64,000 bases of DNA from Mesorhizobium sp. (GTDB lineage: Bacteria > Pseudomonadota > Alphaproteobacteria > Rhizobiales > Rhizobiaceae), in NCBI GenBank assembly GCA_027492275.1, contig JAPUFC010000097.1:32720-96719 (forward strand), written 5' to 3'. The notes below the pieces were generated by a model that searched no databases, was not told where the DNA came from, and was given only the letters and a program-made list of their open reading frames with translations. Positions 1 through 64,000 of the stretch are shown one piece after another; position 1 is the first letter of the stretch, and every line of letters starts with the position of its first letter. The translations under genes were made by a program, and so were the position numbers.

Positions 1-26
1 AGGCCTTCGCGCAATCCGAAGACTGA
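1..26 (+). CDS. 3' end of an unidentified gene (partial)
   Basis: One forward frame reads through positions 3-23 (Ala-Phe-Ala-Gln-Ser-Glu-Asp) and stops at the TGA at 24-26. A strong hairpin terminator begins 25 bp further on, which is the expected layout for a gene that entered the window from the left. Seven residues are too few to identify the product, and this may be a chance open frame. Confidence 0.3.
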
Positions 27-50
27 CCGGACTCCGCCCCACACCCAGAC

Positions 51-84
51 GGGGCGGCGCCGGACGCGCCGCCCCTTCTGCTTT
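51..84. terminator. Hairpin terminator between convergent genes
   Basis: A perfect 10-bp stem (51-60 GGGGCGGCGC pairing with 66-75) closes a 5-nt loop and is followed by the pyrimidine-rich TTCTGCTTT. The same GGGGCGG arm can also pair with CCGCCCC at 34-40, an alternative fold. It sits between the gene ending at 26 and the convergent gene ending at 98, so it could serve both. Confidence 0.6.
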
Positions 85-97
85 GCCTGAGGGATCG

Positions 98-1288
98 TCA
101 GCGCCGGTTCGGCCGGCCTGTCGGCGCCATGCCCATGAAGGGAAGATCGTTCGCCAGCACGTCGGGCGTCAGCTCGTCGCGGTTGCGGCAACCCAGATGC
201 GCCAGCGTCAGCTCGTATTCGCGCCTGAGCAGGCTCATCGCGCGTTCCGCGCCGGCCTGCCCGCCGGCCGCCGCGCCGTAAAGGCCGGCGCGCCCGATCA
301 GCACGGCATCGGCCCCGAGCGCATAGGCCTTGACCATGTCGCTGCCGCGCCGGATGCCGCTGTCGATCATGACCGACGCCTTGCCGCCGACCTCTGCCAC
401 GACCGAGGGCAGCACATCGATGGGGGCGGGCGCCATGTCGACGTTGCGCCCGCCGTGGTTGGACACGACGACGCCGTCGGCGCCGGCCGCGACGGCCCGC
501 GCGGCGTCGTCGGCGCGCATCAGCCCCTTGACGATCAGCTTGCCCGGCCAGCGCTCGCGCAGCCGGGCGATGTCGTCCCAGGTGATGCGGCTGTCCTTGC
601 CGCGCAGCACGGAGCCGTGCACGTTGCGCGCCACGGGCGGCATGTTCGCCTGGCGCGGCATGCCGGTGGTGGCGAGATAGCGGAACAGGACAGTGGTCAT
701 CCAGCCGGGTTTCAGCAGGATGTCGCGCACGGTCGGGTAGCTCGGCCGAAACGGGTTTCCGTAGCCGTTCCTCAGGTTGAACTCGCGGTTGACGCCGAGA
801 TTGACGTCGACGGTCACCACCAGCGCCTCGTAGCCGGCGTGCTCCGCGCGCTTGACCAGATCGTAGGTGAGCTGCCGGTCCTCCCAGACATAGATCTGGA
901 ACCACAGCCGCCCGCCGGCCTCCTTCGCTACCTTGTCCAGGCTGGTCGTGGAGCTGATGGCCATGGTGAAGGGGATGCCGAACGCCGCTGCCGCCTTGGC
1001 CAGCGCCAGCTCGCCCTCGTACCAGCAGAGCCCGGCCGCGCCCGTCGGTCCGACCGCCATCGGCAGCGTGGCGCGCGCGCCCATCACGTCGGCGCCGAGA
1101 TCGCGGCCGGACACGTCGACCAGCGCCTTCTGGCGCAGCTTGATGCGCTGCAGGGACTTGATGTTGTGGTCGATGCCGACCTCGTCTTCGGTCCCCCGGT
1201 CGACGAACTCGAAGATCCACTTCGGCAGCCGGCGTTTCGCCTCGCTGCGCAGGTCGGCGATGTTGTAGCAGCGGTCGATCGATGTCAT
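98..1288 (-). CDS. FMN-dependent alpha-hydroxy acid dehydrogenase (lactate/mandelate dehydrogenase family)
   Basis: A 396-residue TIM-barrel flavoenzyme that oxidises an L-2-hydroxy acid to the 2-keto acid. The family signature SNHGGR lies at residues 276-281, with the catalytic His278 and substrate-binding Arg281. Lys254 and the FMN phosphate-binding segments DSGIRRG (309-315) and GRAGLYG (332-338) are present. No signal peptide is seen. Membrane-associated relatives (LldD, MdlB) pass electrons to quinone and soluble ones use oxygen; the sequence does not settle which applies. It lies 129 bp downstream of the iclR gene on the same strand and probably belongs to the catabolic island. The substrate cannot be read from the sequence. 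Confidence 0.93.
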   Translation of the reverse strand: MTSIDRCYNIADLRSEAKRRLPKWIFEFVDRGTEDEVGIDHNIKSLQRIKLRQKALVDVSGRDLGADVMGARATLPMAVGPTGAAGLCWYEGELALAKAAAAFGIPFTMAISSTTSLDKVAKEAGGRLWFQIYVWEDRQLTYDLVKRAEHAGYEALVVTVDVNLGVNREFNLRNGYGNPFRPSYPTVRDILLKPGWMTTVLFRYLATTGMPRQANMPPVARNVHGSVLRGKDSRITWDDIARLRERWPGKLIVKGLMRADDAARAVAAGADGVVVSNHGGRNVDMAPAPIDVLPSVVAEVGGKASVMIDSGIRRGSDMVKAYALGADAVLIGRAGLYGAAAGGQAGAERAMSLLRREYELTLAHLGCRNRDELTPDVLANDLPFMGMAPTGRPNRR

Positions 1289-1417
1289 GAGGCCGGCACT
1301 CCGTCCCGGCGTCCCATGGGTGATGGCTATGCGGGACGCCCGTGCGGCCGAGCGTTACCGGCGGGGCCGCGGCGCTACAATGCCGTCCGCCGGTCGTTCC
1401 GCACGCTGAAAATCAGG

Positions 1418-2356
1418 CTACAGCGACAGCGCCGTCTCGTCGGCGATGCCCGGATTGAGCGGCTGGCGGTGGCGGCCGGGCTCCATGAAGGCGATGACGT
1501 CCTCGATCTTGCGCACCGTTTCCCGCAGCGGGTCGATGATGCGCTCCGTCACCTGGTTGCGCGGCACGGCGGTGATGAAGAAGCTCACGGTGATCGACGC
1601 CAGCACCTTGCCGTCATAGCGCATGGGCACGGCGACCGTCGTGTTGCGCTTCGGCTCTGTCTGCGGCGAGCGCAGCGCGTAGCCCTTGTCTTTCACGCTG
1701 GCCAGCAGCGCCAGATACTGCTCTTCCTGCTGGGTGCTGAAGCCGGCCGGATTGGTGCGGCGCAGGGCGTCGAACGCCGCCTGCCGCTCCGCCGGCTCGC
1801 AGAAGGCGAGGTAGGCGCGGCCCATGGCCGAAGTGATCAGGTTCGGCCGGTGGCCGAGCAGCGTGTTGGTATGCACCCACGGGCTGATCGTGCCGGTCCA
1901 GAAATGCACGGCCATGGCGTCCCCGTCGAGCGTTCCGATGCCCACGGGCCACTTGATTCGATTGGTGAGCTCGATCGCGAAAGGCCTTGATACCTCAATG
2001 ATCTGCGCGATCCCCTCATAGCCGGAATCGAGCTCCTGCACCCTGCGCGTGACGCGATAGCCGCCGCACATGTTGTCGCGCGCCACGTAGCCGTCGACAA
2101 CGAGCGTGTCGAGCATGCGCACGATCGTCGGCTTGGGCAGCTTGGTTGCGGCATGGATCTCGCCGACGGTGGCGATCCTCAGCCGGTTGACGACGCGCAG
2201 GATTTCCAGCGCCCGGCGCACCGACTCCACCGGCGGATAGGACGGCTTGACCCGGTCGGTGATGCCGCGCCGCGAATTGGCCCGGCAGCTTCCCGGGTCG
2301 GAAACGGAGGAACCGTAGCCGGCCGGCGACGTCCTCGCCACAACATCCATGTCCAT
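1418..2356 (-). CDS. IclR-family transcriptional regulator
   Basis: A 312-residue regulator with an N-terminal winged helix (about residues 40-105, beginning PVESVRRALEILRVV and containing LPKPTIVRMLDTL as the recognition helix) and a C-terminal IclR ligand-binding domain (about 115-295). An upstream in-frame start exists at 2401, but the ATG at 2356 is preceded by GGGAGGTGG and is chosen. It is divergent from the dehydratase gene. The 364-bp gap between them holds two matching 17-bp palindromes, so this protein is the natural candidate to bind them and to control the surrounding catabolic genes. Family members act as repressors or activators; which applies here is unknown. Confidence 0.93.
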   Translation of the reverse strand: MDMDVVARTSPAGYGSSVSDPGSCRANSRRGITDRVKPSYPPVESVRRALEILRVVNRLRIATVGEIHAATKLPKPTIVRMLDTLVVDGYVARDNMCGGYRVTRRVQELDSGYEGIAQIIEVSRPFAIELTNRIKWPVGIGTLDGDAMAVHFWTGTISPWVHTNTLLGHRPNLITSAMGRAYLAFCEPAERQAAFDALRRTNPAGFSTQQEEQYLALLASVKDKGYALRSPQTEPKRNTTVAVPMRYDGKVLASITVSFFITAVPRNQVTERIIDPLRETVRKIEDVIAFMEPGRHRQPLNPGIADETALSL

Positions 2357-2517
2357 AACCACCTCCCAGCGGATCGGCCCGTCATGTCGCGGCGGACGCA
2401 TGGCCGGCGCGTTCGGCCGGCACGTGCCTGTCGGCTCCTCCCGGGCCGTCGAGCCGCCAGGCGACCGATCCGAAAGCTACCGGCAATCCGCCGGGGCAGG
2501 AACACGGCGCCCCATGA

Positions 2518-2534
2518 GTTTCGCCTGGCGAAAC
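2518..2534. promoter_or_regulatory. Candidate IclR operator 1 (perfect palindrome)
   Basis: GTTTCGCC-T-GGCGAAAC is a perfect 8-1-8 palindrome in the 364-bp gap between iclR (start 2356) and the dehydratase gene (start 2721). It fits the form GTTTCG-N5-CGAAAC, which recurs at 2605-2621. Apart from these two sites and the dehydratase ribosome-binding site (GGAGGA at 2711), the rest of this gap shows nothing I can name; no clear -35/-10 pair was found. Confidence 0.6.
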
Positions 2535-2604
2535 ATTGCATGGATTCGCCATGCCGCCAATCCGCTGGCGTATCCGTTTGCCGGCGTCACGGAGACCGAG
2601 GCCT

Positions 2605-2621
2605 GTTTCGCGCATCGAAAC
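2605..2621. promoter_or_regulatory. Candidate IclR operator 2
   Basis: GTTTCG-CGCAT-CGAAAC has the same outer arms and the same 5-nt spacer as the site at 2518, 87 bp away. It lies 100 bp upstream of the dehydratase start codon. Two copies in a divergent promoter region next to an iclR gene are typical of an autoregulated IclR system; binding by this regulator is inferred. Confidence 0.6.
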
Positions 2622-2720
2622 CGGTGCGGGCGGCGTTGGGCCGGCCGGGGCGCTCCCCATATTGTCGCCGCCGCGGGGAGCGTGCACGCTCTCCGCCTGA
2701 CTCGCGCGCGGGAGGACCAA

Positions 2721-3914
2721 TTGAAGATCACGGGTTTCAGGCAGCTCCACGGCGATCTGGGCTGGCGCACGTTGTCCTTCCTCAAGGTCGAGACGGACGA
2801 GGGGATCGTCGGCTGGACGGAATACTACGAGGGCGCCGGCAATCTCGGCCTCAACGCGCTCGTCGCCGCGCATCTGGAACGGCTGATCGGCCAGGACCCG
2901 ACGGAGGTCGAGCTGATCCTGACCGGCCTGCACAGCAGGACGCTGCAGGCCCCCGGCGGCCTGAACCAGCAGGCGATCGGCACGATCAACAACGCGCTGC
3001 TCGACATCAGGGGCAAGGCGATGGGCGTGCCGGTGCACGCGCTGTTCGGCGGCGCGCTGCGCCAGCGCGTGCCGTGCTACTGGTCGCATTTCGCCAGCTA
3101 CCGCGTGCGCTATCCGCAATTCGTCGGTGACGCCCCGAAAAGCTTCGACGACCTGTCGCGTCTGGCCGAGGAAGCCGCCCGCCGTGGCTTCAAGGCGGTC
3201 AAGACAACCACGATACTGCCGGTCGATGGCGGTTTCTCGAACTATCGCCCGACCACAGGCGAAAGCAGCGGCTTTCCGGCGCTGAATGCCGAGCCGCGCC
3301 ATATCGCCGGTATCGCGCGCGTCATCCAGGCGTTGAAGGATGGGGCTGGGCCGGACATGGGCGTGGCGCTCGACTGCAACCTGTTCTTCAAGCCGGAAGG
3401 CTTTCGCCAGATCGCGCATGCGCTGGAGCCGATCGGCCTCTACTGGCTGGAAATCGACAACCACGACCCCGAGACGCTGGCCTTCATCCGGCGCTCGACC
3501 TCCATACCGATCGCCTCGCTCGAGCATCTCTACGGCCGGCGCGAGTACAAGCATTTCCTGGACCGGCTGGCCGTCGACGTCGCCATCATCGATCCGATCT
3601 GGAACGGCTTTTCGGAATCGGTTCGCATCGCCGCTCTGGCCGACGTGTATGAGGTGAACGTCGCGCCGCACAACTACTACGGCTACCTGTCGGACTTCAT
3701 CAGCGTCAGCCTCGCGGCGGTGGTGCCGAACCTGCGCGTCATGGAGACCGACATCGACTGCGTGCCGTGGCGGCACGAATTCTACACGCACGCGCCCGAA
3801 TTCGTGAACGGCGAGATGCTGGTGCCGAACCGTCCCGGCTGGGGCACGGACATCGACGAGGCGGCCGTGCTGGCGCGGCCCTCGAAGATCGGCAAGGCCG
3901 TCGCGGGACGGTAG
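2721..3914 (+). CDS. Enolase-superfamily dehydratase (mandelate racemase/muconate lactonizing enzyme type)
   Basis: A 397-residue sugar-acid dehydratase candidate. The N-terminal capping domain (about 1-120) is followed by the (beta/alpha)7-beta barrel. Likely Mg2+ ligands are Asp218 (ALDCN), Glu244 (WLEID) and Glu268 (SLEHL), with Lys158/Lys161 on the second barrel strand, Asp291 (IIDPIW) and His317 (VAPHN) as acid/base residues. The His-Asp pair resembles galactonate/mannonate/rhamnonate-type dehydratases. The start is the TTG at 2721, placed 4 nt after GGAGGA; the open frame runs further upstream, but that part lacks family similarity. Such enzymes turn an aldonic acid into a 2-keto-3-deoxy acid, which would suit the HpcH/HpaI aldolase encoded at 6960. 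Confidence 0.88.
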   Translation: MKITGFRQLHGDLGWRTLSFLKVETDEGIVGWTEYYEGAGNLGLNALVAAHLERLIGQDPTEVELILTGLHSRTLQAPGGLNQQAIGTINNALLDIRGKAMGVPVHALFGGALRQRVPCYWSHFASYRVRYPQFVGDAPKSFDDLSRLAEEAARRGFKAVKTTTILPVDGGFSNYRPTTGESSGFPALNAEPRHIAGIARVIQALKDGAGPDMGVALDCNLFFKPEGFRQIAHALEPIGLYWLEIDNHDPETLAFIRRSTSIPIASLEHLYGRREYKHFLDRLAVDVAIIDPIWNGFSESVRIAALADVYEVNVAPHNYYGYLSDFISVSLAAVVPNLRVMETDIDCVPWRHEFYTHAPEFVNGEMLVPNRPGWGTDIDEAAVLARPSKIGKAVAGR

Positions 3915-3930
3915 GAAAAGCGAAGCCCGG

Positions 3931-4899
3931 CTATTCCTTTTCCGGATCGCCGGTGGCGCTGCGAACCCGCCCGAACAGGGCGGCGAGGCGGTCGAGGACG
4001 GGGGCGGGCAGGGGCGCGCCCTGGATCGCGGCGATGTTCTGGTCGAGATGGGCCAGGTTGCCGGTTCCGGTCATCACCACGTCGATGCCCGGCGTATGCC
4101 GGCAGAATCGGTAGGCGGCCTCGGTGAAGGAGCCCGCGACGCCGTCCTCCAGCAGGAAGCCCATGGGATCGTCGCCCTCGACGGTCGTCGCGTCGACCTC
4201 TCCCTGCTCCACCAGCCGATCGATGAGGATGCGCAGCGTCTCGCGCCGCGCCAGCGCGCTGCGTACTGCGTACATGCACATGACGCCGAGCCCGTTCGCC
4301 CGCGCCTGCGGCAGCACCAGCTCGGCCGCCGACGGGTTGACGAAGTTGTAGCCCAGCATCAGCACGTCCCAGACGCCCTCGCGCACCGCGCGCTGCATGG
4401 TGACGTGCCCGCCGTCGACGCCGAACCCTTCCGTGATGCCGAGGAAGCGGATTTTTCCCTCGTCGCGCAGGCGCAGGAGCTCGGGCAGGAGGTGCTCGAC
4501 GCAGTGGTCGTATTGCTGCGGCCGCACGCCGTGCACGTGGAGGATGTCGATGCGGTCGGTCCTCAGCGCCTTGAGGCTGGTTTCGACGCTTTCCCGGACC
4601 TCGCCTGCGTCCATGAGGTCCATCCCCTCGAACGAGGTTCCCGGCCGGGTGCAGCGCGCCTTGCTGGAGATCACCACCCCGTCGCGCAGGCCTTGCAGGC
4701 CGAGCCCCACGGCATCCTCCGTGCCGTAGGAGCGCGCCGTGTCGATGAGGGTGATCCCGCGGCCGACGGCGGCGCGGACCAGCTCGGCCGCCTGCGCTTC
4801 GGAAGCGCCGGCGCGCATGCCGAGGCGGCTGTGCCCGCCGGCCCCCAGGCAGGCGACGCTGACATCCAGTCCGGTCCGGCCGAGCGTTACCGTGTCCAT
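3931..4899 (-). CDS. Aldo/keto reductase
   Basis: A 322-residue NAD(P)H-dependent oxidoreductase with the AKR (alpha/beta)8 fold. The catalytic tetrad is visible: Asp53 and Tyr58 in LIDTARSYG, Lys80 in VISSKAR and a histidine in ILHVHGV (121/123). It is the last gene of a three-gene minus-strand operon: the cupin gene ends 9 bp before its start, and its ribosome-binding site (AGGG) lies in the cupin 3' end. It probably reduces or oxidises an aldehyde, ketone or sugar intermediate of the cluster. It converges with the dehydratase gene, 16 bp between stop codons. Confidence 0.9.
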   Translation of the reverse strand: MDTVTLGRTGLDVSVACLGAGGHSRLGMRAGASEAQAAELVRAAVGRGITLIDTARSYGTEDAVGLGLQGLRDGVVISSKARCTRPGTSFEGMDLMDAGEVRESVETSLKALRTDRIDILHVHGVRPQQYDHCVEHLLPELLRLRDEGKIRFLGITEGFGVDGGHVTMQRAVREGVWDVLMLGYNFVNPSAAELVLPQARANGLGVMCMYAVRSALARRETLRILIDRLVEQGEVDATTVEGDDPMGFLLEDGVAGSFTEAAYRFCRHTPGIDVVMTGTGNLAHLDQNIAAIQGAPLPAPVLDRLAALFGRVRSATGDPEKE

Positions 4900-4908
4900 G
4901 CCGTGCCG

Positions 4909-5820
4909 TCAGCCCTGCGGCATGGGGTAGTCGGCCTCGTTGAGCACCCAGCCGGGTTTTTGGGAGAAATCCATGCGCGGCGGCGAGAAGATGTCGACCA
5001 GCTGGTTGACGCCCTGCGATTCCGCAGTCGTCGTGTGGATGGACGGCGGCGGGATGATGCAGATCGACGGTGATTCACAATATAGGTGCTCGTCCTCGCG
5101 CCACATGTTCATGTCGGTCGTCCACGGCCAGCGCAGATGATGCGTGAATGTACCGCTCACCGCAAGCGAGCATTGCTCGAAATCGTCATGGTGGTGCGGC
5201 GAGACCTGGTCGCGCTCGCGCGGGCCGATGCGCGGGTTGAGGTAGTTGATCATGAAGGTGGTGCAGCGCCAGATGCGCCCGAACCGCTTCGGATCGTCCG
5301 GCACGTCGAGCGAATACCATCTCAGCTTGAAGCCGCCGTTCGGCTCCGGCCAGGGCTGGAAAGGCGGCACGTTCGGATGCTGTCCGGCGAAGGCGTCGGC
5401 GTTGGACGAGAGTGCGGCGAGGTCGGCGGATTTCGGCGTGAACAGCCGCACGATGCGGCCGGGCTTCACCATGCGCACGGAGCTCCTGCCGGGCGGAACG
5501 AAGGCGAGCGAATAGCCGGGCACGGCGGTCGTGCCGTCCGCCGTGGTGATTTCCACGGCCGTTTCCTTGTCGGGAATGATGATGGCGTATTCGTCGGGCT
5601 GCGCGTCGCGCGAGAAGGTGCCGCCCGCCTTGCCGTCGGTGCAGGCGACGACGAAGTTCTGGCCGCGCGCGATCCAGGTGTCGCCGTTCGCGTCGGATAT
5701 CTGCGGCGCGGTGCCGTAGAACAGCGCCAGTTGCGAGCCGAAATAGCTCTTGTGGACAGGGCCGTCCTTCGGCTTGGCCGCGCTGGCCAGCGAGGCTCTT
5801 GGGTCGCTTTGCACATACAT
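4909..5820 (-). CDS. Cupin-fold protein of unknown function
   Basis: A 303-residue protein that looks like a bicupin. The C-terminal half has a metal-binding cluster (SPHHHDDFEQC near residue 207) and a later histidine (PPSIHTTT), the usual spacing of cupin motifs 1 and 2. No signal peptide is seen. The start is the ATG at 5820, because GCGGAG lies 8 nt before it; a GTG at 5829 would overlap that site. The gene sits between BKACE and the aldo/keto reductase in one operon, so a role as an isomerase, dioxygenase or lactonase-like enzyme in the same pathway is plausible but unproven. I do not recognise a characterised homologue. Confidence 0.75.
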   Translation of the reverse strand: MYVQSDPRASLASAAKPKDGPVHKSYFGSQLALFYGTAPQISDANGDTWIARGQNFVVACTDGKAGGTFSRDAQPDEYAIIIPDKETAVEITTADGTTAVPGYSLAFVPPGRSSVRMVKPGRIVRLFTPKSADLAALSSNADAFAGQHPNVPPFQPWPEPNGGFKLRWYSLDVPDDPKRFGRIWRCTTFMINYLNPRIGPRERDQVSPHHHDDFEQCSLAVSGTFTHHLRWPWTTDMNMWREDEHLYCESPSICIIPPPSIHTTTAESQGVNQLVDIFSPPRMDFSQKPGWVLNEADYPMPQG

Positions 5821-5905
5821 GGGTTTCACTCCGCTTGGTTTCCCGGGTCTCGCCGGCCCGGTGAAGGCATCCCCCGATGCGAGGGGCGCACTGTCGTGTC
5901 CGCGT

Positions 5906-6799
5906 TCAGTCGGGCCTCGGCATGCGGCGCGTCAGGCCGAGCATCTCGCGCGCCTCGCCGACCGTGGCGACGCGTCCGCCGAGTTCCTTGAGGATGCGCG
6001 CGGCCTTGTCGACAAGCACCGTGTTGCTTTGCGCCAGCACGCCCTTTTCCAGGTAGATGTTGTCCTCCAGCCCGACGCGCACATGGCCGCCGAGCAGCCA
6101 GGCCTGCGCCAGCATCGGAAATTCCCAGCGGCCGATGCCGAAGGCCGCCCAGTGCGACCCCCGCGGCAGCAGCGACTTCATGTAGAGAAGCGTCTCCGGC
6201 GTCGCGATCGCGCCGTAGCGCACGCCGAGCACGATCTGGAACAGCGCGGGCGTGTCGAGCCTGCCCTGCTCGATGAAATGGTTGGCGAGTTGCAGGTCGC
6301 CGGTGTCGAACACCTCGATCTCCGGCCGCACCCCGGCCTCGCGGATCATGTCTGCCATGATGCCGACATTGCGCGGCGTGTTGATCACCACGGACGTGCC
6401 CGAATACATGGTGTTGAAGTCGAGGCTGCAAATCTCCGGCCGCAGCGCCACGACATGCTCCACACGCCGCTCGGGCGGCAGAAGGTTGGTGCCGGGCGCC
6501 TTGACGCTCGGATCGGCGTCGCTGGGGATGAAGCGCCCGCCGGGACCCGTGGTGAGGTTGACGATGACGTCTTCGTCGGCCGCACGAATGCGCTGCACGA
6601 CCTCGCGGTAATGCGCCAGCTCCATGCTCGGGCGGCCGTCGGGGTGGCGCACGTGGATGTGCACGATGGCCGCGCCGGCGCGCGCCGCGTCGAGGCAGGC
6701 ATTGGCGATCTGCTCCGGCGTCACCGGCAGATGGGGCGTCTGCTCGACGGTCGTGATGTTGCCTGTAACGGCGCAACTGATGATCGTCGGATCGGCCAT
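5906..6799 (-). CDS. BKACE-family beta-keto acid cleavage enzyme (DUF849, Kce-like)
   Basis: A 297-residue Zn-dependent TIM barrel of the family typified by 3-keto-5-aminohexanoate cleavage enzyme, which condenses a beta-keto acid with acetyl-CoA to give acetoacetate and a new CoA ester. The metal-binding pair His47-x-His49 (VHIHVRHPDGRPS) and Glu245-Asp246 (VGLEDNIYLEKG) match the family active site, as does NLTTGPGGR (81-89). The ATG at 6799 directly follows GGGACAGGAC and is preferred over one seven codons upstream. It leads an operon with the cupin and aldo/keto reductase genes and is divergent from the aldolase operon. BKACE substrates vary widely, so the keto acid used here is unknown. 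Confidence 0.9.
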   Translation of the reverse strand: MADPTIISCAVTGNITTVEQTPHLPVTPEQIANACLDAARAGAAIVHIHVRHPDGRPSMELAHYREVVQRIRAADEDVIVNLTTGPGGRFIPSDADPSVKAPGTNLLPPERRVEHVVALRPEICSLDFNTMYSGTSVVINTPRNVGIMADMIREAGVRPEIEVFDTGDLQLANHFIEQGRLDTPALFQIVLGVRYGAIATPETLLYMKSLLPRGSHWAAFGIGRWEFPMLAQAWLLGGHVRVGLEDNIYLEKGVLAQSNTVLVDKAARILKELGGRVATVGEAREMLGLTRRMPRPD

Positions 6800-6854
6800 G
6801 TCCTGTCCCGCATGCGGCATTGCACGAGCATGACTTGCCGCGTCCGCGCCGCGC

Positions 6855-6892
6855 GGGAAACGCGTTTCCCCCTCCGTTTCGGAGTGAGAAAT
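6855..6892. promoter_or_regulatory. Palindromes in the BKACE/aldolase divergent promoter region
   Basis: Two elements lie between the divergent starts at 6799 and 6960. GGGAAACG-CGTTTCCC (6855-6870) is a perfect 16-bp palindrome. GTTTC-N7-GAAAT (6876-6892) matches the GTTTCG-N5-CGAAAC motif found beside iclR in its outer five-base arms, with one mismatch. This is the expected place for an operator controlling both operons. Confidence 0.45.
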
Positions 6893-6959
6893 AGCGGGCG
6901 CGGATGCTTCGGCGCTCCGGCGCCGGACGTTAGAACCGGGTCGTCACGGGAAGGAAAAC

Positions 6960-7733
6960 ATGACCGACCAGCGTCCTAGCTTCACCACATTCCGCCAGCG
7001 CCTGTTGGCGCGCGAGCGCATGTGGGGCACGTTTCTCAAGCTACCGACGACGCAGGTGATCGAGATTCTCGGGCCTGTCGGCTATGATTTCGTGGTGATC
7101 GACCAGGAGCACGCGCCGCTCGATCGCGGCATCACCGACATGATGCTGCTGGCGGCGCGCGCGTCCGACATCGCGCCCGTGGTGCGGGTCGGCGAGTTCA
7201 CCGACGCCAGCATCCTGTCGTCGCTGGACTGCGGCGCGATGGGCGTGATGGTGCCGCACGTCACCAGCGTCGAGAAGGCGAAGGCAATCGTGAGCGCCTG
7301 CCGCTATGCCGGCGGAAAACGCGGCTTCGCCGGCCTGACGCGGGCGAGCGGCTGGGGCCGGGTGGGCGGCGCGCGGCACATGGCCGCGCAGGACGGCCAG
7401 GTCGCCTGCATCGCGATGATCGAGGACATCGAGGCCGTCGATCGTGCCGGCGACATCGCGCGGGTGGAAGGGGTCGACGCGCTGTTCATCGGACGCGGCG
7501 ACCTGACGGCGGCCTTCGGCGACGATCCGAAGGCAGGCGAAAAGGTGGCAGCGATCACGGCGAAGGTCGCGGCGGCTGCGAAGGATGCCGGCGTGCCGCT
7601 GATGATGCTGCCTACGAGCAAGGCCGACCTGGCGAAATCCGTGGAGCTCGGCGCATCGGCCATGCTGATCTCCAGCGACCACGGCTTCGTCAAATCCGCC
7701 GCCGCTGCTGCGCTGAAGGAATTCGCGCAATAG
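6960..7733 (+). CDS. HpcH/HpaI-family class II aldolase
   Basis: A 257-residue metal-dependent pyruvate aldolase that splits a 2-keto-3-deoxy or 4-hydroxy-2-keto acid into pyruvate (or an oxo acid) and an aldehyde. The family motif VVIDQEHAPLD (46-56) carries the catalytic His51. The segments VVRVGE and LFIGRGDLTAAFG hold the expected Arg and Asp, and ISSDHGF closes the barrel. The ATG follows GGAAGGAAAAC. It heads an operon with the Ldh2-type and aldehyde dehydrogenases. Precedent: rhamnonate catabolism pairs an enolase-superfamily dehydratase with an aldolase of this family (RhmD with RhmA/YfaU), and this island encodes both types. The true substrate is unknown. Confidence 0.92.
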   Translation: MTDQRPSFTTFRQRLLARERMWGTFLKLPTTQVIEILGPVGYDFVVIDQEHAPLDRGITDMMLLAARASDIAPVVRVGEFTDASILSSLDCGAMGVMVPHVTSVEKAKAIVSACRYAGGKRGFAGLTRASGWGRVGGARHMAAQDGQVACIAMIEDIEAVDRAGDIARVEGVDALFIGRGDLTAAFGDDPKAGEKVAAITAKVAAAAKDAGVPLMMLPTSKADLAKSVELGASAMLISSDHGFVKSAAAAALKEFAQ

Positions 7734-7773
7734 GATCGGGGCTGGACACGATGACACGCGGAGGAGCCCGGCA

Positions 7774-8856
7774 ATGAGCGGACAGGCCGAGATGGAGACG
7801 CAATCGCCCAGACGGTTTCCGGTCGAGCGCGTGCGGGACCTGCTCGCAAGCCTGTTCGCGGCGGCCGGGCTGTCTGCCGCCGCTGCCCGCACCATGGGCG
7901 AGGCGCTGGTCGAGGCGGATGTGGAGGGCCTGCCGTCGCACGGCGTCATGCAGGCCGAGGTCTATCTCGCACGGCTGAAGGCCGGATCGGTGATACCGGC
8001 CGAGACGGCCGAGCTGTTGGTGGACCGCGACGCCATGGCTGTGCTCGATTCGCATCACATGCTCGGCCATCTGGCCGGCAATCAGGCGATGGCGCTGGCG
8101 GTCGACAAGGCGAAGCGCTTCGGCATCGGCATCGTCGCGGTGCGCCACGCCTTCCACTTCGGGCCGGCGGGGCGCTACGTGCGGCAGGCGGCCGAACAGG
8201 ATTGCGTCGGCATCGCCATGTGCAACTCGCGCCCCTCCATGCCGGCGCCGGGCGGCGCGCAGCGGCTGGTCGGCACCAACCCGCTGGCCATCGCGGTGCC
8301 GACACCGGACGAGCAGCCGCCGATGATCCTCGACATGGCGACCAGCGCCGGCACTTCCGGCCGCGTGCGCATGGCCGGCAAGGCCGGAAAGCCGCTGCCC
8401 GACGGCTGGGCGGTGACGGCCGAGGGCGAGCCAACCAACGACCCGGCCGAGGCGCTGAAGGGCATGCTGCTGCCGATGGGCGGGGCCAAGGGTTTCGGGC
8501 TGTCCCTGATGATCGACACGCTGTGCGGTTTGCTGTCCTCCGGCGCCTGGGGCGACGCGGTGCCCGGCCTGCATGGCGATCTGACGAAGCCGTTCGACAC
8601 CAGCCATCTGTTCATGGCGATCCATGTCGGCCATTTCCGGCCGGTCGAGGAGTTCCTCGCCGAGTCCGGGCGCGTCGTCGAGCGCGTGCATGGCTCGAAG
8701 AAGGCGCCGGGCACCGGGCGCCTCTATGTGCCGGGCGAACGGAAATGGGAGATCGCGCGCGCCAACGACGGCACGATCAAGCTCGAGGCCGCACAGGTCG
8801 CCGCCTTGCGGCGGCTGGCGGGTGAGCTCGGTGTCGATGCGGGCGCGCTGGCCTGA
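7774..8856 (+). CDS. Ldh2-family (malate/L-lactate dehydrogenase-like) NAD(P)-dependent oxidoreductase
   Basis: A 360-residue member of the Ldh2/YlbC/ComC family, which is unrelated to classical Rossmann-fold malate dehydrogenases and includes ureidoglycolate, 2,3-diketogulonate and piperideine-2-carboxylate dehydrogenases. The substrate-pocket segment GLPSHGVM (49-56), the nucleotide-binding GTNPLAIAVPT and ILDMATS segments and GGAKGFGLSLMID are all present. The ATG is preceded by GGAGGAG. It is the second gene of the operon, 40 bp after the aldolase gene. It most likely interconverts a 2-keto acid and its 2-hydroxy acid. Confidence 0.9.
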   Translation: MSGQAEMETQSPRRFPVERVRDLLASLFAAAGLSAAAARTMGEALVEADVEGLPSHGVMQAEVYLARLKAGSVIPAETAELLVDRDAMAVLDSHHMLGHLAGNQAMALAVDKAKRFGIGIVAVRHAFHFGPAGRYVRQAAEQDCVGIAMCNSRPSMPAPGGAQRLVGTNPLAIAVPTPDEQPPMILDMATSAGTSGRVRMAGKAGKPLPDGWAVTAEGEPTNDPAEALKGMLLPMGGAKGFGLSLMIDTLCGLLSSGAWGDAVPGLHGDLTKPFDTSHLFMAIHVGHFRPVEEFLAESGRVVERVHGSKKAPGTGRLYVPGERKWEIARANDGTIKLEAAQVAALRRLAGELGVDAGALA

Positions 8857-8889
8857 TCCCAAGCACGATGAATGCCGGAGGATAGATCA

Positions 8890-10383
8890 TTGACTGGAAG
8901 CAAAGCGGATCTGGCGGGACAGCAGGCGGCGCGGGAATTCCTGGCGCGCCGCCATCGCCACCTGGTCGACGGCGAATGGGTGGATTCGGCGGCTGGCAAA
9001 AGCTTCGCCGTCACCGACCCGGCGACCGGCGGCACCATCGCCCATGTCGCCGAGGGCGAGGCCGAGGACATCGCGCGCGCGGCGGCGGCGGCGCGGCGCG
9101 CCTTCGACGATGAGCGGTGGACGCGCATCGCGCCGCCCGACCGCTCGCGCATCATGAACCGCATCGCCGACCTGCTCGACGCCCATGCCGACGAGCTTGC
9201 GCTGATCGAGACCCTGGACAACGGCAAGCCGCTGAAGGCGTCGCGCGGCGACGTGCTGCGCGCGGCGGAGAAATTCCGCTACTGCGCCGGCTGGATCACC
9301 AAGCTGACCGGCGAGGCGTTCGATTCCACGCTGCCGGCCGGCTGGCACGGCTTCACGGTGCGCGAGCCGGTGGGCGTCGCGGGTCTGATCGTGCCGTGGA
9401 ACTTTCCGCTGTCGATGGCGGTGAACAAGATCGCGCCGGCGCTCGCCGCCGGCTGCGCCATGGTGCTGAAGCCGGCCGAGCAGACGCCGCTTTCGGCGCT
9501 GCGGCTGGGCGAGATCGTCATGGAGGCCGGCGTGCCCGCCGGAATCGTCAACGTCGTCACGGGCTTCGGCGCGGTGGCGGGAGCGGCGCTGGTGGAGCAT
9601 CCCGGCGTCGACAAGGTGTCGTTCACCGGCTCGACCGATGTCGGCAAGCAGATCGTGCGCGCCGCCACCGGCAATCTCAAGCGCGTGTCGCTGGAGCTCG
9701 GCGGCAAGTCGCCGGTCATCATCTTCCCGGACGCCGATCTCGACAGGACGATCAAGGGCGCGGCCGACTTCATCTTCGGCAACACCGGCCAGAACTGCGG
9801 CGCGGGCTCGCGGCTCTATGCCGACCGCCGCATCTTCGATCGGGTGGTCGAGGGCATCGCCGCGCAGGCTCAGAAGCTGAAAGTCGGCTCGGGTCTGGAG
9901 CCCGACACCGACCTCGGACCGATCATCTCGCAGCGGCAGCTCGACCGCGTCACCGGCTACATGCAGGCCGGCGCTGCGGCGGGCGCGCATGTCGTGACCG
10001 GCGGCGGGCGCATCGAGCGCGAGGGATTCTTCGTGGAGCCGACGATCTTCACGGAGACGCGGCCGGACATGTCGGTCTGGCGCGAGGAGATCTTTGGGCC
10101 GGTGCTGTGCGCCGCCAGCTTCGGCGAGGACGAACTGGATCGCATCATCGCCGACGCCAACGATACCAATTACGGCCTCGGCGCCTATGTGTGGACGCGC
10201 GACCTCGGCATCGCGCACAGGATGGCGCGCAAGCTGAAGGCCGGCTTCGTGCGCGTCAACGGCGGGGCGCATTTCAACGTGCTGCCGTTCGGCGGTTACA
10301 AGCAGTCGGGCTGGGGCCGCGAGAGCGGGCGCGAGGGGATAGAGTTGTTCACCGAGGTCAAGTCGGTGATCATGGGGTTCTAG
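8890..10383 (+). CDS. NAD(P)-dependent aldehyde dehydrogenase
   Basis: A 497-residue aldehyde dehydrogenase that oxidises an aldehyde to its carboxylate, perhaps the aldehyde released by the aldolase encoded upstream. All catalytic residues are present: Asn171 (PWNFP), Lys194 (LKPAEQ), Glu269 (LELGGKSP) and Cys303 (GQNCGAGSR). An in-frame ATG lies at 8872, but GGAGG at 8877-8881 fits the TTG at 8890 with 8-nt spacing, so TTG is chosen. It is the third gene of the aldolase operon. Its TAG overlaps by 4 bp the stop codon of the convergent GMC oxidoreductase gene. Confidence 0.92.
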   Translation: MTGSKADLAGQQAAREFLARRHRHLVDGEWVDSAAGKSFAVTDPATGGTIAHVAEGEAEDIARAAAAARRAFDDERWTRIAPPDRSRIMNRIADLLDAHADELALIETLDNGKPLKASRGDVLRAAEKFRYCAGWITKLTGEAFDSTLPAGWHGFTVREPVGVAGLIVPWNFPLSMAVNKIAPALAAGCAMVLKPAEQTPLSALRLGEIVMEAGVPAGIVNVVTGFGAVAGAALVEHPGVDKVSFTGSTDVGKQIVRAATGNLKRVSLELGGKSPVIIFPDADLDRTIKGAADFIFGNTGQNCGAGSRLYADRRIFDRVVEGIAAQAQKLKVGSGLEPDTDLGPIISQRQLDRVTGYMQAGAAAGAHVVTGGGRIEREGFFVEPTIFTETRPDMSVWREEIFGPVLCAASFGEDELDRIIADANDTNYGLGAYVWTRDLGIAHRMARKLKAGFVRVNGGAHFNVLPFGGYKQSGWGRESGREGIELFTEVKSVIMGF

Positions 10384-11999
10384 CCCCGCTTCGCATCCTC
10401 GCGGATCATGTCGGCGGCCTTCTCGGCCACCATGAAGGTCGGCGCGTTGGTATTGCCGCTGATCAGGTCCGGCATGACGGAGGCGTCGACGACGCGCAGG
10501 CCTTCCACGCCGCGCACCTTCAGCGACGGATCGACCACCGACGCCTTGTCGCCGCCCATCCGGCAGGTGCCGACGGGGTGGTGCGCGGTGCTCGAGAATT
10601 TCCGCAGATAGGCGTCCAGCTCGTCGTCCGAGCGCGCTTCGCCGCCGGGCAGCACCTCCTCGCCGCGGAAGGCTGAAAAGGCGGCGTCGCCGATGATCTC
10701 GCGCCCGAGCCGGATCGCCTCGCGCAGCACGCGCCGGTCCTTCTCCGCCTGGAGGAAATTCTGGAAGATGCGCACCGGCGTCCTGCCGTCCGCGCCGGCC
10801 AGCTCGACGCGGCCCCGGCTTTCGGGATGCAGTAGGATGATGCTGCAACCGAAGCGGTTCGGCCCCTTGGCCGCGATCAGCGGGAACCACGGCCGCGCCA
10901 GCCGCGACACCGGCCGGAACAGGAACTGTATGTCGGGCACCTCGGCCGCCGGGTCGATTCGCGCGAAGCCCAGTCCGCTCGACGGCACGTTGGTCGCCGG
11001 CCCGACGCCGGCCAGATAGGCGAGCAGGGACGAGGCGATGGCGCGGTCCCAGCGCGAACCCTTGGCGAAGGGACCCGGATCGAGCCGCTCATACTCCAGC
11101 AGCACCACGACATGGTCTTGCAGGTTTGCGCCCACCGACGGCGCATCGACCAGCGGCGCGATGCCGTGGCGCTTGAGCTGTTCGGCCGGGCCGATCCCCG
11201 ACAGCATCAGAAGCTGCGGCGAATTGTAGGCGCCGCCGCACAGCAGGATTTCGCCGCGCGCGGTCGCGCGCCGCGCCTCGCCGCCGCGCGTGCGGTAGAG
11301 AACGGCCGTCGCCCGGCGGCCCTCGAAGACGATCCTCTCGGCCAGCGCGCCGGTCTCTATTCGGAGGTTTTTCCGGCCGCGCGCCGGGCGCAGGTAGGAG
11401 ACCGAGGCGCTGGCGCGCCGGCCCCTGCGCAGCGACTGCTGGAAGGGCGCGTGACCGATCTGCTCGCCGTCATTGTAGTCCCGGTTGCGCGGCAGGCCGT
11501 GGCGGGGCAGGGCTTCCGAGAAGGCGGCGTTGAGCGGGTCGCGATAGGCGTTCTCGCGCACATGCACCGGCCCGGTCATGCCGCGCGCCTGGCTCGGCTC
11601 GCCCTCCCAGGTCTCGAGGCGCTTGAAGTAGGGCAGCACTTCTTCATAGGACCAGCCGGTGGCCCCGTTGTCGGCCCAGCGGTCGAAATCCGCCGGATTG
11701 CCTCGCACATAGACCATGCCGTTGATGGAGGACGTGCCGCCCATCACCCGTCCGCGCGGCAGCGGCACGACGCGGCCGTCCAAAAACTCTTCCGGCTGGG
11801 TGTCGTATCCCCAGTCGAAATAGCGCTTCTGGTTGATGCGGCCGAAGCCGAGCGGCACATGGATGAGGATGTCGCGGTCGGCCCCGCCGGCTTCCAGCAG
11901 CAGCACGCTTTTGCGGCCGTCCTCCGACAAACGCGCCGCGAGCACCGAGCCCGCCGTGCCCGCGCCGACGATGACGTAGTCGAATTCCATGTCCGGCAT
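10380..11999 (-). CDS. GMC-family FAD oxidoreductase (choline dehydrogenase-like)
   Basis: A 539-residue glucose-methanol-choline oxidoreductase. It has the N-terminal FAD-binding VIVGAGTAGSVLAARL, the GMC signature 1 region GRVMGGTSSINGMVYVRG, the GAYNSPQLLMLSGIGP signature 2, and C-terminal active-site His and Asn in TAHHPVGTCRMG and SGNTNAPT. The ATG at 11999 follows GGGAGCGAC; upstream codons in the same frame do not resemble the family. It oxidises a primary alcohol or polyol to an aldehyde, so it could feed the aldehyde dehydrogenase encoded next door. A GTTTCG-N5-CGAAAC-like site lies 71 bp upstream, which links it to the island rather than to the sulfur operon above it. Confidence 0.92.
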   Translation of the reverse strand: MPDMEFDYVIVGAGTAGSVLAARLSEDGRKSVLLLEAGGADRDILIHVPLGFGRINQKRYFDWGYDTQPEEFLDGRVVPLPRGRVMGGTSSINGMVYVRGNPADFDRWADNGATGWSYEEVLPYFKRLETWEGEPSQARGMTGPVHVRENAYRDPLNAAFSEALPRHGLPRNRDYNDGEQIGHAPFQQSLRRGRRASASVSYLRPARGRKNLRIETGALAERIVFEGRRATAVLYRTRGGEARRATARGEILLCGGAYNSPQLLMLSGIGPAEQLKRHGIAPLVDAPSVGANLQDHVVVLLEYERLDPGPFAKGSRWDRAIASSLLAYLAGVGPATNVPSSGLGFARIDPAAEVPDIQFLFRPVSRLARPWFPLIAAKGPNRFGCSIILLHPESRGRVELAGADGRTPVRIFQNFLQAEKDRRVLREAIRLGREIIGDAAFSAFRGEEVLPGGEARSDDELDAYLRKFSSTAHHPVGTCRMGGDKASVVDPSLKVRGVEGLRVVDASVMPDLISGNTNAPTFMVAEKAADMIREDAKRG

Positions 12000-12069
12000 G
12001 TCGCTCCCGCCTGTTGGTGCCGCAGGCATGCGCCCGCGCGCGCCCTGCAGCAACGGCCGGCGGAGGCGT

Positions 12070-12086
12070 ATTTCGCGGCCCGAAAA
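12070..12086. promoter_or_regulatory. Candidate operator upstream of the GMC oxidoreductase gene
   Basis: ATTTCG-CGGCC-CGAAAA keeps the TTTCG-N5-CGAAA core and spacing of the two palindromes beside iclR and differs only in the two outermost bases. It lies in the 94-bp gap between the GMC start (11999) and the end of the preceding gene (12094), a position suited to regulation of the GMC gene. Confidence 0.5.
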
Positions 12087-12093
12087 GGCGGAC

Positions 12094-12711
12094 CTATCCG
12101 GCGGTCGCGGCTTCCAGCACGCGTGTGCGGGCGGCGAGGTCCACGGCAAGCGAGGAGGTCACCTCCAGCGCCCGGTCGTCGAGTACGGCCGAACCTGAGG
12201 GATGCGCGGCAAGCACGCGGTCGCGCTCGCGCACCAGCTCGGCGATCTCCGTCTCGTAGAGGCGCAGGATGGCGGTCAGCCAGCGGTTCACCAGATAGGA
12301 CGGCCTGGCCATCTGCATGTCGAAGCGTTGCAGCAGCGGGATCGTGCCATCGGCGTCGAGGAAGGTGTCGCCCACCACCCAGCGGTTGACGGTGAACAGG
12401 CGATGGAGCTTGCCGAAGGCGTCGACGCCGACGGCGACAAGGTGATGCACCGGTCCCTGCGCCCCTTGCGGCCGCACGAAGCAATGGAAATGCCCGTGCT
12501 CGCCGTCAACGGACGGGACATGGCAGTGATAATACCATTGTGCGCCGCTCTCCGGGTCGAACACGTCGCCCGGCGGGTAGTGCGACCAGGCGTCCACCGA
12601 GGCGGCGTCCGTCAGGGTGGCGCGCAGAACGTTCTCGCCGGATTTGGCGAGGATGCGCTCGCAGAACTGCGCCTCGCGGGCCGCCTGGAACAGATCCCCG
12701 CCCGCGCTCAT
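12094..12711 (-). CDS. Uncharacterised His-rich 205-residue protein, last gene of the sulfur/Cys-rich operon
   Basis: The product has no signal peptide or membrane segment. Its central part is rich in possible metal ligands: YYHCHVPSVDGEHGHFHCF carries HCH, HGH and HC within 19 residues (near residues 68-86), followed by a VHHL stretch. The C-terminal third is helical. The ATG at 12711 follows GGCCGGAG and overlaps by 4 bp (ATGA) the stop of the Cys-rich repeat gene, so the two are translationally coupled. The frame is open much further upstream, but that part is the repeat DNA read in another frame and is not protein sequence. I believe it belongs to a DUF-type family but cannot name a function; metal handling is inferred from composition and neighbours. 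Confidence 0.8.
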   Translation of the reverse strand: MSAGGDLFQAAREAQFCERILAKSGENVLRATLTDAASVDAWSHYPPGDVFDPESGAQWYYHCHVPSVDGEHGHFHCFVRPQGAQGPVHHLVAVGVDAFGKLHRLFTVNRWVVGDTFLDADGTIPLLQRFDMQMARPSYLVNRWLTAILRLYETEIAELVRERDRVLAAHPSGSAVLDDRALEVTSSLAVDLAARTRVLEAATAG

Positions 12712-13070
12712 TGCGCTCCGGCCGCGCAGGGGTTGGCGGCGGCGCAGGGCGCACCGGCGGCACAGGGATTGGCGGCGGCGCAAGGCGCGCCTGCCGCGCA
12801 CGGACTTGCCGCCGCGCAGGGCGCGCCTGCCGCGCAGGGATTGGCCGCCGCGCAAGGCGCGCCTGCCGCGCAGGGGTTGGCGGCGGAGCAGGGGGCGCCG
12901 GCGGCGCAGGGATTGTCGGCCGCGCATGGGTTCGCCGCCGGCTGCGCCGGTTGGGCGGGCTGCGCCGCAGCCACGGCGGCCCGGTTGGCCGAGGCGACAT
13001 GGTCGGCTGCGACCGCCGCCGTGGCGGCGAGCAATGCCGCGCCGAAGAGAAGCGTGTTGCGTGAACTCAT
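12708..13070 (-). CDS. Exported cysteine-rich Pro-Cys repeat protein
   Basis: A 120-residue protein with an N-terminal signal peptide (residues 1 to about 22, ending in AAVAA), a short Ala/Gln/Pro linker (31-46) and a C-terminal repeat made only of Ala, Gly, Pro, Asn, Ser, Asp and Cys. Cysteines fall exactly every six residues at 49, 55, 61, 67, 73, 79, 85, 91, 97, 103, 109 and 115, nearly all as NPC or APC; the double unit is NPCAAGAPCAAA. It overlaps the yeeE-type gene before it and the 205-residue gene after it by 4 bp each, so it is a real, coupled gene. Twelve regularly spaced thiols in an exported protein suggest binding of soft metals or carriage of sulfane sulfur. No characterised homologue is recognised. 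Confidence 0.85.
   Translation of the reverse strand: MSSRNTLLFGAALLAATAAVAADHVASANRAAVAAAQPAQPAQPAANPCAADNPCAAGAPCSAANPCAAGAPCAAANPCAAGAPCAAASPCAAGAPCAAANPCAAGAPCAAANPCAAGAQ
12711..12932 (-). repeat. 36-bp in-frame tandem repeat encoding the Pro-Cys units
   Basis: Codons 47-120 of the Cys-rich gene form a tandem array with an 18-bp half unit and a 36-bp full unit (NPCAAG + APCAAA). Copies differ at synonymous and a few replacement positions (Asp, Ser), so they have diverged under selection to keep Cys and Pro. Such arrays can change copy number by slippage. Confidence 0.85.
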
Positions 13071-14281
13071 GTCCGTTTCAATCCGTCGAGGCCGAACAGT
13101 GGCCGGGCGTACATGCCGACATAGCTGCCGGCGAAGGCGGCGGCGAACCAAAGCCAGCCATGCAGGCTGCCCGAGGCGATGCCGCTGAACAGCGCGCCGA
13201 TGTTGCAGCCGAAGGACAGCCGCGCGCCATAGCCCATCAGCACGCCGCCGATGGCCGCCGCGAGGAAGGACGCGAACGGCACATGCACCTTCGGCGCGAA
13301 CTTGCCGGCCAGGCCGGCGGCGAGCGCCGCACCCAGGATGATGCCGAAATTCATCACCGATGTGACGTCGGCCAGCACGCTCGCCCGCAGCGCGCGGGCC
13401 TGCGCCGGCCACTGCCAGAACGTCCACTCCGCGACCGGAATGCCGACGGCCTGCGCCGTCTTGGCGCCCCACAGCCCGAAGCCGTAGGTCACCGACCACG
13501 GATGGCCGGCCAGAAGCAGCGTGGCGAGGTTGAGCCCGGCCAGCCCGAGCCCGCCCCAGATCAGCGGCCACGGTCCTTGCAGCAGACGCGGCAGGCCGCT
13601 GACGGACGGCTTCTTCTCGGTTTCCAGCGATCCGTGCGCGCGCTTTTCGACCACCGTGCTCAGCCACGCCACCGCGCCGAGGAACAGCAGCGTCGCCGCG
13701 ATGGCCCCGGGAACGCCGAGGCTCTTGCCGAGGCTGATGGCCGGCAGCGAGGGCCGCTCCAGCCACCACGGCAGATGCGCCGTGCCGATGACCGCGCCGA
13801 CGATGAAGAAGATCAGCGTGACCAGCATGCGCGAGGAACCGCCGCCGACCGTGAACAGCGTACCGGAGCCGCAGCCGCCGCCGAGCTGCATGCCGAGCCC
13901 GAACAGCGCCGCGCCGACCAGCACCGACACGCCGACCGGGGCGAGGGCTCCGACCAGCGGCCGTCCAAAGGCCTCGCCCGCCGCCAGCAGGGGGATGAAG
14001 ACGATCGCCGTGACGCCGATCATCAGCATCTGCGCGCGGATCGATGCGCCGCGCTTCTCGACCACGAAGCGCCGCCAGCCGCCGGTGAAGCCGAACGAGG
14101 CGTGGTAGAGCGTGATGCCGAGCAGCGCCCCGACGAGGAACAGTGCCGCCTGCCGTCCGTCGATGAGCGCGGCGATGGCCGACGCGCCGACGGCGAGCCC
14201 CAGCAATGTGGTGGTGACGGGCCCCCGGTCGATCGGGATGCGCGGCCGTCGCGACAGGTTTCCGGCGGTGATGTCTGTCAT
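13067..14281 (-). CDS. YeeE/YedE-family (TsuA-like) membrane transporter
   Basis: A 404-residue polytopic membrane protein of the DUF395/YeeE-YedE family, whose characterised member TsuA imports thiosulfate. The two pore-type cysteines are in conserved contexts: Cys137 in LGGGCGSGTLF and Cys359 in LSFGCNIGALFSG, one in each repeat of the inverted-repeat architecture. The ATG at 14281 follows AAGGCAGATC; 15 codons upstream are also open but lack a ribosome-binding site. The stop codon overlaps the ATG of the Cys-rich repeat gene (4 bp), and the sulfurtransferase gene ends 69 bp upstream. It probably moves a sulfur compound or persulfide across the inner membrane, in concert with the periplasmic sulfurtransferase. 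Confidence 0.9.
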   Translation of the reverse strand: MTDITAGNLSRRPRIPIDRGPVTTTLLGLAVGASAIAALIDGRQAALFLVGALLGITLYHASFGFTGGWRRFVVEKRGASIRAQMLMIGVTAIVFIPLLAAGEAFGRPLVGALAPVGVSVLVGAALFGLGMQLGGGCGSGTLFTVGGGSSRMLVTLIFFIVGAVIGTAHLPWWLERPSLPAISLGKSLGVPGAIAATLLFLGAVAWLSTVVEKRAHGSLETEKKPSVSGLPRLLQGPWPLIWGGLGLAGLNLATLLLAGHPWSVTYGFGLWGAKTAQAVGIPVAEWTFWQWPAQARALRASVLADVTSVMNFGIILGAALAAGLAGKFAPKVHVPFASFLAAAIGGVLMGYGARLSFGCNIGALFSGIASGSLHGWLWFAAAFAGSYVGMYARPLFGLDGLKRT

Positions 14282-14350
14282 GATCTGCCTTGAAGCACGA
14301 TGCCCGGGCGATGACCACCCGGGCATGAGGCGTTGCGTGGGTTCGGTCGG

Positions 14351-15268
14351 TTACTGGACGACGACGGGGCGGGCGGGATCGGCGGTCCACTCCGACATCG
14401 AGCCGTCGTAGAGCCGCACGTTCTTCAGGCCCTGCACCTCGGACAGGCCGAACCAGGCGATGGAGGCGAGGTGGCCGGTGTTGCAGAAGGTGATGACGCC
14501 CTTGTCGTCCGACACGCTGGCGGCCTTGGTGAGCTGCGCGACCTCGTCGGCGCTGGCGAAGCCCGGCTTGTCGTTGTGGTAGAACTTGTCGAAGTTGACG
14601 TTCACCGAGGTCGGCACGGTGCCCAGCGCCTTGACGGTGTTGGTCTTTTCCTTGCCGATGAACTGCGCCACCGAGCGCGCGTCGACCAGGTTGGTGTCGT
14701 TGGCGATGGCGTCCTGAACTTCCTGCACCTCGGCGCGGAGCTCCGGCCGGTAGTTCGGCGTGAACGAGCCGGCGGCCGGCGTCACGGCGTCCCTGGAAAC
14801 CTCCTTGCCGGCCTTCGTCCAGGCCGCGTAGCCGCCGTCCAGCACCGAGACCGCGTCGTGGCCGAGCACCTTGAACGTCCAGTAGACGCGCGTGCCGCCG
14901 CCGAATTCGGAGGCGTTGGTGCCGGCGGGCACGATCACGACATGGCTGTCGTCGCTGACGCCGAGGCTTTCGACCAGCTTCTCGATGGCTTCCTTGGAGG
15001 GCAGCAGGCCCGGCACGCCGTTCACCGTCGCGCGCCAGCCGGACTGCGAGTATTTCGCGCTGACCGCGCCGGGGATGTGGCCCTCGGCATAGGGGTCCTT
15101 GTCCTGCGTGGCGTCGCGGATGTCGAGGATGACGAGGTTCTTCTTGCCGAGATTGGCGGCCAGCCAGTCGGCATCGACCAGCGGCTTGTCCGTTAGCCGC
15201 TCGGCCTGGGCGGCTCCGGTGAGGGCGAGACCGGCCGCGAGGGCCAGCGTGGCGAAAAGCTTCTTCAT
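14351..15268 (-). CDS. Exported rhodanese-type sulfurtransferase
   Basis: A 305-residue two-domain rhodanese (thiosulfate/mercaptopyruvate sulfurtransferase) with a clear signal peptide (1-22, ending GAAQA), so it acts in the periplasm. The inactive N-terminal domain includes VILDIRDATQDKDPYAEGHIPGA. The C-terminal domain carries the active loop CNTGHLAS with Cys262, which forms a persulfide during sulfur transfer. It is the first gene of a minus-strand operon with the YeeE-type channel, the Cys-rich repeat protein and the 205-residue protein. The export signal and the channel next door suggest it processes a periplasmic sulfur donor. The start is the ATG at 15268, with AGGGA upstream. Confidence 0.92.
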   Translation of the reverse strand: MKKLFATLALAAGLALTGAAQAERLTDKPLVDADWLAANLGKKNLVILDIRDATQDKDPYAEGHIPGAVSAKYSQSGWRATVNGVPGLLPSKEAIEKLVESLGVSDDSHVVIVPAGTNASEFGGGTRVYWTFKVLGHDAVSVLDGGYAAWTKAGKEVSRDAVTPAAGSFTPNYRPELRAEVQEVQDAIANDTNLVDARSVAQFIGKEKTNTVKALGTVPTSVNVNFDKFYHNDKPGFASADEVAQLTKAASVSDDKGVITFCNTGHLASIAWFGLSEVQGLKNVRLYDGSMSEWTADPARPVVVQ

Positions 15269-15355
15269 GGAAGGGGTCCCTGGGAGAATTTCCGGCTAAA
15301 CTAAGCCGTCTGCGAAAAAACAGAACGGTTCCGGCTCCAAAAACGCCCTTGTGAG

Positions 15356-15400
15356 AAAAATTTCATTCCCGTTTTGGCCGGAGGCGCGCAAAATTCATTC
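15356..15400. promoter_or_regulatory. AT-rich direct repeats upstream of the sulfur operon
   Basis: The 228-bp gap between the divergent sulfurtransferase and Hsp70-like genes is unusually AT-rich for this genome. It holds two similar elements in the same orientation, AAAAATTTCATTC (15356-15368) and AAAATTCATTC (15390-15400). Their shared TTCATTC cores are 32 bp apart, about three helical turns. This spacing would suit a regulator bound on one face of the DNA; the regulator is unknown and the match may be chance. Confidence 0.3.
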
Positions 15401-15496
15401 TGGGTGGACGGAGGGGCCGGGGTTTCCATCGGCGCGAAGCTGGGCTAAACGGACGCCCCTTTTTCGAGCCGCCCCGCCGGGCGGCGTTCAGCGGGC

Positions 15497-16762
15497 ATGA
15501 TCATGGGCCGTCTTCATTGTGGCGTCGATTTCGGCACCACCAATTCCACCGTCGGCTTGTGTGCGCGCGGCTCCGAGCCTTTCCTCGTCGCGGTCGAGGG
15601 CGACCAGCCGACCATCCCTTCGGCGCTGTTCTTCAGCCTCGAGGACGGCAACGTCTATTTCGGCCGCGCCGCCGTCGGCGAATACATGCAGGGCACCGAG
15701 GGACGCTTCATGCGGGCGCTGAAGTCGATCCTCGGCACCAGCCTGATGAAGGAGACGACGCAGGTCGGTCGCGACCGCATGACCTTCCAGGGCTTGATCG
15801 GACGTTTCCTGCGCCAGTTGAGGAGCCGGCTGGAGGAGCAGCATGGCGAGGTGCCGGGGCAGGTGGTGCTCGGGCGGCCGGTCTTCTTCGTCGACGGCGA
15901 CGAGACCGCCGACCGCACCGCCCAGGACCAGCTTGAGGCGGCCGCCCGCGCCGAGGGTTTTCGCCACATCGAGTTCCAGTTCGAGCCGGTGGCGGCCGCG
16001 CTGCACGTCGAGCGCACGCTGGACAGGGAGGCGCTGGCGCTGGTGGTCGACATCGGCGGAGGCACCTCCGACTTTTCGGTCGTGCGACTGTCACCGGAGC
16101 GGTCGCGCGCGGTCGACCGCCGCGACGACATACTGAGCACGGCGGGCGTCCATGTCGGCGGCACGGATTTCGACCGCTGGCTGAACATCGCCGAGGTGAT
16201 GCCGCATATGGGCCTCGGCACCATGACCCGCGACGGCAAGCGCCACCTGCCAGTCTGGTACTTCAACGACATGGCGACCTGGCACCGCATCAACCAGCTC
16301 TATACGCAAAAAACGCTGCGCGACATCCAGTCGCTGATGCGCGAAGCGGCCGAGCCGGAGAGACTGGAGCGCTTCGAGCACCTGCTCGTCCACCGGTCCG
16401 GGCACAGGCTGGCGGGGCAGGTGGAGAAGGCGAAGATCGAGCTGACCGATACCGATGAGACGGCCATATCCCTGATCGAGCCGGGCCTGTCGCTGCGGCT
16501 GCCGGTGTCGAGACCAGCCTTCGAGGCGGCCACGGCGGATCTGGTGGCGAGGATCGGCGCCGCCATCGAGAACGCGCTGGCCGGCGCCGGTACCCCGGCC
16601 GCGGCGATCGACACGGTCATCATGACCGGCGGCGGCGCGCAGGTGCCCAGCGTGCGGGCTGCTGCGACGTCGCGGTTCCCCGAGGCGATCATCGTGCAGT
16701 CGGATCGCTTCGGCTCGGTCGGACTCGGGCTGGCGGTCGACGCGGCCAGGCGCTTCGGCTGA
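15497..16762 (+). CDS. Hsp70-family chaperone-like protein (YegD type)
   Basis: A 421-residue protein with the actin/Hsp70 ATPase fold but no full substrate-binding domain, so it is much shorter than DnaK (about 640). Phosphate 1 motif CGVDFGTTNST is near the N-terminus, phosphate 2 is LVVDIGGGTSDFSVV (about 181-195) and the adenosine motif is IMTGGGAQVPSV near 375. E. coli YegD is the closest well-known relative; its client is not established. The start may be the ATG at 15497 or the one at 15503; neither has a strong ribosome-binding site. It is divergent from the sulfur operon, but a shared function is not shown. Confidence 0.88.
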   Translation: MIMGRLHCGVDFGTTNSTVGLCARGSEPFLVAVEGDQPTIPSALFFSLEDGNVYFGRAAVGEYMQGTEGRFMRALKSILGTSLMKETTQVGRDRMTFQGLIGRFLRQLRSRLEEQHGEVPGQVVLGRPVFFVDGDETADRTAQDQLEAAARAEGFRHIEFQFEPVAAALHVERTLDREALALVVDIGGGTSDFSVVRLSPERSRAVDRRDDILSTAGVHVGGTDFDRWLNIAEVMPHMGLGTMTRDGKRHLPVWYFNDMATWHRINQLYTQKTLRDIQSLMREAAEPERLERFEHLLVHRSGHRLAGQVEKAKIELTDTDETAISLIEPGLSLRLPVSRPAFEAATADLVARIGAAIENALAGAGTPAAAIDTVIMTGGGAQVPSVRAAATSRFPEAIIVQSDRFGSVGLGLAVDAARRFG

Positions 16763-16776
16763 CGTTTTGCTCTCGT

Positions 16777-18702
16777 CTATTGCTGGCCTTGGGGCGTGAA
16801 AAGTCCTCGCAACTCGGCACTCGCCGCGAGCAGCCGCGCGCCAAAAACCTCCTCGCCCTTCGCCGACCAGTGGTCCTCGTCGGAATAGGTGTATTCGTTG
16901 TCGATGACGAAGTCGTCCAGCGCCAGCGGCCCGAGCAGGTCGCAGATCGACACGTAGGCGACGGTTCCCCCGCCTTGCCGCAGCGTCGCGGCTATGGCCC
17001 GGTCGACATCGGCGATGGGGAGGATCTGATCGCGCAGATAGTCCGTGCGGGGCGTCGAAGCCGCCATCGCGACGAGCTTGTCGATCTCGTAGCCCGGCTC
17101 CCACTGCGGCCCGACCCAGATCGCCGGCACGCCGAGCGCGGCGAGCCCGGCCAGATAGCGGGCCGTGGAGTCGATCGGCTCCTGCATGACGGGAAGGCGC
17201 TTCTGCGCGTCGAGAAGCTGGCCGCCTCTCTGCTTGTAGAGCACGGCGTCGAGGGAGGCGCGGTTGCGTTCGATGAAGGGGCCGAGCGCGTCGTAGAAGC
17301 AGCCCTCGCCGCCGGGCCGGCAACTGGCCGCCCAGATCGCCACGACATGCCGGCGCGTGCCGTTGACGGCCAGGGCGTTGAACAGGTCGTCGGCATGACT
17401 GTCGCCGACGACCAGCACCGCCTTGCCGGCTTCCGCGACGCAACGGTCGAATTGCCGCTGCAGATCGGCGTCGATGGTCTGCCGGTCGTACTGGCATGGC
17501 GACCGGAGATCGACCGTGCGCCGGGCGCTGGCCAGCATGGCCGCCGTGTCCGCCGGCAGCCGCCACTGCCAGCCCTTGCCGAGCGTGATCGCCGCGGCCA
17601 GCGCCAGGCAGGCCGCGGCGGCAGCCGCCGACCCGGCGACGAAGCGCGTTTCCGTGTCGGGCCTCGGCCGGCGCAGGGGCTGCTCCACCCAGCGGTGCAG
17701 CAGCGCGGCGAGCAGAAAGGAGGCCGCAAGCAGGCCGACGCGGTCGGCCGTCGTCAGCGACGAGACCGAATAAGCGTAGAGGACGAACAGCGGCCAGTGA
17801 ACAAGGTAGAGCGAATAGCTGATGCGCCCGATCCAGACGACGGGACGGTTGCGCAGCAGCCTGCCCGCGACGGGCGCGGCCGCGCCGGCATGGATGCAGA
17901 GCGCCGCGCCGAGCACCGGCACGAGGCTGAGCAGCCCCGGCAGATGCAGTTCGGCCGAAAACAGGTGCACCGATAGCGCGATCAGCCCCAGCCCGGCGAC
18001 GACGGCGAGATCGGCGAGCCTGTGGCTCCCACGCAGCGGCGGCAGCCACACCAGCGCCGCGCCGACGCAGAACTCGAACGCCCGGAACGGCGTCAGGAAG
18101 AAGGCGAGGTCGCGGTCCGGCAGCAGTTGCGCGCAGGCGAGGCTGACAAGCGCGAGCGCGGCCAGAACCGGGAACAGCAGGCGAGGGCCGACGCGCAGGC
18201 AGGCCAGGATAAGCACCGGCCAGACGAGGTAGAACTGTTCCTCGACGCCCAGCGACCAGGTGTGCAGCAACACCTTGAATTCCTTCGAGACGTCGAAATA
18301 GCCGCTTTCGGTGAAGTAGTAGATGTTGGAGACGGAGAGGATGGCGGTCGCCAGCTCGCGGCCGAACAGGCGGAAATGCTCGGGCGACAGGATGAGGAAG
18401 GACGCCGCGGCGCTGGCAGCGAGCACGACCGCCAGCGCCGGAAACAGCCGGCGCAGCCGGCGCAGGTAGAAGCGGCGAAAGCGGAAACCGCCGCTCCCGG
18501 CGATCTCGGCCGCCACCAGGCGCGTGATCAGGAAACCGCTGATGACGAAGAAGATGTCGACGCCGACGAACCCGCCGGAAAAACCGCTCCAGCCGAAATG
18601 GAACAGAAGGACCGGCATCACGGCCACCGCCCGAAGCCCGTCTATGTCGGGGCGATACGGCATGCTTCGGCCGGCGGAATGCGCGCGCGCATCCGAATTC
18701 AT
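16777..18702 (-). CDS. OafA/YrhL-type O-acyltransferase with C-terminal SGNH domain
   Basis: A 641-residue inner-membrane acyltransferase-3 protein that O-acylates a cell-surface polysaccharide. The N-terminal half has about ten membrane segments with family motifs YRPDIDGLRAVAV, FFVISGFLITRL, RFYLRRLRRLFPAL and HTWSLGVEEQFYLVWP. The C-terminal domain is an SGNH hydrolase-like unit with VLVVGDSHADDLFNAL (Ser nucleophile) and a distal SDEDHWSAKG (Asp-x-x-His). The ATG at 18702 has a weak CAGG upstream; 18663 is an alternative start 13 codons in. The gene ends 14 bp from the convergent Hsp70-like gene and begins 37 bp downstream of tRNA-Asn on the same strand. Confidence 0.9.
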   Translation of the reverse strand: MNSDARAHSAGRSMPYRPDIDGLRAVAVMPVLLFHFGWSGFSGGFVGVDIFFVISGFLITRLVAAEIAGSGGFRFRRFYLRRLRRLFPALAVVLAASAAASFLILSPEHFRLFGRELATAILSVSNIYYFTESGYFDVSKEFKVLLHTWSLGVEEQFYLVWPVLILACLRVGPRLLFPVLAALALVSLACAQLLPDRDLAFFLTPFRAFEFCVGAALVWLPPLRGSHRLADLAVVAGLGLIALSVHLFSAELHLPGLLSLVPVLGAALCIHAGAAAPVAGRLLRNRPVVWIGRISYSLYLVHWPLFVLYAYSVSSLTTADRVGLLAASFLLAALLHRWVEQPLRRPRPDTETRFVAGSAAAAAACLALAAAITLGKGWQWRLPADTAAMLASARRTVDLRSPCQYDRQTIDADLQRQFDRCVAEAGKAVLVVGDSHADDLFNALAVNGTRRHVVAIWAASCRPGGEGCFYDALGPFIERNRASLDAVLYKQRGGQLLDAQKRLPVMQEPIDSTARYLAGLAALGVPAIWVGPQWEPGYEIDKLVAMAASTPRTDYLRDQILPIADVDRAIAATLRQGGGTVAYVSICDLLGPLALDDFVIDNEYTYSDEDHWSAKGEEVFGARLLAASAELRGLFTPQGQQ

Positions 18703-18739
18703 TGCCTGTCGCAGGGTTTCGGCCGCTTTCCAGGAGAAG

Positions 18740-18814
18740 CTGGCTCCCCGGGCCGGATTCGAACCAGCGACCAACCGGTTAACAGCCGGTTGCTCTACCA
18801 CTGAGCTACCGGGG
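18740..18814 (-). tRNA. tRNA-Asn (GTT anticodon), CCA encoded
   Basis: On the minus strand the acceptor arm TCCCCGG (18808-18814) pairs with CCGGGGA (18744-18750), followed by discriminator G and an encoded CCA (18740-18742). The D arm AGCTCAGTGGTAGAGC, an anticodon stem-loop with CTGTTAA (anticodon GUU) and the T loop GGTTCGAATCC are all in place. It is a single isolated tRNA between the acyltransferase gene and a small membrane protein gene. Confidence 0.97.
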
Positions 18815-18964
18815 AATGTGAGCTCGTCGCAACGTGGCGCTGCCTATAGCAAACCCGTCCCGCATTTGCAAAGAACCTTCGGCAAACTTTTTTCCCTCGC
18901 AATGCCGCCCCCGCCGATCCATATCATGCCGGCCGGAACGCCGTCCGGCGACACGGCAGGCTGC

Positions 18965-19216
18965 ATGGAACACGAAAACCAACCGCGCAAGATTACCGTC
19001 TTCGGCCGGCAGTTCCACATGCCGCGCTCGCGCGCCGCGCGCGTCACCATCGGCGTCGTTCTCGTCTTCCTCGGCTGCCTGGGCTTCCTGCCGATCCTTG
19101 GCTTCTGGATGATTCCGCTGGGTCTCCTGGTTCTGTCCTACGAGTTCGCCTCCGTGCGCCGCCGCCGCCGCCGCTTCGTCGTCTGGTGGGAGCGCCGCCG
19201 GCAGCGCCGTTCGTGA
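18965..19216 (+). CDS. Small two-helix membrane protein
   Basis: An 83-residue protein with a basic N-terminus, one or two hydrophobic segments (about residues 26-60: VTIGVVLVFLGCLGFLPIL and FWMIPLGLLVLSYEF, broken by a Gly/Pro turn) and a very Arg-rich C-terminal tail. It resembles the PGPGW-type putative transmembrane family. The ATG at 18965 has GCAGGC just upstream; an earlier in-frame ATG at 18902 would add a Pro-rich stretch unlike the family. No partner gene is evident; cysE follows 113 bp later. Function unknown. Confidence 0.65.
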   Translation: MEHENQPRKITVFGRQFHMPRSRAARVTIGVVLVFLGCLGFLPILGFWMIPLGLLVLSYEFASVRRRRRRFVVWWERRRQRRS

Positions 19217-19329
19217 TTGCGCGTTGGCGCCGCGCCGGAGAACGGCTTTGGCCCAAACGGCCGATTTCGGGTTCAATGTACCTTGCCGCTGCACTATATA
19301 GGGCCTCCGGAAGGAAGGATGAGGCGCGT

Positions 19330-20178
19330 ATGAGCAAGCTCGTGACGGCAAGGGGCAACGTCGTTCAGCCGGTCGATCCGATCTGGAGCGAGGTCAGGCG
19401 CGAGGCGGGGGAATCGGTCGACAGGGACCCTTTGCTGGCAGCCTTCCTCTATTCGGCCATCCTCAACCAGCCGAGCCTCGAACAGGCCGTCATCCATCGC
19501 GTCGCCGAGCGGCTCGGCCATGCCGACGTCAACGCCGACATCATCCGCCAGACCTTCGACGCCATGCTGGAAGCCGTGCCGGAGCTGGGCAACTGGATGC
19601 GCGTCGACATCCAGGCCTATTACGATCGCGACCCGGCCTGTGACCGCTTCCTGATGCCGGTGCTCTATTTCAAGGGTTTTCACGCCATCCAGACGCATCG
19701 GCTGGCGCACTGGCTGTGGAGCCAGGGCCGCCGGGATTTCGCCCTCTATCTGCAGAGCCGCGCCTCGTCGATCTTCCAGACGGACATCAACCCGGCGGCG
19801 CGCATCGGCAAGGGCATCTTCATCGACCACGCGACCGGCGTCGTGGTCGGCGAGACCGCCGTGATCGAGGACGACGTGTCTATGCTGCACGGGGTGACGC
19901 TCGGCGGCACCGGCAAGGCCGGCGGCGACCGGCATCCCAAGATCAGGCACGGCGTGCTGATCGGCGCCGGGGCGAAGATTCTCGGCAACATCGAGGTCGG
20001 CCATTGCGCCAAGATCGCCGCCGGCTCGGTGGTTCTGGCGCCCGTCCCGCCCAACAAGACGGTGGCCGGCGTGCCGGCGCGCGTGGTCGGCGAATCCGGC
20101 TGCGAACGCCCCTCGCGCCAGATGGACCAGCTATTGCCGTCCCAGTCGATGGATCACGTCGTCACCTTCGACATTTGA
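19330..20178 (+). CDS. cysE: Serine O-acetyltransferase
   Basis: A 282-residue enzyme that makes O-acetyl-L-serine from serine and acetyl-CoA, the first step of cysteine synthesis. It has the N-terminal helical domain of CysE (about 1-150) and a left-handed beta-helix from about 165 with hexapeptide repeats and the active-site region FIDHATGVVVGETAVIEDDVSMLHGVTLGGTGK. The ATG at 19330 follows GAGGCGCGT. Being rich in surrounding sulfur genes does not make it part of the sulfur operon at 12-15 kb, which lies on the other strand. Its C-terminal tail ends in VTFDI; an Ile C-terminus is typical of CysE and docks into O-acetylserine sulfhydrylase. Confidence 0.95.
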   Translation: MSKLVTARGNVVQPVDPIWSEVRREAGESVDRDPLLAAFLYSAILNQPSLEQAVIHRVAERLGHADVNADIIRQTFDAMLEAVPELGNWMRVDIQAYYDRDPACDRFLMPVLYFKGFHAIQTHRLAHWLWSQGRRDFALYLQSRASSIFQTDINPAARIGKGIFIDHATGVVVGETAVIEDDVSMLHGVTLGGTGKAGGDRHPKIRHGVLIGAGAKILGNIEVGHCAKIAAGSVVLAPVPPNKTVAGVPARVVGESGCERPSRQMDQLLPSQSMDHVVTFDI

Positions 20179-20291
20179 TAGGCGACATCTGACCCGAACG
20201 TCGGCATCCGCGCCGGGAAGCCGCCTTTACAGGCGGCCCGGCGCCGTGCCAGAAGCCGCGCGAGCAAGCGGCAAAATGCGGAGCAAGAACC

Positions 20292-20492
20292 TTGAAACCA
20301 GACGAGATCAAGAAACTGGACGCTTATTTCAAGCGGACGTTCCAGAACGCCGCGATCCAGGTGAAAGCCCGTCCTCGCAAGGACGATTCGGCCGAGGTCT
20401 ATGTCGGCGACGAATTCCTCGGCATCGTCTTCAAGGACGAGGAGGACGGCGACTACAATTTCTCGATGGCCATTCTGGACGTCGATCTGTAG
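20292..20492 (+). CDS. DUF3126 family small protein
   Basis: A 66-residue soluble protein (KPDEIKKLDAYFKRTF at the N-terminus, DEEDGDYNFSMAILDVDL at the C-terminus) of the alphaproteobacterial DUF3126 family, commonly found after cysE. It starts with TTG at 20292, placed 8 nt after GGAG (20280-20283); no ATG is available. The gap to cysE is 113 bp, so the two could share a transcript. Function unknown. Confidence 0.85.
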   Translation: MKPDEIKKLDAYFKRTFQNAAIQVKARPRKDDSAEVYVGDEFLGIVFKDEEDGDYNFSMAILDVDL

Positions 20493-20499
20493 CGCCGCG

Positions 20500-21288
20500 C
20501 TACGGGCGTGCGTCCCGCGCGCCCAGGAACTCCTCGGCCTTGGCGCGCATGGCCGCCTCCAGCTCCCGCCAGTGCGGCAGCAGTTCGGCCGGGAAGCGGT
20601 AGGTCAGGCTCAGCGATTTTCCGACATGGACGTCGCGCTCGCACGGCGCGAGCGATTCGGTCGCGGAGCGGCCCGACAGGCAGCGCGCCGCGAACGGTTG
20701 CGCGCTGTCCGCGCCCGCCGCGACCATCAGCGTCTCGTTGGCGTAGCCTGAGCCTTCCTTGAAGTCGAAGGCGACGAGGCCGGCGGCGGCCGGCGTGCCG
20801 GGCTGGCGGACGATGTGGTCGTAGATCGGGCGAAGGCGGCCGCTCATGTCCTGCGACATGCTGCGCTCCTCGATCGACACGAACAGGATGCCCTTGCGCC
20901 CGCCCACATGGTTGAACTCGTCGCGGGTTCCGGCCGTGTAGCCGTCGAGGGCGGGCCACAGCAGATACAGGTCGAGCCGCTTCGCCGCGCCGTCGTGCCG
21001 GGCGCCCTGCTGCCGGATCATGTTGGCGGGGACGCTCAGCACGTCGTCGCCGATGGCGATCAGGTGCGGCGTCCGGTCGTCCGTGTGCCCGCCCAGGATG
21101 ACGCTGCGCCCGAGCATCTTGCCGCCCAGGCTAACGCACAGCGACAGCACCGCCAGGACGACGAATCCGTAGAAGATTCTGACCATCAGGGATGAACCGG
21201 CGACGCCGCTTGTCACTGGCGCGCCGGCTTCGGCATGCGTCATCGTCGTTTCCACGCTTGGTTGTCCGGCCACAGCATTGCCGGACAT
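20500..21288 (-). CDS. Hypothetical membrane-anchored protein
   Basis: A 262-residue protein with one N-terminal membrane helix (about residues 35-58, LMVRIFYGFVVLAVLSLCVSLGG) followed by a roughly 200-residue extracytoplasmic domain. Two cysteines there (in ARCLSGRS and APCERDV) could form a disulfide. No catalytic motif is recognised. Starts at 21288 (no ribosome-binding site) and 21243 (weak GTGGA) are both possible; both leave the membrane helix intact. It converges on the DUF3126 gene with 7 bp between stops. Homologues seem limited to rhizobial relatives, but I cannot confirm this here. Confidence 0.7.
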   Translation of the reverse strand: MSGNAVAGQPSVETTMTHAEAGAPVTSGVAGSSLMVRIFYGFVVLAVLSLCVSLGGKMLGRSVILGGHTDDRTPHLIAIGDDVLSVPANMIRQQGARHDGAAKRLDLYLLWPALDGYTAGTRDEFNHVGGRKGILFVSIEERSMSQDMSGRLRPIYDHIVRQPGTPAAAGLVAFDFKEGSGYANETLMVAAGADSAQPFAARCLSGRSATESLAPCERDVHVGKSLSLTYRFPAELLPHWRELEAAMRAKAEEFLGARDARP

Positions 21289-21386
21289 GGTAAACGGCCG
21301 GTAAACCGCCGGCGTCTGCGGCCGCGATTGTCATCGAAGGCGACCTTCTGCATAAGCGAGGTGTCAGCCAGAAGGAGAGCGCCCGC

Positions 21387-21914
21387 ATGCCGGTCTATTC
21401 GTTCGAGGGGATCGAGCCCGAATTCGTCGATCGCGCCAGCAACTGGATCGCGCCGGACGCCATGCTGGTCGGCAGGATACGCGTCGGGCGCGACGTGGGG
21501 ATCTGGTTCGGGGCCGCGTTGCGCGGCGACAACGAGCTCATCGCCATCGGCGACCGCTCGAACGTGCAGGAACACACGATCATGCACACCGATCCCGATT
21601 TTCCGCTCACCATCGGCCGGGGCTGCACCATCGGCCACCGCGCGCTGCTGCACGGCTGCACGATCGGCGACGACACGCTGGTCGGCATGGGCGCGATCGT
21701 GCTCAACGGCGCCCGCATCGGCCGCAACTCGCTGGTCGGCGCAGGCGCGCTGGTCACGGAAGGCAAGGAGTTCCCCGAAGGATCGCTGATCGTCGGCTCG
21801 CCCGCCAGGGTCGTGCGCGCGCTGGACGACAATGCGATCGCCGGCCTGCGCTCCGCCGCCGACCGCTACGTCCAGCGCGGACGGGAATTCGTGCGCGGCA
21901 TGCGCGAGGTCTGA
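21387..21914 (+). CDS. Gamma-carbonic anhydrase-like hexapeptide-repeat protein
   Basis: A 175-residue left-handed beta-helix protein of the gamma-carbonic anhydrase/PaaY family. Hexapeptide repeats run from about residue 18 to 140, and the three expected zinc-ligand histidines appear as QEHTIMHTD (two) and IGHRALLHGC. A C-terminal helix follows. The ATG at 21387 lies after GGAG. Family members hydrate CO2 or act on acyl-CoA thioesters; those in proteobacteria are often inactive in standard assays. It is monocistronic, ending at a terminator at 22019-22061. Confidence 0.88.
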   Translation: MPVYSFEGIEPEFVDRASNWIAPDAMLVGRIRVGRDVGIWFGAALRGDNELIAIGDRSNVQEHTIMHTDPDFPLTIGRGCTIGHRALLHGCTIGDDTLVGMGAIVLNGARIGRNSLVGAGALVTEGKEFPEGSLIVGSPARVVRALDDNAIAGLRSAADRYVQRGREFVRGMREV

Positions 21915-21951
21915 CCGGTCCGGCGCAGGCGATCGACGCCCGAAAAAGGAC

Positions 21952-22037
21952 GGAGCCGGCCCCGGGGACGGGGGCCGGCTCCTGAGCCCGGTCGTGGGGA
22001 CGGGGGCCGGCTCCTGAGCCCGGTCGTGGGGACGGGG
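21952..22037. repeat. 32-bp GC-rich tandem repeat with a long hairpin
   Basis: A 32-bp unit occurs twice in perfect tandem (21964-21995 and 21996-22027) with the first 10 bp of a third copy (22028-22037). The first copy also forms a perfect 12-bp inverted repeat with the sequence before it (GGAGCCGGCCCC at 21952-21963, complement at 21971-21982, 7-nt loop). It lies between the convergent carbonic anhydrase and cysteine peptidase genes. It may be a REP-like intergenic element that has duplicated. Confidence 0.75.
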
Positions 22038-22061
22038 AGTGGGGGACTCGACCGGGTTTTT
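22019..22061 (+). terminator. Rho-independent terminator after the carbonic anhydrase gene
   Basis: CCCGGTCG (22019-22026) pairs with CGACCGGG (22049-22056), followed at once by TTTTT. The 22-nt loop is long and comes from the partly duplicated repeat. The end of the convergent gene lies 8 bp downstream. Confidence 0.6.
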
Positions 22062-22069
22062 CGCTGTTC

Positions 22070-22672
22070 CTACCGGACGCTGCCCACGGCAACGGTCTGG
22101 CGGCTGTCGTTGATGCTGACCCACGCGCCGGAGTTCCGGTCCGACTGGCGCTTCAGATAGGTGTAGTCCGTATCGGTCCACAGCAGGACGCGCGCTTCCA
22201 GGTTGTCGAGGATGAAGTCGCCGCGGCTGGTCCGCACGGTCAGCACGGCGTGGCCATCGCCGTTGGGCTGGCGCACCACCGTGATGAGCAGATCGCCCGC
22301 CTCGAGGCCGAGCGCCATCAGCCGGCGGCGCTTTTCCAGCGCGTAGTCCTCGCAGTCGCCCACCGTCGTCGGGTAGGACCAGTATTCCTCGCGGCCCCAC
22401 ATCTCCATGTCGGTGCTCGGCGCGACCGCCGCGTTGACGGCGTCGTTGACGGCGATGATCTCGGACCAGAGCGCGCGTGTCAGCTCGGCCGGTCCGCGAT
22501 TGGAGGTGCGCTGCCGGCACTCCTGCGGCTCTCTCTGGCAGAATTCGTAGTGGCCCACCGGCTGCGTGGTGCGGCCGCCCGTCGGCATGAAGGCGCCTGC
22601 GGTCGCGGCCTGCGCGGAACCGATGATCCCCGCGGCTATCGCCGCAAGCAACAGCATCCCCTTTGCAGTCAT
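22070..22672 (-). CDS. Transglutaminase-like cysteine peptidase (BTLCP/DUF920 family)
   Basis: A 200-residue exported protein with a signal peptide (1 to about 22, GIIGSAQA). The papain/transglutaminase-like triad is visible: Cys in VGDCEDYALEKRR, His in DGHAVLTVRT and Asp in FILDNLEARV. LapG of this family cleaves the surface adhesin LapA in response to c-di-GMP through LapD; rhizobial BTLCP proteins are more diverse and often lack LapD. The start follows GGGGAGACAAGACG. A PilZ gene lies upstream on the same strand, a suggestive but unproven c-di-GMP link. Confidence 0.88.
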   Translation of the reverse strand: MTAKGMLLLAAIAAGIIGSAQAATAGAFMPTGGRTTQPVGHYEFCQREPQECRQRTSNRGPAELTRALWSEIIAVNDAVNAAVAPSTDMEMWGREEYWSYPTTVGDCEDYALEKRRRLMALGLEAGDLLITVVRQPNGDGHAVLTVRTSRGDFILDNLEARVLLWTDTDYTYLKRQSDRNSGAWVSINDSRQTVAVGSVR

Positions 22673-22847
22673 CGTCTTGTCTCCCCGTTCGAGTAGACAA
22701 TGACAGAGGCGGATTTATTTGACGCAAAACCGCGATGGCGATGTTGAATAAAAGAAAGGCCGAATAAGAATAAAAGTATCGGCGAATTTGATTCAAATTT
22801 TATCGATCTTGAATAGGCCCGTCCGCGCCGGTTTGGACGGCCGAAAC

Positions 22848-22870
22848 AAAAAACGCGCCCTCGGGCGCGC
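22848..22870 (-). terminator. Rho-independent terminator after the PilZ gene
   Basis: On the minus strand a 7-bp GC stem (CGCGCCC with GGGCGCG, tight loop) is followed by six Ts (22848-22853). It lies 26 bp past the PilZ stop codon. The adjoining stretch 22680-22830 is AT-rich for this genome and probably holds the promoter of the cysteine peptidase gene. Confidence 0.75.
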
Positions 22871-22896
22871 CTGTCGGAGACGGGATGGACGAACGA

Positions 22897-23514
22897 TCAG
22901 GAAAGGGGCGTGTTGAACTCCGAATCCAGCACTTCCTGCGGCTGGATCGCGGCGAACTCGATGGCGACGCCCTCGTCGAAGTGGCGCACGACCTGGCCGC
23001 GCATGGTGCCGAGCGTCACCTGGACGCCGATGGCCGGGCGCACGTCGATCTCGATGGCCGCGCCGGAGAGCGACAGGTCGATGATGCGGCACTGATACTG
23101 GCGACCGTCGGTCAGCACCAGCACGCTCATGGGATTGCGCGGCGCGACGCGCTCGTGGCGGCGATCCTCCGGCAGGTCGAGCTCGTGCTTGTTGGCGAGC
23201 CAGGTGAGCTGCGCGGCCAGCTTGTCCTTCTTGCGGTCGGAGGCGATGACCGTCATGGCGAAGCCGTCCTCGAGCGTGCGCGTGACGACGCCTTCGACGC
23301 GGCCGATATGGTCGATATAGGCGATGACCTTCTCGCCGGGCTGGCCTATGCGGTCGGCGCGAAGCGCCACGTTGCCCGGGGACATGTCGAGAACCTGGCA
23401 CGGATGCTCCGTGCGATCCTCCAGCATGAACCTGCCATAAATCTTGACACGGACGCGCTGGAAGTTCCGCCGCTCGGCTGTAGACGGCGCGAAATCCGTC
23501 GCCGCTGACTTCAT
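22897..23514 (-). CDS. Tandem PilZ-domain protein (c-di-GMP receptor candidate)
   Basis: A 205-residue cytoplasmic protein with two PilZ-like units. The first has ERRNFQRVRV (14-23) and a DMSPGN motif. The second has RRHERVAPR and the DLSLSGAAIEI motif, a close match to the RxxxR...(D/N)xSxxG c-di-GMP-binding pattern. It binds c-di-GMP by family inference and may pass the signal to motility, adhesion or polysaccharide functions. It is downstream of the PAS-domain gene on the same strand (111-bp gap) and ends in a clear terminator. Confidence 0.9.
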   Translation of the reverse strand: MKSAATDFAPSTAERRNFQRVRVKIYGRFMLEDRTEHPCQVLDMSPGNVALRADRIGQPGEKVIAYIDHIGRVEGVVTRTLEDGFAMTVIASDRKKDKLAAQLTWLANKHELDLPEDRRHERVAPRNPMSVLVLTDGRQYQCRIIDLSLSGAAIEIDVRPAIGVQVTLGTMRGQVVRHFDEGVAIEFAAIQPQEVLDSEFNTPLS

Positions 23515-23625
23515 TGTCGTCCCGACCCCCGTTGGACTTGGCGAATCTTGGATGAAACCACCGTCAAAATTAAGCCCGACAGGTTAATAACGTGTAATTT
23601 TCAGATTCGTCTACGGGCGATTTCG

Positions 23626-24264
23626 TTATTCTTCCCGCCCGCCGTCGAGAACCACGAGGTGCCGTATCCGGCGCGCATTGGAGGGCGGCAGGATGTGCTC
23701 GGGGGAATCGTAGTCGGAACGGTAGAGGCCCGGAACGCTGATCGCCGGTCGATTCTTGAGGAACACCGGCTCGCGGTCGGGATCGACCACGCGGACCGAT
23801 TCGATCTGCCCCTGCGTGATGGGGTCCGCGCCGAGCCAGAACGGCTTGGAATCGGTCGAGACGATGCCGAGGCAGCGCGGGCTCTCCACGCCGCCGTCCA
23901 GCGGCAGCAGCAGCAGCTCGAACGGGTTGGAGCGCTTGCGGTGCGTGGCGCCCTCGAAGGACACCACCACCACGGCGTTGGTGTCGAAGACGCTGGCCGT
24001 CAGCCGCCCGACCAGACGCTCGTCGCGGCCCCGCCACAGCGAGGAGAAGGAGAAGCCTTTGAGCTCCCGTCCGTAGATGGCGCACAGGCGCGTGCCGGCC
24101 AGCCGGAAGATGGCGGCGCCGCGCGTGTCCTTTTCCAGGATGAACGTGTCGGCCAGCAGCGTCTTGATGTCCGCCGGCTCGACCTCGGTCCGGCGGGGGG
24201 CGGGCCTCCCGTCTCGCAAATTGTTCCAGTACTGGAACAGCGCGATCGTCCCGTTGTGTTTCAT
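23626..24264 (-). CDS. PAS_5 (DUF1457) domain protein
   Basis: A 212-residue protein of the alphaproteobacterial PAS_5 family, with the typical opening MKHNGTIALFQYWNNLRDGRPAPRRTEVEPADIKTLLADTFILE. No output domain is attached, so it is a stand-alone sensor or adaptor. The ATG at 24264 follows GGAGACGGG; 11 codons upstream are open but lack family similarity. It lies just upstream of the tandem PilZ gene. Ligand and partner are unknown. Confidence 0.88.
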   Translation of the reverse strand: MKHNGTIALFQYWNNLRDGRPAPRRTEVEPADIKTLLADTFILEKDTRGAAIFRLAGTRLCAIYGRELKGFSFSSLWRGRDERLVGRLTASVFDTNAVVVVSFEGATHRKRSNPFELLLLPLDGGVESPRCLGIVSTDSKPFWLGADPITQGQIESVRVVDPDREPVFLKNRPAISVPGLYRSDYDSPEHILPPSNARRIRHLVVLDGGREE

Positions 24265-24512
24265 CCCGTCTCCGAATCCCGGCGGACCCTGTCCCAAGGT
24301 CGAACAGAATCAGTCGCTTGATGCCCCCAGATTCAGGATGGAGCAGGATGCGTGCCAGTTCGCAGGCGGGTTGTGCACGGGCGGGGGCTGTTAAGGTTAA
24401 TCAATGGTTGACGTTGCGGGCTACCGTGGCGTGTGGGACATTGCGCCAGGACGAGCGGCTCCTGGTCGCCGGCCTCCAGCACGAATTCAGGGGAGAGCAG
24501 GGGACTCCGCCG

Positions 24513-24546
24513 GCCGTCCAGGCATGTCCTGGACGGCTTTTCTTTT
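24513..24546 (+). terminator. Strong orphan terminator upstream of the rhomboid gene (possible small RNA or leader)
   Basis: A perfect 10-bp stem (GCCGTCCAGG at 24513-24522 with CCTGGACGGC at 24528-24537) and 5-nt loop is followed by TTTTCTTTT. No plus-strand gene precedes it: the 314-bp gap (24265-24578) is bounded on the left by the start of the divergent PAS gene. It therefore ends either an unannotated small RNA transcribed from about 24400, or an attenuated leader of the rhomboid gene, which begins 33 bp later. A smaller stem (CCAGGA/TCCTGG near 24447-24466) lies within the presumed transcript. A TTGACG at 24408 could be a -35 element, but no good -10 was seen. Confidence 0.6.
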
Positions 24547-24578
24547 GCGCTTTCGCCGGGCGCGCGCTACAGCGCGGC

Positions 24579-25319
24579 ATGGTCCAGCCCCATGACGAAC
24601 CGGCCCCTGCCGCGCCGCGCGAAGCCCCGGCAAGCCCGCAGCGCGGCGAACGCGCCCCGCGCGAGCCGATGTTCAACATCCCCGCCGTGGTCGTCGGCCT
24701 GATCGCGCTGTGCGTCGCGATCCACCTGCTGCGGCTCTACGTGCTCAGCGTCGACCAGGACATCGAGCTGCTGGTGCGCGCCGCCTTCATCCCGGTCCGC
24801 TATTCCGGCGAGTATTCGCTGGACGTCTACGCCTTCACCAGTCCCGTCACCTATTCGCTCCTGCATGGCAGCATCCCCCATCTGGTCGTCAACGCGATCT
24901 GGCTGGCGGCGTTCGGCGCGCCGCTCGCCGTTCGGCTGGGCGCGTGGCGGTTCCTGCTGTTCTGGGTGGCCACGGCGGTGGCCGCCGCCGCCCTCCACTA
25001 CGTCCTGCATTCCGGCGACCATGCGCCGCTGGTCGGTGCGTCGGGCGCGATCTCGGGCATGATGGGCGCGGCCGCGCGCTTCGGTTTCCGCATCGATCGC
25101 CGGCCGGGCGGCTCGGGCTTCGGCGGCCCCATCCTGCCGGTCGCCCAGGTGCTGCGCATGCGCGGCGTGCTGACCTTCCTGGCCGTCTGGATGTGCGTCA
25201 ACCTGGTGACCGGCCTGGCCGGCTTCATGCCCGGTAGCGAGAGCCAGATCGCATGGGAGGCGCATATAGGCGGCTTCCTCGCGGGCTTCCTCGGCATCCG
25301 CTCCTTCGACCGCCGGTAA
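24579..25319 (+). CDS. Rhomboid-family intramembrane serine protease
   Basis: A 246-residue protein with about six membrane helices after a Pro-rich cytoplasmic N-terminus. The rhomboid features are intact: His101 and Asn105 in HGSIPHLVVNAIW (oxyanion region), the nucleophile Ser155 in VGASGAISG and the dyad His229 in AHIGGFLAGF. It should cleave membrane-spanning substrates; none can be named. The ATG at 24579 has no strong ribosome-binding site, and it follows 33 bp after a strong terminator, so expression may depend on readthrough or on a promoter inside the gap. Confidence 0.9.
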   Translation: MVQPHDEPAPAAPREAPASPQRGERAPREPMFNIPAVVVGLIALCVAIHLLRLYVLSVDQDIELLVRAAFIPVRYSGEYSLDVYAFTSPVTYSLLHGSIPHLVVNAIWLAAFGAPLAVRLGAWRFLLFWVATAVAAAALHYVLHSGDHAPLVGASGAISGMMGAAARFGFRIDRRPGGSGFGGPILPVAQVLRMRGVLTFLAVWMCVNLVTGLAGFMPGSESQIAWEAHIGGFLAGFLGIRSFDRR

Positions 25320-25414
25320 CCGGCCGCCCTTGAAATCGGGCCGGCGCTGTCGCACCTTCCCCTATGGAAGCCGCGTCGTGGCGAGATGGCGCGGCAGAAC
25401 GCGAGGAGGATGCG

Positions 25415-25846
25415 ATGACCGTGCGGTCGATTCTCGACGAAAAGGGCCATGACGTGCTGACCGTCGGCCCCAACGACAGGCTTTCCGAGGCGGTGAGGCT
25501 GCTGGCCGAGCACAGGATCGGCGCGCTGGTGGTGACGAACGGCGACCGCAAGATCCTGGGCATCCTGTCCGAGCGCGACATCGTGCGCTGCATCGCCGCC
25601 GAGGGCATGTCGGCCCTGGACGAGCAGGTTCGCACCGCCATGACGCCGAAGGTGAAGATCTGCTACGAGCACCACACCGTGAACGAGGTCATGGAGATCA
25701 TGACCAACGGCCGCTTCCGGCACCTGCCGGTGGAGAAGGACGGGCAGCTCGACGGCATCGTCTCCATCGGCGACGTCGTCAAGCGGCGCATCAGCGAGGT
25801 CGAGCGCGAGGCCGAGCAGATCAAGGAATACATCGCGACGGCGTGA
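25415..25846 (+). CDS. CBS-domain pair protein
   Basis: A 143-residue protein made of two CBS motifs (about 5-60 and 75-130), a Bateman module that binds adenine nucleotides or S-adenosylmethionine. Motif 1 includes LSEAVRLLAEHRIGALVVT and GILSERDIVR; motif 2 includes MTNGRFRHLPVEKDGQLDGIVSIGDVVK. No other domain is attached, and the C-terminal helix is charged. The ATG follows GAGGAGGATGCG, a strong site. Stand-alone CBS proteins act as energy sensors on partner enzymes; the partner here is unknown. Confidence 0.92.
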   Translation: MTVRSILDEKGHDVLTVGPNDRLSEAVRLLAEHRIGALVVTNGDRKILGILSERDIVRCIAAEGMSALDEQVRTAMTPKVKICYEHHTVNEVMEIMTNGRFRHLPVEKDGQLDGIVSIGDVVKRRISEVEREAEQIKEYIATA

Positions 25847-25954
25847 CCCCGTAAGGCCCGGCGAGGCGGCGGCAAGCTTGCGTCGCCGGCCTGTTTGGCT
25901 TAGCGAGCATGCATGCTGCGCAGGTGCAGCGCGTTGCAATCCGCCAAGGCCCGC

Positions 25955-27454
25955 ATGTCACTCGTCGATACCCGCACGCCCGACCCCAAGCGACTGATTC
26001 CCGGCGCGACCGGCGACTGGGAGGTTATCATCGGCATGGAGGTCCATGCGCAGGTGACGTCGGAGGCCAAGCTGTTCTCCGGCGCCTCCACCGCCTTCGG
26101 CGCGGCGCCCAACGCCAATGTCAGCCTGGTGGACGCCGCCATGCCGGGCATGCTGCCGGTCATCAATGAGGAATGCGTGCGCCAGGCGATCCGCACCGGC
26201 GTCGGCCTTAAGGCGGAAATCAACCTGCGCTCGGTCTTCGACCGCAAGAACTATTTCTACCCCGACCTGCCGCAGGGCTACCAGATCTCGCAGTACAAGC
26301 AGCCGATCGTGGGTGAGGGCACCGTCACGGTCTCCGTCGGCCCGGACAGACAGGGCGAGTTTGAGGACATCGAGGTCGGCATCGAGCGCCTGCACCTGGA
26401 GCAGGACGCGGGCAAGTCGATGCACGACCAGCATCCCACCATGTCCTATGTCGACCTGAACCGCTCCGGCGTGGCGCTGATGGAGATCGTGTCGAAGCCC
26501 GACATGCGCTCCTCCGACGAGGCGAAGGCTTTTCTCACCAAGCTGCGCACGATCCTGCGCTATCTCGGCACCTGCGACGGCAACATGGACGAGGGCTCCA
26601 TGCGCGCCGACGTGAACGTGTCGGTGCGGCGGCCGGGCGGCGCATTCGGCACGCGCTGCGAGATCAAGAACGTCAACTCCATCCGCTTCGTCGGCCAGGC
26701 CATCGAATCGGAGGCGCGCCGCCAGATCGCCATCCTGGAGGACGGCGGCAGCATCGACCAGGAGACGCGGCTGTTCGACCCCGCCAGGGGCGAGACGCGC
26801 GCCATGCGCTCCAAGGAGGAGGCGCACGACTACCGCTATTTCCCCGACCCGGATCTTTTGCCGCTGGAGTTCGACCAGGCCTATGTCGACGCGCTGGCCA
26901 AGGACCTGCCCGAGCTGCCGGACGACAAGAAGGCGCGGCTGGTCGGCACGGTGGGCCTGTCGGCCTACGACGCCTCCGTGCTGGTGTCGGAAAAGGCCAT
27001 CGCCGACTATTTCGAGAAGGTTGCCTCCGGCCGCGACGGCAAGATGGCGGCCAACTGGGTCATCAACGATCTGATGGGCCAGTTGAACAAATCCGGCAAG
27101 GACATTGAAGAGACTCCGGTTTCGCCCGACCAGCTCGGCGCGGTCATCGATCTGATCAAGGAAGGCGTGATCTCCGGCAAGATCGCCAAGGACCTGTTCG
27201 AGATCGTGTGGAACGAGGGCGGCGACCCGCGCGCGCTGGTCGAGGCGCGCGGCATGAAGCAGGTGACCGACACCGGCGCGATCGAGAAGGCGGTGGACGA
27301 GATCATCGCCGCCAACCCGGACAAGGTCGAGCAGGCCAAGGCCAAGCCGACGCTGGCCGGCTGGTTCGTCGGGCAGGTTATGAAGGCGACCGGCGGCAAG
27401 GCAAATCCGCAGGCCGTCAACGATCTGGTCAAGGCGAAGCTGGGCATCGAATAG
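25955..27454 (+). CDS. gatB: Aspartyl/glutamyl-tRNA(Asn/Gln) amidotransferase subunit B
   Basis: A 499-residue subunit of the GatCAB complex, which amidates mischarged Glu-tRNA(Gln) and Asp-tRNA(Asn). The cradle domain opens with [43 protein letters not shown] and [11 protein letters not shown] are family signatures, and the YqeY-like tail domain (about 350-499) binds tRNA. The ATG at 25955 follows CCAAGG. The partner genes gatA and gatC are not in the window. The isolated location fits alphaproteobacteria, in which the gat genes are split. Confidence 0.97.
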
Positions 27455-27534
27455 CAACCGTCGCTTGCCATGGGCTCCCGGCGGGGCCATAAGCAGGCGG
27501 AACACCGGCAGGACGGCCGCCGACAGGATTTGGA

Positions 27535-27933
27535 ATGAAAACCTTCCTCACCCAGTTCTTCACATGGTGGAACGGCCAGACGCTCGGCACGCGCTTCAAC
27601 ACCTGGCGCTTCGGCAACAGGGTCGGGCAGGACGAGTTCGGCAACGTCTACTACGAGGGCGGCAGGAACTCCGACGGCAAGACGCGCCGCTGGGTCATCT
27701 ACAACGGCTATTCGGAAGCCTCAGCCGTGCCGCCCGGCTGGCACGGCTGGCTGCATTACCGCACCGACATCGCCCCCTCCGGCGAGACCTACAAGCCGCG
27801 CGAGTGGCAGAAGCCGCACCTGCCGAACCTGACCGGAACGGCGGCGGCGTATCGCCCGAAGGGTTCTTTGCTCGGCCAGGCAAAGCGTCCGCAGGTCACG
27901 GGCGACTACGATGCTTGGACTCCCGGCGGCTGA
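27535..27933 (+). CDS. NDUFA12-family complex I accessory subunit
   Basis: A 132-residue homologue of the mitochondrial complex I subunit NDUFA12 (B17.2), an accessory subunit shared between alphaproteobacteria and mitochondria. The conserved opening with GTRFNTWRFGNRVGQDEFGNVYYE and the segment RRWVIYNGYSEASAVPPGWHGWLHYRTD are diagnostic. It should sit on the matrix-side (cytoplasmic) arm of NADH:ubiquinone oxidoreductase. It lies 80 bp after gatB and is followed by a DUF2155 gene, an order common in rhizobia. Confidence 0.95.
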   Translation: MKTFLTQFFTWWNGQTLGTRFNTWRFGNRVGQDEFGNVYYEGGRNSDGKTRRWVIYNGYSEASAVPPGWHGWLHYRTDIAPSGETYKPREWQKPHLPNLTGTAAAYRPKGSLLGQAKRPQVTGDYDAWTPGG

Positions 27934-28032
27934 GCTTGTGTCGCCACAATTTTCGGTTAGTCGCGTCCCTTGAGTTCATTCAGTCAGCATCCGCGCCGTC
28001 CGCGCGCGGATGAGCGCGCCACGGGACATCCG

Positions 28033-28461
28033 ATGCCGTCCATGAAAAGCCGTTCCAAGCGTCTGGCGCCTTTCGCGGGGCTGATCCTCGCCTGTGCGCT
28101 CGGCACCGGCGCCGCCGGCCAGCAGCAGCGCATCACCAACCCGGTGGCGGAATTCACCGGCGTCGACAAGATCACCGGCCGGATCATCACCTTCGACGTC
28201 TATGTGAACGAGACCGTGCAGTTCGGCGCTTTGCAGGTCACGCCGCGCGTCTGCTACTCCTCGCCGCTCACCGAGGAGCCCAAGACCGATTCCTTCGTCG
28301 AGGTGGACGAGATCACGCTGGACCGCAAGATTCGGCGCATCTTCACCGGCTGGATGTTTGCCGAAAGCCCGGGCCTGAACGCCGTCGAGCACGCCGTCTA
28401 CGACGTCTGGCTGAAGGGCTGCAAGGACAAGTCGGACGTGCCGGCGCCGAAGCCGAGCTGA
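28033..28461 (+). CDS. DUF2155 exported protein
   Basis: A 142-residue protein with a signal peptide (1 to about 27, LILACALGTGAAG) and a DUF2155 domain: ITNPVAEFTGVDKITGRIITFDVYVNETVQFGALQVTPRVCYSSPLTEEPKTDSFVEVDE. Two cysteines (one in RVCYSS, one in KGCKDK) may form a disulfide in the periplasm. The start could be the ATG at 28033 or 28042; a TTG further upstream would add a non-conserved stretch. Function unknown; the family is almost restricted to alphaproteobacteria and tends to follow NDUFA12, as here. Confidence 0.88.
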   Translation: MPSMKSRSKRLAPFAGLILACALGTGAAGQQQRITNPVAEFTGVDKITGRIITFDVYVNETVQFGALQVTPRVCYSSPLTEEPKTDSFVEVDEITLDRKIRRIFTGWMFAESPGLNAVEHAVYDVWLKGCKDKSDVPAPKPS

Positions 28462-28522
28462 CGCCCCGGAACCGTCCGCCGCCCCGCCACGTTGCTGTGC
28501 CGCCAAAAAGGAGAGCGGCGTC

Positions 28523-28885
28523 ATGACGGTCAGCAGCGACGAATTGCTGGAACTCGAGCGCGGTTTCTGGACCGGGGACGCGGATTTCTACAAGGCCAAC
28601 GCCGACACCGAATGCCTGGTGGCCTTTCCCGGCATGTCGGCGGCCATGGCCAATTCCGATCTGGCGGACACCGTCAAGGACCCGAAGCGCTGGACGTCGG
28701 TGGAGATGGACGTCAAGGGCATGGTCCAGCCCGGAACCGACGTCGCCATGCTCACCTATGAGGCCCGCGCCGAGCGGAAGGGCGGCGAGCCCTACGCCGC
28801 GCTCGTCAGCAGCGGCTATGTGCGCCGGCTCGACGGCTGGAAGCTAATGTTCCATTCCCAAGTGCCGCTGGACAAGAAATCCTAG
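28523..28885 (+). CDS. SnoaL/DUF4440-like protein (NTF2 fold)
   Basis: A 120-residue soluble protein with the length and pattern of a small NTF2-like fold (N-terminal [32 protein letters not shown]-terminal [19 protein letters not shown]). Such domains serve as small-molecule binding modules or enzymes; no catalytic residue can be assigned. The ATG follows AAAGGAGAG with a somewhat long spacer. Its stop codon overlaps by 4 bp that of the convergent aat gene. Confidence 0.75.
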
Positions 28886-29496
28886 CCGAAGGCGGCCTCG
28901 CCCTGCAGCGCTTCCTGCAGCAGGCGCTCGTAGCGGCGGCGCGGCACGTCCACCGCGCCGAAGCGTTTCAGGTGCTCGGTGGTGAACTGCGTGTCGAGAA
29001 GCGCGAAGCCGCGCGCGCGCAGGCGCTCCACCAGATGCACGAGGCAGACCTTCGAGGCGTCGGTGTCGCGCGAGAACATGCTCTCGCCGAAAAAGACGCG
29101 GCCGAGCCGCACGCCGTAGAGCCCGCCGACCAGCCGTTCCTCCCGCCAGGCTTCCACCGAATGGCAGTGGCCGCGCTTGAACAGCTCGATATAGGCTTCG
29201 CGGATCGGCGCGTTGATCCAGGTCGATTTGCGGACCGCGCGCTCCTCCGCGCAGGCATCGATTACGCCTTCGAAGTCGGTGTCGAAGCGGATATCGAATC
29301 GATTCTGCTTGACGACCTTCCGCAGGCTGCGCGGCACGTGGAAGCCGTCGAGCGGGATGACGCCGCGCACCTCCGGCCGCACCCAGAACACCTCCGGATC
29401 GCCGGCGCTCTCGCCCATCGGAAACACGCCGGAGGCGTACGCCTTCAACAGAAGGTCGGGCGGGATGTGGAAGCCGGGCGCGTAGGGACGTGTCAT
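28882..29496 (-). CDS. aat: Leucyl/phenylalanyl-tRNA--protein transferase
   Basis: A 204-residue enzyme of the N-end rule pathway. It transfers Leu or Phe from tRNA to proteins with N-terminal Lys or Arg, marking them for ClpS/ClpAP. Diagnostic segments are [66 protein letters not shown] and [24 protein letters not shown]. It is the last gene of a run that follows aroQ, accB and accC; the gap to accC is 54 bp. Confidence 0.97.
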
Positions 29497-29550
29497 GGAA
29501 AAGGAGCCATCCGCACCCGAACATAAGGCGCCGCCTGCACGGCGAAAACC

Positions 29551-30894
<1,344 letters not shown>

Positions 30895-30900
30895 GCGGCC

Positions 30901-31371
30901 TTACTCGACCACGACCAGCGGCTCGCCGTACTCCACCGGCCGCGCGTCCTCGACCAGGATGGCGGTGACGGTGCCGGAGCGGGGCGAGGGGATCTGGTTC
31001 ATCGTCTTCATCGCCTCGATGATCAGCAGCGTCTGGCCTTCCTTGACGCTCTGCCCCACCTCGATGAAGGCTTTCGCGCCGGGCGCGGGCGCCAGGTAGG
31101 CGGTGCCGACCATGGGCGAGGGAACGGCGTTTTTCGACGCGTCCTTGCTCGCGGTCGCCGAACCCGCCTGCGCCGGTGCTGCGGCGGCGGCCGCCGGAGC
31201 GGCGACGGGAGCGGCGGCGACGTAGGACTGGACCGGCGCGGCCGCCTGGCGCGAGACGCGCACCTTCAGGTCGCCCAGCTCGACTTCGATCTCGGTCAGG
31301 TTGGTGTCGTTCAGAATGCCGGCGAGGTCGCGGACGAGATCCTGATCAATCGCGGACTTCCTGGTCGACAT
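30901..31371 (-). CDS. accB: Acetyl-CoA carboxylase, biotin carboxyl carrier protein
   Basis: A 156-residue carrier subunit. The N-terminal part (1-45) is followed by an Ala/Pro-rich flexible linker (about 46-80) and a biotinyl domain with the biotin-accepting Lys122 in the EAMKTMN motif. It sits between aroQ (28 bp upstream) and accC (6 bp downstream). The aroQ-accB-accC order is widespread in proteobacteria. Confidence 0.97.
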
Positions 31372-31398
31372 GAGGTTGCCTTTTCCTTGTTTCTTTTG

Positions 31399-31833
31399 TC
31401 AGGGACGTGCCGCCAGCGCCTGGAGCGCAAGCCTGTAGCCGAGCGGGCCGAAGCCGCAGATCATGCCCAGCGCATGCGGCGCGATGCGCGAGACGTGCCG
31501 GAACGGCTCGCGCGCGTGGATGTTCGACAGATGCACCTCGACCACCGGCAGCGGCGCGATGGCGCGGACGGCGTCGAGCAGCGCGATGGAGGTGTGGGTG
31601 TAGGCGCCGGCGTTCAGCACCACGCCGTCCGCCTTGTCCGCCGCTTCATGCAGCCAGTCGACCAGAAAGCCTTCGTGGTTGGACTGGCGGAAGTCGATCG
31701 CGAGGCCGAGCTCTTCGCCCGCCTTGCGGCAGTCGGCCTCGATGTCCGCCAACGACGCCGTGCCGTAGATGCCCGGTTCGCGCTTGCCGAGCATGTTTAG
31801 GTTGGGTCCGTTGAGAACGAAGATCGATGTCAA
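31399..31833 (-). CDS. aroQ: 3-dehydroquinate dehydratase, type II
   Basis: A 144-residue flavodoxin-like enzyme that dehydrates 3-dehydroquinate in the shikimate pathway. The active-site loop [18 protein letters not shown] contains the essential Arg18 and Tyr23. The catalytic histidine is His106 in [11 protein letters not shown], and [11 protein letters not shown] binds substrate. It leads the accB-accC run. The DsbA-like gene upstream is 121 bp away; that gap has GC-rich inverted repeats but no clear terminator. Confidence 0.98.
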
Positions 31834-31954
31834 GCTTTGGCCTTTCCACGCGCGCGGGTCCGCGCGCGCAAAGCCTCTATAGTCGCCTTGTCCTGCCGCG
31901 AAAAGGGCGCATGTCGCTCTCTTTCCACAGCATCGCGGCGCGACGGGCCGGTTT

Positions 31955-32770
31955 TCAGCAGACGCTGCCGGTGCAGGCGGCCGTCGCGGCGGCGATCTTC
32001 TCCGACAGGACGTCCTTGCCGAGCGCGCCGAACACCACTTCGTTGCCGACCACGTAGGAGGGCGTGCCCGTGATGGCGAGACGGTTGGCGAGCTCGTAGG
32101 TCTCCTCGAACGCCCGGCCGATGGCGGGGTCCTTCATGCCTTCGCGCAGCGCGGCCTCGTCTGCCCCGAGCGACACGGCGATGCGGATCGCCGTGTCCTC
32201 CGTGGCGCGGCCCGAACCCACCAGGAGCTTGTCGTGGAACGCGCGGAACTTGTCCGGCATCAGCTTGCGGAAGGCCATGGACACGACGTGCGCCTTCTGC
32301 GAATCAGGCCCGAGGATGGGGAATTCCTTGAGCACGAAACGCAGGTCGGGATTGCTGTTGGTCAGCTCCACCATGTCCTCCTGCGCGCGTTTGCAGAAGC
32401 CGCAATTGTAGTCGTAGAACTCGACGATGGTGATCTTGCCGTCCGGATTGCCGACGACGCCGTCATGGTCGGCGCGGAAGATATTCTCGCGCGCCTGGTT
32501 GATGGTGTCGAGCGAGGCGACGCGCTGCTGCTCCTCCTGCCTGTCCTGCAGGGCCTGCTGCACCTCCAGCAGGATTTCCGGGTTCTTGAGCAGGTAGTCG
32601 CGGACGATCTCCTCCACCGCGAGGCGGTTCGTCGTGCCCTGATTCGCCGCGATGACCTGCGGATCGCCGCCCGCGACCGCCGGCTGGTGGCGGCCGGCCA
32701 GATAGCCCGAGGCCAGCATCGCGAAGGCGACGGCGATACCGGCGATGCCGAGCGTGATGGTCTTGCTCAT
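31955..32770 (-). CDS. DsbA/Com1-family thiol:disulfide oxidoreductase
   Basis: A 271-residue exported thioredoxin-fold protein with an N-terminal membrane anchor or signal (8-26), a helical region (45-100) and a DsbA domain with the redox motif Cys123-Gly-Phe-Cys126 (FYDYNCGFC) and the cis-Pro loop TGTPSYV. Two more cysteines lie at the extreme C-terminus (CTGSVC). It likely forms or shuffles disulfides in the periplasm. The ATG at 32770 follows GGAAGGATTTGGA. It follows the M48 protease gene by 42 bp, so the two are probably one operon in envelope quality control. Confidence 0.92.
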
Positions 32771-32812
32771 GGTTCCAAATCCTTCCGCCGCTCCCGGCAC
32801 GAACGAAATCCG

Positions 32813-34264
32813 CTACTTTTTCTTTCCGGGCGGCTTGTACTTGATGATGTCGTCGGCGCGAAGCCAGGCGGGCGTGCCGCGCTTCAGCTTCGTCTGCGCC
32901 CGCATCGCGAAGATCTTCGCATCCTGATACTCGCCGGAATAGAAATGCCCTTCCGCCGTCGCCAGCTCGGCGTCGGCCACGTCGCCGAGCTGGCCGTAGG
33001 CCTGCGCGAGATAGCGGTAGCCGATAAAATTCTCCTTGTCGCGCCGCAGGCCCTGCTCGATCTGCTGCACCGCCTGCTGCACCATGTCGGCCTTGCCGGT
33101 CGACATCAGCGCCTGCCCGTAGGCGATCTGGATGATGCTGGATTTCGAGGGGTCGAGCTGCATGGCCTGCTGATACGCCTTGGCGGCCTCCGCCGGCCGG
33201 TTGGCGCGCATCAATATGTCGCCGCGCAACTCGTGCATGTAGGCGTTCCTCGGCTGCTCCTTGATCAGCGCGTCGGCCTTGGCGAGCGCGGCGGAGGGGC
33301 TGCCGCGCAGATAGGTCGAGTGCGCGTCGGCGTAGCGCGCCGGCAGGCCGCCGCCGCGGGCGATTCGCTGCGACGCGCCTTGGCCGCCGCCCGTGTAGAC
33401 GGCGATCTTGGCCCGCATCATGTCGTGGCGCAGCTGCAGTTCGGGCGGGTCCTGCCGGTCGAAGTTCTTGCTGGATTTCGCCAGCGTCTCCAGATTGGCG
33501 ATGCGGTCGCGGGGCAGGGGGTGGCTGATCTGGTACGGGTCCACCCGCGTGCCCGACAGCGACAGCGCAGTCTGGAACCGCTTGAACGTGGTCAGCATGC
33601 CCTTGGCCGACTGGCCGGTGCGCTCCAGATAGGTGATGGCCGATCGGTCGGCGGTGGCCTCCTCCGAGCGCTGGTATTCCAGCAGCGAGCGGCGCACCAT
33701 CTCCGGCGCGCCCATGGCGATGCCCGCGCCGGCCCGCGCCGCGCCGCTGCTGCCCGTGGCCGCGCCGGCCGCGACGGCGCCCGCGCCCAGAAGGCTGGCC
33801 AGGATGGCGATCGTCTGCGCCCGTTCCAACTGCTGGCGCAGCCGTTCAAGATGCCCTCCGGCGATGTGGCCCGCCTCGTGCGCGATGACGCCGATGATCT
33901 CGTTCGGCGTCTCCGACTGCAGCAGCGCCCCGGTGTTGATGAACATGCGCCGTCCGGCGACGAAGGCGTTGAAGGAGTTGTCGTTGACCAGCACGATCTG
34001 GATGCCCGTCTCGGGCAGGCCGGCCGCCTTGAAGATCGGCCGCGCATAGTCGCGCACCAGCGCCTCGATCTCGGCGTCGCGCACGATAGGCACGCCCTGG
34101 GCGAGCGCCGTGCCGGCCGACAGCGCCATGGCGACCGCGCCGGCGACGGCGGTTCTTGCGGCCCGCGCCCAGCGGCCGGCGAATGTGGTGAGCGTGCCTT
34201 CCATGCTGGGCAGGAGAGGTAGACGACCGCGCCGACGATGAAAAGAAGGGGTGCCCGACATCAT
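32813..34264 (-). CDS. M48-family metalloprotease with TPR repeats (BepA/YfgC-like)
   Basis: A 483-residue exported zinc protease. After a signal sequence ending in SAGTALAQG it has the M48 catalytic motif HEAGH in IGVIAHEAGHIAGGHLERL, the second ligand region in RSEEATADRSA, and C-terminal tetratricopeptide-type helices (about 310-470). BepA of E. coli, of similar design, degrades or assists misassembled outer-membrane proteins such as LptD, so a similar envelope role is likely. The start may be 34264 (weak GGGGA) or 34204 (no ribosome-binding site); the signal peptide is intact either way. It is divergent from the aminotransferase gene (78-bp gap). Confidence 0.92.
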   Translation of the reverse strand: MMSGTPSFHRRRGRLPLLPSMEGTLTTFAGRWARAARTAVAGAVAMALSAGTALAQGVPIVRDAEIEALVRDYARPIFKAAGLPETGIQIVLVNDNSFNAFVAGRRMFINTGALLQSETPNEIIGVIAHEAGHIAGGHLERLRQQLERAQTIAILASLLGAGAVAAGAATGSSGAARAGAGIAMGAPEMVRRSLLEYQRSEEATADRSAITYLERTGQSAKGMLTTFKRFQTALSLSGTRVDPYQISHPLPRDRIANLETLAKSSKNFDRQDPPELQLRHDMMRAKIAVYTGGGQGASQRIARGGGLPARYADAHSTYLRGSPSAALAKADALIKEQPRNAYMHELRGDILMRANRPAEAAKAYQQAMQLDPSKSSIIQIAYGQALMSTGKADMVQQAVQQIEQGLRRDKENFIGYRYLAQAYGQLGDVADAELATAEGHFYSGEYQDAKIFAMRAQTKLKRGTPAWLRADDIIKYKPPGKKK

Positions 34265-34342
34265 GAACTTGTGATCCCCACATCAATCCGGCATTTGTGC
34301 GGCGTATCGCAGCTACGATCGGTCGATCCGGGACGCAATCAC

Positions 34343-35494
34343 ATGGCCATAGCGCTGTCGCGGCGGGGCGAGGTGGAGCCCTTTCATGCCATGGATATCC
34401 TCGCCGAGGCCAATCGCCTCAAGGCGATGGGATATCCGGTGGTGTCGATGGCCGTCGGCCAGCCTTCCGATCCCGCGCCGCTGGCCGTGCGCGAGGCGGC
34501 GCGGCAGATGGTCGAGCTCGGCCGCGTCGGCTATACCGACGCCCTCGGCGTCGCCGCCTTGCGCCGCGCCATAGCGGACCACTATGGCGAGCACTACGGG
34601 CTCGACGTGCCGGCGTCGCGAATCGCGGTCACGACCGGCTCCTCGGCCGCCTTCAATCTCGCTTTCCTCGCCATGTTCGACCAGGGCGACCGCGTCGCCA
34701 TCGCCTCGCCCGGCTATCCCGCCTACCGCAACATCATGCGCAGCCTGGGCCTCGACGTGGTTGAGATCGAGCTGGCGGACGCGCCGTTCCTGACGGCGGA
34801 GCAACTCGCCCGCGCGCATGCCGAAAAGCCGGTCAAGGGCGTCCTCTTCGCCAGCCCCGCCAACCCCACCGGCGCGGTCGTGCCGGAGCACGACCTGAAG
34901 GAGCTGGTGCGGACGGCCGCCGATCTCGGCATCGCCGTCATCTCGGACGAGATCTATCACCGGCTTGCCTATGACGCGCCGGACATCTCGGCGCTCGCCT
35001 TCTCCGACGAGGTGACCGTCATCAACTCCTTCTCGAAATACTACTGCATGACCGGCTGGCGCATCGGCTGGATGGTGCTGCCTGAAGCCATGGTGCGCCC
35101 GGTGGAGCGCATCGCGCAGAGCCTCTATATTTCCGCGCCGGAAGTGTCGCAGATGGCGGCGGCGGAGGCGTTCCGGCCGTCCGGCGAGCTGGAGGCGGTC
35201 AGGCGCCGCTACGTCGACAACCGCGCGCTGCTGATGCGCCGCCTGCCGGAGCTCGGCCTGCCGCTGGCCGCGCCCATGGACGGCGCCTTCTACGCCTATT
35301 GCGACGTGACCCGGCACAGCAACGACAGCATGGACTTCGCCTGGAAGATGTTGCGCGAGGCGCATGTCGCCGCCACGCCGGGCCGCGATTTCGATCTGCG
35401 GCAGGGCCACCGGACGATGCGCTTCTCCTACGCCGGCAGCCATTCCGACATGGAGGTGGCGCTGGAGCGCATCGCGCGCTGGCTGGGGAGATAG
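34343..35494 (+). CDS. Class I/II pyridoxal-phosphate aminotransferase
   Basis: A 383-residue fold-type I aminotransferase. The PLP-binding Lys232 is in [16 protein letters not shown], with Asn174 in SPANPTG, Asp202 and Tyr205 in SDEIYH, and the substrate-carboxylate Arg in the C-terminal TMRFSYAGS. Substrate specificity is not readable; relatives are annotated as aspartate, aromatic or other amino-acid aminotransferases. Its stop codon is 2 bp before the start of the glutaminase gene, so the two are co-transcribed, perhaps linked through glutamate. Confidence 0.92.
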
Positions 35495-35496
35495 GC

Positions 35497-36429
35497 ATGC
35501 CCGATCTGGAACAGGCGCTCGGCGAGATCGCGGCCGAGATGGCCGAGGCCCCCGACCGCGGCAAGGTCGCGACCTACATCCCGCAGCTCGGCAAGGTCAA
35601 CGTGAAGAAATTCGGCATCGCCGTGGTGACCAATGACGGCCGCACGCTGACGGCGGGCGATGCCGACGACCCCTTTTCCATCCAGAGCATCTCCAAGGTG
35701 TTCACGCTGACGCTGGCGCTGGGCGAGAAGGGCGACGCGCTGTGGAAGCGGGTCGGGCGCGAGCCCTCCGGCAATCCGTTCAACTCCATCGTCCAGCTCG
35801 AGCACGAGCACGGCATTCCGCGCAACCCGTTCATCAATGCGGGCGCCATCGTGGTGTCGGACATCCTGCTGGCTGGCCACCGCCCGCGCGAGACCATCGG
35901 CGAGATCCTGCGCTTCATCCGCTTCCTCGCCGACGACGACGCCATCGTCATCGACGACGCCGTGGCGGCATCGGAGCAGGCGACGGGGTTCCGCAACTTC
36001 GCCCTCGCCAACTACATGAAATCCTTCGGCAACCTGACGCACGCGCCGGAACTGGCGCTGGGCGTCTACTTCCACCATTGCGCCATCGCCATTACCTGCC
36101 GGCAACTCGCCAATGCCGGCCGCTTCCTTGCCCATGGCGGCAGGCATCCCGCCACCGGCCACTCGGTCGTCTCGGCCGAGCGCGCGCGGCGCATCAGCGC
36201 GCTGATGCTGACCTGCGGACACTATGACGGGTCGGGCGACTTCGCCTTCCGCGTCGGCATTCCGGGCAAGAGCGGCGTCGGCGGCGGCATATTGGGCATC
36301 GTGCCCGGCATCGCCTCGCTCGCCGTCTGGTCGCCGGGCCTGAACGCCAACGGCAATTCGCAGCTCGGCTCCCTGGCGCTCGAAAAGCTCGCCCGCATCA
36401 TGGGCTGGTCGATCTTCTCGCCGCGCTGA
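35497..36429 (+). CDS. glsA: Glutaminase
   Basis: A 310-residue serine-dependent beta-lactamase-fold glutaminase that hydrolyses glutamine to glutamate and ammonia. The Ser64-x-x-Lys67 pair (SIQSISKVF) is intact, as are [23 protein letters not shown], the [11 protein letters not shown] segment and the C-terminal [12 protein letters not shown]. The ATG follows GGGGAG, which overlaps the end of the aminotransferase gene. It ends at a strong bidirectional terminator shared with rne. Confidence 0.97.
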
Positions 36430-36451
36430 CCGCTTCTTCGTCCGCAATATG

Positions 36452-36490
36452 AAAAGACCCGCGCAAGGGATTCCTCGCGCGGGTCTTTTT
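36452..36490. terminator. Bidirectional terminator between glsA and rne
   Basis: A perfect 13-bp stem (AAAAGACCCGCGC at 36452-36464, complement at 36477-36489) with a 12-nt loop and flanking A and T runs (TTTTT at 36486-36490) works on both strands. It lies between the glutaminase stop (36429) and the convergent rne stop (36507). Confidence 0.92.
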
Positions 36491-36506
36491 GGTGTTCGTC
36501 AAAGGC

Positions 36507-39386
36507 TCAGAAGAAGCTGCGCTTCTGCCACCAGCCGACCTTCTTGGGCTTCTGCTCGCCTTCGGGCTCGGTGGTCGGGGCGGTGCTGGAAACCGCGGGT
36601 TCGGCCGGCGCGGGCGACGCGCTCGCCCGCCGCCGCGAGGGTCGGGCAGCGGCGGCCGGCTCGGCTTGCGCCGGCGCCACGACGATCTCCTCCCGCGTTT
36701 CCTCTGCCGGCGCGGTTTCCACGGCGGCCTCGGCGGTCGGCTGAACGGGCTCCTCCGCGATCGCCGCCTCCTCGGCCTTCTTAGCCTTGGTCGTGCGGCG
36801 CGCGCGCTTGGGCTTCGCCGGTGGTTCGGCCGCGACGGCTTCCGGCGTCGCGACGGGCTCCGGGGCAGGGGCGGCGTCGACTTCCGCGACCGGAGCTGTC
36901 TCGGATTCGACGGCGGGCGCCTCCTCGGTCGTCACGGCCTCCTGCGATCCGGCGGCTTCGGCCTGCGCCGAAGCGTCGTCCTCGGTCCGGTTCTTCTTGC
37001 CGCCGCGCTTGCCGCGACGCCGCTTCTTGCCGGCGTCCTCGGCCGGCTCGGCTGCGGCGTCCTCCGCGATCGCCTCGGCGAGGCCGGGCTCCGGCTCGCT
37101 TGCGGCCGGCTCGGCGGTCGCGTCCTCGGCGACGGCGTCGCCCTCCGCGGCGTCGGCGGCGTGCTCGGCCGGCTGCCCCTCGGGGTGATCGCCGCGGTCG
37201 CGTCCGCCGCGGCGGCGGCGACGGCGCCGCTTGCGGCGGTCGCCGCCTTCGCCATTGGTGGCCTCCTGGGCGGCGGATTCGGCCTGGCTTTCGGCCTTGT
37301 CCTCGCCGTCCGTCTCCTCCTCGGCGACGATCTCCTCGTCCTCGTCCTCGTCTTCCTCGGGCATGACGGCCGGAACGATCGTCGAGGGCTCCACGAAGCC
37401 TTCCGGCCGCTCGATCACCGTGCCGCGGGTGATGACGTAGTGCTGCGTGCCGACCGAATCGTCGGCCTCGATGGTGACGGTGAGCTGGAAGCGGCGCTCC
37501 AGTTCCGACAGCGTCGCGCGCTTGTGGTTGAGCACGTAGAGCGCGGTCGAGACAGGCGTGCGCACCGTGATGTGGTGCTTGGAATCCTTGAGCAGGAATT
37601 CCTCGATGGCGCGCACCACCGCCAGCGCGATGGACGAATCGGAGCGCACATGGCCCGTGCCGCCGCAATGCGGGCAGGGCTTCATGGTCGATTCCAGCAC
37701 GCTGGCGCGGATGCGCTGGCGGCTCATCTCCAGAAGGCCGAAATGCGAGATGCGGCCGACCTGGATGCGCGCCCGGTCGTTCTTCAGGCAATCCTTGAGC
37801 TTCTTCTCGACCGCGCGGTTGTTGCGGTTCTCCTCCATGTCGATGAAGTCGATGACGATCAGTCCGGCGAGGTCGCGCAGGCGAAGCTGGCGGGCGACCT
37901 CCTCGGCGGCTTCCAGATTGGTGTGGAGCGCCGTCTCCTCGATCGAGTGCTCGCGCGTCGAGCGGCCGGAGTTGACGTCGATCGAGACCAGCGCCTCGGT
38001 CTGGTTGATGATCAGGTAGCCGCCGGATTTCAGCGTCACCTGCGGCTGCAGCATCCTGTCGAGCTGCGCCTCGATGCCGGAGCGCACGAAGATCGGCGTC
38101 GTCTCGCGATAGGGCTGCACCATCTTGGCATGGCTGGGCATCAGCATGCGCATGAAGTCTTTCGCCTCGCGATACCCCTCTTCGCCGGCAACGAGAATCT
38201 CGTCGATCTCCTTGTTGTAGAGGTCGCGCACCGAGCGCTTGATCAGCGAGCCTTCCTCGTAGACCAGCGCCGGTGCCGTCGATTGCAGCGTCAGGTTGCG
38301 GACATTGTCCCACATCCGCATCAGATATTCGTAGTCGCGCTTGATCTCGGCCTTGGTGCGGCTTTCGCCGGCCGTGCGCAGGATCACGCCCATGCCCTGC
38401 GGCACCTCCAGGTCGGCCATGACCTCCTTCAGGCGCTTGCGGTCCTGAACGTTGGTGATCTTGCGCGAAATGCCGCCGCCGCGCGCCGTGTTGGGCATCA
38501 GCACCGAATAGCGGCCGGCGAGCGACAGGTAGGTGGTCAGCGCCGCGCCCTTGTTGCCGCGCTCTTCCTTGACGACCTGCACCAGCAGGATCTGCCGGCG
38601 CTTGATCACCTCCTGGATCTTGTAGTGGCGGCGAACCGGCCTGCGCCGGGTCTGGGCCTCCTCCAGCGCGTCTTCCGCGCCGACGGATTCCACATCGTGC
38701 TCCTCGGAGCCGGAGGCGACGTCTTCGACGGTGCCGCGATCCTCCGAAGATTCCGGAGCCGGCTCGGACACCACGTCGGCGTCCACCGCGGCCGCCTTGG
38801 CTTCGCCGCCGCTCCGCGCCGCTGGCGTTTCGTCGCTTTCAGCAGTGCCGCCCGCATCATCGACGGGGCCATTGTCCATGTGGTCGCTGCTCTCGACCGC
38901 CGGCGCCATCTCGTCGGACGAAGCCTCGAGCCCGCTTTCCTCGGGCGTAGGCTCGACGCCCTGCATGTTGGTCTCGGCCACGGATACGTCCGAATCGCGG
39001 CCGCGGTCGCGGCCCCTGCGGCGGCGGCGGCCGTTGCCGGCGCGCGCGCGCTCACGCTCCGGCTTCGCCTCCTCGGCGTCGTCGTCCTCCTCCGACGCTT
39101 CCTCGGCCTCGGCGCGCAGCAGCGCCTGCCGGTCGGCGACCGGAATCTGGTAATAGTCGGGATGAATCTCGCTGAAGGCGAGGAAGCCGTGGCGGTTGCC
39201 GCCATATTCGACGAATGCAGCCTGGAGCGAGGGTTCGACCCGCGTCACCCGCGCCAGATAGATGTTTCCTTTGAGCTGCTTCTTGTCCTGCGATTCGAAA
39301 TCGAATTCTTCTATGCGGTTACCGCGAACGACGACGACCCGCGTCTCCTCCCGGTGGGAGGCATCTATAAGCATCTTGTTGGGCAT
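36507..39386 (-). CDS. rne: Ribonuclease E
   Basis: A 959-residue endoribonuclease that starts mRNA decay and processes stable RNAs and scaffolds the degradosome. The S1 RNA-binding domain begins KGNIYLARVTRVEPSLQAAFVEYGG and is split by an acidic insertion of about 165 residues with a basic RRRRRGRDRGRD patch, a typical alphaproteobacterial feature. The catalytic core contains SIDVNSGRST and VIDFIDM (DNase I-like acidic residues) and the Zn-link CPHCGG. The C-terminal 300 residues are a disordered Ala/Glu/Arg-rich scaffold ending in GWWQKRSFF; in Caulobacter a GWW peptide at this position binds PNPase. The ATG at 39386 follows GGGAGGAAACG; upstream codons in frame are non-conserved. Confidence 0.96.
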   Translation of the reverse strand: MPNKMLIDASHREETRVVVVRGNRIEEFDFESQDKKQLKGNIYLARVTRVEPSLQAAFVEYGGNRHGFLAFSEIHPDYYQIPVADRQALLRAEAEEASEEDDDAEEAKPERERARAGNGRRRRRGRDRGRDSDVSVAETNMQGVEPTPEESGLEASSDEMAPAVESSDHMDNGPVDDAGGTAESDETPAARSGGEAKAAAVDADVVSEPAPESSEDRGTVEDVASGSEEHDVESVGAEDALEEAQTRRRPVRRHYKIQEVIKRRQILLVQVVKEERGNKGAALTTYLSLAGRYSVLMPNTARGGGISRKITNVQDRKRLKEVMADLEVPQGMGVILRTAGESRTKAEIKRDYEYLMRMWDNVRNLTLQSTAPALVYEEGSLIKRSVRDLYNKEIDEILVAGEEGYREAKDFMRMLMPSHAKMVQPYRETTPIFVRSGIEAQLDRMLQPQVTLKSGGYLIINQTEALVSIDVNSGRSTREHSIEETALHTNLEAAEEVARQLRLRDLAGLIVIDFIDMEENRNNRAVEKKLKDCLKNDRARIQVGRISHFGLLEMSRQRIRASVLESTMKPCPHCGGTGHVRSDSSIALAVVRAIEEFLLKDSKHHITVRTPVSTALYVLNHKRATLSELERRFQLTVTIEADDSVGTQHYVITRGTVIERPEGFVEPSTIVPAVMPEEDEDEDEEIVAEEETDGEDKAESQAESAAQEATNGEGGDRRKRRRRRRRGGRDRGDHPEGQPAEHAADAAEGDAVAEDATAEPAASEPEPGLAEAIAEDAAAEPAEDAGKKRRRGKRGGKKNRTEDDASAQAEAAGSQEAVTTEEAPAVESETAPVAEVDAAPAPEPVATPEAVAAEPPAKPKRARRTTKAKKAEEAAIAEEPVQPTAEAAVETAPAEETREEIVVAPAQAEPAAAARPSRRRASASPAPAEPAVSSTAPTTEPEGEQKPKKVGWWQKRSFF

Positions 39387-40010
39387 TATTTCGTTTCCTC
39401 CCGGCAGCCGCGAGCAGGCGCGCGCCGGGACTTGTCCCCGCGTGCGTCTCTGACGGAATTGTCGTGCCGGATAAATGAACATCCGCCCGGCCGAGGCCCG
39501 AAGCGCGAAGGGTGCCGCCCGCTGCCTGTCCGGCGCGGTGTCGTGCGGAACGTCCCATCCTTGCTGTCTGAACCATCGCCTTCCCGGCGGTATGATTGAA
39601 CAAAGCCCGGAAACCCGGACCAGCTAAGCGCTCTTGGCAGAGCCGGCGCGGACGATGAATCCGGCCGTTTTCCTGTCGGCCCGGTTCCGCGCCACCGGAA
39701 CCGCCGCCGAAATCCTACGCGGATCGACCGCCGCCTTTTGATCGCCTGTGGCGATTGACCTGTGGATGATTGGCCGCTGGCTCATCTTGGGAAAGCGGTG
39801 CAGTCAGGCCCGGGCATTGCGATGATCCGATGTCGCTTTTATGATTTGCCGGCCGTTTAGGCAACCCCGTTTCGGGAGGCATGGACGGCCCGGAGAAACC
39901 GCGCGGTGCCTGCGAAAGGCTTGATTAACCTTCTCTGGATACCAGTCGTTAACGCTCGGCGCGTGACAGGGCCGCCATCGATGACGACGCGTTCGGTTTG
40001 AGGGACATCC
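39387..40010. other. Long intergenic region between rne and amiC
   Basis: This 624-bp gap separates two divergent genes and must hold both promoters and the rne leader. The one clear structure is an inverted repeat with 8-bp arms CGGTTCCG/CGGAACCG (39682-39689 and 39696-39703). RNase E autoregulates through its long 5' leader in E. coli, so a long leader here would be natural, but no homologous structure is recognised. TTAA-rich elements near 39925-39955 lie close to the probable amiC promoter. No open frame here looks like a gene. Confidence 0.4.
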
Positions 40011-41237
40011 ATGAGGTCAGCAGCAGGCGGGCTGGAGGCGGGTTTTTTCGGAAGGGCGCTGCTCGCCGCGATCGTCCTGGTTCTCGGCTCCGCCTTCCAT
40101 CTCGCCTCTCCGGCCTTCGCCGACGCGCTCAGGGCCAGTGACTACCGCATGGCCGGCGACGCGGTGAAGATGCGCGTCGTGCTGGATTTCGACCGCGAGC
40201 CCGACGTGCGCTGGCTGCTTCTGCGCTCGCCGCACCGGCTGGTGATCGACCTGCCGAAGACCGCCTTCCTGCTGGAGCAGAAGGCGCTGGAGCCGGCTGG
40301 TCTGGTCAGCCACGTCGGCTACGGCGCGCTGGGCGAGGACGCCGCCCGAATCGTGCTGACCGGCAACGGCCCCTTCGCGGTCGACAGTTTCGAGGTGCTC
40401 GCCAACGAGGAGGGCGGCGGCTACCGTCTGGCCATCGACATTTCGGCCGCCTCGGAGGCGGCTTTCGAGGCCGCTCTGGCGGTGCAGGCCGAGACCACCG
40501 GCGCCACGGTCGCCGCCAAGACCGACCGCCTCAACCCGCCGCCGAAACCGTTCGTCGTCGTCATCGACCCCGGCCATGGCGGCGCGGATGGCGGCGCGGA
40601 GGGCGCGACCGGCACGGCGGAGAAGGAGATCACCCTGTCCTTCGCCATGCAGTTGCGCGACAAGCTGGCCGCCACCGGCCGATACGACGTGCACATGACG
40701 CGCGACAAGGACGAGTTCCTGCGCCTCGACGACCGTGTCCGCATCGCCCGCCAGCATGCCGCCGACCTGTTCATCTCCATCCATGCCGACACCATCCGGG
40801 TGAAGAGCCTGCGCGGCGCCACCGTCTACACGGTCTCCGACAAGGCCTCCGACGCCGAGGCGCAGGCCCTGGCCGAGCGCGAGAACCTGTCCGACCAGCT
40901 CGTCGGCTTCCCGCCGGTCCAGGAGAATCCCGAGGTGGCCGACATCCTGTTCGACCTGATCCGCCGCGAGACGCACGGCTTTTCCATCCGCTTCGCCAAG
41001 TCGCTGGTGGAGGAATTGTCGACGTCGATCGGCGTCATCAACAATCCGCACCGCTTCGCCGGTTTTCGCGTGCTGCGCGCGCCCGATGTGCCCTCCGTGC
41101 TGGTCGAGCTCGGCTACCTTTCCAACGCGGAGGACGAGGAGCGGCTGAAAAGCGTCGAATGGCGCGGCAAGGCGGCCGACAGCATCGCCAGGGCGGTCGA
41201 GCAGTTCGCCGGCAGCCGCAGGGCCGCCGGGGGATGA
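40011..41237 (+). CDS. amiC: N-acetylmuramoyl-L-alanine amidase
   Basis: A 408-residue periplasmic amidase that cuts peptide stems from peptidoglycan during cell separation. A signal peptide (to about residue 38, SPAFA) is followed by an AMIN domain (about 40-140, targeting to septal envelope) and an Amidase_3 domain (about 180-400). The zinc ligands are His in VIDPGHGGADGG, Glu in EKEITLSF and His in FISIHADT, with the catalytic Glu in VLVELGYLSN. The ATG follows GAGGGACATCC. It precedes the PBP1A gene by 198 bp, a functional pairing common in alphaproteobacteria. Confidence 0.95.
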   Translation: MRSAAGGLEAGFFGRALLAAIVLVLGSAFHLASPAFADALRASDYRMAGDAVKMRVVLDFDREPDVRWLLLRSPHRLVIDLPKTAFLLEQKALEPAGLVSHVGYGALGEDAARIVLTGNGPFAVDSFEVLANEEGGGYRLAIDISAASEAAFEAALAVQAETTGATVAAKTDRLNPPPKPFVVVIDPGHGGADGGAEGATGTAEKEITLSFAMQLRDKLAATGRYDVHMTRDKDEFLRLDDRVRIARQHAADLFISIHADTIRVKSLRGATVYTVSDKASDAEAQALAERENLSDQLVGFPPVQENPEVADILFDLIRRETHGFSIRFAKSLVEELSTSIGVINNPHRFAGFRVLRAPDVPSVLVELGYLSNAEDEERLKSVEWRGKAADSIARAVEQFAGSRRAAGG

Positions 41238-41435
41238 CGGCGAGGGGGCGCGGTAAGGCGTTGCGTTCCCACAACACAAGGTGGAATTATTCGGGCGTGA
41301 TTCCGGCTCGGCCGCGTCGCTGCCGCATTTTGCCCACAAGCGCGCGGCAACGGTTTCGGGTCGGGTGAGCCGGCGGCCCTTGCCGCATGCGGCAGGCATG
41401 GCAAAGAGCCGGAATACACCGACGGTGGAGCGCGC

Positions 41436-43874
<2,439 letters not shown>

Positions 43875-43959
43875 TCTGGATTTCTGGACCGGGACCGCGG
43901 CTTGCGCTTTGCCGCCGCCGCCCCTATGGTCCGCGCCCATTCGAAGAGACGGAACTGCG

Positions 43960-45091
43960 ATGCGAGCCGAGACGGAAAAGCTGGTCGACGAGATCAAGCA
44001 GGGCATAACCCTGCTGAGGAGGCATCTTTGACTGGGATCAGGCCCTAAAACGTCTCGATTACCTGAACAACCGCGCCGAGGACCAGGCGCTGTGGAACGA
44101 CCCGCAGGAAGCGCAGAAGCTGATGCGCGAGCGCCAGACGCTCGACGACGGCATCCGTGGCGTGCGCGAGCTCACGCAGGCGCTTGACGACAATATCGGG
44201 CTGATCGAGCTCGGCGAGGAAGAGGGCGACCAGAGTGTGGTCGCCGACGCCGAGGCGGCGATCCGCTCCATGTCGGGCGAGGTCAAGGCGCGGCAGGTGG
44301 AGACGATGCTGTCCGGCGAGGCCGACGGCAACGACACCTATCTCGAAATCCACGCCGGCGCGGGCGGCACCGAGAGCCAGGACTGGGCGAACATGCTCCT
44401 GCGCATGTACACGCGCTGGGCCGAACGCCGGAAATTCAAGGTCGAAGTGCTGGAAATGCACGACGGCGAGGAGGCGGGCATCAAGTCCGCGACGATTCTC
44501 ATCAAGGGGCAGAACGCCTATGGCTGGCTGAAGACCGAATCGGGCGTGCACCGGCTGGTGCGCATCTCGCCCTTCGATTCCAACGCCCGCCGGCATACCT
44601 CCTTCTCCAGCGTCTGGGTCTATCCGGTCGTGGACGATTCGATCGAGATCCAGGTCAGCGAGTCGGACGTGCGCATCGACACCTACCGCTCCTCCGGCGC
44701 GGGCGGCCAGCACGTCAACACGACCGATTCGGCCGTGCGCATCACGCACATCGCCACCGGCATCGCCGTGGCCTGCCAGATGGGCCGCTCGCAGCATCAG
44801 AACCGCGCCAAGGCGTGGGAGATGCTGCGCGCAAGGCTCTACGAGGAAGAGCTGAAGAAGCGCGAGGCCGCCGCCAACGCCACCGAGGCGACCAAGACCG
44901 ACATCGGCTGGGGCCACCAGATCCGCTCCTACGTGCTGCAGCCCTACCAGCTCGTGAAAGACCTGCGCACGGGCATGGAAAGCACCAGCCCGTCAGACGT
45001 GCTCGACGGCGACCTCGACGAATTCATGGAGGCCTCGCTGGCGCAGCGCATCGAGGGCGGCTCCGGCCAGCCGGTCGCCGATCTCGACTGA
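43960..45091 (+). CDS. prfB: Peptide chain release factor 2 (programmed +1 frameshift)
   Basis: A 376-residue release factor that reads UGA and UAA. Frame 0 begins at the ATG at 43960 and reads 23 sense codons to an in-frame TGA at 44029-44031. Full-length protein needs a +1 shift at CTT TGA C, so the coding sequence is 43960-44028 joined to 44030-45091. Domain 2/3 motifs are present, including the peptidyl-tRNA hydrolysis GGQ loop in [20 protein letters not shown]. The fused N-terminus ([15 protein letters not shown], then [20 protein letters not shown]) is normal RF2 sequence. The first 23 codons are easily missed by simple gene finders. It lies 85 bp after mrcA. Confidence 0.96.
44017..44032 (+). 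other. prfB recoding (+1 frameshift) signal
   Basis: AGGAGG (44017-44022), a 3-nt spacer CAT, then CTT TGA C (44026-44032). This matches the classical RF2 element (internal Shine-Dalgarno three bases before CUU UGA C), by which low RF2 stalls the ribosome on UGA and lets it slip to +1. It makes prfB autoregulated at translation. Confidence 0.95.
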
Positions 45092-45212
45092 TCGCCGGAC
45101 CCTACGCCCGGCGACGGGAGGCGATGCCTCATGCGGTCTTGCCCTTGTCACGCCTCTTTGCCACAAGGGCCGGGAATTTCGGCACTATCTTCATTGCGAC
45201 GAGGAAAATTGA

Positions 45213-46196
45213 ATGTCTAAGGATATTGTGGCTGGGCTCGATCGCGTGCTCACGATGGAGCTCGTGCGGGTGACGGAGCGCGCGGCGGTGGCGGCGGCGC
45301 GGCTGCGCGGGCGCGGCGACGAGAAGGCCGCCGACCAGGTCGCCGTCGACGCCATGCGCGCCGAGCTCAACCGCCTGCCGATCCGCGGCACGGTCGTGAT
45401 CGGTGAGGGCGAGCGCGACGAGGCCCCGATGCTCTACATCGGCGAAGAGGTCGGCACCGGCGAGGGCCCCGAGGTCGACATAGCGCTCGATCCGCTGGAA
45501 GGCACCACGATCTGCGCCAAGAACCTGCCCAACGTGCTGGCCGTCATCGCCATCGCCGAGAAGGGCAGCCTGCTCTTCGCCCCCGACGTCTACATGGACA
45601 AGATCGCCATCGGCCCGAACTATCCCGAAGGGCTGATCGACATCGACGCCTCGCCGGCCGAGAACATCAAGCGCGTCGCCAACGCCAAGCGCGTGCCGAT
45701 CTCGGAAGTGACCGCCTGCATCCTCGACCGCCCGCGCCACGCCAGGCTGATCGAGGCGGTGCGCGCCACGGGCGCGGCGATCCGCCTGATCGGCGACGGC
45801 GACGTGGCCGGCGTCATCCACACCACCGACCCGGACGAGACCGGCATCGACATCTATCTCGGCACCGGCGGCGCGCCGGAGGGCGTGCTGGCGGCGGCGG
45901 CGTTGCGCTGCACCGGCGGCCAGATGCAGGGCCGGCTGATCCTCGACACGCCCGAGAAGGTCGAGCGGGCGCGCAAGATGGGAGTCACCGATCCGAAGCG
46001 CATCTACAACGTGCTCGACATGGCCAAGGGCGACGTGCTCTTCGCCGCGACGGGCGTGACCGACGGCAACATGCTGGCCGGCGTGAAGTTCGGCCGCAAC
46101 TCGATCACCACCGACACCATCGTGCTGCGTTCCTCCTCGCGCACCGTGCGCGAGATCAAGGCCCGCCACCAGGACCTCGACAAGTTCCCGGCCTGA
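45213..46196 (+). CDS. glpX: Fructose-1,6-bisphosphatase class II
   Basis: A 327-residue GlpX-type enzyme of gluconeogenesis, related to the inositol monophosphatase fold. Metal- and substrate-binding segments are VVIGEGERDEAPMLYIGEEVG, the DIALDPLEGTTICAKN motif, VYMDKIAIGPNYPEG and TGVTDGNML. The ATG follows GACGAGGAAAATTGA. It is followed by recJ on the same strand after 56 bp; the pair often neighbours each other in rhizobia. Confidence 0.96.
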   Translation: MSKDIVAGLDRVLTMELVRVTERAAVAAARLRGRGDEKAADQVAVDAMRAELNRLPIRGTVVIGEGERDEAPMLYIGEEVGTGEGPEVDIALDPLEGTTICAKNLPNVLAVIAIAEKGSLLFAPDVYMDKIAIGPNYPEGLIDIDASPAENIKRVANAKRVPISEVTACILDRPRHARLIEAVRATGAAIRLIGDGDVAGVIHTTDPDETGIDIYLGTGGAPEGVLAAAALRCTGGQMQGRLILDTPEKVERARKMGVTDPKRIYNVLDMAKGDVLFAATGVTDGNMLAGVKFGRNSITTDTIVLRSSSRTVREIKARHQDLDKFPA

Positions 46197-46252
46197 GATG
46201 GTCCTGACGGAACGGCCATTGTGTTGACCCGCCCGTCCGCTATGAGGAGCGA

Positions 46253-48034
46253 ATGGGCGAGAGCAGGCGCTATTTCCTCGATGTAAGGCGGTCCGTCTCC
46301 GGGCTCGGCTGGGCGCACAGGCTCAGTGAGCGCCAGGAGATGACGGCGCTGGCGATGGCGCAGAGCCGCGGCGTGCCGGACCTTATCGCGCGCGTGCTGG
46401 CGGGGCGGGGCGTCGATGCCGAGGGCGCGGAGCGCTTCCTCGCGCCGACGATCCGCGATCTTTTGCCCGATCCGGCCACGCTGACTGACATGGACGCCGC
46501 CGCCGCGCGGCTGGCCGATGCGGTGAAGCGCGGCGAGCGCGTCGCCGTCTTCGGCGACTACGACGTGGACGGCGCGGCCTCTTCGGCGCTGATGAAGCGC
46601 TTCCTGTCCCATTATGGCATCGAATCGGAAATCTACATTCCCGATCGCATCTTCGAGGGCTACGGCCCGAACCCCGAGGCCATGCGCGAGCTGGCGCGCC
46701 GCGCCTCGCTGATCGTCACCGTGGATTGCGGCACCAACAGCGCGCCGTCTATCGCGGCGGCGCGGGAGGCCGGCGCGGACGTCGTCGTGCTCGACCACCA
46801 TCAGGTCGGCGGCGACTTGCCGGCCGGAACGCCGGTGGTGAACCCCAACCGCGAGGACGATCTGTCGGGGCAGGGGCATCTGTGCGCCGCCGGGGTCGTG
46901 TTCCTGACGCTGGTGCAGACCGCCCGGCTGCTGCGCGGCGAATCCGGCCTGCCGCAGCCGCCCGATCTCCTGTCGCTGCTCGACCTCGTGGCGCTGGCGA
47001 CGGTGTGCGACGTGGTTCCTCTCACCGGCGTGAACCGCGCCTTCGTGGTCAAGGGTCTGCTGGTCGCGCGCCAGCAGAGCAATGTCGGCATGGCCGCGCT
47101 TGCGCGGGTGGCGCGCATCGGCGAGCCGCTCGGCACCTTTCACCTTTCCTTCCTTTTGGGGCCGCGCATCAATGCCGGCGGGCGCATCGGCGATGCGGCG
47201 CTGGGCAGCCGGCTCCTGGCCACCGACGATCCCGTCGAGGCCCAGAAGATCGCCGAGACGCTGGACCGTCTGAACCAGGAGCGGCAGGCGATGGAACAGG
47301 CCATGCTGGCCGCTGCGCGCGACGAGGCGGACGCCGAGCTGGCGCATGGCCACGGCCCCGCCGTGCTGGTCACCGCCAGCCCAGACTGGCACCCCGGCGT
47401 CGTCGGCCTGATCGCGGCGCGGCTGAAGGAATACGCGCGCCGCCCCGCCTTCGCCATCGCCTTCAACGCCAATGGCGTCGGCACCGGCTCGGGCCGCTCG
47501 GTCAGCGGCTTCGATCTCGGACGACTGGTGCGCGAGGCGGCCGCGCGCGGGCTGATCGTCAAGGGCGGCGGCCACGCCATGGCGGCCGGCATCACCGTCG
47601 AGCGGGAGAAGCTGGGGCATCTGCGGGCCTTCTTCGAGGAGCAGGCGGCGGCCGAGGTGCAGCGCCTGCGCGCCGAGGAAACCCTGCTCGTGGACGCCGC
47701 GCTCAGCGCCGAGGGCGCGACGCTCGACCTGCTGGACCGACTGGAACAGGCGGGCCCTTTCGGCTCGGGCCATCCGTCGCCGCTGTTCGTGCTGCCGCGT
47801 CACCGGCTGCTCGATGCCCGCCCGGTCGGCGCGAACCACATCCGCGCCGAGCTGCGCTCCGAGATCGGCGGCCGCATCCAGGTCATGGCCTTCCGCGCCG
47901 TCGACACCGAGCTCGGCAATTTCCTGATGAAGAACCGCGACCGGCCGCTGCACGTCGCCGGGACGCTGGGCGGCAACCACTGGAACGGCCAGCGCTCGGT
48001 GCAGTTTCGCGTGACCGATGTGGCCTCAGCCTAG
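46253..48034 (+). CDS. recJ: Single-stranded-DNA-specific 5'-3' exonuclease
   Basis: A 593-residue DHH-superfamily nuclease of recombinational and mismatch repair. Motifs I-IV appear as VAVFGDYDVDGAASSALM, SLIVTVDCGTNS, VVVLDHHQVGG and a distal GGHAMAAGI in the DHHA1 domain, followed by the C-terminal OB fold. Length is normal. It overlaps by 9 bp the 3' end of the convergent patatin-like gene. Confidence 0.96.
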   Translation: MGESRRYFLDVRRSVSGLGWAHRLSERQEMTALAMAQSRGVPDLIARVLAGRGVDAEGAERFLAPTIRDLLPDPATLTDMDAAAARLADAVKRGERVAVFGDYDVDGAASSALMKRFLSHYGIESEIYIPDRIFEGYGPNPEAMRELARRASLIVTVDCGTNSAPSIAAAREAGADVVVLDHHQVGGDLPAGTPVVNPNREDDLSGQGHLCAAGVVFLTLVQTARLLRGESGLPQPPDLLSLLDLVALATVCDVVPLTGVNRAFVVKGLLVARQQSNVGMAALARVARIGEPLGTFHLSFLLGPRINAGGRIGDAALGSRLLATDDPVEAQKIAETLDRLNQERQAMEQAMLAAARDEADAELAHGHGPAVLVTASPDWHPGVVGLIAARLKEYARRPAFAIAFNANGVGTGSGRSVSGFDLGRLVREAAARGLIVKGGGHAMAAGITVEREKLGHLRAFFEEQAAAEVQRLRAEETLLVDAALSAEGATLDLLDRLEQAGPFGSGHPSPLFVLPRHRLLDARPVGANHIRAELRSEIGGRIQVMAFRAVDTELGNFLMKNRDRPLHVAGTLGGNHWNGQRSVQFRVTDVASA

Positions 48035-48997
48035 AACGGCCTGCGCCCGCTCGATCTCCGGGATGCGCGCCTTCGTCGCTTCGTAGCCGAGCTGGATCGC
48101 CTCGTCGGCGCGGTGGAATTCGGTCAGCCCGATATGGCCGAGGCGCGGCTGCAGCGACAGGTCCGGCGGGTCGCCGGCCAGTCTGGCGCGCGAGATGCGG
48201 TCCTGGATGATGTTGAACGCCTCGACCATCACGCCCGTGATGCCCAGCCGCGTCTCGCGCGACTGCCGTTCCGCGTTGAAGCGCTCCGCCGTCGGCAGGT
48301 CCTGCCTGACCAGCAGGTCGCCGGCGTCGTGCTTGATGACCGCCGCGCGGCCGAACAGGTCGTAATGCAGGTTGACCGCGACCACGAGGCGCTGCTCGTA
48401 GGCGCGGCAGACGGAGACCGGAACGGGGTTGACCAGCGCCCCGTCCACCAGCACGCGCCCGTTGACCGTCACCGGCTCGAACACGCCGGGCAGGGCGTAG
48501 GAGGCGCGCATGGCGTTGATGAGCGAGCCGCTGGACAGCCAGATCTCGTGCCCGGTCCTGATTTCGGTGGCGACGCAGACGAACGGTTTCGGCAGATCCT
48601 CGAAACGAAGCCTGTCGAAATGCTCCTGCAGGCGGCCTGTCAGCCGCATGCCGCCGAGCAGGCCGGCGCCGCCGAGGCGGAAGTCCAAAAGGCCGAAGAT
48701 GCGCCGGCGCGTCAGGCTGCGCGCGAACTCCTCCAGCTCGTCCAGCTTGCCGGCCAGATAGCAGCCGCCGACGAGCGCGCCGATCGAGGTGCCGGCGATC
48801 ATCTCGACCTGGATGCCCGCTTCGTCGAGCGCGCGCAGCACGCCGATATGCGCCCAGCCGCGCGCCGCTCCGCCGCCCAACGCCAGCGCGATGCCGGTCT
48901 TGCGATCCTTCGAAGGGGTTTGCGCGCCGCCGGCCGAGGAGCGCTCCCCGGCGTCGTGAACGCCCGCCTGATGTCGCGATGAGCCCCAGTTGAGCAT
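48026..48997 (-). CDS. Patatin-like phospholipase family protein (RssA type)
   Basis: A 323-residue protein with the patatin fold. The oxyanion loop GGGAARGWAHIG, the nucleophile motif GTSIGAL (Ser in G-x-S-x-G) and the catalytic Asp in LVDGALVNPVP are intact, so it should be an active lipid acyl hydrolase. There is no signal peptide. The ATG at 48997 sits after GGCAGGGTGTG; a GTG lies one codon upstream. No functional partner is obvious; hisI follows upstream on the same strand after 75 bp. Confidence 0.92.
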   Translation of the reverse strand: MLNWGSSRHQAGVHDAGERSSAGGAQTPSKDRKTGIALALGGGAARGWAHIGVLRALDEAGIQVEMIAGTSIGALVGGCYLAGKLDELEEFARSLTRRRIFGLLDFRLGGAGLLGGMRLTGRLQEHFDRLRFEDLPKPFVCVATEIRTGHEIWLSSGSLINAMRASYALPGVFEPVTVNGRVLVDGALVNPVPVSVCRAYEQRLVVAVNLHYDLFGRAAVIKHDAGDLLVRQDLPTAERFNAERQSRETRLGITGVMVEAFNIIQDRISRARLAGDPPDLSLQPRLGHIGLTEFHRADEAIQLGYEATKARIPEIERAQAVLG

Positions 48998-49072
48998 CAC
49001 ACCCTGCCTTTCGTGTCATGAAGGGTAGACGCAGCCGGTATCAAAATCGTCAACCGTCCCGAAAGGTGGCTT

Positions 49073-49528
49073 TCAGGACTTGTCGTGTCCGTAAACGACG
49101 GCCGGATCGAACAGCTTCTCGCTGCCGTCATGGAGGAGCGTTGCATTGCCGCCTGAATCTAGGTGCACCGTGCGATAGAAGCAAGAACGGCGGCCCGTGT
49201 GGCAGGTGGCGTCGTTGCCGCCCACCTCGACCTTCAGCAGCACCACGTCCTGGTCGCAGTCGGTGCGGACTTCTCTCACGCGCTGGAGGTTTCCGGAGGT
49301 CTCGCCCTTCTTCCACAGCGAGGCGCGCGAGCGGGACCAGTAATGCGCGACGCCGGTTTCCAGCGTGAGCCGGAGCGCCTCGGCGTTCATATGCGCGACC
49401 ATCAGCACCACGCCGTCGGCGGCGTCGGCCACGACTGCTGTGATCAGGCCGTCCGCGCCGAAGCGCGGCGAAAAGGCGCTGCCTTCTTCCAGCGCCGTCT
49501 TGTCGGCGGAACCGTTCGGAGTGTTCAT
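49073..49528 (-). CDS. hisI: Phosphoribosyl-AMP cyclohydrolase
   Basis: A 151-residue metal-dependent enzyme of histidine synthesis (opens the purine ring of PR-AMP). It is the stand-alone HisI form without the HisE domain. The zinc/magnesium ligands are in [15 protein letters not shown] and [14 protein letters not shown], and [19 protein letters not shown] is the family signature. It lies downstream of folE (27-bp gap) on the same strand. The two are mechanistically related cyclohydrolases, but the pathways differ. Confidence 0.97.
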
Positions 49529-49555
49529 GGGAGCCGTCCGTGACCGGGAAGGGGC

Positions 49556-50194
49556 TCAGGCCGCCTTGCCGCCCCGCACCATGGTGATGAAGCGCACCTG
49601 CTCCTCCGGATGGTCGCGGAACGCGCCGGTGAAGGTCGAGGTCAGCGTGGTCGAGCCCTGCTTTTTGATGCCGCGCATGGCGATGCACATGTGCTCCGCC
49701 TCGATCATGACCGCCACGCCCCGCGGGTTGAGTACGTCCTGGATGACGCCGGCGATCTGCGCGGTGATCGATTCCTGCGTCTGGAGGCGATGCGCGAAGA
49801 TGTCGACCACGCGCGCGATCTTCGACAGGCCGACCACCTTGCCGTCCGGCAGGTAGCCGACATGCGCCTTGCCGATGATCGGCACCATGTGGTGCTCGCA
49901 ATGCGAATAGAACTGGATGTCGCGCACGATGACGAGGTCGTCGTAGCCGGCGACCTCCTCGAAGGTGCGGCCGAGCTCTTCCGCCGGGCACATGTCGTAG
50001 CCGTTGAACATCTCGCGGAACGCCGTCGCGACGCGGCGCGGCGTATCCACCAGCCCCTCGCGCCCGGGATCGTCACCGGTCCAGCGCAGCAAGACCTTCA
50101 CCGCCGCTTCCGCCTCTTCCTGCGTCGGCCGGTCGGTCACCGGCTTGTCCATGTAGGACGGCTGCGGCTTCAGCGTCTTCAAGCTGGCATCCAT
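49556..50194 (-). CDS. folE: GTP cyclohydrolase I
   Basis: A 212-residue enzyme that makes dihydroneopterin triphosphate for folate synthesis. It is type IA (FolE1): the zinc ligands Cys and His in [10 protein letters not shown] and Cys in [16 protein letters not shown] are all present, with [13 protein letters not shown] and RLQTQESIT. The ATG at 50194 follows GGGAG; the frame is open for 38 further codons, but these are not FolE-like. An inverted repeat lies 19 bp upstream of the start. Confidence 0.97.
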
Positions 50195-50212
50195 GGAAAG
50201 GTGTCTCCCGTA

Positions 50213-50232
50213 GTTCCCTTCTACGAGGGAAC
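50213..50232. promoter_or_regulatory. Inverted repeat upstream of folE
   Basis: GTTCCCT (50213-50219) and AGGGAAC (50226-50232) form a 7-bp inverted repeat with a 6-nt centre, 19 bp before the folE start. It could be an operator or a leader hairpin. No regulator is evident nearby. Confidence 0.35.
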
Positions 50233-50399
50233 GAGTTGAACGGACCACAGCCTTGAGGAAGAAGCTGGGCGGCGCCGATGCGCCGGAGGCGGTTGCCTTG
50301 CCGAGCATGACGTCGGACCACTATATAGGATCATGGGTGGCAAATGAAAGCTGCGGCTGCACAAAGCTTGACCATCGTGCCGTCGGCAGAGAGAACAAA

Positions 50400-50846
50400 A
50401 TGATCGACGACGTCTACAATGCGAAAATTCTGGGCTTCGCCGGATCGATCGGCCGGCTGGGCCGGCTCGCGGACGCGGATGCCTCCGCCACCGCGCATTC
50501 GCGCCTGTGCGGCTCGACCGTCACCGTCGACCTCAAGATGAAGGACGGCGTCGTCACCGATTTCGCGCATGAGGTGAAGGCTTGCGCGCTGGGCCAGGCG
50601 TCGTCCTCGATCATGGCGAGCCATGTCGTGGGCGCGTCCGCCGACGAGCTGAAAGCCGTTCGCGAGACGATGCGCAGGATGCTGAAGGAGAACGGCCCGG
50701 CGCCGCAGGGCCGTTTCGAGGACCTGAGATATCTGGAGCCGGTGCGCGACTACAAGGCCCGCCATGCGTCAACCCTCCTGACCTTCGACGCCGTGGTCGA
50801 CGCCATTGGCCAGATCGAGCGGCGCGACGCCGGCAAGGCTGCGTGA
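50400..50846 (+). CDS. IscU/SufU-like iron-sulfur scaffold-family protein
   Basis: A 148-residue NifU_N-domain protein. Two of the three scaffold cysteines are conserved, Cys37 (RLCGSTVTV) and Cys62 (KACALGQASSS), but the third position is not: the expected C-terminal Cys region reads KARHASTLLTF with His122 and no cysteine. It may be a carrier or a divergent scaffold rather than a standard IscU. The start is the ATG at 50400. It is divergent from folE and followed 11 bp later by the HEPN/MNT toxin-antitoxin pair. Confidence 0.85.
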   Translation: MIDDVYNAKILGFAGSIGRLGRLADADASATAHSRLCGSTVTVDLKMKDGVVTDFAHEVKACALGQASSSIMASHVVGASADELKAVRETMRRMLKENGPAPQGRFEDLRYLEPVRDYKARHASTLLTFDAVVDAIGQIERRDAGKAA

Positions 50847-50857
50847 GGGAGGCCGCC

Positions 50858-51148
50858 ATGCGCCCGTCGGAAGCTCTGGCAAGGCATCGCGACGAGGTGC
50901 TCGCCATACTCGCGCGCTATCCGGTGAGCAATCCGCGCATCTTCGGCTCGGTGGCGCGGGGCGAGGACAGGGAGGGCAGCGATCTGGACATGGTGGTCGA
51001 TGCGGTTGGCCCGTTTTCCTATTTTGACATGGCGGACCTGGCAATCGATCTGGAGCGGCTGCTCGGCTGTCCGATCGATATCGGGACGGCCAGAAGCCTG
51101 AGGGCCGACGTGGCGCGAAATGCCACCACGGATCTCCGGCCTGTCTGA
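50858..51148 (+). CDS. mntA: MntA-type nucleotidyltransferase antitoxin
   Basis: A 96-residue minimal nucleotidyltransferase with the exact family motif G30-S31-x10-D42-x-D44 (FGSVARGEDREGSDLDMVV). In characterised HEPN/MNT pairs the antitoxin adds AMP groups to a tyrosine of the HEPN toxin and so silences it. The ATG follows GGGAGG. Its TGA overlaps the ATG of the HEPN gene by 1 bp (TGATG), so the pair is co-translated. It sits 11 bp after the IscU-like gene. Confidence 0.9.
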   Translation: MRPSEALARHRDEVLAILARYPVSNPRIFGSVARGEDREGSDLDMVVDAVGPFSYFDMADLAIDLERLLGCPIDIGTARSLRADVARNATTDLRPV

Positions 51149-51504
51149 TGGCCAGGCAATCCCGCCCGGTCGAGTTCTGGCTCGAGCAGGTCTTGCTGTC
51201 TGCGCATCGCCTGCAGGACCACCTGCAAGGGTATTCCCAGGAACGGTTCGTCGCCGACGACATCGCCATTGACGCCGCAAGCTGGTGCATCGCCTGTATC
51301 GGAGAAGCGTGCGGCAAGGTTCTGGAGGTGTCGCCCGGTTTCGATGCCGACCATCCCCTTTTGCGTATCAGGCAGGCCTACGCAGCCCGCAACCGATATG
51401 TTCACGGCTATTTCGATCTCGATGCGGACCAGGTGTGGGATACGGCAAGCCGGGCTGTGCCGGAACTGGCCGACGGGATACGCAAGTTTCTGGACGGACG
51501 TTGA
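51148..51504 (+). CDS. hepT: HepT-type HEPN toxin
   Basis: A 118-residue all-helical HEPN-domain protein, the predicted RNase toxin of a type VII HEPN/MNT toxin-antitoxin system. The catalytic R-x4-H-x-Y motif is intact (Arg81, His86, Tyr88 in RNRYVHGY), and Tyr88 is the residue type that MntA-like antitoxins AMPylate. It overlaps the antitoxin gene by 1 bp and the yidD start by 4 bp. The pair seems to be an insertion between the IscU-like gene and yidD-thrS. Confidence 0.9.
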   Translation: MARQSRPVEFWLEQVLLSAHRLQDHLQGYSQERFVADDIAIDAASWCIACIGEACGKVLEVSPGFDADHPLLRIRQAYAARNRYVHGYFDLDADQVWDTASRAVPELADGIRKFLDGR

Positions 51505-51833
51505 AAGCCGCGTCCCGCAACTACGCCGGCCCATGGCCGAAGACGCCGGGACGATTGCTGGGCATGGGCCTTGTCCGGCTCTATCAGCTCACCCTGTCCG
51601 GTTTCGTCGGCAATTCCTGCCGCCATCTGCCGACCTGCTCGGAATATGCCTACGAGGCGATCGCGCGCCATGGCCTTTGGGCCGGCGGCTTCATGGGGCT
51701 GTTCCGCGTCATGCGCTGCGGGCCGGGCGGCACGCACGGCATCGACAACGTGCCGGAGCGGCTGGAGCCGCGCTATCGCTGGTTCATGCCGTGGCGCTAT
51801 TGGCGCATCGGAAAACACCGCTGCGGTGACTGA
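51501..51833 (+). CDS. yidD: Membrane protein insertion efficiency factor YidD
   Basis: A 110-residue YidD homologue, thought to aid YidC-dependent membrane protein insertion. The conserved core is LVRLYQLTLSGFVGNSCRHLPTCSEYAYEAI, with GGTHGIDNVPE after it. The N-terminal extension RNYAGPWPKTPGRLLG is also typical of rhizobial YidD, so the start is put at the TTG at 51501, whose TTGA overlaps the HEPN stop codon by 4 bp. An ATG at 51564 would give a shorter protein. yidD is usually beside rpmH-rnpA in other bacteria; here it precedes thrS. Confidence 0.9.
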   Translation: MKAASRNYAGPWPKTPGRLLGMGLVRLYQLTLSGFVGNSCRHLPTCSEYAYEAIARHGLWAGGFMGLFRVMRCGPGGTHGIDNVPERLEPRYRWFMPWRYWRIGKHRCGD

Positions 51834-51937
51834 GCCGCTTTACGGCCCGCGCATCTGCGTCTAGAAAACCGCCCGCCGGAGAATGGACCCGGCCAGACCC
51901 ACCCGCGCTCGTTTGCGGGACTGGATAGGAGCAGACG

Positions 51938-53905
51938 ATGTCCGACGTTTCCCTCACTTTCCCCGATGGCTCCGCTCGCGCCTATGCCGCCGCGACGACC
52001 GGCGCGGCGCTGGCCGAATCCATCTCGAAGTCGCTCGCCAAGAAGGCCGTCGCCTACACGCTGGACGGCACCGTGCGCGACCTGTCCGAACCGCTCGGCC
52101 GGGGCGGCAGGGTCGAGATCATCACCCGCGACGATCCGCGCGCGCTGGAACTGATCCGCCACGACGCCGCCCACGTGCTGGCCGAGGCCGTGCAGGAGCT
52201 GTGGCCCGGCACGCAGGTGACGATCGGCCCGGTGATCGAGAACGGATTCTATTACGATTTCGCGCGCAACGAGCCGTTCACGCCCGACGATTTCCCCGCC
52301 ATCGAGAAGAAGATGCGCGAGATCATCGGCCGCAACAAACCGTTCACGAAACAGGTCTGGGACCGCGACCGCGCCAAAAAAGTGTTCCGCGACAAGGGCG
52401 AGGCCTACAAGGTCGAGCTGATCGACGCGATTCCGGACGATCAGGACCTGAAGATCTATTTCCAGGGCGACTGGTTCGATCTCTGTCGCGGCCCGCACAT
52501 GGCATCCACCGGGCAGATCGGCAACGCCTTCAAGCTGATGAAAGTGGCGGGCGCCTACTGGCGCGGCGATTCCAACAACCCGATGCTGACGCGCATCTAC
52601 GGCACGGCCTGGGCCGACCAGGCCGAACTCGACGCCTATCTCCACATGCTGGAGGAGGCCGAGAAGCGCGACCATCGCCGCATCGGCCGCGAGATGGACC
52701 TGTTCCATTTCCAGGAGGAGGGCCCCGGCGTCGTCTTCTGGCATTCGAAGGGCTGGAAAGTGTTCCAGAACCTCGTCGCCTACATGCGCCGCCGGCTGAA
52801 AGGCGACTATCAGGAGGTGAACGCGCCGCAGGTGCTGAACCATTCCCTTTGGGAGACCTCCGGCCATTGGGGCTGGTACCGGGAGAACATGTTCGCGGTG
52901 CAGTCGGCCGGCGAGGAGGCGGAGGACAAGCGCGTCTTCGCGCTGAAGCCGATGAACTGCCCCGGCCATGTGCAGATCTTCAAGCACGGCCTGAAATCCT
53001 ACCGCGAACTTCCGATCCGGCTTGCCGAATTCGGCACGGTGCATCGCTACGAGCCGTCCGGCGCGCTGCACGGGCTGATGCGCGTGCGCGGCTTCACGCA
53101 GGACGACGCGCACATCTTCTGCACGGAAGAGCAGATGGCCGCCGAGTGCCTGAAGATCAACGATTTGATCCTGTCGGTCTACGAGGATTTCGGCTTCGAG
53201 GAGATCGTCGTCAAGCTGTCGACCCGGCCCGAGAAGCGCGTCGGCTCCGACGAGCTGTGGGACCGCGCCGAGACGGTGATGACCGACGTGCTGCAACAGA
53301 TCGAGGCGCAGGCCGGCGGCCGCATCAAGACCGGCATCCTGCCGGGCGAGGGTGCGTTCTACGGGCCGAAGTTCGAATACACGCTGAAGGACGCAATCGG
53401 CCGCGAATGGCAGTGCGGCACCACGCAGGTCGACTTCAACCTGCCGGAGCGGTTCGGCGCTTTCTACATCGGCGCCGATTCGGAGAAGAAGCAGCCGGTG
53501 ATGATCCACCGCGCCATCTGCGGCTCGATCGAGCGCTTCATCGGCATCCTGATCGAGAACTTCGCCGGCCACTTCCCGCTCTGGCTGGCGCCGGTGCAGG
53601 TCGTGGTGGCGACGATCACCTCGGACGCCGACGGCTATGCCGGTGATGTCGCCAGGCGACTGCGCGATGCCGGCCTGTCGGTCGAGACCGATCTGCGCAA
53701 CGAGAAGATCAACTACAAGGTGCGCGAGCACAGCCTGGCAAAGGTGCCTGTCATCCTCGTCTGCGGCCGCCGCGAGGCGGAGGAAGCGACCGTGAACCTG
53801 CGCCGCCTCGGCTCGCGCGACCAGCAGTCGCTGACGCTCGATGAGGCGGTGGCGCAACTGGCGGCGGAAGCGGTGCCGCCGGATTTGCGCAGAAAGGGCG
53901 AATAG
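51938..53905 (+). CDS. thrS: Threonyl-tRNA synthetase
   Basis: A 655-residue class II synthetase. It has an N-terminal TGS domain (1-62), the N2 editing domain with [12 protein letters not shown] and [11 protein letters not shown], the catalytic core with the zinc-binding MNCPGH motif, motif 2 [25 protein letters not shown] and motif 3 around [11 protein letters not shown], and the anticodon-binding domain (about 545-640). The ATG follows TAGGAGCAGACG. The 104-bp leader shows no T-box or other obvious regulatory fold. Confidence 0.97.
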
Positions 53906-53976
53906 GAGCGAGCAGCGAATAGGGAGCAGCCAATAGAGACGAAGTCAGCTTGGCTTCGCTATTCGCTACTTCCCTC
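53900..53976. repeat. GCGAATAG-type intergenic repeat after thrS
   Basis: The short space after thrS is built from variants of a GCGAATAG/GGGAGCAG word, with an inverted pair AGCGAATAG (53914-53922) and CTATTCGCT (53959-53967). From memory, low-complexity words of this kind are scattered between genes in Mesorhizobium-like genomes. The inverted pair could act as a terminator between thrS and the convergent gene. Confidence 0.5.
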
Positions 53977-54943
53977 AATCCGCGCCTTCGATCGTGTCCG
54001 CCGAATTCGCCTCGATGGCCAGGACCTCGACCTCCTGGTTGCGGCCGGCTTCCACCGTGAAGTCGCGCTGGTAGATGCGGTCGCGGTTCTTGGCGATGAA
54101 GGTGTAGTCGCCCTCGGCTAGCACGACCGAGGCATAGGCGCCGACGATCTCGCGCACGGGATCGCCCGATTCGGCCAGGATCGACCACGACGTATCGGCG
54201 ATGGCCTCGCCGCCGGCCTCGCGCACCAGCTTGATCGTCAGTTCCGCCGCGTGATGCTCGACGGTCGCCTCGGTCAGCTTGCCGGCCTCGACGCGGATGT
54301 CGGAGCGGATCACCGCGTTGACCGAGCCGTAGGTGGAGACGACATGGTAGGTGCCGGCGTTGAGCCGCACCACCGTGTTCGGGCTGACGTCGGGGATAAT
54401 CAGCGCGCGCTCGCCGGTGGCGTCGGCCTGCTCGTCGTAGATCGAGAATTTCAGCTTGGCGGCGGGTATGCGCACGCCGCCCGTCAGCACGGCGTCGAGC
54501 TTGAGCCCGCCGGCGTCGAGCACGAGATTTTCGCGGCCGCCCTGGCGCCCGACCGTGATGCGCTTGGTCGCCCCGGCGCGGCCGAAGGCGGCATGCACGA
54601 GATAGGTGCCCGGATCGAGATGGAAGGTGCTGGAGCCGCCCTGCGCGGTCGCCACCAGGGGCAGCTTGCCGTTCGCCTCCGGCTCCGGCTTGAACACGCG
54701 CCACACCAGCCCGCGGCTGATGTCCTCGCCCGTCTCCGTCAGCTTGGCCGTCAGCGTCACGCTGCGTGCCTGGCCTGCCGCCAGCGAGGACGCGCTGCCC
54801 GAAGGGGCGTAGCTGTTGCCGTCGGGAAGCTGGATCGCGGGCAGCGTCACGCCGTTGTCCTGCGCGCTGACCAGAGCGGGCAGGACGGTGAAGACGGCCG
54901 TCGCGACGACGACGGCGAAAAGTCGAAGACCCCCGACGATCAT
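53975..54943 (-). CDS. Exported protein with repeated beta-sandwich segments, function unknown
   Basis: A 322-residue protein with a signal peptide (1 to about 28, LPALVSAQ). The mature part has three similar segments with the pattern of Ig-like or carboxypeptidase-regulatory beta-sandwiches: STFHLDPGTYLVHAAFGRAGATKRITV, VVRLNAGTYHVVSTYGSVNAVIRSDIRVEAG and SVVLAEGDYTFIAKNRDRIYQRDFTVEAG. Each ends with a polar strand and a V-E-A-G or V-G-R turn. No catalytic motif is seen. The start is the ATG at 54943 after AAGGCAAGGC. It is probably a periplasmic or surface structural protein; I do not recognise a named family. Confidence 0.82.
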   Translation of the reverse strand: MIVGGLRLFAVVVATAVFTVLPALVSAQDNGVTLPAIQLPDGNSYAPSGSASSLAAGQARSVTLTAKLTETGEDISRGLVWRVFKPEPEANGKLPLVATAQGGSSTFHLDPGTYLVHAAFGRAGATKRITVGRQGGRENLVLDAGGLKLDAVLTGGVRIPAAKLKFSIYDEQADATGERALIIPDVSPNTVVRLNAGTYHVVSTYGSVNAVIRSDIRVEAGKLTEATVEHHAAELTIKLVREAGGEAIADTSWSILAESGDPVREIVGAYASVVLAEGDYTFIAKNRDRIYQRDFTVEAGRNQEVEVLAIEANSADTIEGAD

Positions 54944-55063
54944 GCCTTGCCTTGAAGCAGGGCGCGGTGGCAATTTCAAGGCCGTTCTCGCCGGCTGCGG
55001 CCGGCCCGCCAAGGCGCGCCGCCCCGGTCGCGCATCGGCTGTCACGCAGGAGTTTTCCGGAAA

Positions 55064-55648
55064 ATGGCGTCGTCCGTCATCGACTTTTTGCTCAGCCGGG
55101 CGTCCGCGCCGATCCACGAACTGAAGGAACCCGCGCCGAGCGAGGCGGAGTTGCGCACCATCCTCACCGCCGCGTCCCGCGTGCCCGATCACGGCCGGCT
55201 CGTGCCGTGGCGGTTCATCATCTATCGCGGCGAGGCGCGTCACCGCGTCGGCGAACTGCTGGCCGAGCTTGCCGAGAGGCGCGAGGGGCCGCTCGGCGAA
55301 GGCCGCCGCCAGCAGGAGCTGACCCGATTCGCGCGCGCGCCGATGGTGATCGGCGTCGTGTCCTGTCCCAAGGACAGCCCGAAGATCCCGCAATGGGAGA
55401 TGCTGCTGTCCGGCGGCATGGCGGCTCATTCGCTGGCGCTGGCCGCCAACGCGCTCGGCTACGGCACCAACCTGATCACCAACTGGTATTCCGACGTGCC
55501 CGAAGGCAGGGCGATTCTCGGCTTGGAGCCGCACGAGCGCGTGGTCGGCTTCGTCCATGTCGGCAGCTATGCCGGTACGCCGCTCGAACGCCCGCGCCCG
55601 GACCTCGCCGGCCTGGTCAGCGACTATTCCGGACCGAAGGACAGCTAG
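55064..55648 (+). CDS. Nitroreductase-family flavoprotein
   Basis: A 194-residue FMN-binding oxidoreductase of the nitroreductase fold, YdjA-like in length. FMN-binding segments are ASRVPDHGRLVPWRFIIYRG and the C-terminal GLEPHERVVGFVHVGSY; MLLSGGMAAHSLALAANALGYGTNLIT is the central helix. It probably reduces nitro or quinone compounds with NAD(P)H; the real substrate is unknown. It is divergent from the exported beta-sandwich gene, with 120 bp between starts. Confidence 0.9.
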   Translation: MASSVIDFLLSRASAPIHELKEPAPSEAELRTILTAASRVPDHGRLVPWRFIIYRGEARHRVGELLAELAERREGPLGEGRRQQELTRFARAPMVIGVVSCPKDSPKIPQWEMLLSGGMAAHSLALAANALGYGTNLITNWYSDVPEGRAILGLEPHERVVGFVHVGSYAGTPLERPRPDLAGLVSDYSGPKDS

Positions 55649-55655
55649 GGACGGG

Positions 55656-56528
55656 TCAGGATCGCTTGGCGGCGCGGGCCAGCAGCGCCCTGGCGCGCTT
55701 GAGGTGTGGCACGTCGTACATCTGGCCCGCGATCGCCACGACGCCGGCATCGCCGGCGGCGGCGAAGGCGTCCAGAACGGCTTGCGCGTGGGCGACCGAT
55801 TCGGCCGATGGCGTGAACACCGCGTTGATGACCGCAACCTGGTCCGGGTGGATCGCCATCTTGGCGGTGAACCCGTCGCGTTCCGCCGCCTCGCAATCCG
55901 CCCGAAAACCCGTGGAGTCGCGGAAATCGGCGAAGACGGTGTCGACGGCCGGAACCGCGGCGGCCGCCGCGGCGAGCAGGCAGACGGAGCGGGCCAGCCG
56001 GCAGGGATCGGTGAAAGCCCCGGCACCGTCGCGCGCCGCGCGCGCGCCAATGGCGGTGGACAGGTCTTCCGCGCCCCAGGTCAATCCCGAAAGCCGCGCG
56101 CTGGCGCCCCGGTAGCCGCCGCCGTTGAACACCGACGCCGCCGTCTCGAAGGCGATCGGCAGGATGGCGATCGAGCCGTCCTCGAGCCCGTTCTCGGCTT
56201 CGTGCACGCGCAGCTTGGCCGACAGGTGCTGGACATCCGCGCCGCTTTCCGCCTTGGGCAGCATGATGCCGTGCGGATTGGCCGCGACCGTGGCCGCGAG
56301 ATCGTCGTCGGCCATGCCGCTGCGCAGATCGTTGACGCGGACGTAGAGCCGGGCGGCGGCTTTCCCGCGCTGGTCGCGGATGAACGCGCCGGCGGCGGCC
56401 CGTGCCGCCGCCTTGTCGGACGGCGCGATCGAATCCTCCAGGTCGAGGATGATGATGTCGGCCCCGGAAACCAGCGCCTTGTGCAGCTTTCGTTCGGAAT
56501 TGGCGGGAACGAAAAGCAGCGATTTCAT
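55656..56528 (-). CDS. CitE-like (HpcH/HpaI superfamily) lyase or thioesterase
   Basis: A 290-residue TIM-barrel enzyme of the citrate-lyase beta-subunit-like family (malyl-CoA lyase, malyl-CoA thioesterase, CitE). Family segments are KSLLFVPANSERKLHKAL, DIIILDLEDSIAPSDK (metal-binding Asp/Glu), PHGIMLPKAE and the C-terminal KMAIHPDQVAVIN. The ATG at 56528 follows GAGAGG at a long spacing. It is convergent with the nitroreductase gene (7-bp gap). No other citrate-lyase subunit is nearby, so a CoA-thioester lyase or thioesterase role is more likely than citrate lyase. Confidence 0.9.
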   Translation of the reverse strand: MKSLLFVPANSERKLHKALVSGADIIILDLEDSIAPSDKAAARAAAGAFIRDQRGKAAARLYVRVNDLRSGMADDDLAATVAANPHGIMLPKAESGADVQHLSAKLRVHEAENGLEDGSIAILPIAFETAASVFNGGGYRGASARLSGLTWGAEDLSTAIGARAARDGAGAFTDPCRLARSVCLLAAAAAAVPAVDTVFADFRDSTGFRADCEAAERDGFTAKMAIHPDQVAVINAVFTPSAESVAHAQAVLDAFAAAGDAGVVAIAGQMYDVPHLKRARALLARAAKRS

Positions 56529-56714
56529 GCGCGCGAGCCTCTCTCGACCGGGATGCGCCTTGATAGGGAGCGGCCACCCTGCGGGCAAGCGGGTTAATCG
56601 ACATGGTTAACGCTTCGTAGAGCATTGCCTTGCTAGGGTGCGGACAGTGGCCAAGCCCGTTGCCGGAAACGGTTTTCCGGGCGCGGGCGTGAAACGAAAC
56701 TCTGCGGGGGTAGA

Positions 56715-57836
56715 ATGGTCGTTTCCCATTTCCTGAAATGGATCGAGACCGCGCGGGTCTGCGAGCGCGCGGCGGCCGCCAGCGCGCTGGGACGAGCCTA
56801 CATCAACCGGGACCTGCCCTTCGAGGACCGCTGTGCGGCGGAAGCCGCCCTCACCATGCTGCTCGACGATCCCTCCGCCAAGGTGCGGGGCGCTCTGGCG
56901 GAAACGCTGGCGCACAGCCCGCATGCGCCGTTGCAGGTCGTCTCCGTGCTGGCCGACGACCAGCCGGAGGTTGCCGCCTATGTCATCGCGCGCTCGCCGC
57001 TGCTGACCGACAACGACCTGATCGACCGCGTCGCGGCGGCCGGATGCGCGGTGCAGCGGCTCATCGCCGCGCGTCCCGTCGTGTCCATGGCGCTGGCGGC
57101 CGCCATCTGCGAGGTGGCGGAGGCCGAGGCCTGCGCCGTCCTCGTCGAGAACGGCGGCGCCTCGATCGCCGCGCTGAGCTTGCGCCGCCTGTGCGAGCGG
57201 CACGGCCATGTCCCGCGCGTGCGCGCGGGCCTGCTGGCCGATCCGCGCCTGCCGGCGGACTGCCGCCATTTGCTGCTGGTGAAGCTCGGCGAAGCATTGC
57301 GCGCATCGCCGCTGGTGACGAGGCTGATCGCGCCCGCCCGCGCCGAGAGGCTGGTGAACGACGCCTGCGCGCGCAGCCTTGTCGGCCTGATCGAGCGCAC
57401 CCCCGCCGCCGAGCATGCGGCGCTGATCTCGCATCTGCGCCTCGGCGGCCACCTGACCGTCGGCCTTCTGGTGCGCGCCGTGGCGCATGGCGCGATCGAC
57501 TTCTTTGGCGCCGCGCTGGTCGCGCTCGGCGCGTCCGCGCCGGAGCGGGTCAGCGCGCTGCTGGCCGGCGGCGGCGAGATCGCCCTGGCCGCCGCCTTTC
57601 GGCGCGCCGGCCTGGCCGATGCGCTTCACCCGGTCCTGACGCGGGCGCTTCGCATCTGGCGCGACGTGGCGACGGGCAGGCGGCTGGCCGGAGCCCAGGA
57701 AGTCTCGTGGCTGATGCTGGAGACGCTCGGCGGCGACAAGGCCGAAGGCGAGATCGCGGCGCTCCTGAAGGCCATTCATCTCGAGGCGCTGCGCGACAAT
57801 GCGCGCGGTCACGCGCTGGCTATCGCGGCGGCCTGA
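56715..57836 (+). CDS. DUF2336 family protein
   Basis: A 373-residue, almost entirely helical Ala/Leu-rich protein of the alphaproteobacterial DUF2336 family, with HEAT-like repeats (for example PFEDRCAAEAALTMLLDDPSAKVRGALAETLAHSP and LQVVSVLADDQPEVAAYVIARSPLL). No enzyme motif is seen. It probably serves as a protein-binding scaffold. The ATG follows GGGGGTAGA. A GTTAACCAT word that resembles a CtrA half-site lies about 105 bp upstream (56603-56611, minus strand), too weak to call. It is convergent with parE (6-bp gap). Confidence 0.85.
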   Translation: MVVSHFLKWIETARVCERAAAASALGRAYINRDLPFEDRCAAEAALTMLLDDPSAKVRGALAETLAHSPHAPLQVVSVLADDQPEVAAYVIARSPLLTDNDLIDRVAAAGCAVQRLIAARPVVSMALAAAICEVAEAEACAVLVENGGASIAALSLRRLCERHGHVPRVRAGLLADPRLPADCRHLLLVKLGEALRASPLVTRLIAPARAERLVNDACARSLVGLIERTPAAEHAALISHLRLGGHLTVGLLVRAVAHGAIDFFGAALVALGASAPERVSALLAGGGEIALAAAFRRAGLADALHPVLTRALRIWRDVATGRRLAGAQEVSWLMLETLGGDKAEGEIAALLKAIHLEALRDNARGHALAIAAA

Positions 57837-57842
57837 CAGCGC

Positions 57843-59903
57843 TCAGATATCCAGCTCTTCCGCCTCGGCGAATTCGGCCCTCTCCTGGATGAAGCGGAAG
57901 CGCGCTTCCGGCTTGGTGCCCATCAGCGCGTCGACCGTCGACTTGGTGGCCTCTTCCTCGTCCAGCACCTCGACCCTGAGCAGCGTGCGCTTCCTCGGGT
58001 CCATGGTGGTCTCCTTGAGCTGCGAGGCCATCATCTCGCCAAGACCCTTGAAGCGGCCGATCTCGATTTTTCCCCGCCCGGTGAATTCGGTCTTCAGGAG
58101 CTCGTCCTTGTGCGCGTCGTCGCGCGCATACATCACCTTGCCGCCCTGGCTGATGCGGAACAGCGGCGGCACGGCCATGTAGAGATGCCCGCCGCGCACG
58201 AGCTGCGGCATCTCCTGGTAGAAGAAGGTGATGAGCAGCGAGGCGATGTGCGCGCCGTCAACGTCCGCATCGGTCATGATGACGACGCGGTCGTAGCGAA
58301 GGTCCTCCTCCCGGTAGCGCGTGCGCGTGCCGCAGCCCAGCGCCTGGATGAGGTCGGAGATCTGCTGGTTGGCCGCGAGCTTGTCGTTGCCGGCGCTGGC
58401 GACGTTGAGGATTTTTCCGCGCAGCGGCAGCACGGCCTGCGATTGCCGGTCGCGCGCCTGCTTGGCCGAGCCGCCGGCCGAATCGCCTTCCACGATGAAC
58501 AGTTCCGCGCCGGCCGCGGCGTTCTGCGTGCAGTCGGCCAGCTTGCCGGGCAGGCGCAGCTTGCGCACGGCCGTCTTGCGCGACACCTCGCGCTCCTGGC
58601 GGCGGCGCACCCGCTCGTCGGCGCGCGCGATCACCCAGTCGAGCAGCTTCGAGGCTTCCTGCGGATTGTCGGCCAGCCAGTGATCGAACGGATCGCGCAC
58701 CGCGCTCTCCACGATGCGGATGGCCTCCACCGTCGCCAGCCTGTCCTTGGTCTGGCCGACGAATTCCGGCTCGCGCACGAAGACCGACAGCATGCCGGCG
58801 GCCGAGATCATCACGTCGTCGCTGGTGACGATCGAGGCGCGCTTGTTGCCGGTGAGGTCGGCATAGGCCTTCAGCCCGCGCGTCAGCACATTGCGCAGGC
58901 CGGCCTCGTGCGTGCCGCCTTCGCCGGTCGGGATCGTGTTGCAGTAGGAGTTCAGGAAACCGTCGCCGCCATACCAGGTGACGGCCCATTCGACCGAGCC
59001 GTGACCGCCCTGGCGCTCGCTTTTTCCCGCGAAGATCGAGCGCGTGACCTGCATCTCGTCGCCGAGCGAGGCGGCGAGATAGTCCTTCAGCCCGCCGGGG
59101 AAGTGGAAGGTCGCCTTCTCGGGCGTCTTGTCCTTGTCGGTCAGCAGCGACGGCGCGCAGCTCCAGCGGATCTCGACGCCGCCGAACAGATAGGCCTTTG
59201 AGCGCGCCATACGGTAGAGCCGGCCGGGATCGAACTGGATGCCCTTGAAGATCTCCGGGTCGGGGTGGAACTTGGTGCGCGTGCCGCGCCGGTTGTGCAC
59301 CTCGCCAAGGCTTTCCAGCGGCCCCTGCGGGATGCCGCGCGAAAAGCGCTGGCGGAAAAGCTGCTTGCCGCGCGCCACCTCGACCTCCAGATGGTCCGAC
59401 AGCGCGTTGACGACGGAGACGCCGACGCCGTGCAGGCCGCCGGAGGTCTCGTAGACCTTGGAGTCGAATTTTCCGCCCGAATGCAGCGTCGTCAGGATGA
59501 CTTCCAGCGCCGACTTGCCGGGGAATTTCGGGTGCGGGTCGATCGGAATGCCGCGCCCGTTGTCGGTGACGGTCAAAAAACCCTCGGCCGACAGTTCGAC
59601 GTCGATGAAGGTGGCGTGGCCGGCGACGGCCTCGTCCATGGAATTGTCGATGACCTCGGCGAACAGATGGTGCAGCGCCTTCTCATCGGTGCCGCCGATA
59701 TACATGCCGGGCCGGCGTCGCACCGGCTCCAGCCCCTCCAGCACCTCGATATGGCTGGCGTCGTAGCCCTCGCTGCCGTCCTTGGCGGCCTGCGCGCGCT
59801 TCGTCGCCGCCTGCAGGATCGGGTCGAGCGGGCGCGCCGCCGGCTTGGGAGCGGGCGCAGGCGCTGCCTTGGCTGCGCCGAAAAGATCGTTGCTGTCATC
59901 CAT
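57843..59903 (-). CDS. parE: DNA topoisomerase IV subunit B
   Basis: A 686-residue type IIA topoisomerase ATPase subunit that, with ParC, decatenates daughter chromosomes. It has the GHKL ATP-binding motifs VIDNSMDEAVAGHA, VTDNGRGIPID and TSGGLHGVGVSVVNALS, and the TOPRIM motifs EGDSAGGSA and DADVDGAHI. The 686-residue size and the lack of the extra GyrB domain, with the PLRGKILNV segment, favour ParE over GyrB. No clear ribosome-binding site precedes the ATG at 59903. Confidence 0.95.
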   Translation of the reverse strand: MDDSNDLFGAAKAAPAPAPKPAARPLDPILQAATKRAQAAKDGSEGYDASHIEVLEGLEPVRRRPGMYIGGTDEKALHHLFAEVIDNSMDEAVAGHATFIDVELSAEGFLTVTDNGRGIPIDPHPKFPGKSALEVILTTLHSGGKFDSKVYETSGGLHGVGVSVVNALSDHLEVEVARGKQLFRQRFSRGIPQGPLESLGEVHNRRGTRTKFHPDPEIFKGIQFDPGRLYRMARSKAYLFGGVEIRWSCAPSLLTDKDKTPEKATFHFPGGLKDYLAASLGDEMQVTRSIFAGKSERQGGHGSVEWAVTWYGGDGFLNSYCNTIPTGEGGTHEAGLRNVLTRGLKAYADLTGNKRASIVTSDDVMISAAGMLSVFVREPEFVGQTKDRLATVEAIRIVESAVRDPFDHWLADNPQEASKLLDWVIARADERVRRRQEREVSRKTAVRKLRLPGKLADCTQNAAAGAELFIVEGDSAGGSAKQARDRQSQAVLPLRGKILNVASAGNDKLAANQQISDLIQALGCGTRTRYREEDLRYDRVVIMTDADVDGAHIASLLITFFYQEMPQLVRGGHLYMAVPPLFRISQGGKVMYARDDAHKDELLKTEFTGRGKIEIGRFKGLGEMMASQLKETTMDPRKRTLLRVEVLDEEEATKSTVDALMGTKPEARFRFIQERAEFAEAEELDI

Positions 59904-59991
59904 CGGTGATGCGGTCCGAGATGCGAATCAGAGGATCAGTGTGCCACGGCGAAACCCAACCGCGACAGAGGTTCCGGCTTCGTTCAGGGGG

Positions 59992-60444
59992 TTATCCAGA
60001 TCGGCCTGCGATGGCAAGCGGGTCCGCGACATCGATGCCGAAAGCCGACATGTGCCGCAGGTTGCGGGAAAGCAGGCGGAAACCGTGGCAATGCGCCGTC
60101 GCCGCGATCAACGCATCCTCGCTGCTGGGCGTGACGCCCGCCGCCATGGCGACATGCAGAAATTCGCCCGCCTTGTGCGCGATCTCGGCCGAGACCGGAA
60201 GCAGGCGCGTCCCATGCATCGTTTCGGTGACGGCCAGCCATCTGCGCAGGTCGTCGGCCTTGCGGCTCGCGCCGCGCGCGGCGAGCTTTTCGACGCCGAA
60301 GCGAACCTCCATCAGCGTGACGACGCTCAGGTGCAGGAGATGCACGTTGTGCCGGACCCATTCCCTCCAGCCCCGCACCTCCTGCTCGTCGAGGCGGGAG
60401 GCCGGGCTTGTCAGGGACAGAATGTCCGTGTCGAGCAGGACCAT
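59992..60444 (-). CDS. VapC-type PIN-domain toxin
   Basis: A 150-residue PIN-domain ribonuclease. The acidic residues of the active site are present: Asp5 (LLDTDILS), Glu46 (TLMEVRFG) and Asp110 (SSEDALIAATA), with Asn128 in SRNLRHM near the fourth position. Its ATG overlaps the antitoxin stop codon by 1 bp. It should cut tRNA or other RNA and arrest growth when not bound by the antitoxin. It lies between parE and gcvP. Confidence 0.92.
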   Translation of the reverse strand: MVLLDTDILSLTSPASRLDEQEVRGWREWVRHNVHLLHLSVVTLMEVRFGVEKLAARGASRKADDLRRWLAVTETMHGTRLLPVSAEIAHKAGEFLHVAMAAGVTPSSEDALIAATAHCHGFRLLSRNLRHMSAFGIDVADPLAIAGRSG

Positions 60445-60683
60445 CAGCGCGACAGCACGCGTGCGGGCCGTCTTTCCGGCAGATCGTCCACCTCCAAGGG
60501 GGCGCCGAGTACGACGTCGGCGAAGGACGGATAGTCAGCCTCCAGCCGTCGCCAAAGAGCCTCCGACACCATGACCACCGATTGACGGTCGCGGCGCTCG
60601 ATGCGCTGCGGCCCGTCAGTCAAGGCCGAGTCGAAAACCGCAGCTATGTTGGTGCGTGCTTCGCTGATCGACCAGGATTTCAC
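60444..60683 (-). CDS. Phd/YefM-type antitoxin
   Basis: A 79-residue antitoxin of the Phd/YefM fold: the N-terminal WSISEARTNIAAVFDSAL and the RIERRDRQSVVMVSEALWRRL segment are the DNA-binding and dimer region, and the C-terminal tail (DDLPERRPARVLSR) would wrap around the toxin. It precedes the vapC-type toxin gene with 1-bp overlap (TGATG). A palindrome 12 bp upstream of its start is the likely autoregulatory operator. Confidence 0.9.
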   Translation of the reverse strand: MKSWSISEARTNIAAVFDSALTDGPQRIERRDRQSVVMVSEALWRRLEADYPSFADVVLGAPLEVDDLPERRPARVLSR

Positions 60684-60694
60684 TGACGTCGCCT

Positions 60695-60720
60695 TTGTAC
60701 GTTTCGTACAATATGTACAT
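60695..60720. promoter_or_regulatory. Operator of the phd/vapC-type operon
   Basis: TTGTACG-TTT-CGTACAA (60695-60711) is a perfect 7-3-7 palindrome, followed by the 8-bp palindrome ATGTACAT (60713-60720). Both contain the GTAC core, so they look like two operator sites for the antitoxin or toxin-antitoxin complex. They lie 12-37 bp upstream of the antitoxin start, within the probable promoter. Confidence 0.75.
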
Positions 60721-60744
60721 CTCGGCGACGCCCGTCAATGACCC

Positions 60745-63555
<2,811 letters not shown>

Positions 63556-63574
63556 GGGAATTTCCCCGAAAAAA

Positions 63575-63943
63575 TCAGCCGATATGGGCCTTGTAGCCCG
63601 CCTCGTCGAGCAGGCCGGAAAGCTGGCTTTCGTCGGCGAGCTTCATCTTCCACAGCCAGCCGTCGCCCTGCGCGGCGGAGTTGACCAGCGCCGGATCGCC
63701 GGACAGCGCGCCGTTAGCCTCGACGATCTCGCCGTCCACCGGCGCGTAGACGTCCGACGCCGCCTTGACCGACTCGACCACCACGGCGGTGTCGCCCTTC
63801 TTCATGGCCTTGCCGATCTCCGGCAGCTCCACGAAGACGAGGTCGCCGAGCTGTTCCTGCGCGTAGTCGGTGATGCCGACCGTGGCGACGCCGTCCTCGA
63901 CGCGGATCCATTCATGGTCTTCGGTGAAGTAGGTTTTGGACAT
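63575..63943 (-). CDS. gcvH: Glycine cleavage system H protein
   Basis: A 122-residue lipoyl carrier protein that shuttles the aminomethyl intermediate between GcvP, GcvT and lipoamide dehydrogenase. The lipoyl-lysine is Lys60 in [14 protein letters not shown], and the opening [37 protein letters not shown] is diagnostic. It begins 5 bp after the gcvT stop codon, which lies within its ribosome-binding region (AGGATAGG). Confidence 0.98.
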
Positions 63944-63948
63944 GCTGC

Positions 63949-64000
63949 CTATCCTTTGCGGTAGCGATGCGGCGTGAAGGGAAGGGTGGCGATCTCGACG
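63949..64000 (-). CDS. gcvT: Glycine cleavage system T protein, last 16 codons (partial)
   Basis: On the minus strand the window edge reads in frame [16 protein letters not shown] and a TAG stop at 63949-63951. A Pro-Phe-x-Pro-His-Arg-Tyr ending is typical of the C-terminus of the aminomethyltransferase GcvT. The position directly before gcvH and gcvP confirms it. The rest of the gene lies beyond the window. Confidence 0.85.

Follow-up and report, generated by a model that had tools for sequence, protein, structure and literature searches.

A four-gene operon in the window (the whole stretch of 64,000 nucleotides that was analysed) encodes a rhodanese, a YeeE/DUF395 channel, a small protein with twelve evenly spaced Pro-Cys units and a DUF6969 protein (Table 1). 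We put at slightly below even odds, roughly 0.45, the reading that these genes constitute a sulfur-import module with a persulfide relay, in which DUF6969 acts on the Pro-Cys-Ala-Ala (PCAA) motif. The most surprising part is the genome-wide tie of DUF6969 to Pro-Cys repeats, often without a YeeE gene nearby.

Layout of the operon

The four-gene set noted in a preliminary description of this DNA is confirmed by the sequence: all genes are co-directional, a gap of 69 bp separates the rhodanese and YeeE genes, and the YeeE, repeat-protein and DUF6969 genes run into one another with 4-bp overlaps. Also upheld was the remark that no such system had been described, as literature searches turned up no description of the operon. 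An RNA element or obvious promoter was sought and dismissed; Rfam gave no match, no sigma-70-like site was seen and terminators were at chance level.

Table 1. Features of the operon in window coordinates
Feature	Position	Strand	Remark
Rhodanese gene	15268-14351	-	305 aa
YeeE/DUF395 gene	14281-13067	-	404 aa
ATGA overlap, YeeE stop / repeat-protein start	13067-13070	-	4 bp, sequence
Pro-Cys repeat protein gene	13070-12708	-	120 aa
Hydrophobic leader, likely anchor MSSRNTLLFGAALLAATAAVAADH	12999..13070	-	conserved in leader-type relatives
Twelve hexapeptide units [N/A/S]-P-C-[A/S]-A-[G/A/D]	12717..12932	-	units, codons
ATGA overlap, repeat-protein stop / DUF6969 start	12708-12711	-	4 bp, sequence
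DUF6969 gene	12711-12094	-	205 aa

Rhodanese and channel

The rhodanese matches PF00581 over two stretches (Pfam, E 3.1e-31, 108 bits) and has the two domains and one catalytic Cys of that family; Cys262, within FCNTGHLAS, is its sole Cys. It scores 118 bits against SseA model NF008557 (equivalog cut-off 250), and its solved homologs are 3hwi, 3aax and 1urh. With an N-terminal hydrophobic leader, judged by inspection, it is an exported-looking two-domain sulfurtransferase of the SseA/TST type. The bigR operon of Agrobacterium and Xylella is likewise a sulfurtransferase operon, under sulfide control, but its enzyme Blh is a sulfurtransferase/dioxygenase, and neither a Pro-Cys protein nor DUF6969 is named in the portion of the paper available to us (PMC5823870).

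The second gene was earlier called a YeeE/TsuA-like channel. The family assignment stands, with a PF04143 (Sulf_transp) match at E 3.3e-73 and 247.4 bits (gathering score 27), but the protein is not a TsuA equivalog, reaching 73 of 400 bits for NF052577 and 40 of 645 bits for NF041049. TsuA and SoxT have three conserved pore Cys (PMC11582611), whereas the window channel has only two, Cys137 and Cys359. Both align with Cys of the solved S. thermophila TsuA and are kept in 44 and 45 of 46 rows (L061-L110 and the window). The first TsuA Cys aligns with no Cys of the window channel, and no further column has Cys in at least 30% of the 46 rows.

TsuA/YeeE-TsuB and SoxT1A/SoxT1B share with the operon a PF04143 channel and two pore Cys (PMC11582611). 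No TsuB is found among the four genes. In the SoxT/TsuA systems a periplasmic partner is thought to deliver sulfur; here an exported-looking rhodanese and a Cys-tailed protein stand in the corresponding place (PMC11582611). SoxT1A is adjoined by Hden_0678, a short one-helix membrane protein of 56 aa with no function assigned (PMC11582611); it recalls the small, probably membrane-anchored protein of the operon but differs, according to the paper, in having no Cys.

DUF6969

The fourth protein had been described as His-rich. It has 10 His and 3 Cys, and its identity had been missed: it matches PF22308 (DUF6969) over profile positions 2-201 of 201 (E 2e-71, 240.2 bits, gathering score 27). No leader is visible by eye, so the protein is probably cytoplasmic. 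An alignment of 111 sequences shows P46, H62, H64, E71, G73, H74, H76, H90, F106, N109 and R163 to be invariant, and in the predicted model, which is of high confidence (pLDDT 96.6), the invariant His/Glu cluster falls on adjacent predicted strands. Comparison with PDB sequences gave no relative under E 0.3, Foldseek returned 162 matches with none at E <= 0.001, and the best VIA-align Z was 3.4 among 997 chains. The model thus has no clear match among PDB folds, which is no proof of a new fold. Literature searches returned no paper for "DUF6969" or for the printed NPCAAK-type strings, and no title or abstract start describing the repeat protein. Plasmids carry relatives of DUF6969 (171 records), but a viral-contig scan with P0001 gave no relative and a mobile element was rejected.

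The Pro-Cys repeat protein and its relatives

No Pfam family above cut-off, SoxY included, and no NCBIfam model matches the repeat protein, a small protein that appears to be exported or membrane-anchored, with a likely membrane anchor. Its Cys stand at 49, 55 and onwards to 115, all spacings being exactly 6. The claim of a Cys every six residues accordingly applies to the window protein with its 12 Cys; it does not extend to the relatives, which have 1-17 Cys at spacings of 5 to 44. We collected 48 distinct (de-duplicated) leader-type proteins using a leader motif picked after relatives had been seen, so proteins without the leader (L309, L342) escape this selection. Leader residues N, F and D occur in 100% and H in 79% of them, and Pro precedes 279 of their 281 Cys. 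The small PC protein is conserved across genera.

Tandem DNA repeats of period 18/36/72 bp span the hexapeptide region, and the repeat might be functionless low-complexity sequence that travels with a sulfur operon. Wide variation in Cys number and spacing and an Ala/Pro-rich tail in GC-rich DNA would suit this. Over the twelve units, however, the P, C, A and A codons have non-modal letters at 1 of 96 first and second positions and at 15 of 48 third positions. The repeat is therefore coding and constrained, not merely repetitive DNA, and the PCAA codons are under purifying selection. Together with the conserved leader, the recurrence of the tail beside rhodanese-YeeE pairs and the repeat-free control regions (both below), this leaves the explanation already disfavoured and very improbable.

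The recurrence is evident at 45 de-duplicated rhodanese-YeeE pairs (one locus set being the best 30 of 46 places), of which 43 are followed by a PC-tailed small protein (42 by script and L089 by reading); 38 of the 45 have DUF6969 in the locus and most were found via DUF6969, so the sample is biased. Among 13 pairs drawn from YeeE searches, 11 have the small protein. Absence of the repeat gene from otherwise conserved copies of the operon, which the preliminary description had named as counting against its proposal, is thus not what was observed. The tailed pairs include L316 and L320, whose DUF6969 sits elsewhere in the genome, and the single-PC tails of L342 and L343. Two pairs are exceptions: at L321 the small protein is absent, and at L310 the Cys tail lacks PC. 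L309, L342 and L343 have a rhodanese, YeeE and a Cys tail with no DUF6969 match in the genome, so the short tail does not need DUF6969.

A soft-metal sponge, one of the roles first proposed, would have the exported Cys-rich protein bind periplasmic Cu(I), Zn or Cd in the manner of bufferins or metallothioneins, with DUF6969 as modifying enzyme or metallochaperone. The architecture resembles that of MNIO bufferins, which are Cys-rich, repetitive and exported and have a dedicated partner that is probably cytoplasmic (PMC12452194), and the invariant His cluster of DUF6969 would be in keeping with metal binding. CxxC occurs in NPCAAK proteins of other lineages and in L309, whose tail has close Cys (CAPCGAPC), and in NPCNPC repeats elsewhere a spacing of 3 is commonest (638 cases in 66 ORFs). 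Against this, the window protein and the leader-type set have no metallothionein-like CxC or CxxC: none of 233 Cys spacings in the 48 proteins is 4 or less, 12 of the 48 have just 1 or 2 Cys, and 44 of 48 lack His beyond residue 35. The partner here is DUF6969 rather than MNIO (PF05114), and the motif is PCAA rather than EGKCG. MNIO has no match in the window genome; matches occur in 17 of 45 genomes, all more than 10 kb away from any DUF6969 match, the closest (G155) at a distance of about 18 kb. The neighbour clusters that were annotated, only part of those listed, include neither a metal transporter nor a regulator. These observations weaken the metal role, which we regard as unlikely. Since Cys number varies and close spacings are absent, a scalable persulfide-carrier tail fits better than a metal sponge.

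Genome-wide co-occurrence of DUF6969 and Pro-Cys repeats

We surveyed one draw of 385 alphaproteobacterial genomes. DUF6969 was present in 43 of 45 genomes with NPCAAK repeats versus 47 of the 340 others (Fisher p 3e-29, phylogeny ignored); counted by family, a partial remedy for the kinship that Fisher's test ignores, 27 of 28 families follow the tie. Both exceptions were retained in the count: G150 has a 36%-identity match with two internal stops, and G356 (genome 91% complete) gives no match to DUF6969 up to E 10; three members of its genus within the draw do carry DUF6969. Several matches of the 51-aa repeat query that were kept in the counts are weak, e.g. G124 (37% identity) and G374 (52%). 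Linkage is not strict, since 10 of the 43 genomes have DUF6969 with no repeat found near it (the query left 11 without a match within 10 kb, and G327 has a local repeat 1.4 kb away, hence 10). This query overlooks local PC repeats in 14 DUF6969 genomes, so that its negatives are lower bounds. At most 33 of the 90 DUF6969 genomes lack a PC repeat by either test, a number that includes G094, G131 and G191, whose regions were not read, and genomes with other Cys-rich or PC proteins outside the motif (G194, G205, G307, G375).

With a PC-repeat motif selected after the DUF6969 regions had been seen, repeats were found in 55 of 113 such regions, several of them shortened by contig ends, versus none of 40 control regions, which were taken from the same contigs at a distance of 80 kb (one of them from a contig start instead). 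All five motif settings gave 58 vs 3, 50 vs 0, 53 vs 0, 55 vs 0 and 63 vs 2 of 113 and 40, respectively. DUF6969 was also present in 32 of 44 genomes with the window-type YeeE subfamily versus 58 of 341 others. The annotated S. meliloti copy (L015) has neither YeeE nor rhodanese among its neighbours, and a Cys repeat was found in neither of the two S. meliloti loci read.

That repeats accompany DUF6969 whether linked or unlinked would also suit a different explanation, in which DUF6969, joined in some lineages by an FGE-like oxidase, converts PC motifs into a new modified polymer whose role may not be sulfur transport. The Pro-Cys motif is plausible as an enzyme recognition site, and 33 of 193 DUF6969 loci (not de-duplicated) have a co-directional FGE-sulfatase gene (PF03781) some 1 kb upstream, 22 of the 33 also having repeats. 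The usual Cu pair of FGE is CxxxxC and its target is CxPxR. The FGE-like proteins have CGVC instead, and those read by eye carry a hydrophobic leader. By inspection the window repeat lacks CxPxR, and both FGE-like genes of the genome are on other contigs, neither being part of the operon. We consider this explanation improbable, on a par with the metal sponge.

Neighbourhoods of other loci

The earlier view of a coherent and conserved sulfur-themed operon, based on rhodanese and YeeE, gains from other loci, where SoxA/TsdA-type cytochrome c, another rhodanese group and DsbD continue the sulfur theme. Four NPC-repeat proteins have a SoxA/TsdA-type cytochrome c domain, although these matches also match CCP_MauG, slightly better in L243. 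A further rhodanese group occurs in 9 of the 193 DUF6969 loci, 4 of the 9 with repeats, and YeeE matches were found in three NPCAAK-repeat loci (L177, L187, L192). P460 domains fused to repeat proteins are by name not sulfur enzymes, and MlaD adjoins DUF6969 in 19 of 193 loci, none of the 19 with a repeat.

A cluster of DsbD/CcdA-type genes (one representative annotated) appears at 13 of the 193 loci, every one of them among L061-L110. Such genes, like the many isolated thiols of the tail, would be expected of a periplasmic thiol-disulfide buffer that stores reducing equivalents or shields channel and rhodanese from oxidation. This role would not account for the near-constant Pro in front of Cys, for the association with DUF6969 or for the single-Cys forms, and we judge it quite unlikely.

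Proposed mechanism

The operon probably moves sulfur into the cell. In the sulfur-import reading, the periplasmic rhodanese would accept sulfane sulfur onto Cys262 from a donor such as thiosulfate and hand the persulfide to Cys of the small membrane-anchored protein. The flexible Ala/Pro tail would act as a multi-copy carrier arm, like the single-Cys arm of SoxY but repeated; it would buffer sulfur and present it to YeeE at Cys137 and Cys359, and the channel would convey it to the cytoplasm. DUF6969 would act on P-C-A-A, either as an export chaperone for Pro-Cys proteins or as a metal-dependent enzyme devoted to their maturation. What we infer here is where the proteins reside, that persulfides are involved, which way sulfur flows and how DUF6969 acts on the motif. 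SoxY, with its C-terminal GGCGG, is likewise an exported carrier with Cys amid small residues at a flexible C-terminus (PMC6067878). Unlike SoxY, the window repeat protein has no SoxY domain by Pfam; it and its relatives carry 1-17 Cys, nearly all after Pro, and have a likely anchor and a DUF6969 partner. The preliminary interpretation as a whole is partly supported.

A more far-reaching and clearly more doubtful possibility is that DUF6969 represents a new enzyme fold, as its first member, and places a novel modification on Pro-Cys-Ala-Ala motifs; the resulting exported polymers would then be a new class of periplasmic sulfur-carrying (or electron-linked sulfur) cofactor proteins found across Pseudomonadota. 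If true, Pro-Cys polymers would occur on their own, as fusions to cytochromes of the SoxA/TsdA type or P460, or as anchored proteins next to YeeE.

Implications

Sulfur import via YeeE-family channels has been called poorly understood (PMC11582611). The operon offers a candidate sulfur carrier for which evolution has already varied the dose, from 1 to 17 Cys. The DUF6969/Pro-Cys pairing recurs across many bacterial families, and the co-occurrence (27 families in one draw) provides a concrete candidate substrate for an uncharacterised domain.

The four-gene operon and its products

The four-gene layout claimed by the preliminary description was borne out: the genes share one strand, with 4-bp ATGA overlaps at both downstream junctions (YeeE/repeat and repeat/DUF6969). 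The rhodanese (Pfam Rhodanese, E = 3.1e-31), the channel (Sulf_transp PF04143, E = 3.3e-73) and the fourth protein (DUF6969 PF22308, E = 2e-71) belong to Pfam families; the repeat protein matched no Pfam family above the cut-off and no NCBIfam model. Among the P, C, A and A codons of its 12 repeat units, a non-modal letter occurs at 1/96 first and second versus 15/48 third positions, showing that constraint acts on PCAA at the level of the protein. The channel scores far under both NCBIfam TsuA cut-offs and has only two of the three Cys reported as conserved in TsuA and SoxT (PMC11582611). Across 46 rows of the window's operon type, these two are kept in 44 and 45, and relatives without rhodanese keep them in 28/28 rows.

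Coordinates of the operon, its neighbours and selected features of other DUF6969 loci
Feature	Position	Strand	Remarks
Rhodanese gene	window 15268-14351	-	lone Cys, Cys262
YeeE-family channel gene	window 14281-13067	-	Cys137 and Cys359, no other Cys
Pro-Cys repeat protein gene	window 13070-12708	-	120 aa; Cys at 49, 55, ..., 115
DUF6969 gene	window 12711-12094	-	205 aa; 10 His
GMC oxidoreductase-like gene	window 10380-11999	-	named by eye; ~95 bp downstream of DUF6969, same strand
Aldehyde-dehydrogenase-like gene	window 8872-10383	+	named by eye; past the GMC oxidoreductase-like gene, opposite strand
Hsp70-like gene	window 15497-16762	+	named by eye; divergent from rhodanese, 228-bp gap
FGE-sulfatase-like gene	L161:9783-10712	-	example; 32 other loci
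Leader-type protein	L102:7694-7981		Defluviimonas MAG; CAAKKPCAAKK repeats, immediately before DUF6969
74-aa ORF	L011:2269-2490	-	CGACGACG repeats, near divergent DUF6969

Pro-Cys tails at rhodanese-YeeE pairs

We compared 45 distinct same-strand rhodanese-YeeE pairs, a sample that leans on DUF6969, which is present in 38 of the loci. At 42 pairs a script detected a small protein that combines a hydrophobic leader with one or more PC, and locus L089, which it had overlooked, raises the total to 43/45. The exceptions are L310, whose Cys-tailed protein lacks PC, and L321, which has no small Cys-tailed protein. Of the 13 pairs that surfaced in YeeE searches, 11 are accompanied by the PC protein. 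DUF6969 lies elsewhere in the genome for pairs L316 (genome G327) and L320 (G307). L342 and L343 (tail with a single PCG) and L309 (CAPCGAPC tail) come from genomes without a DUF6969 match.

Leader-type proteins, i.e. small relatives of the window's repeat protein chosen by a conserved hydrophobic leader motif, occur in 51 (48 distinct) of 56 loci with YeeE by DUF6969; the remaining five have other PC proteins. The leaders of the 48 distinct proteins all have a terminal Asp, then mostly His. Each protein has 1 to 17 Cys, Pro precedes 279/281 of these, and none of 233 Cys spacings is four or less. On these sequence features, the window's 12-fold period-6 array is thus one way in which a simpler Pro-Cys tail has expanded. 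The Defluviimonas locus L102 has neither a YeeE nor a rhodanese match.

DUF6969 recurs with Pro-Cys repeats

DUF6969 was present in 90/385 genomes of the alphaproteobacterial class draw and 20/398 of the phylum draw, and NPCAAK-type repeats with unrelated leaders surround it in many lineages. Repeats defined as [NAS]PC[ASGN] at least three times per 60 aa, one of five settings tried, were found in 55/113 DUF6969 regions versus 0/40 control regions of the same genomes. A made-up repeat query matched 45 of the 385 class-draw genomes; DUF6969 is present in 43 of these versus 47/340 others (Fisher p = 3e-29, kinship ignored), and the co-occurrence spans 27/28 families. Linkage alone does not explain this tie, because ten of the 43 genomes having both showed a repeat near DUF6969 in neither scan. 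With local repeats included, 57/90 DUF6969 genomes have Pro-Cys repeats and 33/90 are negative by these tests. In the DUF6969 tree (111 rows), the window clade comprises 47 rows (SH-aLRT 100), 42 with YeeE, and repeat-bearing rows are scattered over the rest.

The exceptions to the pairing include an Mla-type lipid-transport setting. MlaD neighbours DUF6969 in 19/193 loci, none with repeats; in L113, L228 and relatives (Azospirillum and others), DUF6969 sits amid MlaE/MlaD-type lipid-transport genes, with no Pro-Cys repeats in the locus. Pro-less Cys arrays of CCAAEGCC and ACAAGCAAC types stand beside DUF6969 in L054 and L055. DUF6969 is carried by Sinorhizobium megaplasmids (108 records) and Burkholderia plasmids (47 records, those listed being B. 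glumae). Its annotated neighbours on the Sinorhizobium megaplasmid locus L015 include neither YeeE nor rhodanese, and neither L015 nor plasmid locus L013 has a Cys repeat. The DUF6969 of L119, a record named Phormidium willei (cyanobacterium), groups with alphaproteobacterium G088 and is probably contamination.

The DUF6969 model built from 111 aligned sequences (mean pLDDT 96.6, pTM 0.93) places all five invariant His and the invariant Glu on three consecutive strands (57-68, 71-79, 89-96), which suggests a candidate metal site; the invariant residues are P46, H62, H64, E71, G73, H74, H76, H90, F106, N109 and R163. Against the PDB, Foldseek gave no match at E 0.001 or better and the sequence profile no relative below E 0.3; VIA-align gave nothing above Z 3.4.

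Sulfur neighbours and proposed function

Cytochrome domains occur in NPC-repeat proteins. Those of SoxA/TsdA-type cytochrome c score above cut-off in L235, L243, L234 and L237, although CCP_MauG matches there too and does slightly better than SoxA/TsdA in L243. Those of cytochrome P460 score above cut-off in L207, L154, L202, L242 and L172 and below it in L165 and L169. Nine loci, four of them with repeats, have a second rhodanese group near DUF6969, and NPCAAK loci L177, L187 and L192 have YeeE matches. DUF6969 is present in 32/44 genomes having the window's YeeE subfamily versus 58/341. In 33/193 loci, 22 of the 33 with Pro-Cys repeats, DUF6969 is preceded at ~1 kb and in the same orientation by an FGE-sulfatase-like gene; the products of these genes share the conserved C-terminal motif CGVCRPAARH. 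The window has no such gene.

The best reading, at a probability of roughly 0.45, is that the operon is a sulfur-import module. In a putative periplasmic relay, the small protein would link rhodanese to YeeE as a membrane-anchored, multi-copy persulfide arm, and DUF6969 may mature or chaperone the PCAA motifs, any modification being equally putative. The preliminary description had offered relay or metal sponge, beside a thiol store; the relay half is favoured, and metal storage by the Cys tail is less likely, because the tail scales down to one Cys, leader-type proteins have no close Cys pairs, and DUF6969/repeat loci have sulfur neighbours.

The nearest functional analogue of the Pro-Cys tail protein is SoxY with its C-terminal GGCGG, which is not a relative (PMC6067878), and the nearest architectural analogue of repeat protein plus partner is the bufferins (PMC12452194). 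Unlike in bufferins, no match to their partner enzyme MNIO (PF05114) turned up in 45 genomes at 10 kb or less from DUF6969. The finding is larger than first stated, since DUF6969 is repeatedly paired with Pro-Cys proteins, a pairing apparently undescribed in the open-access literature searched.
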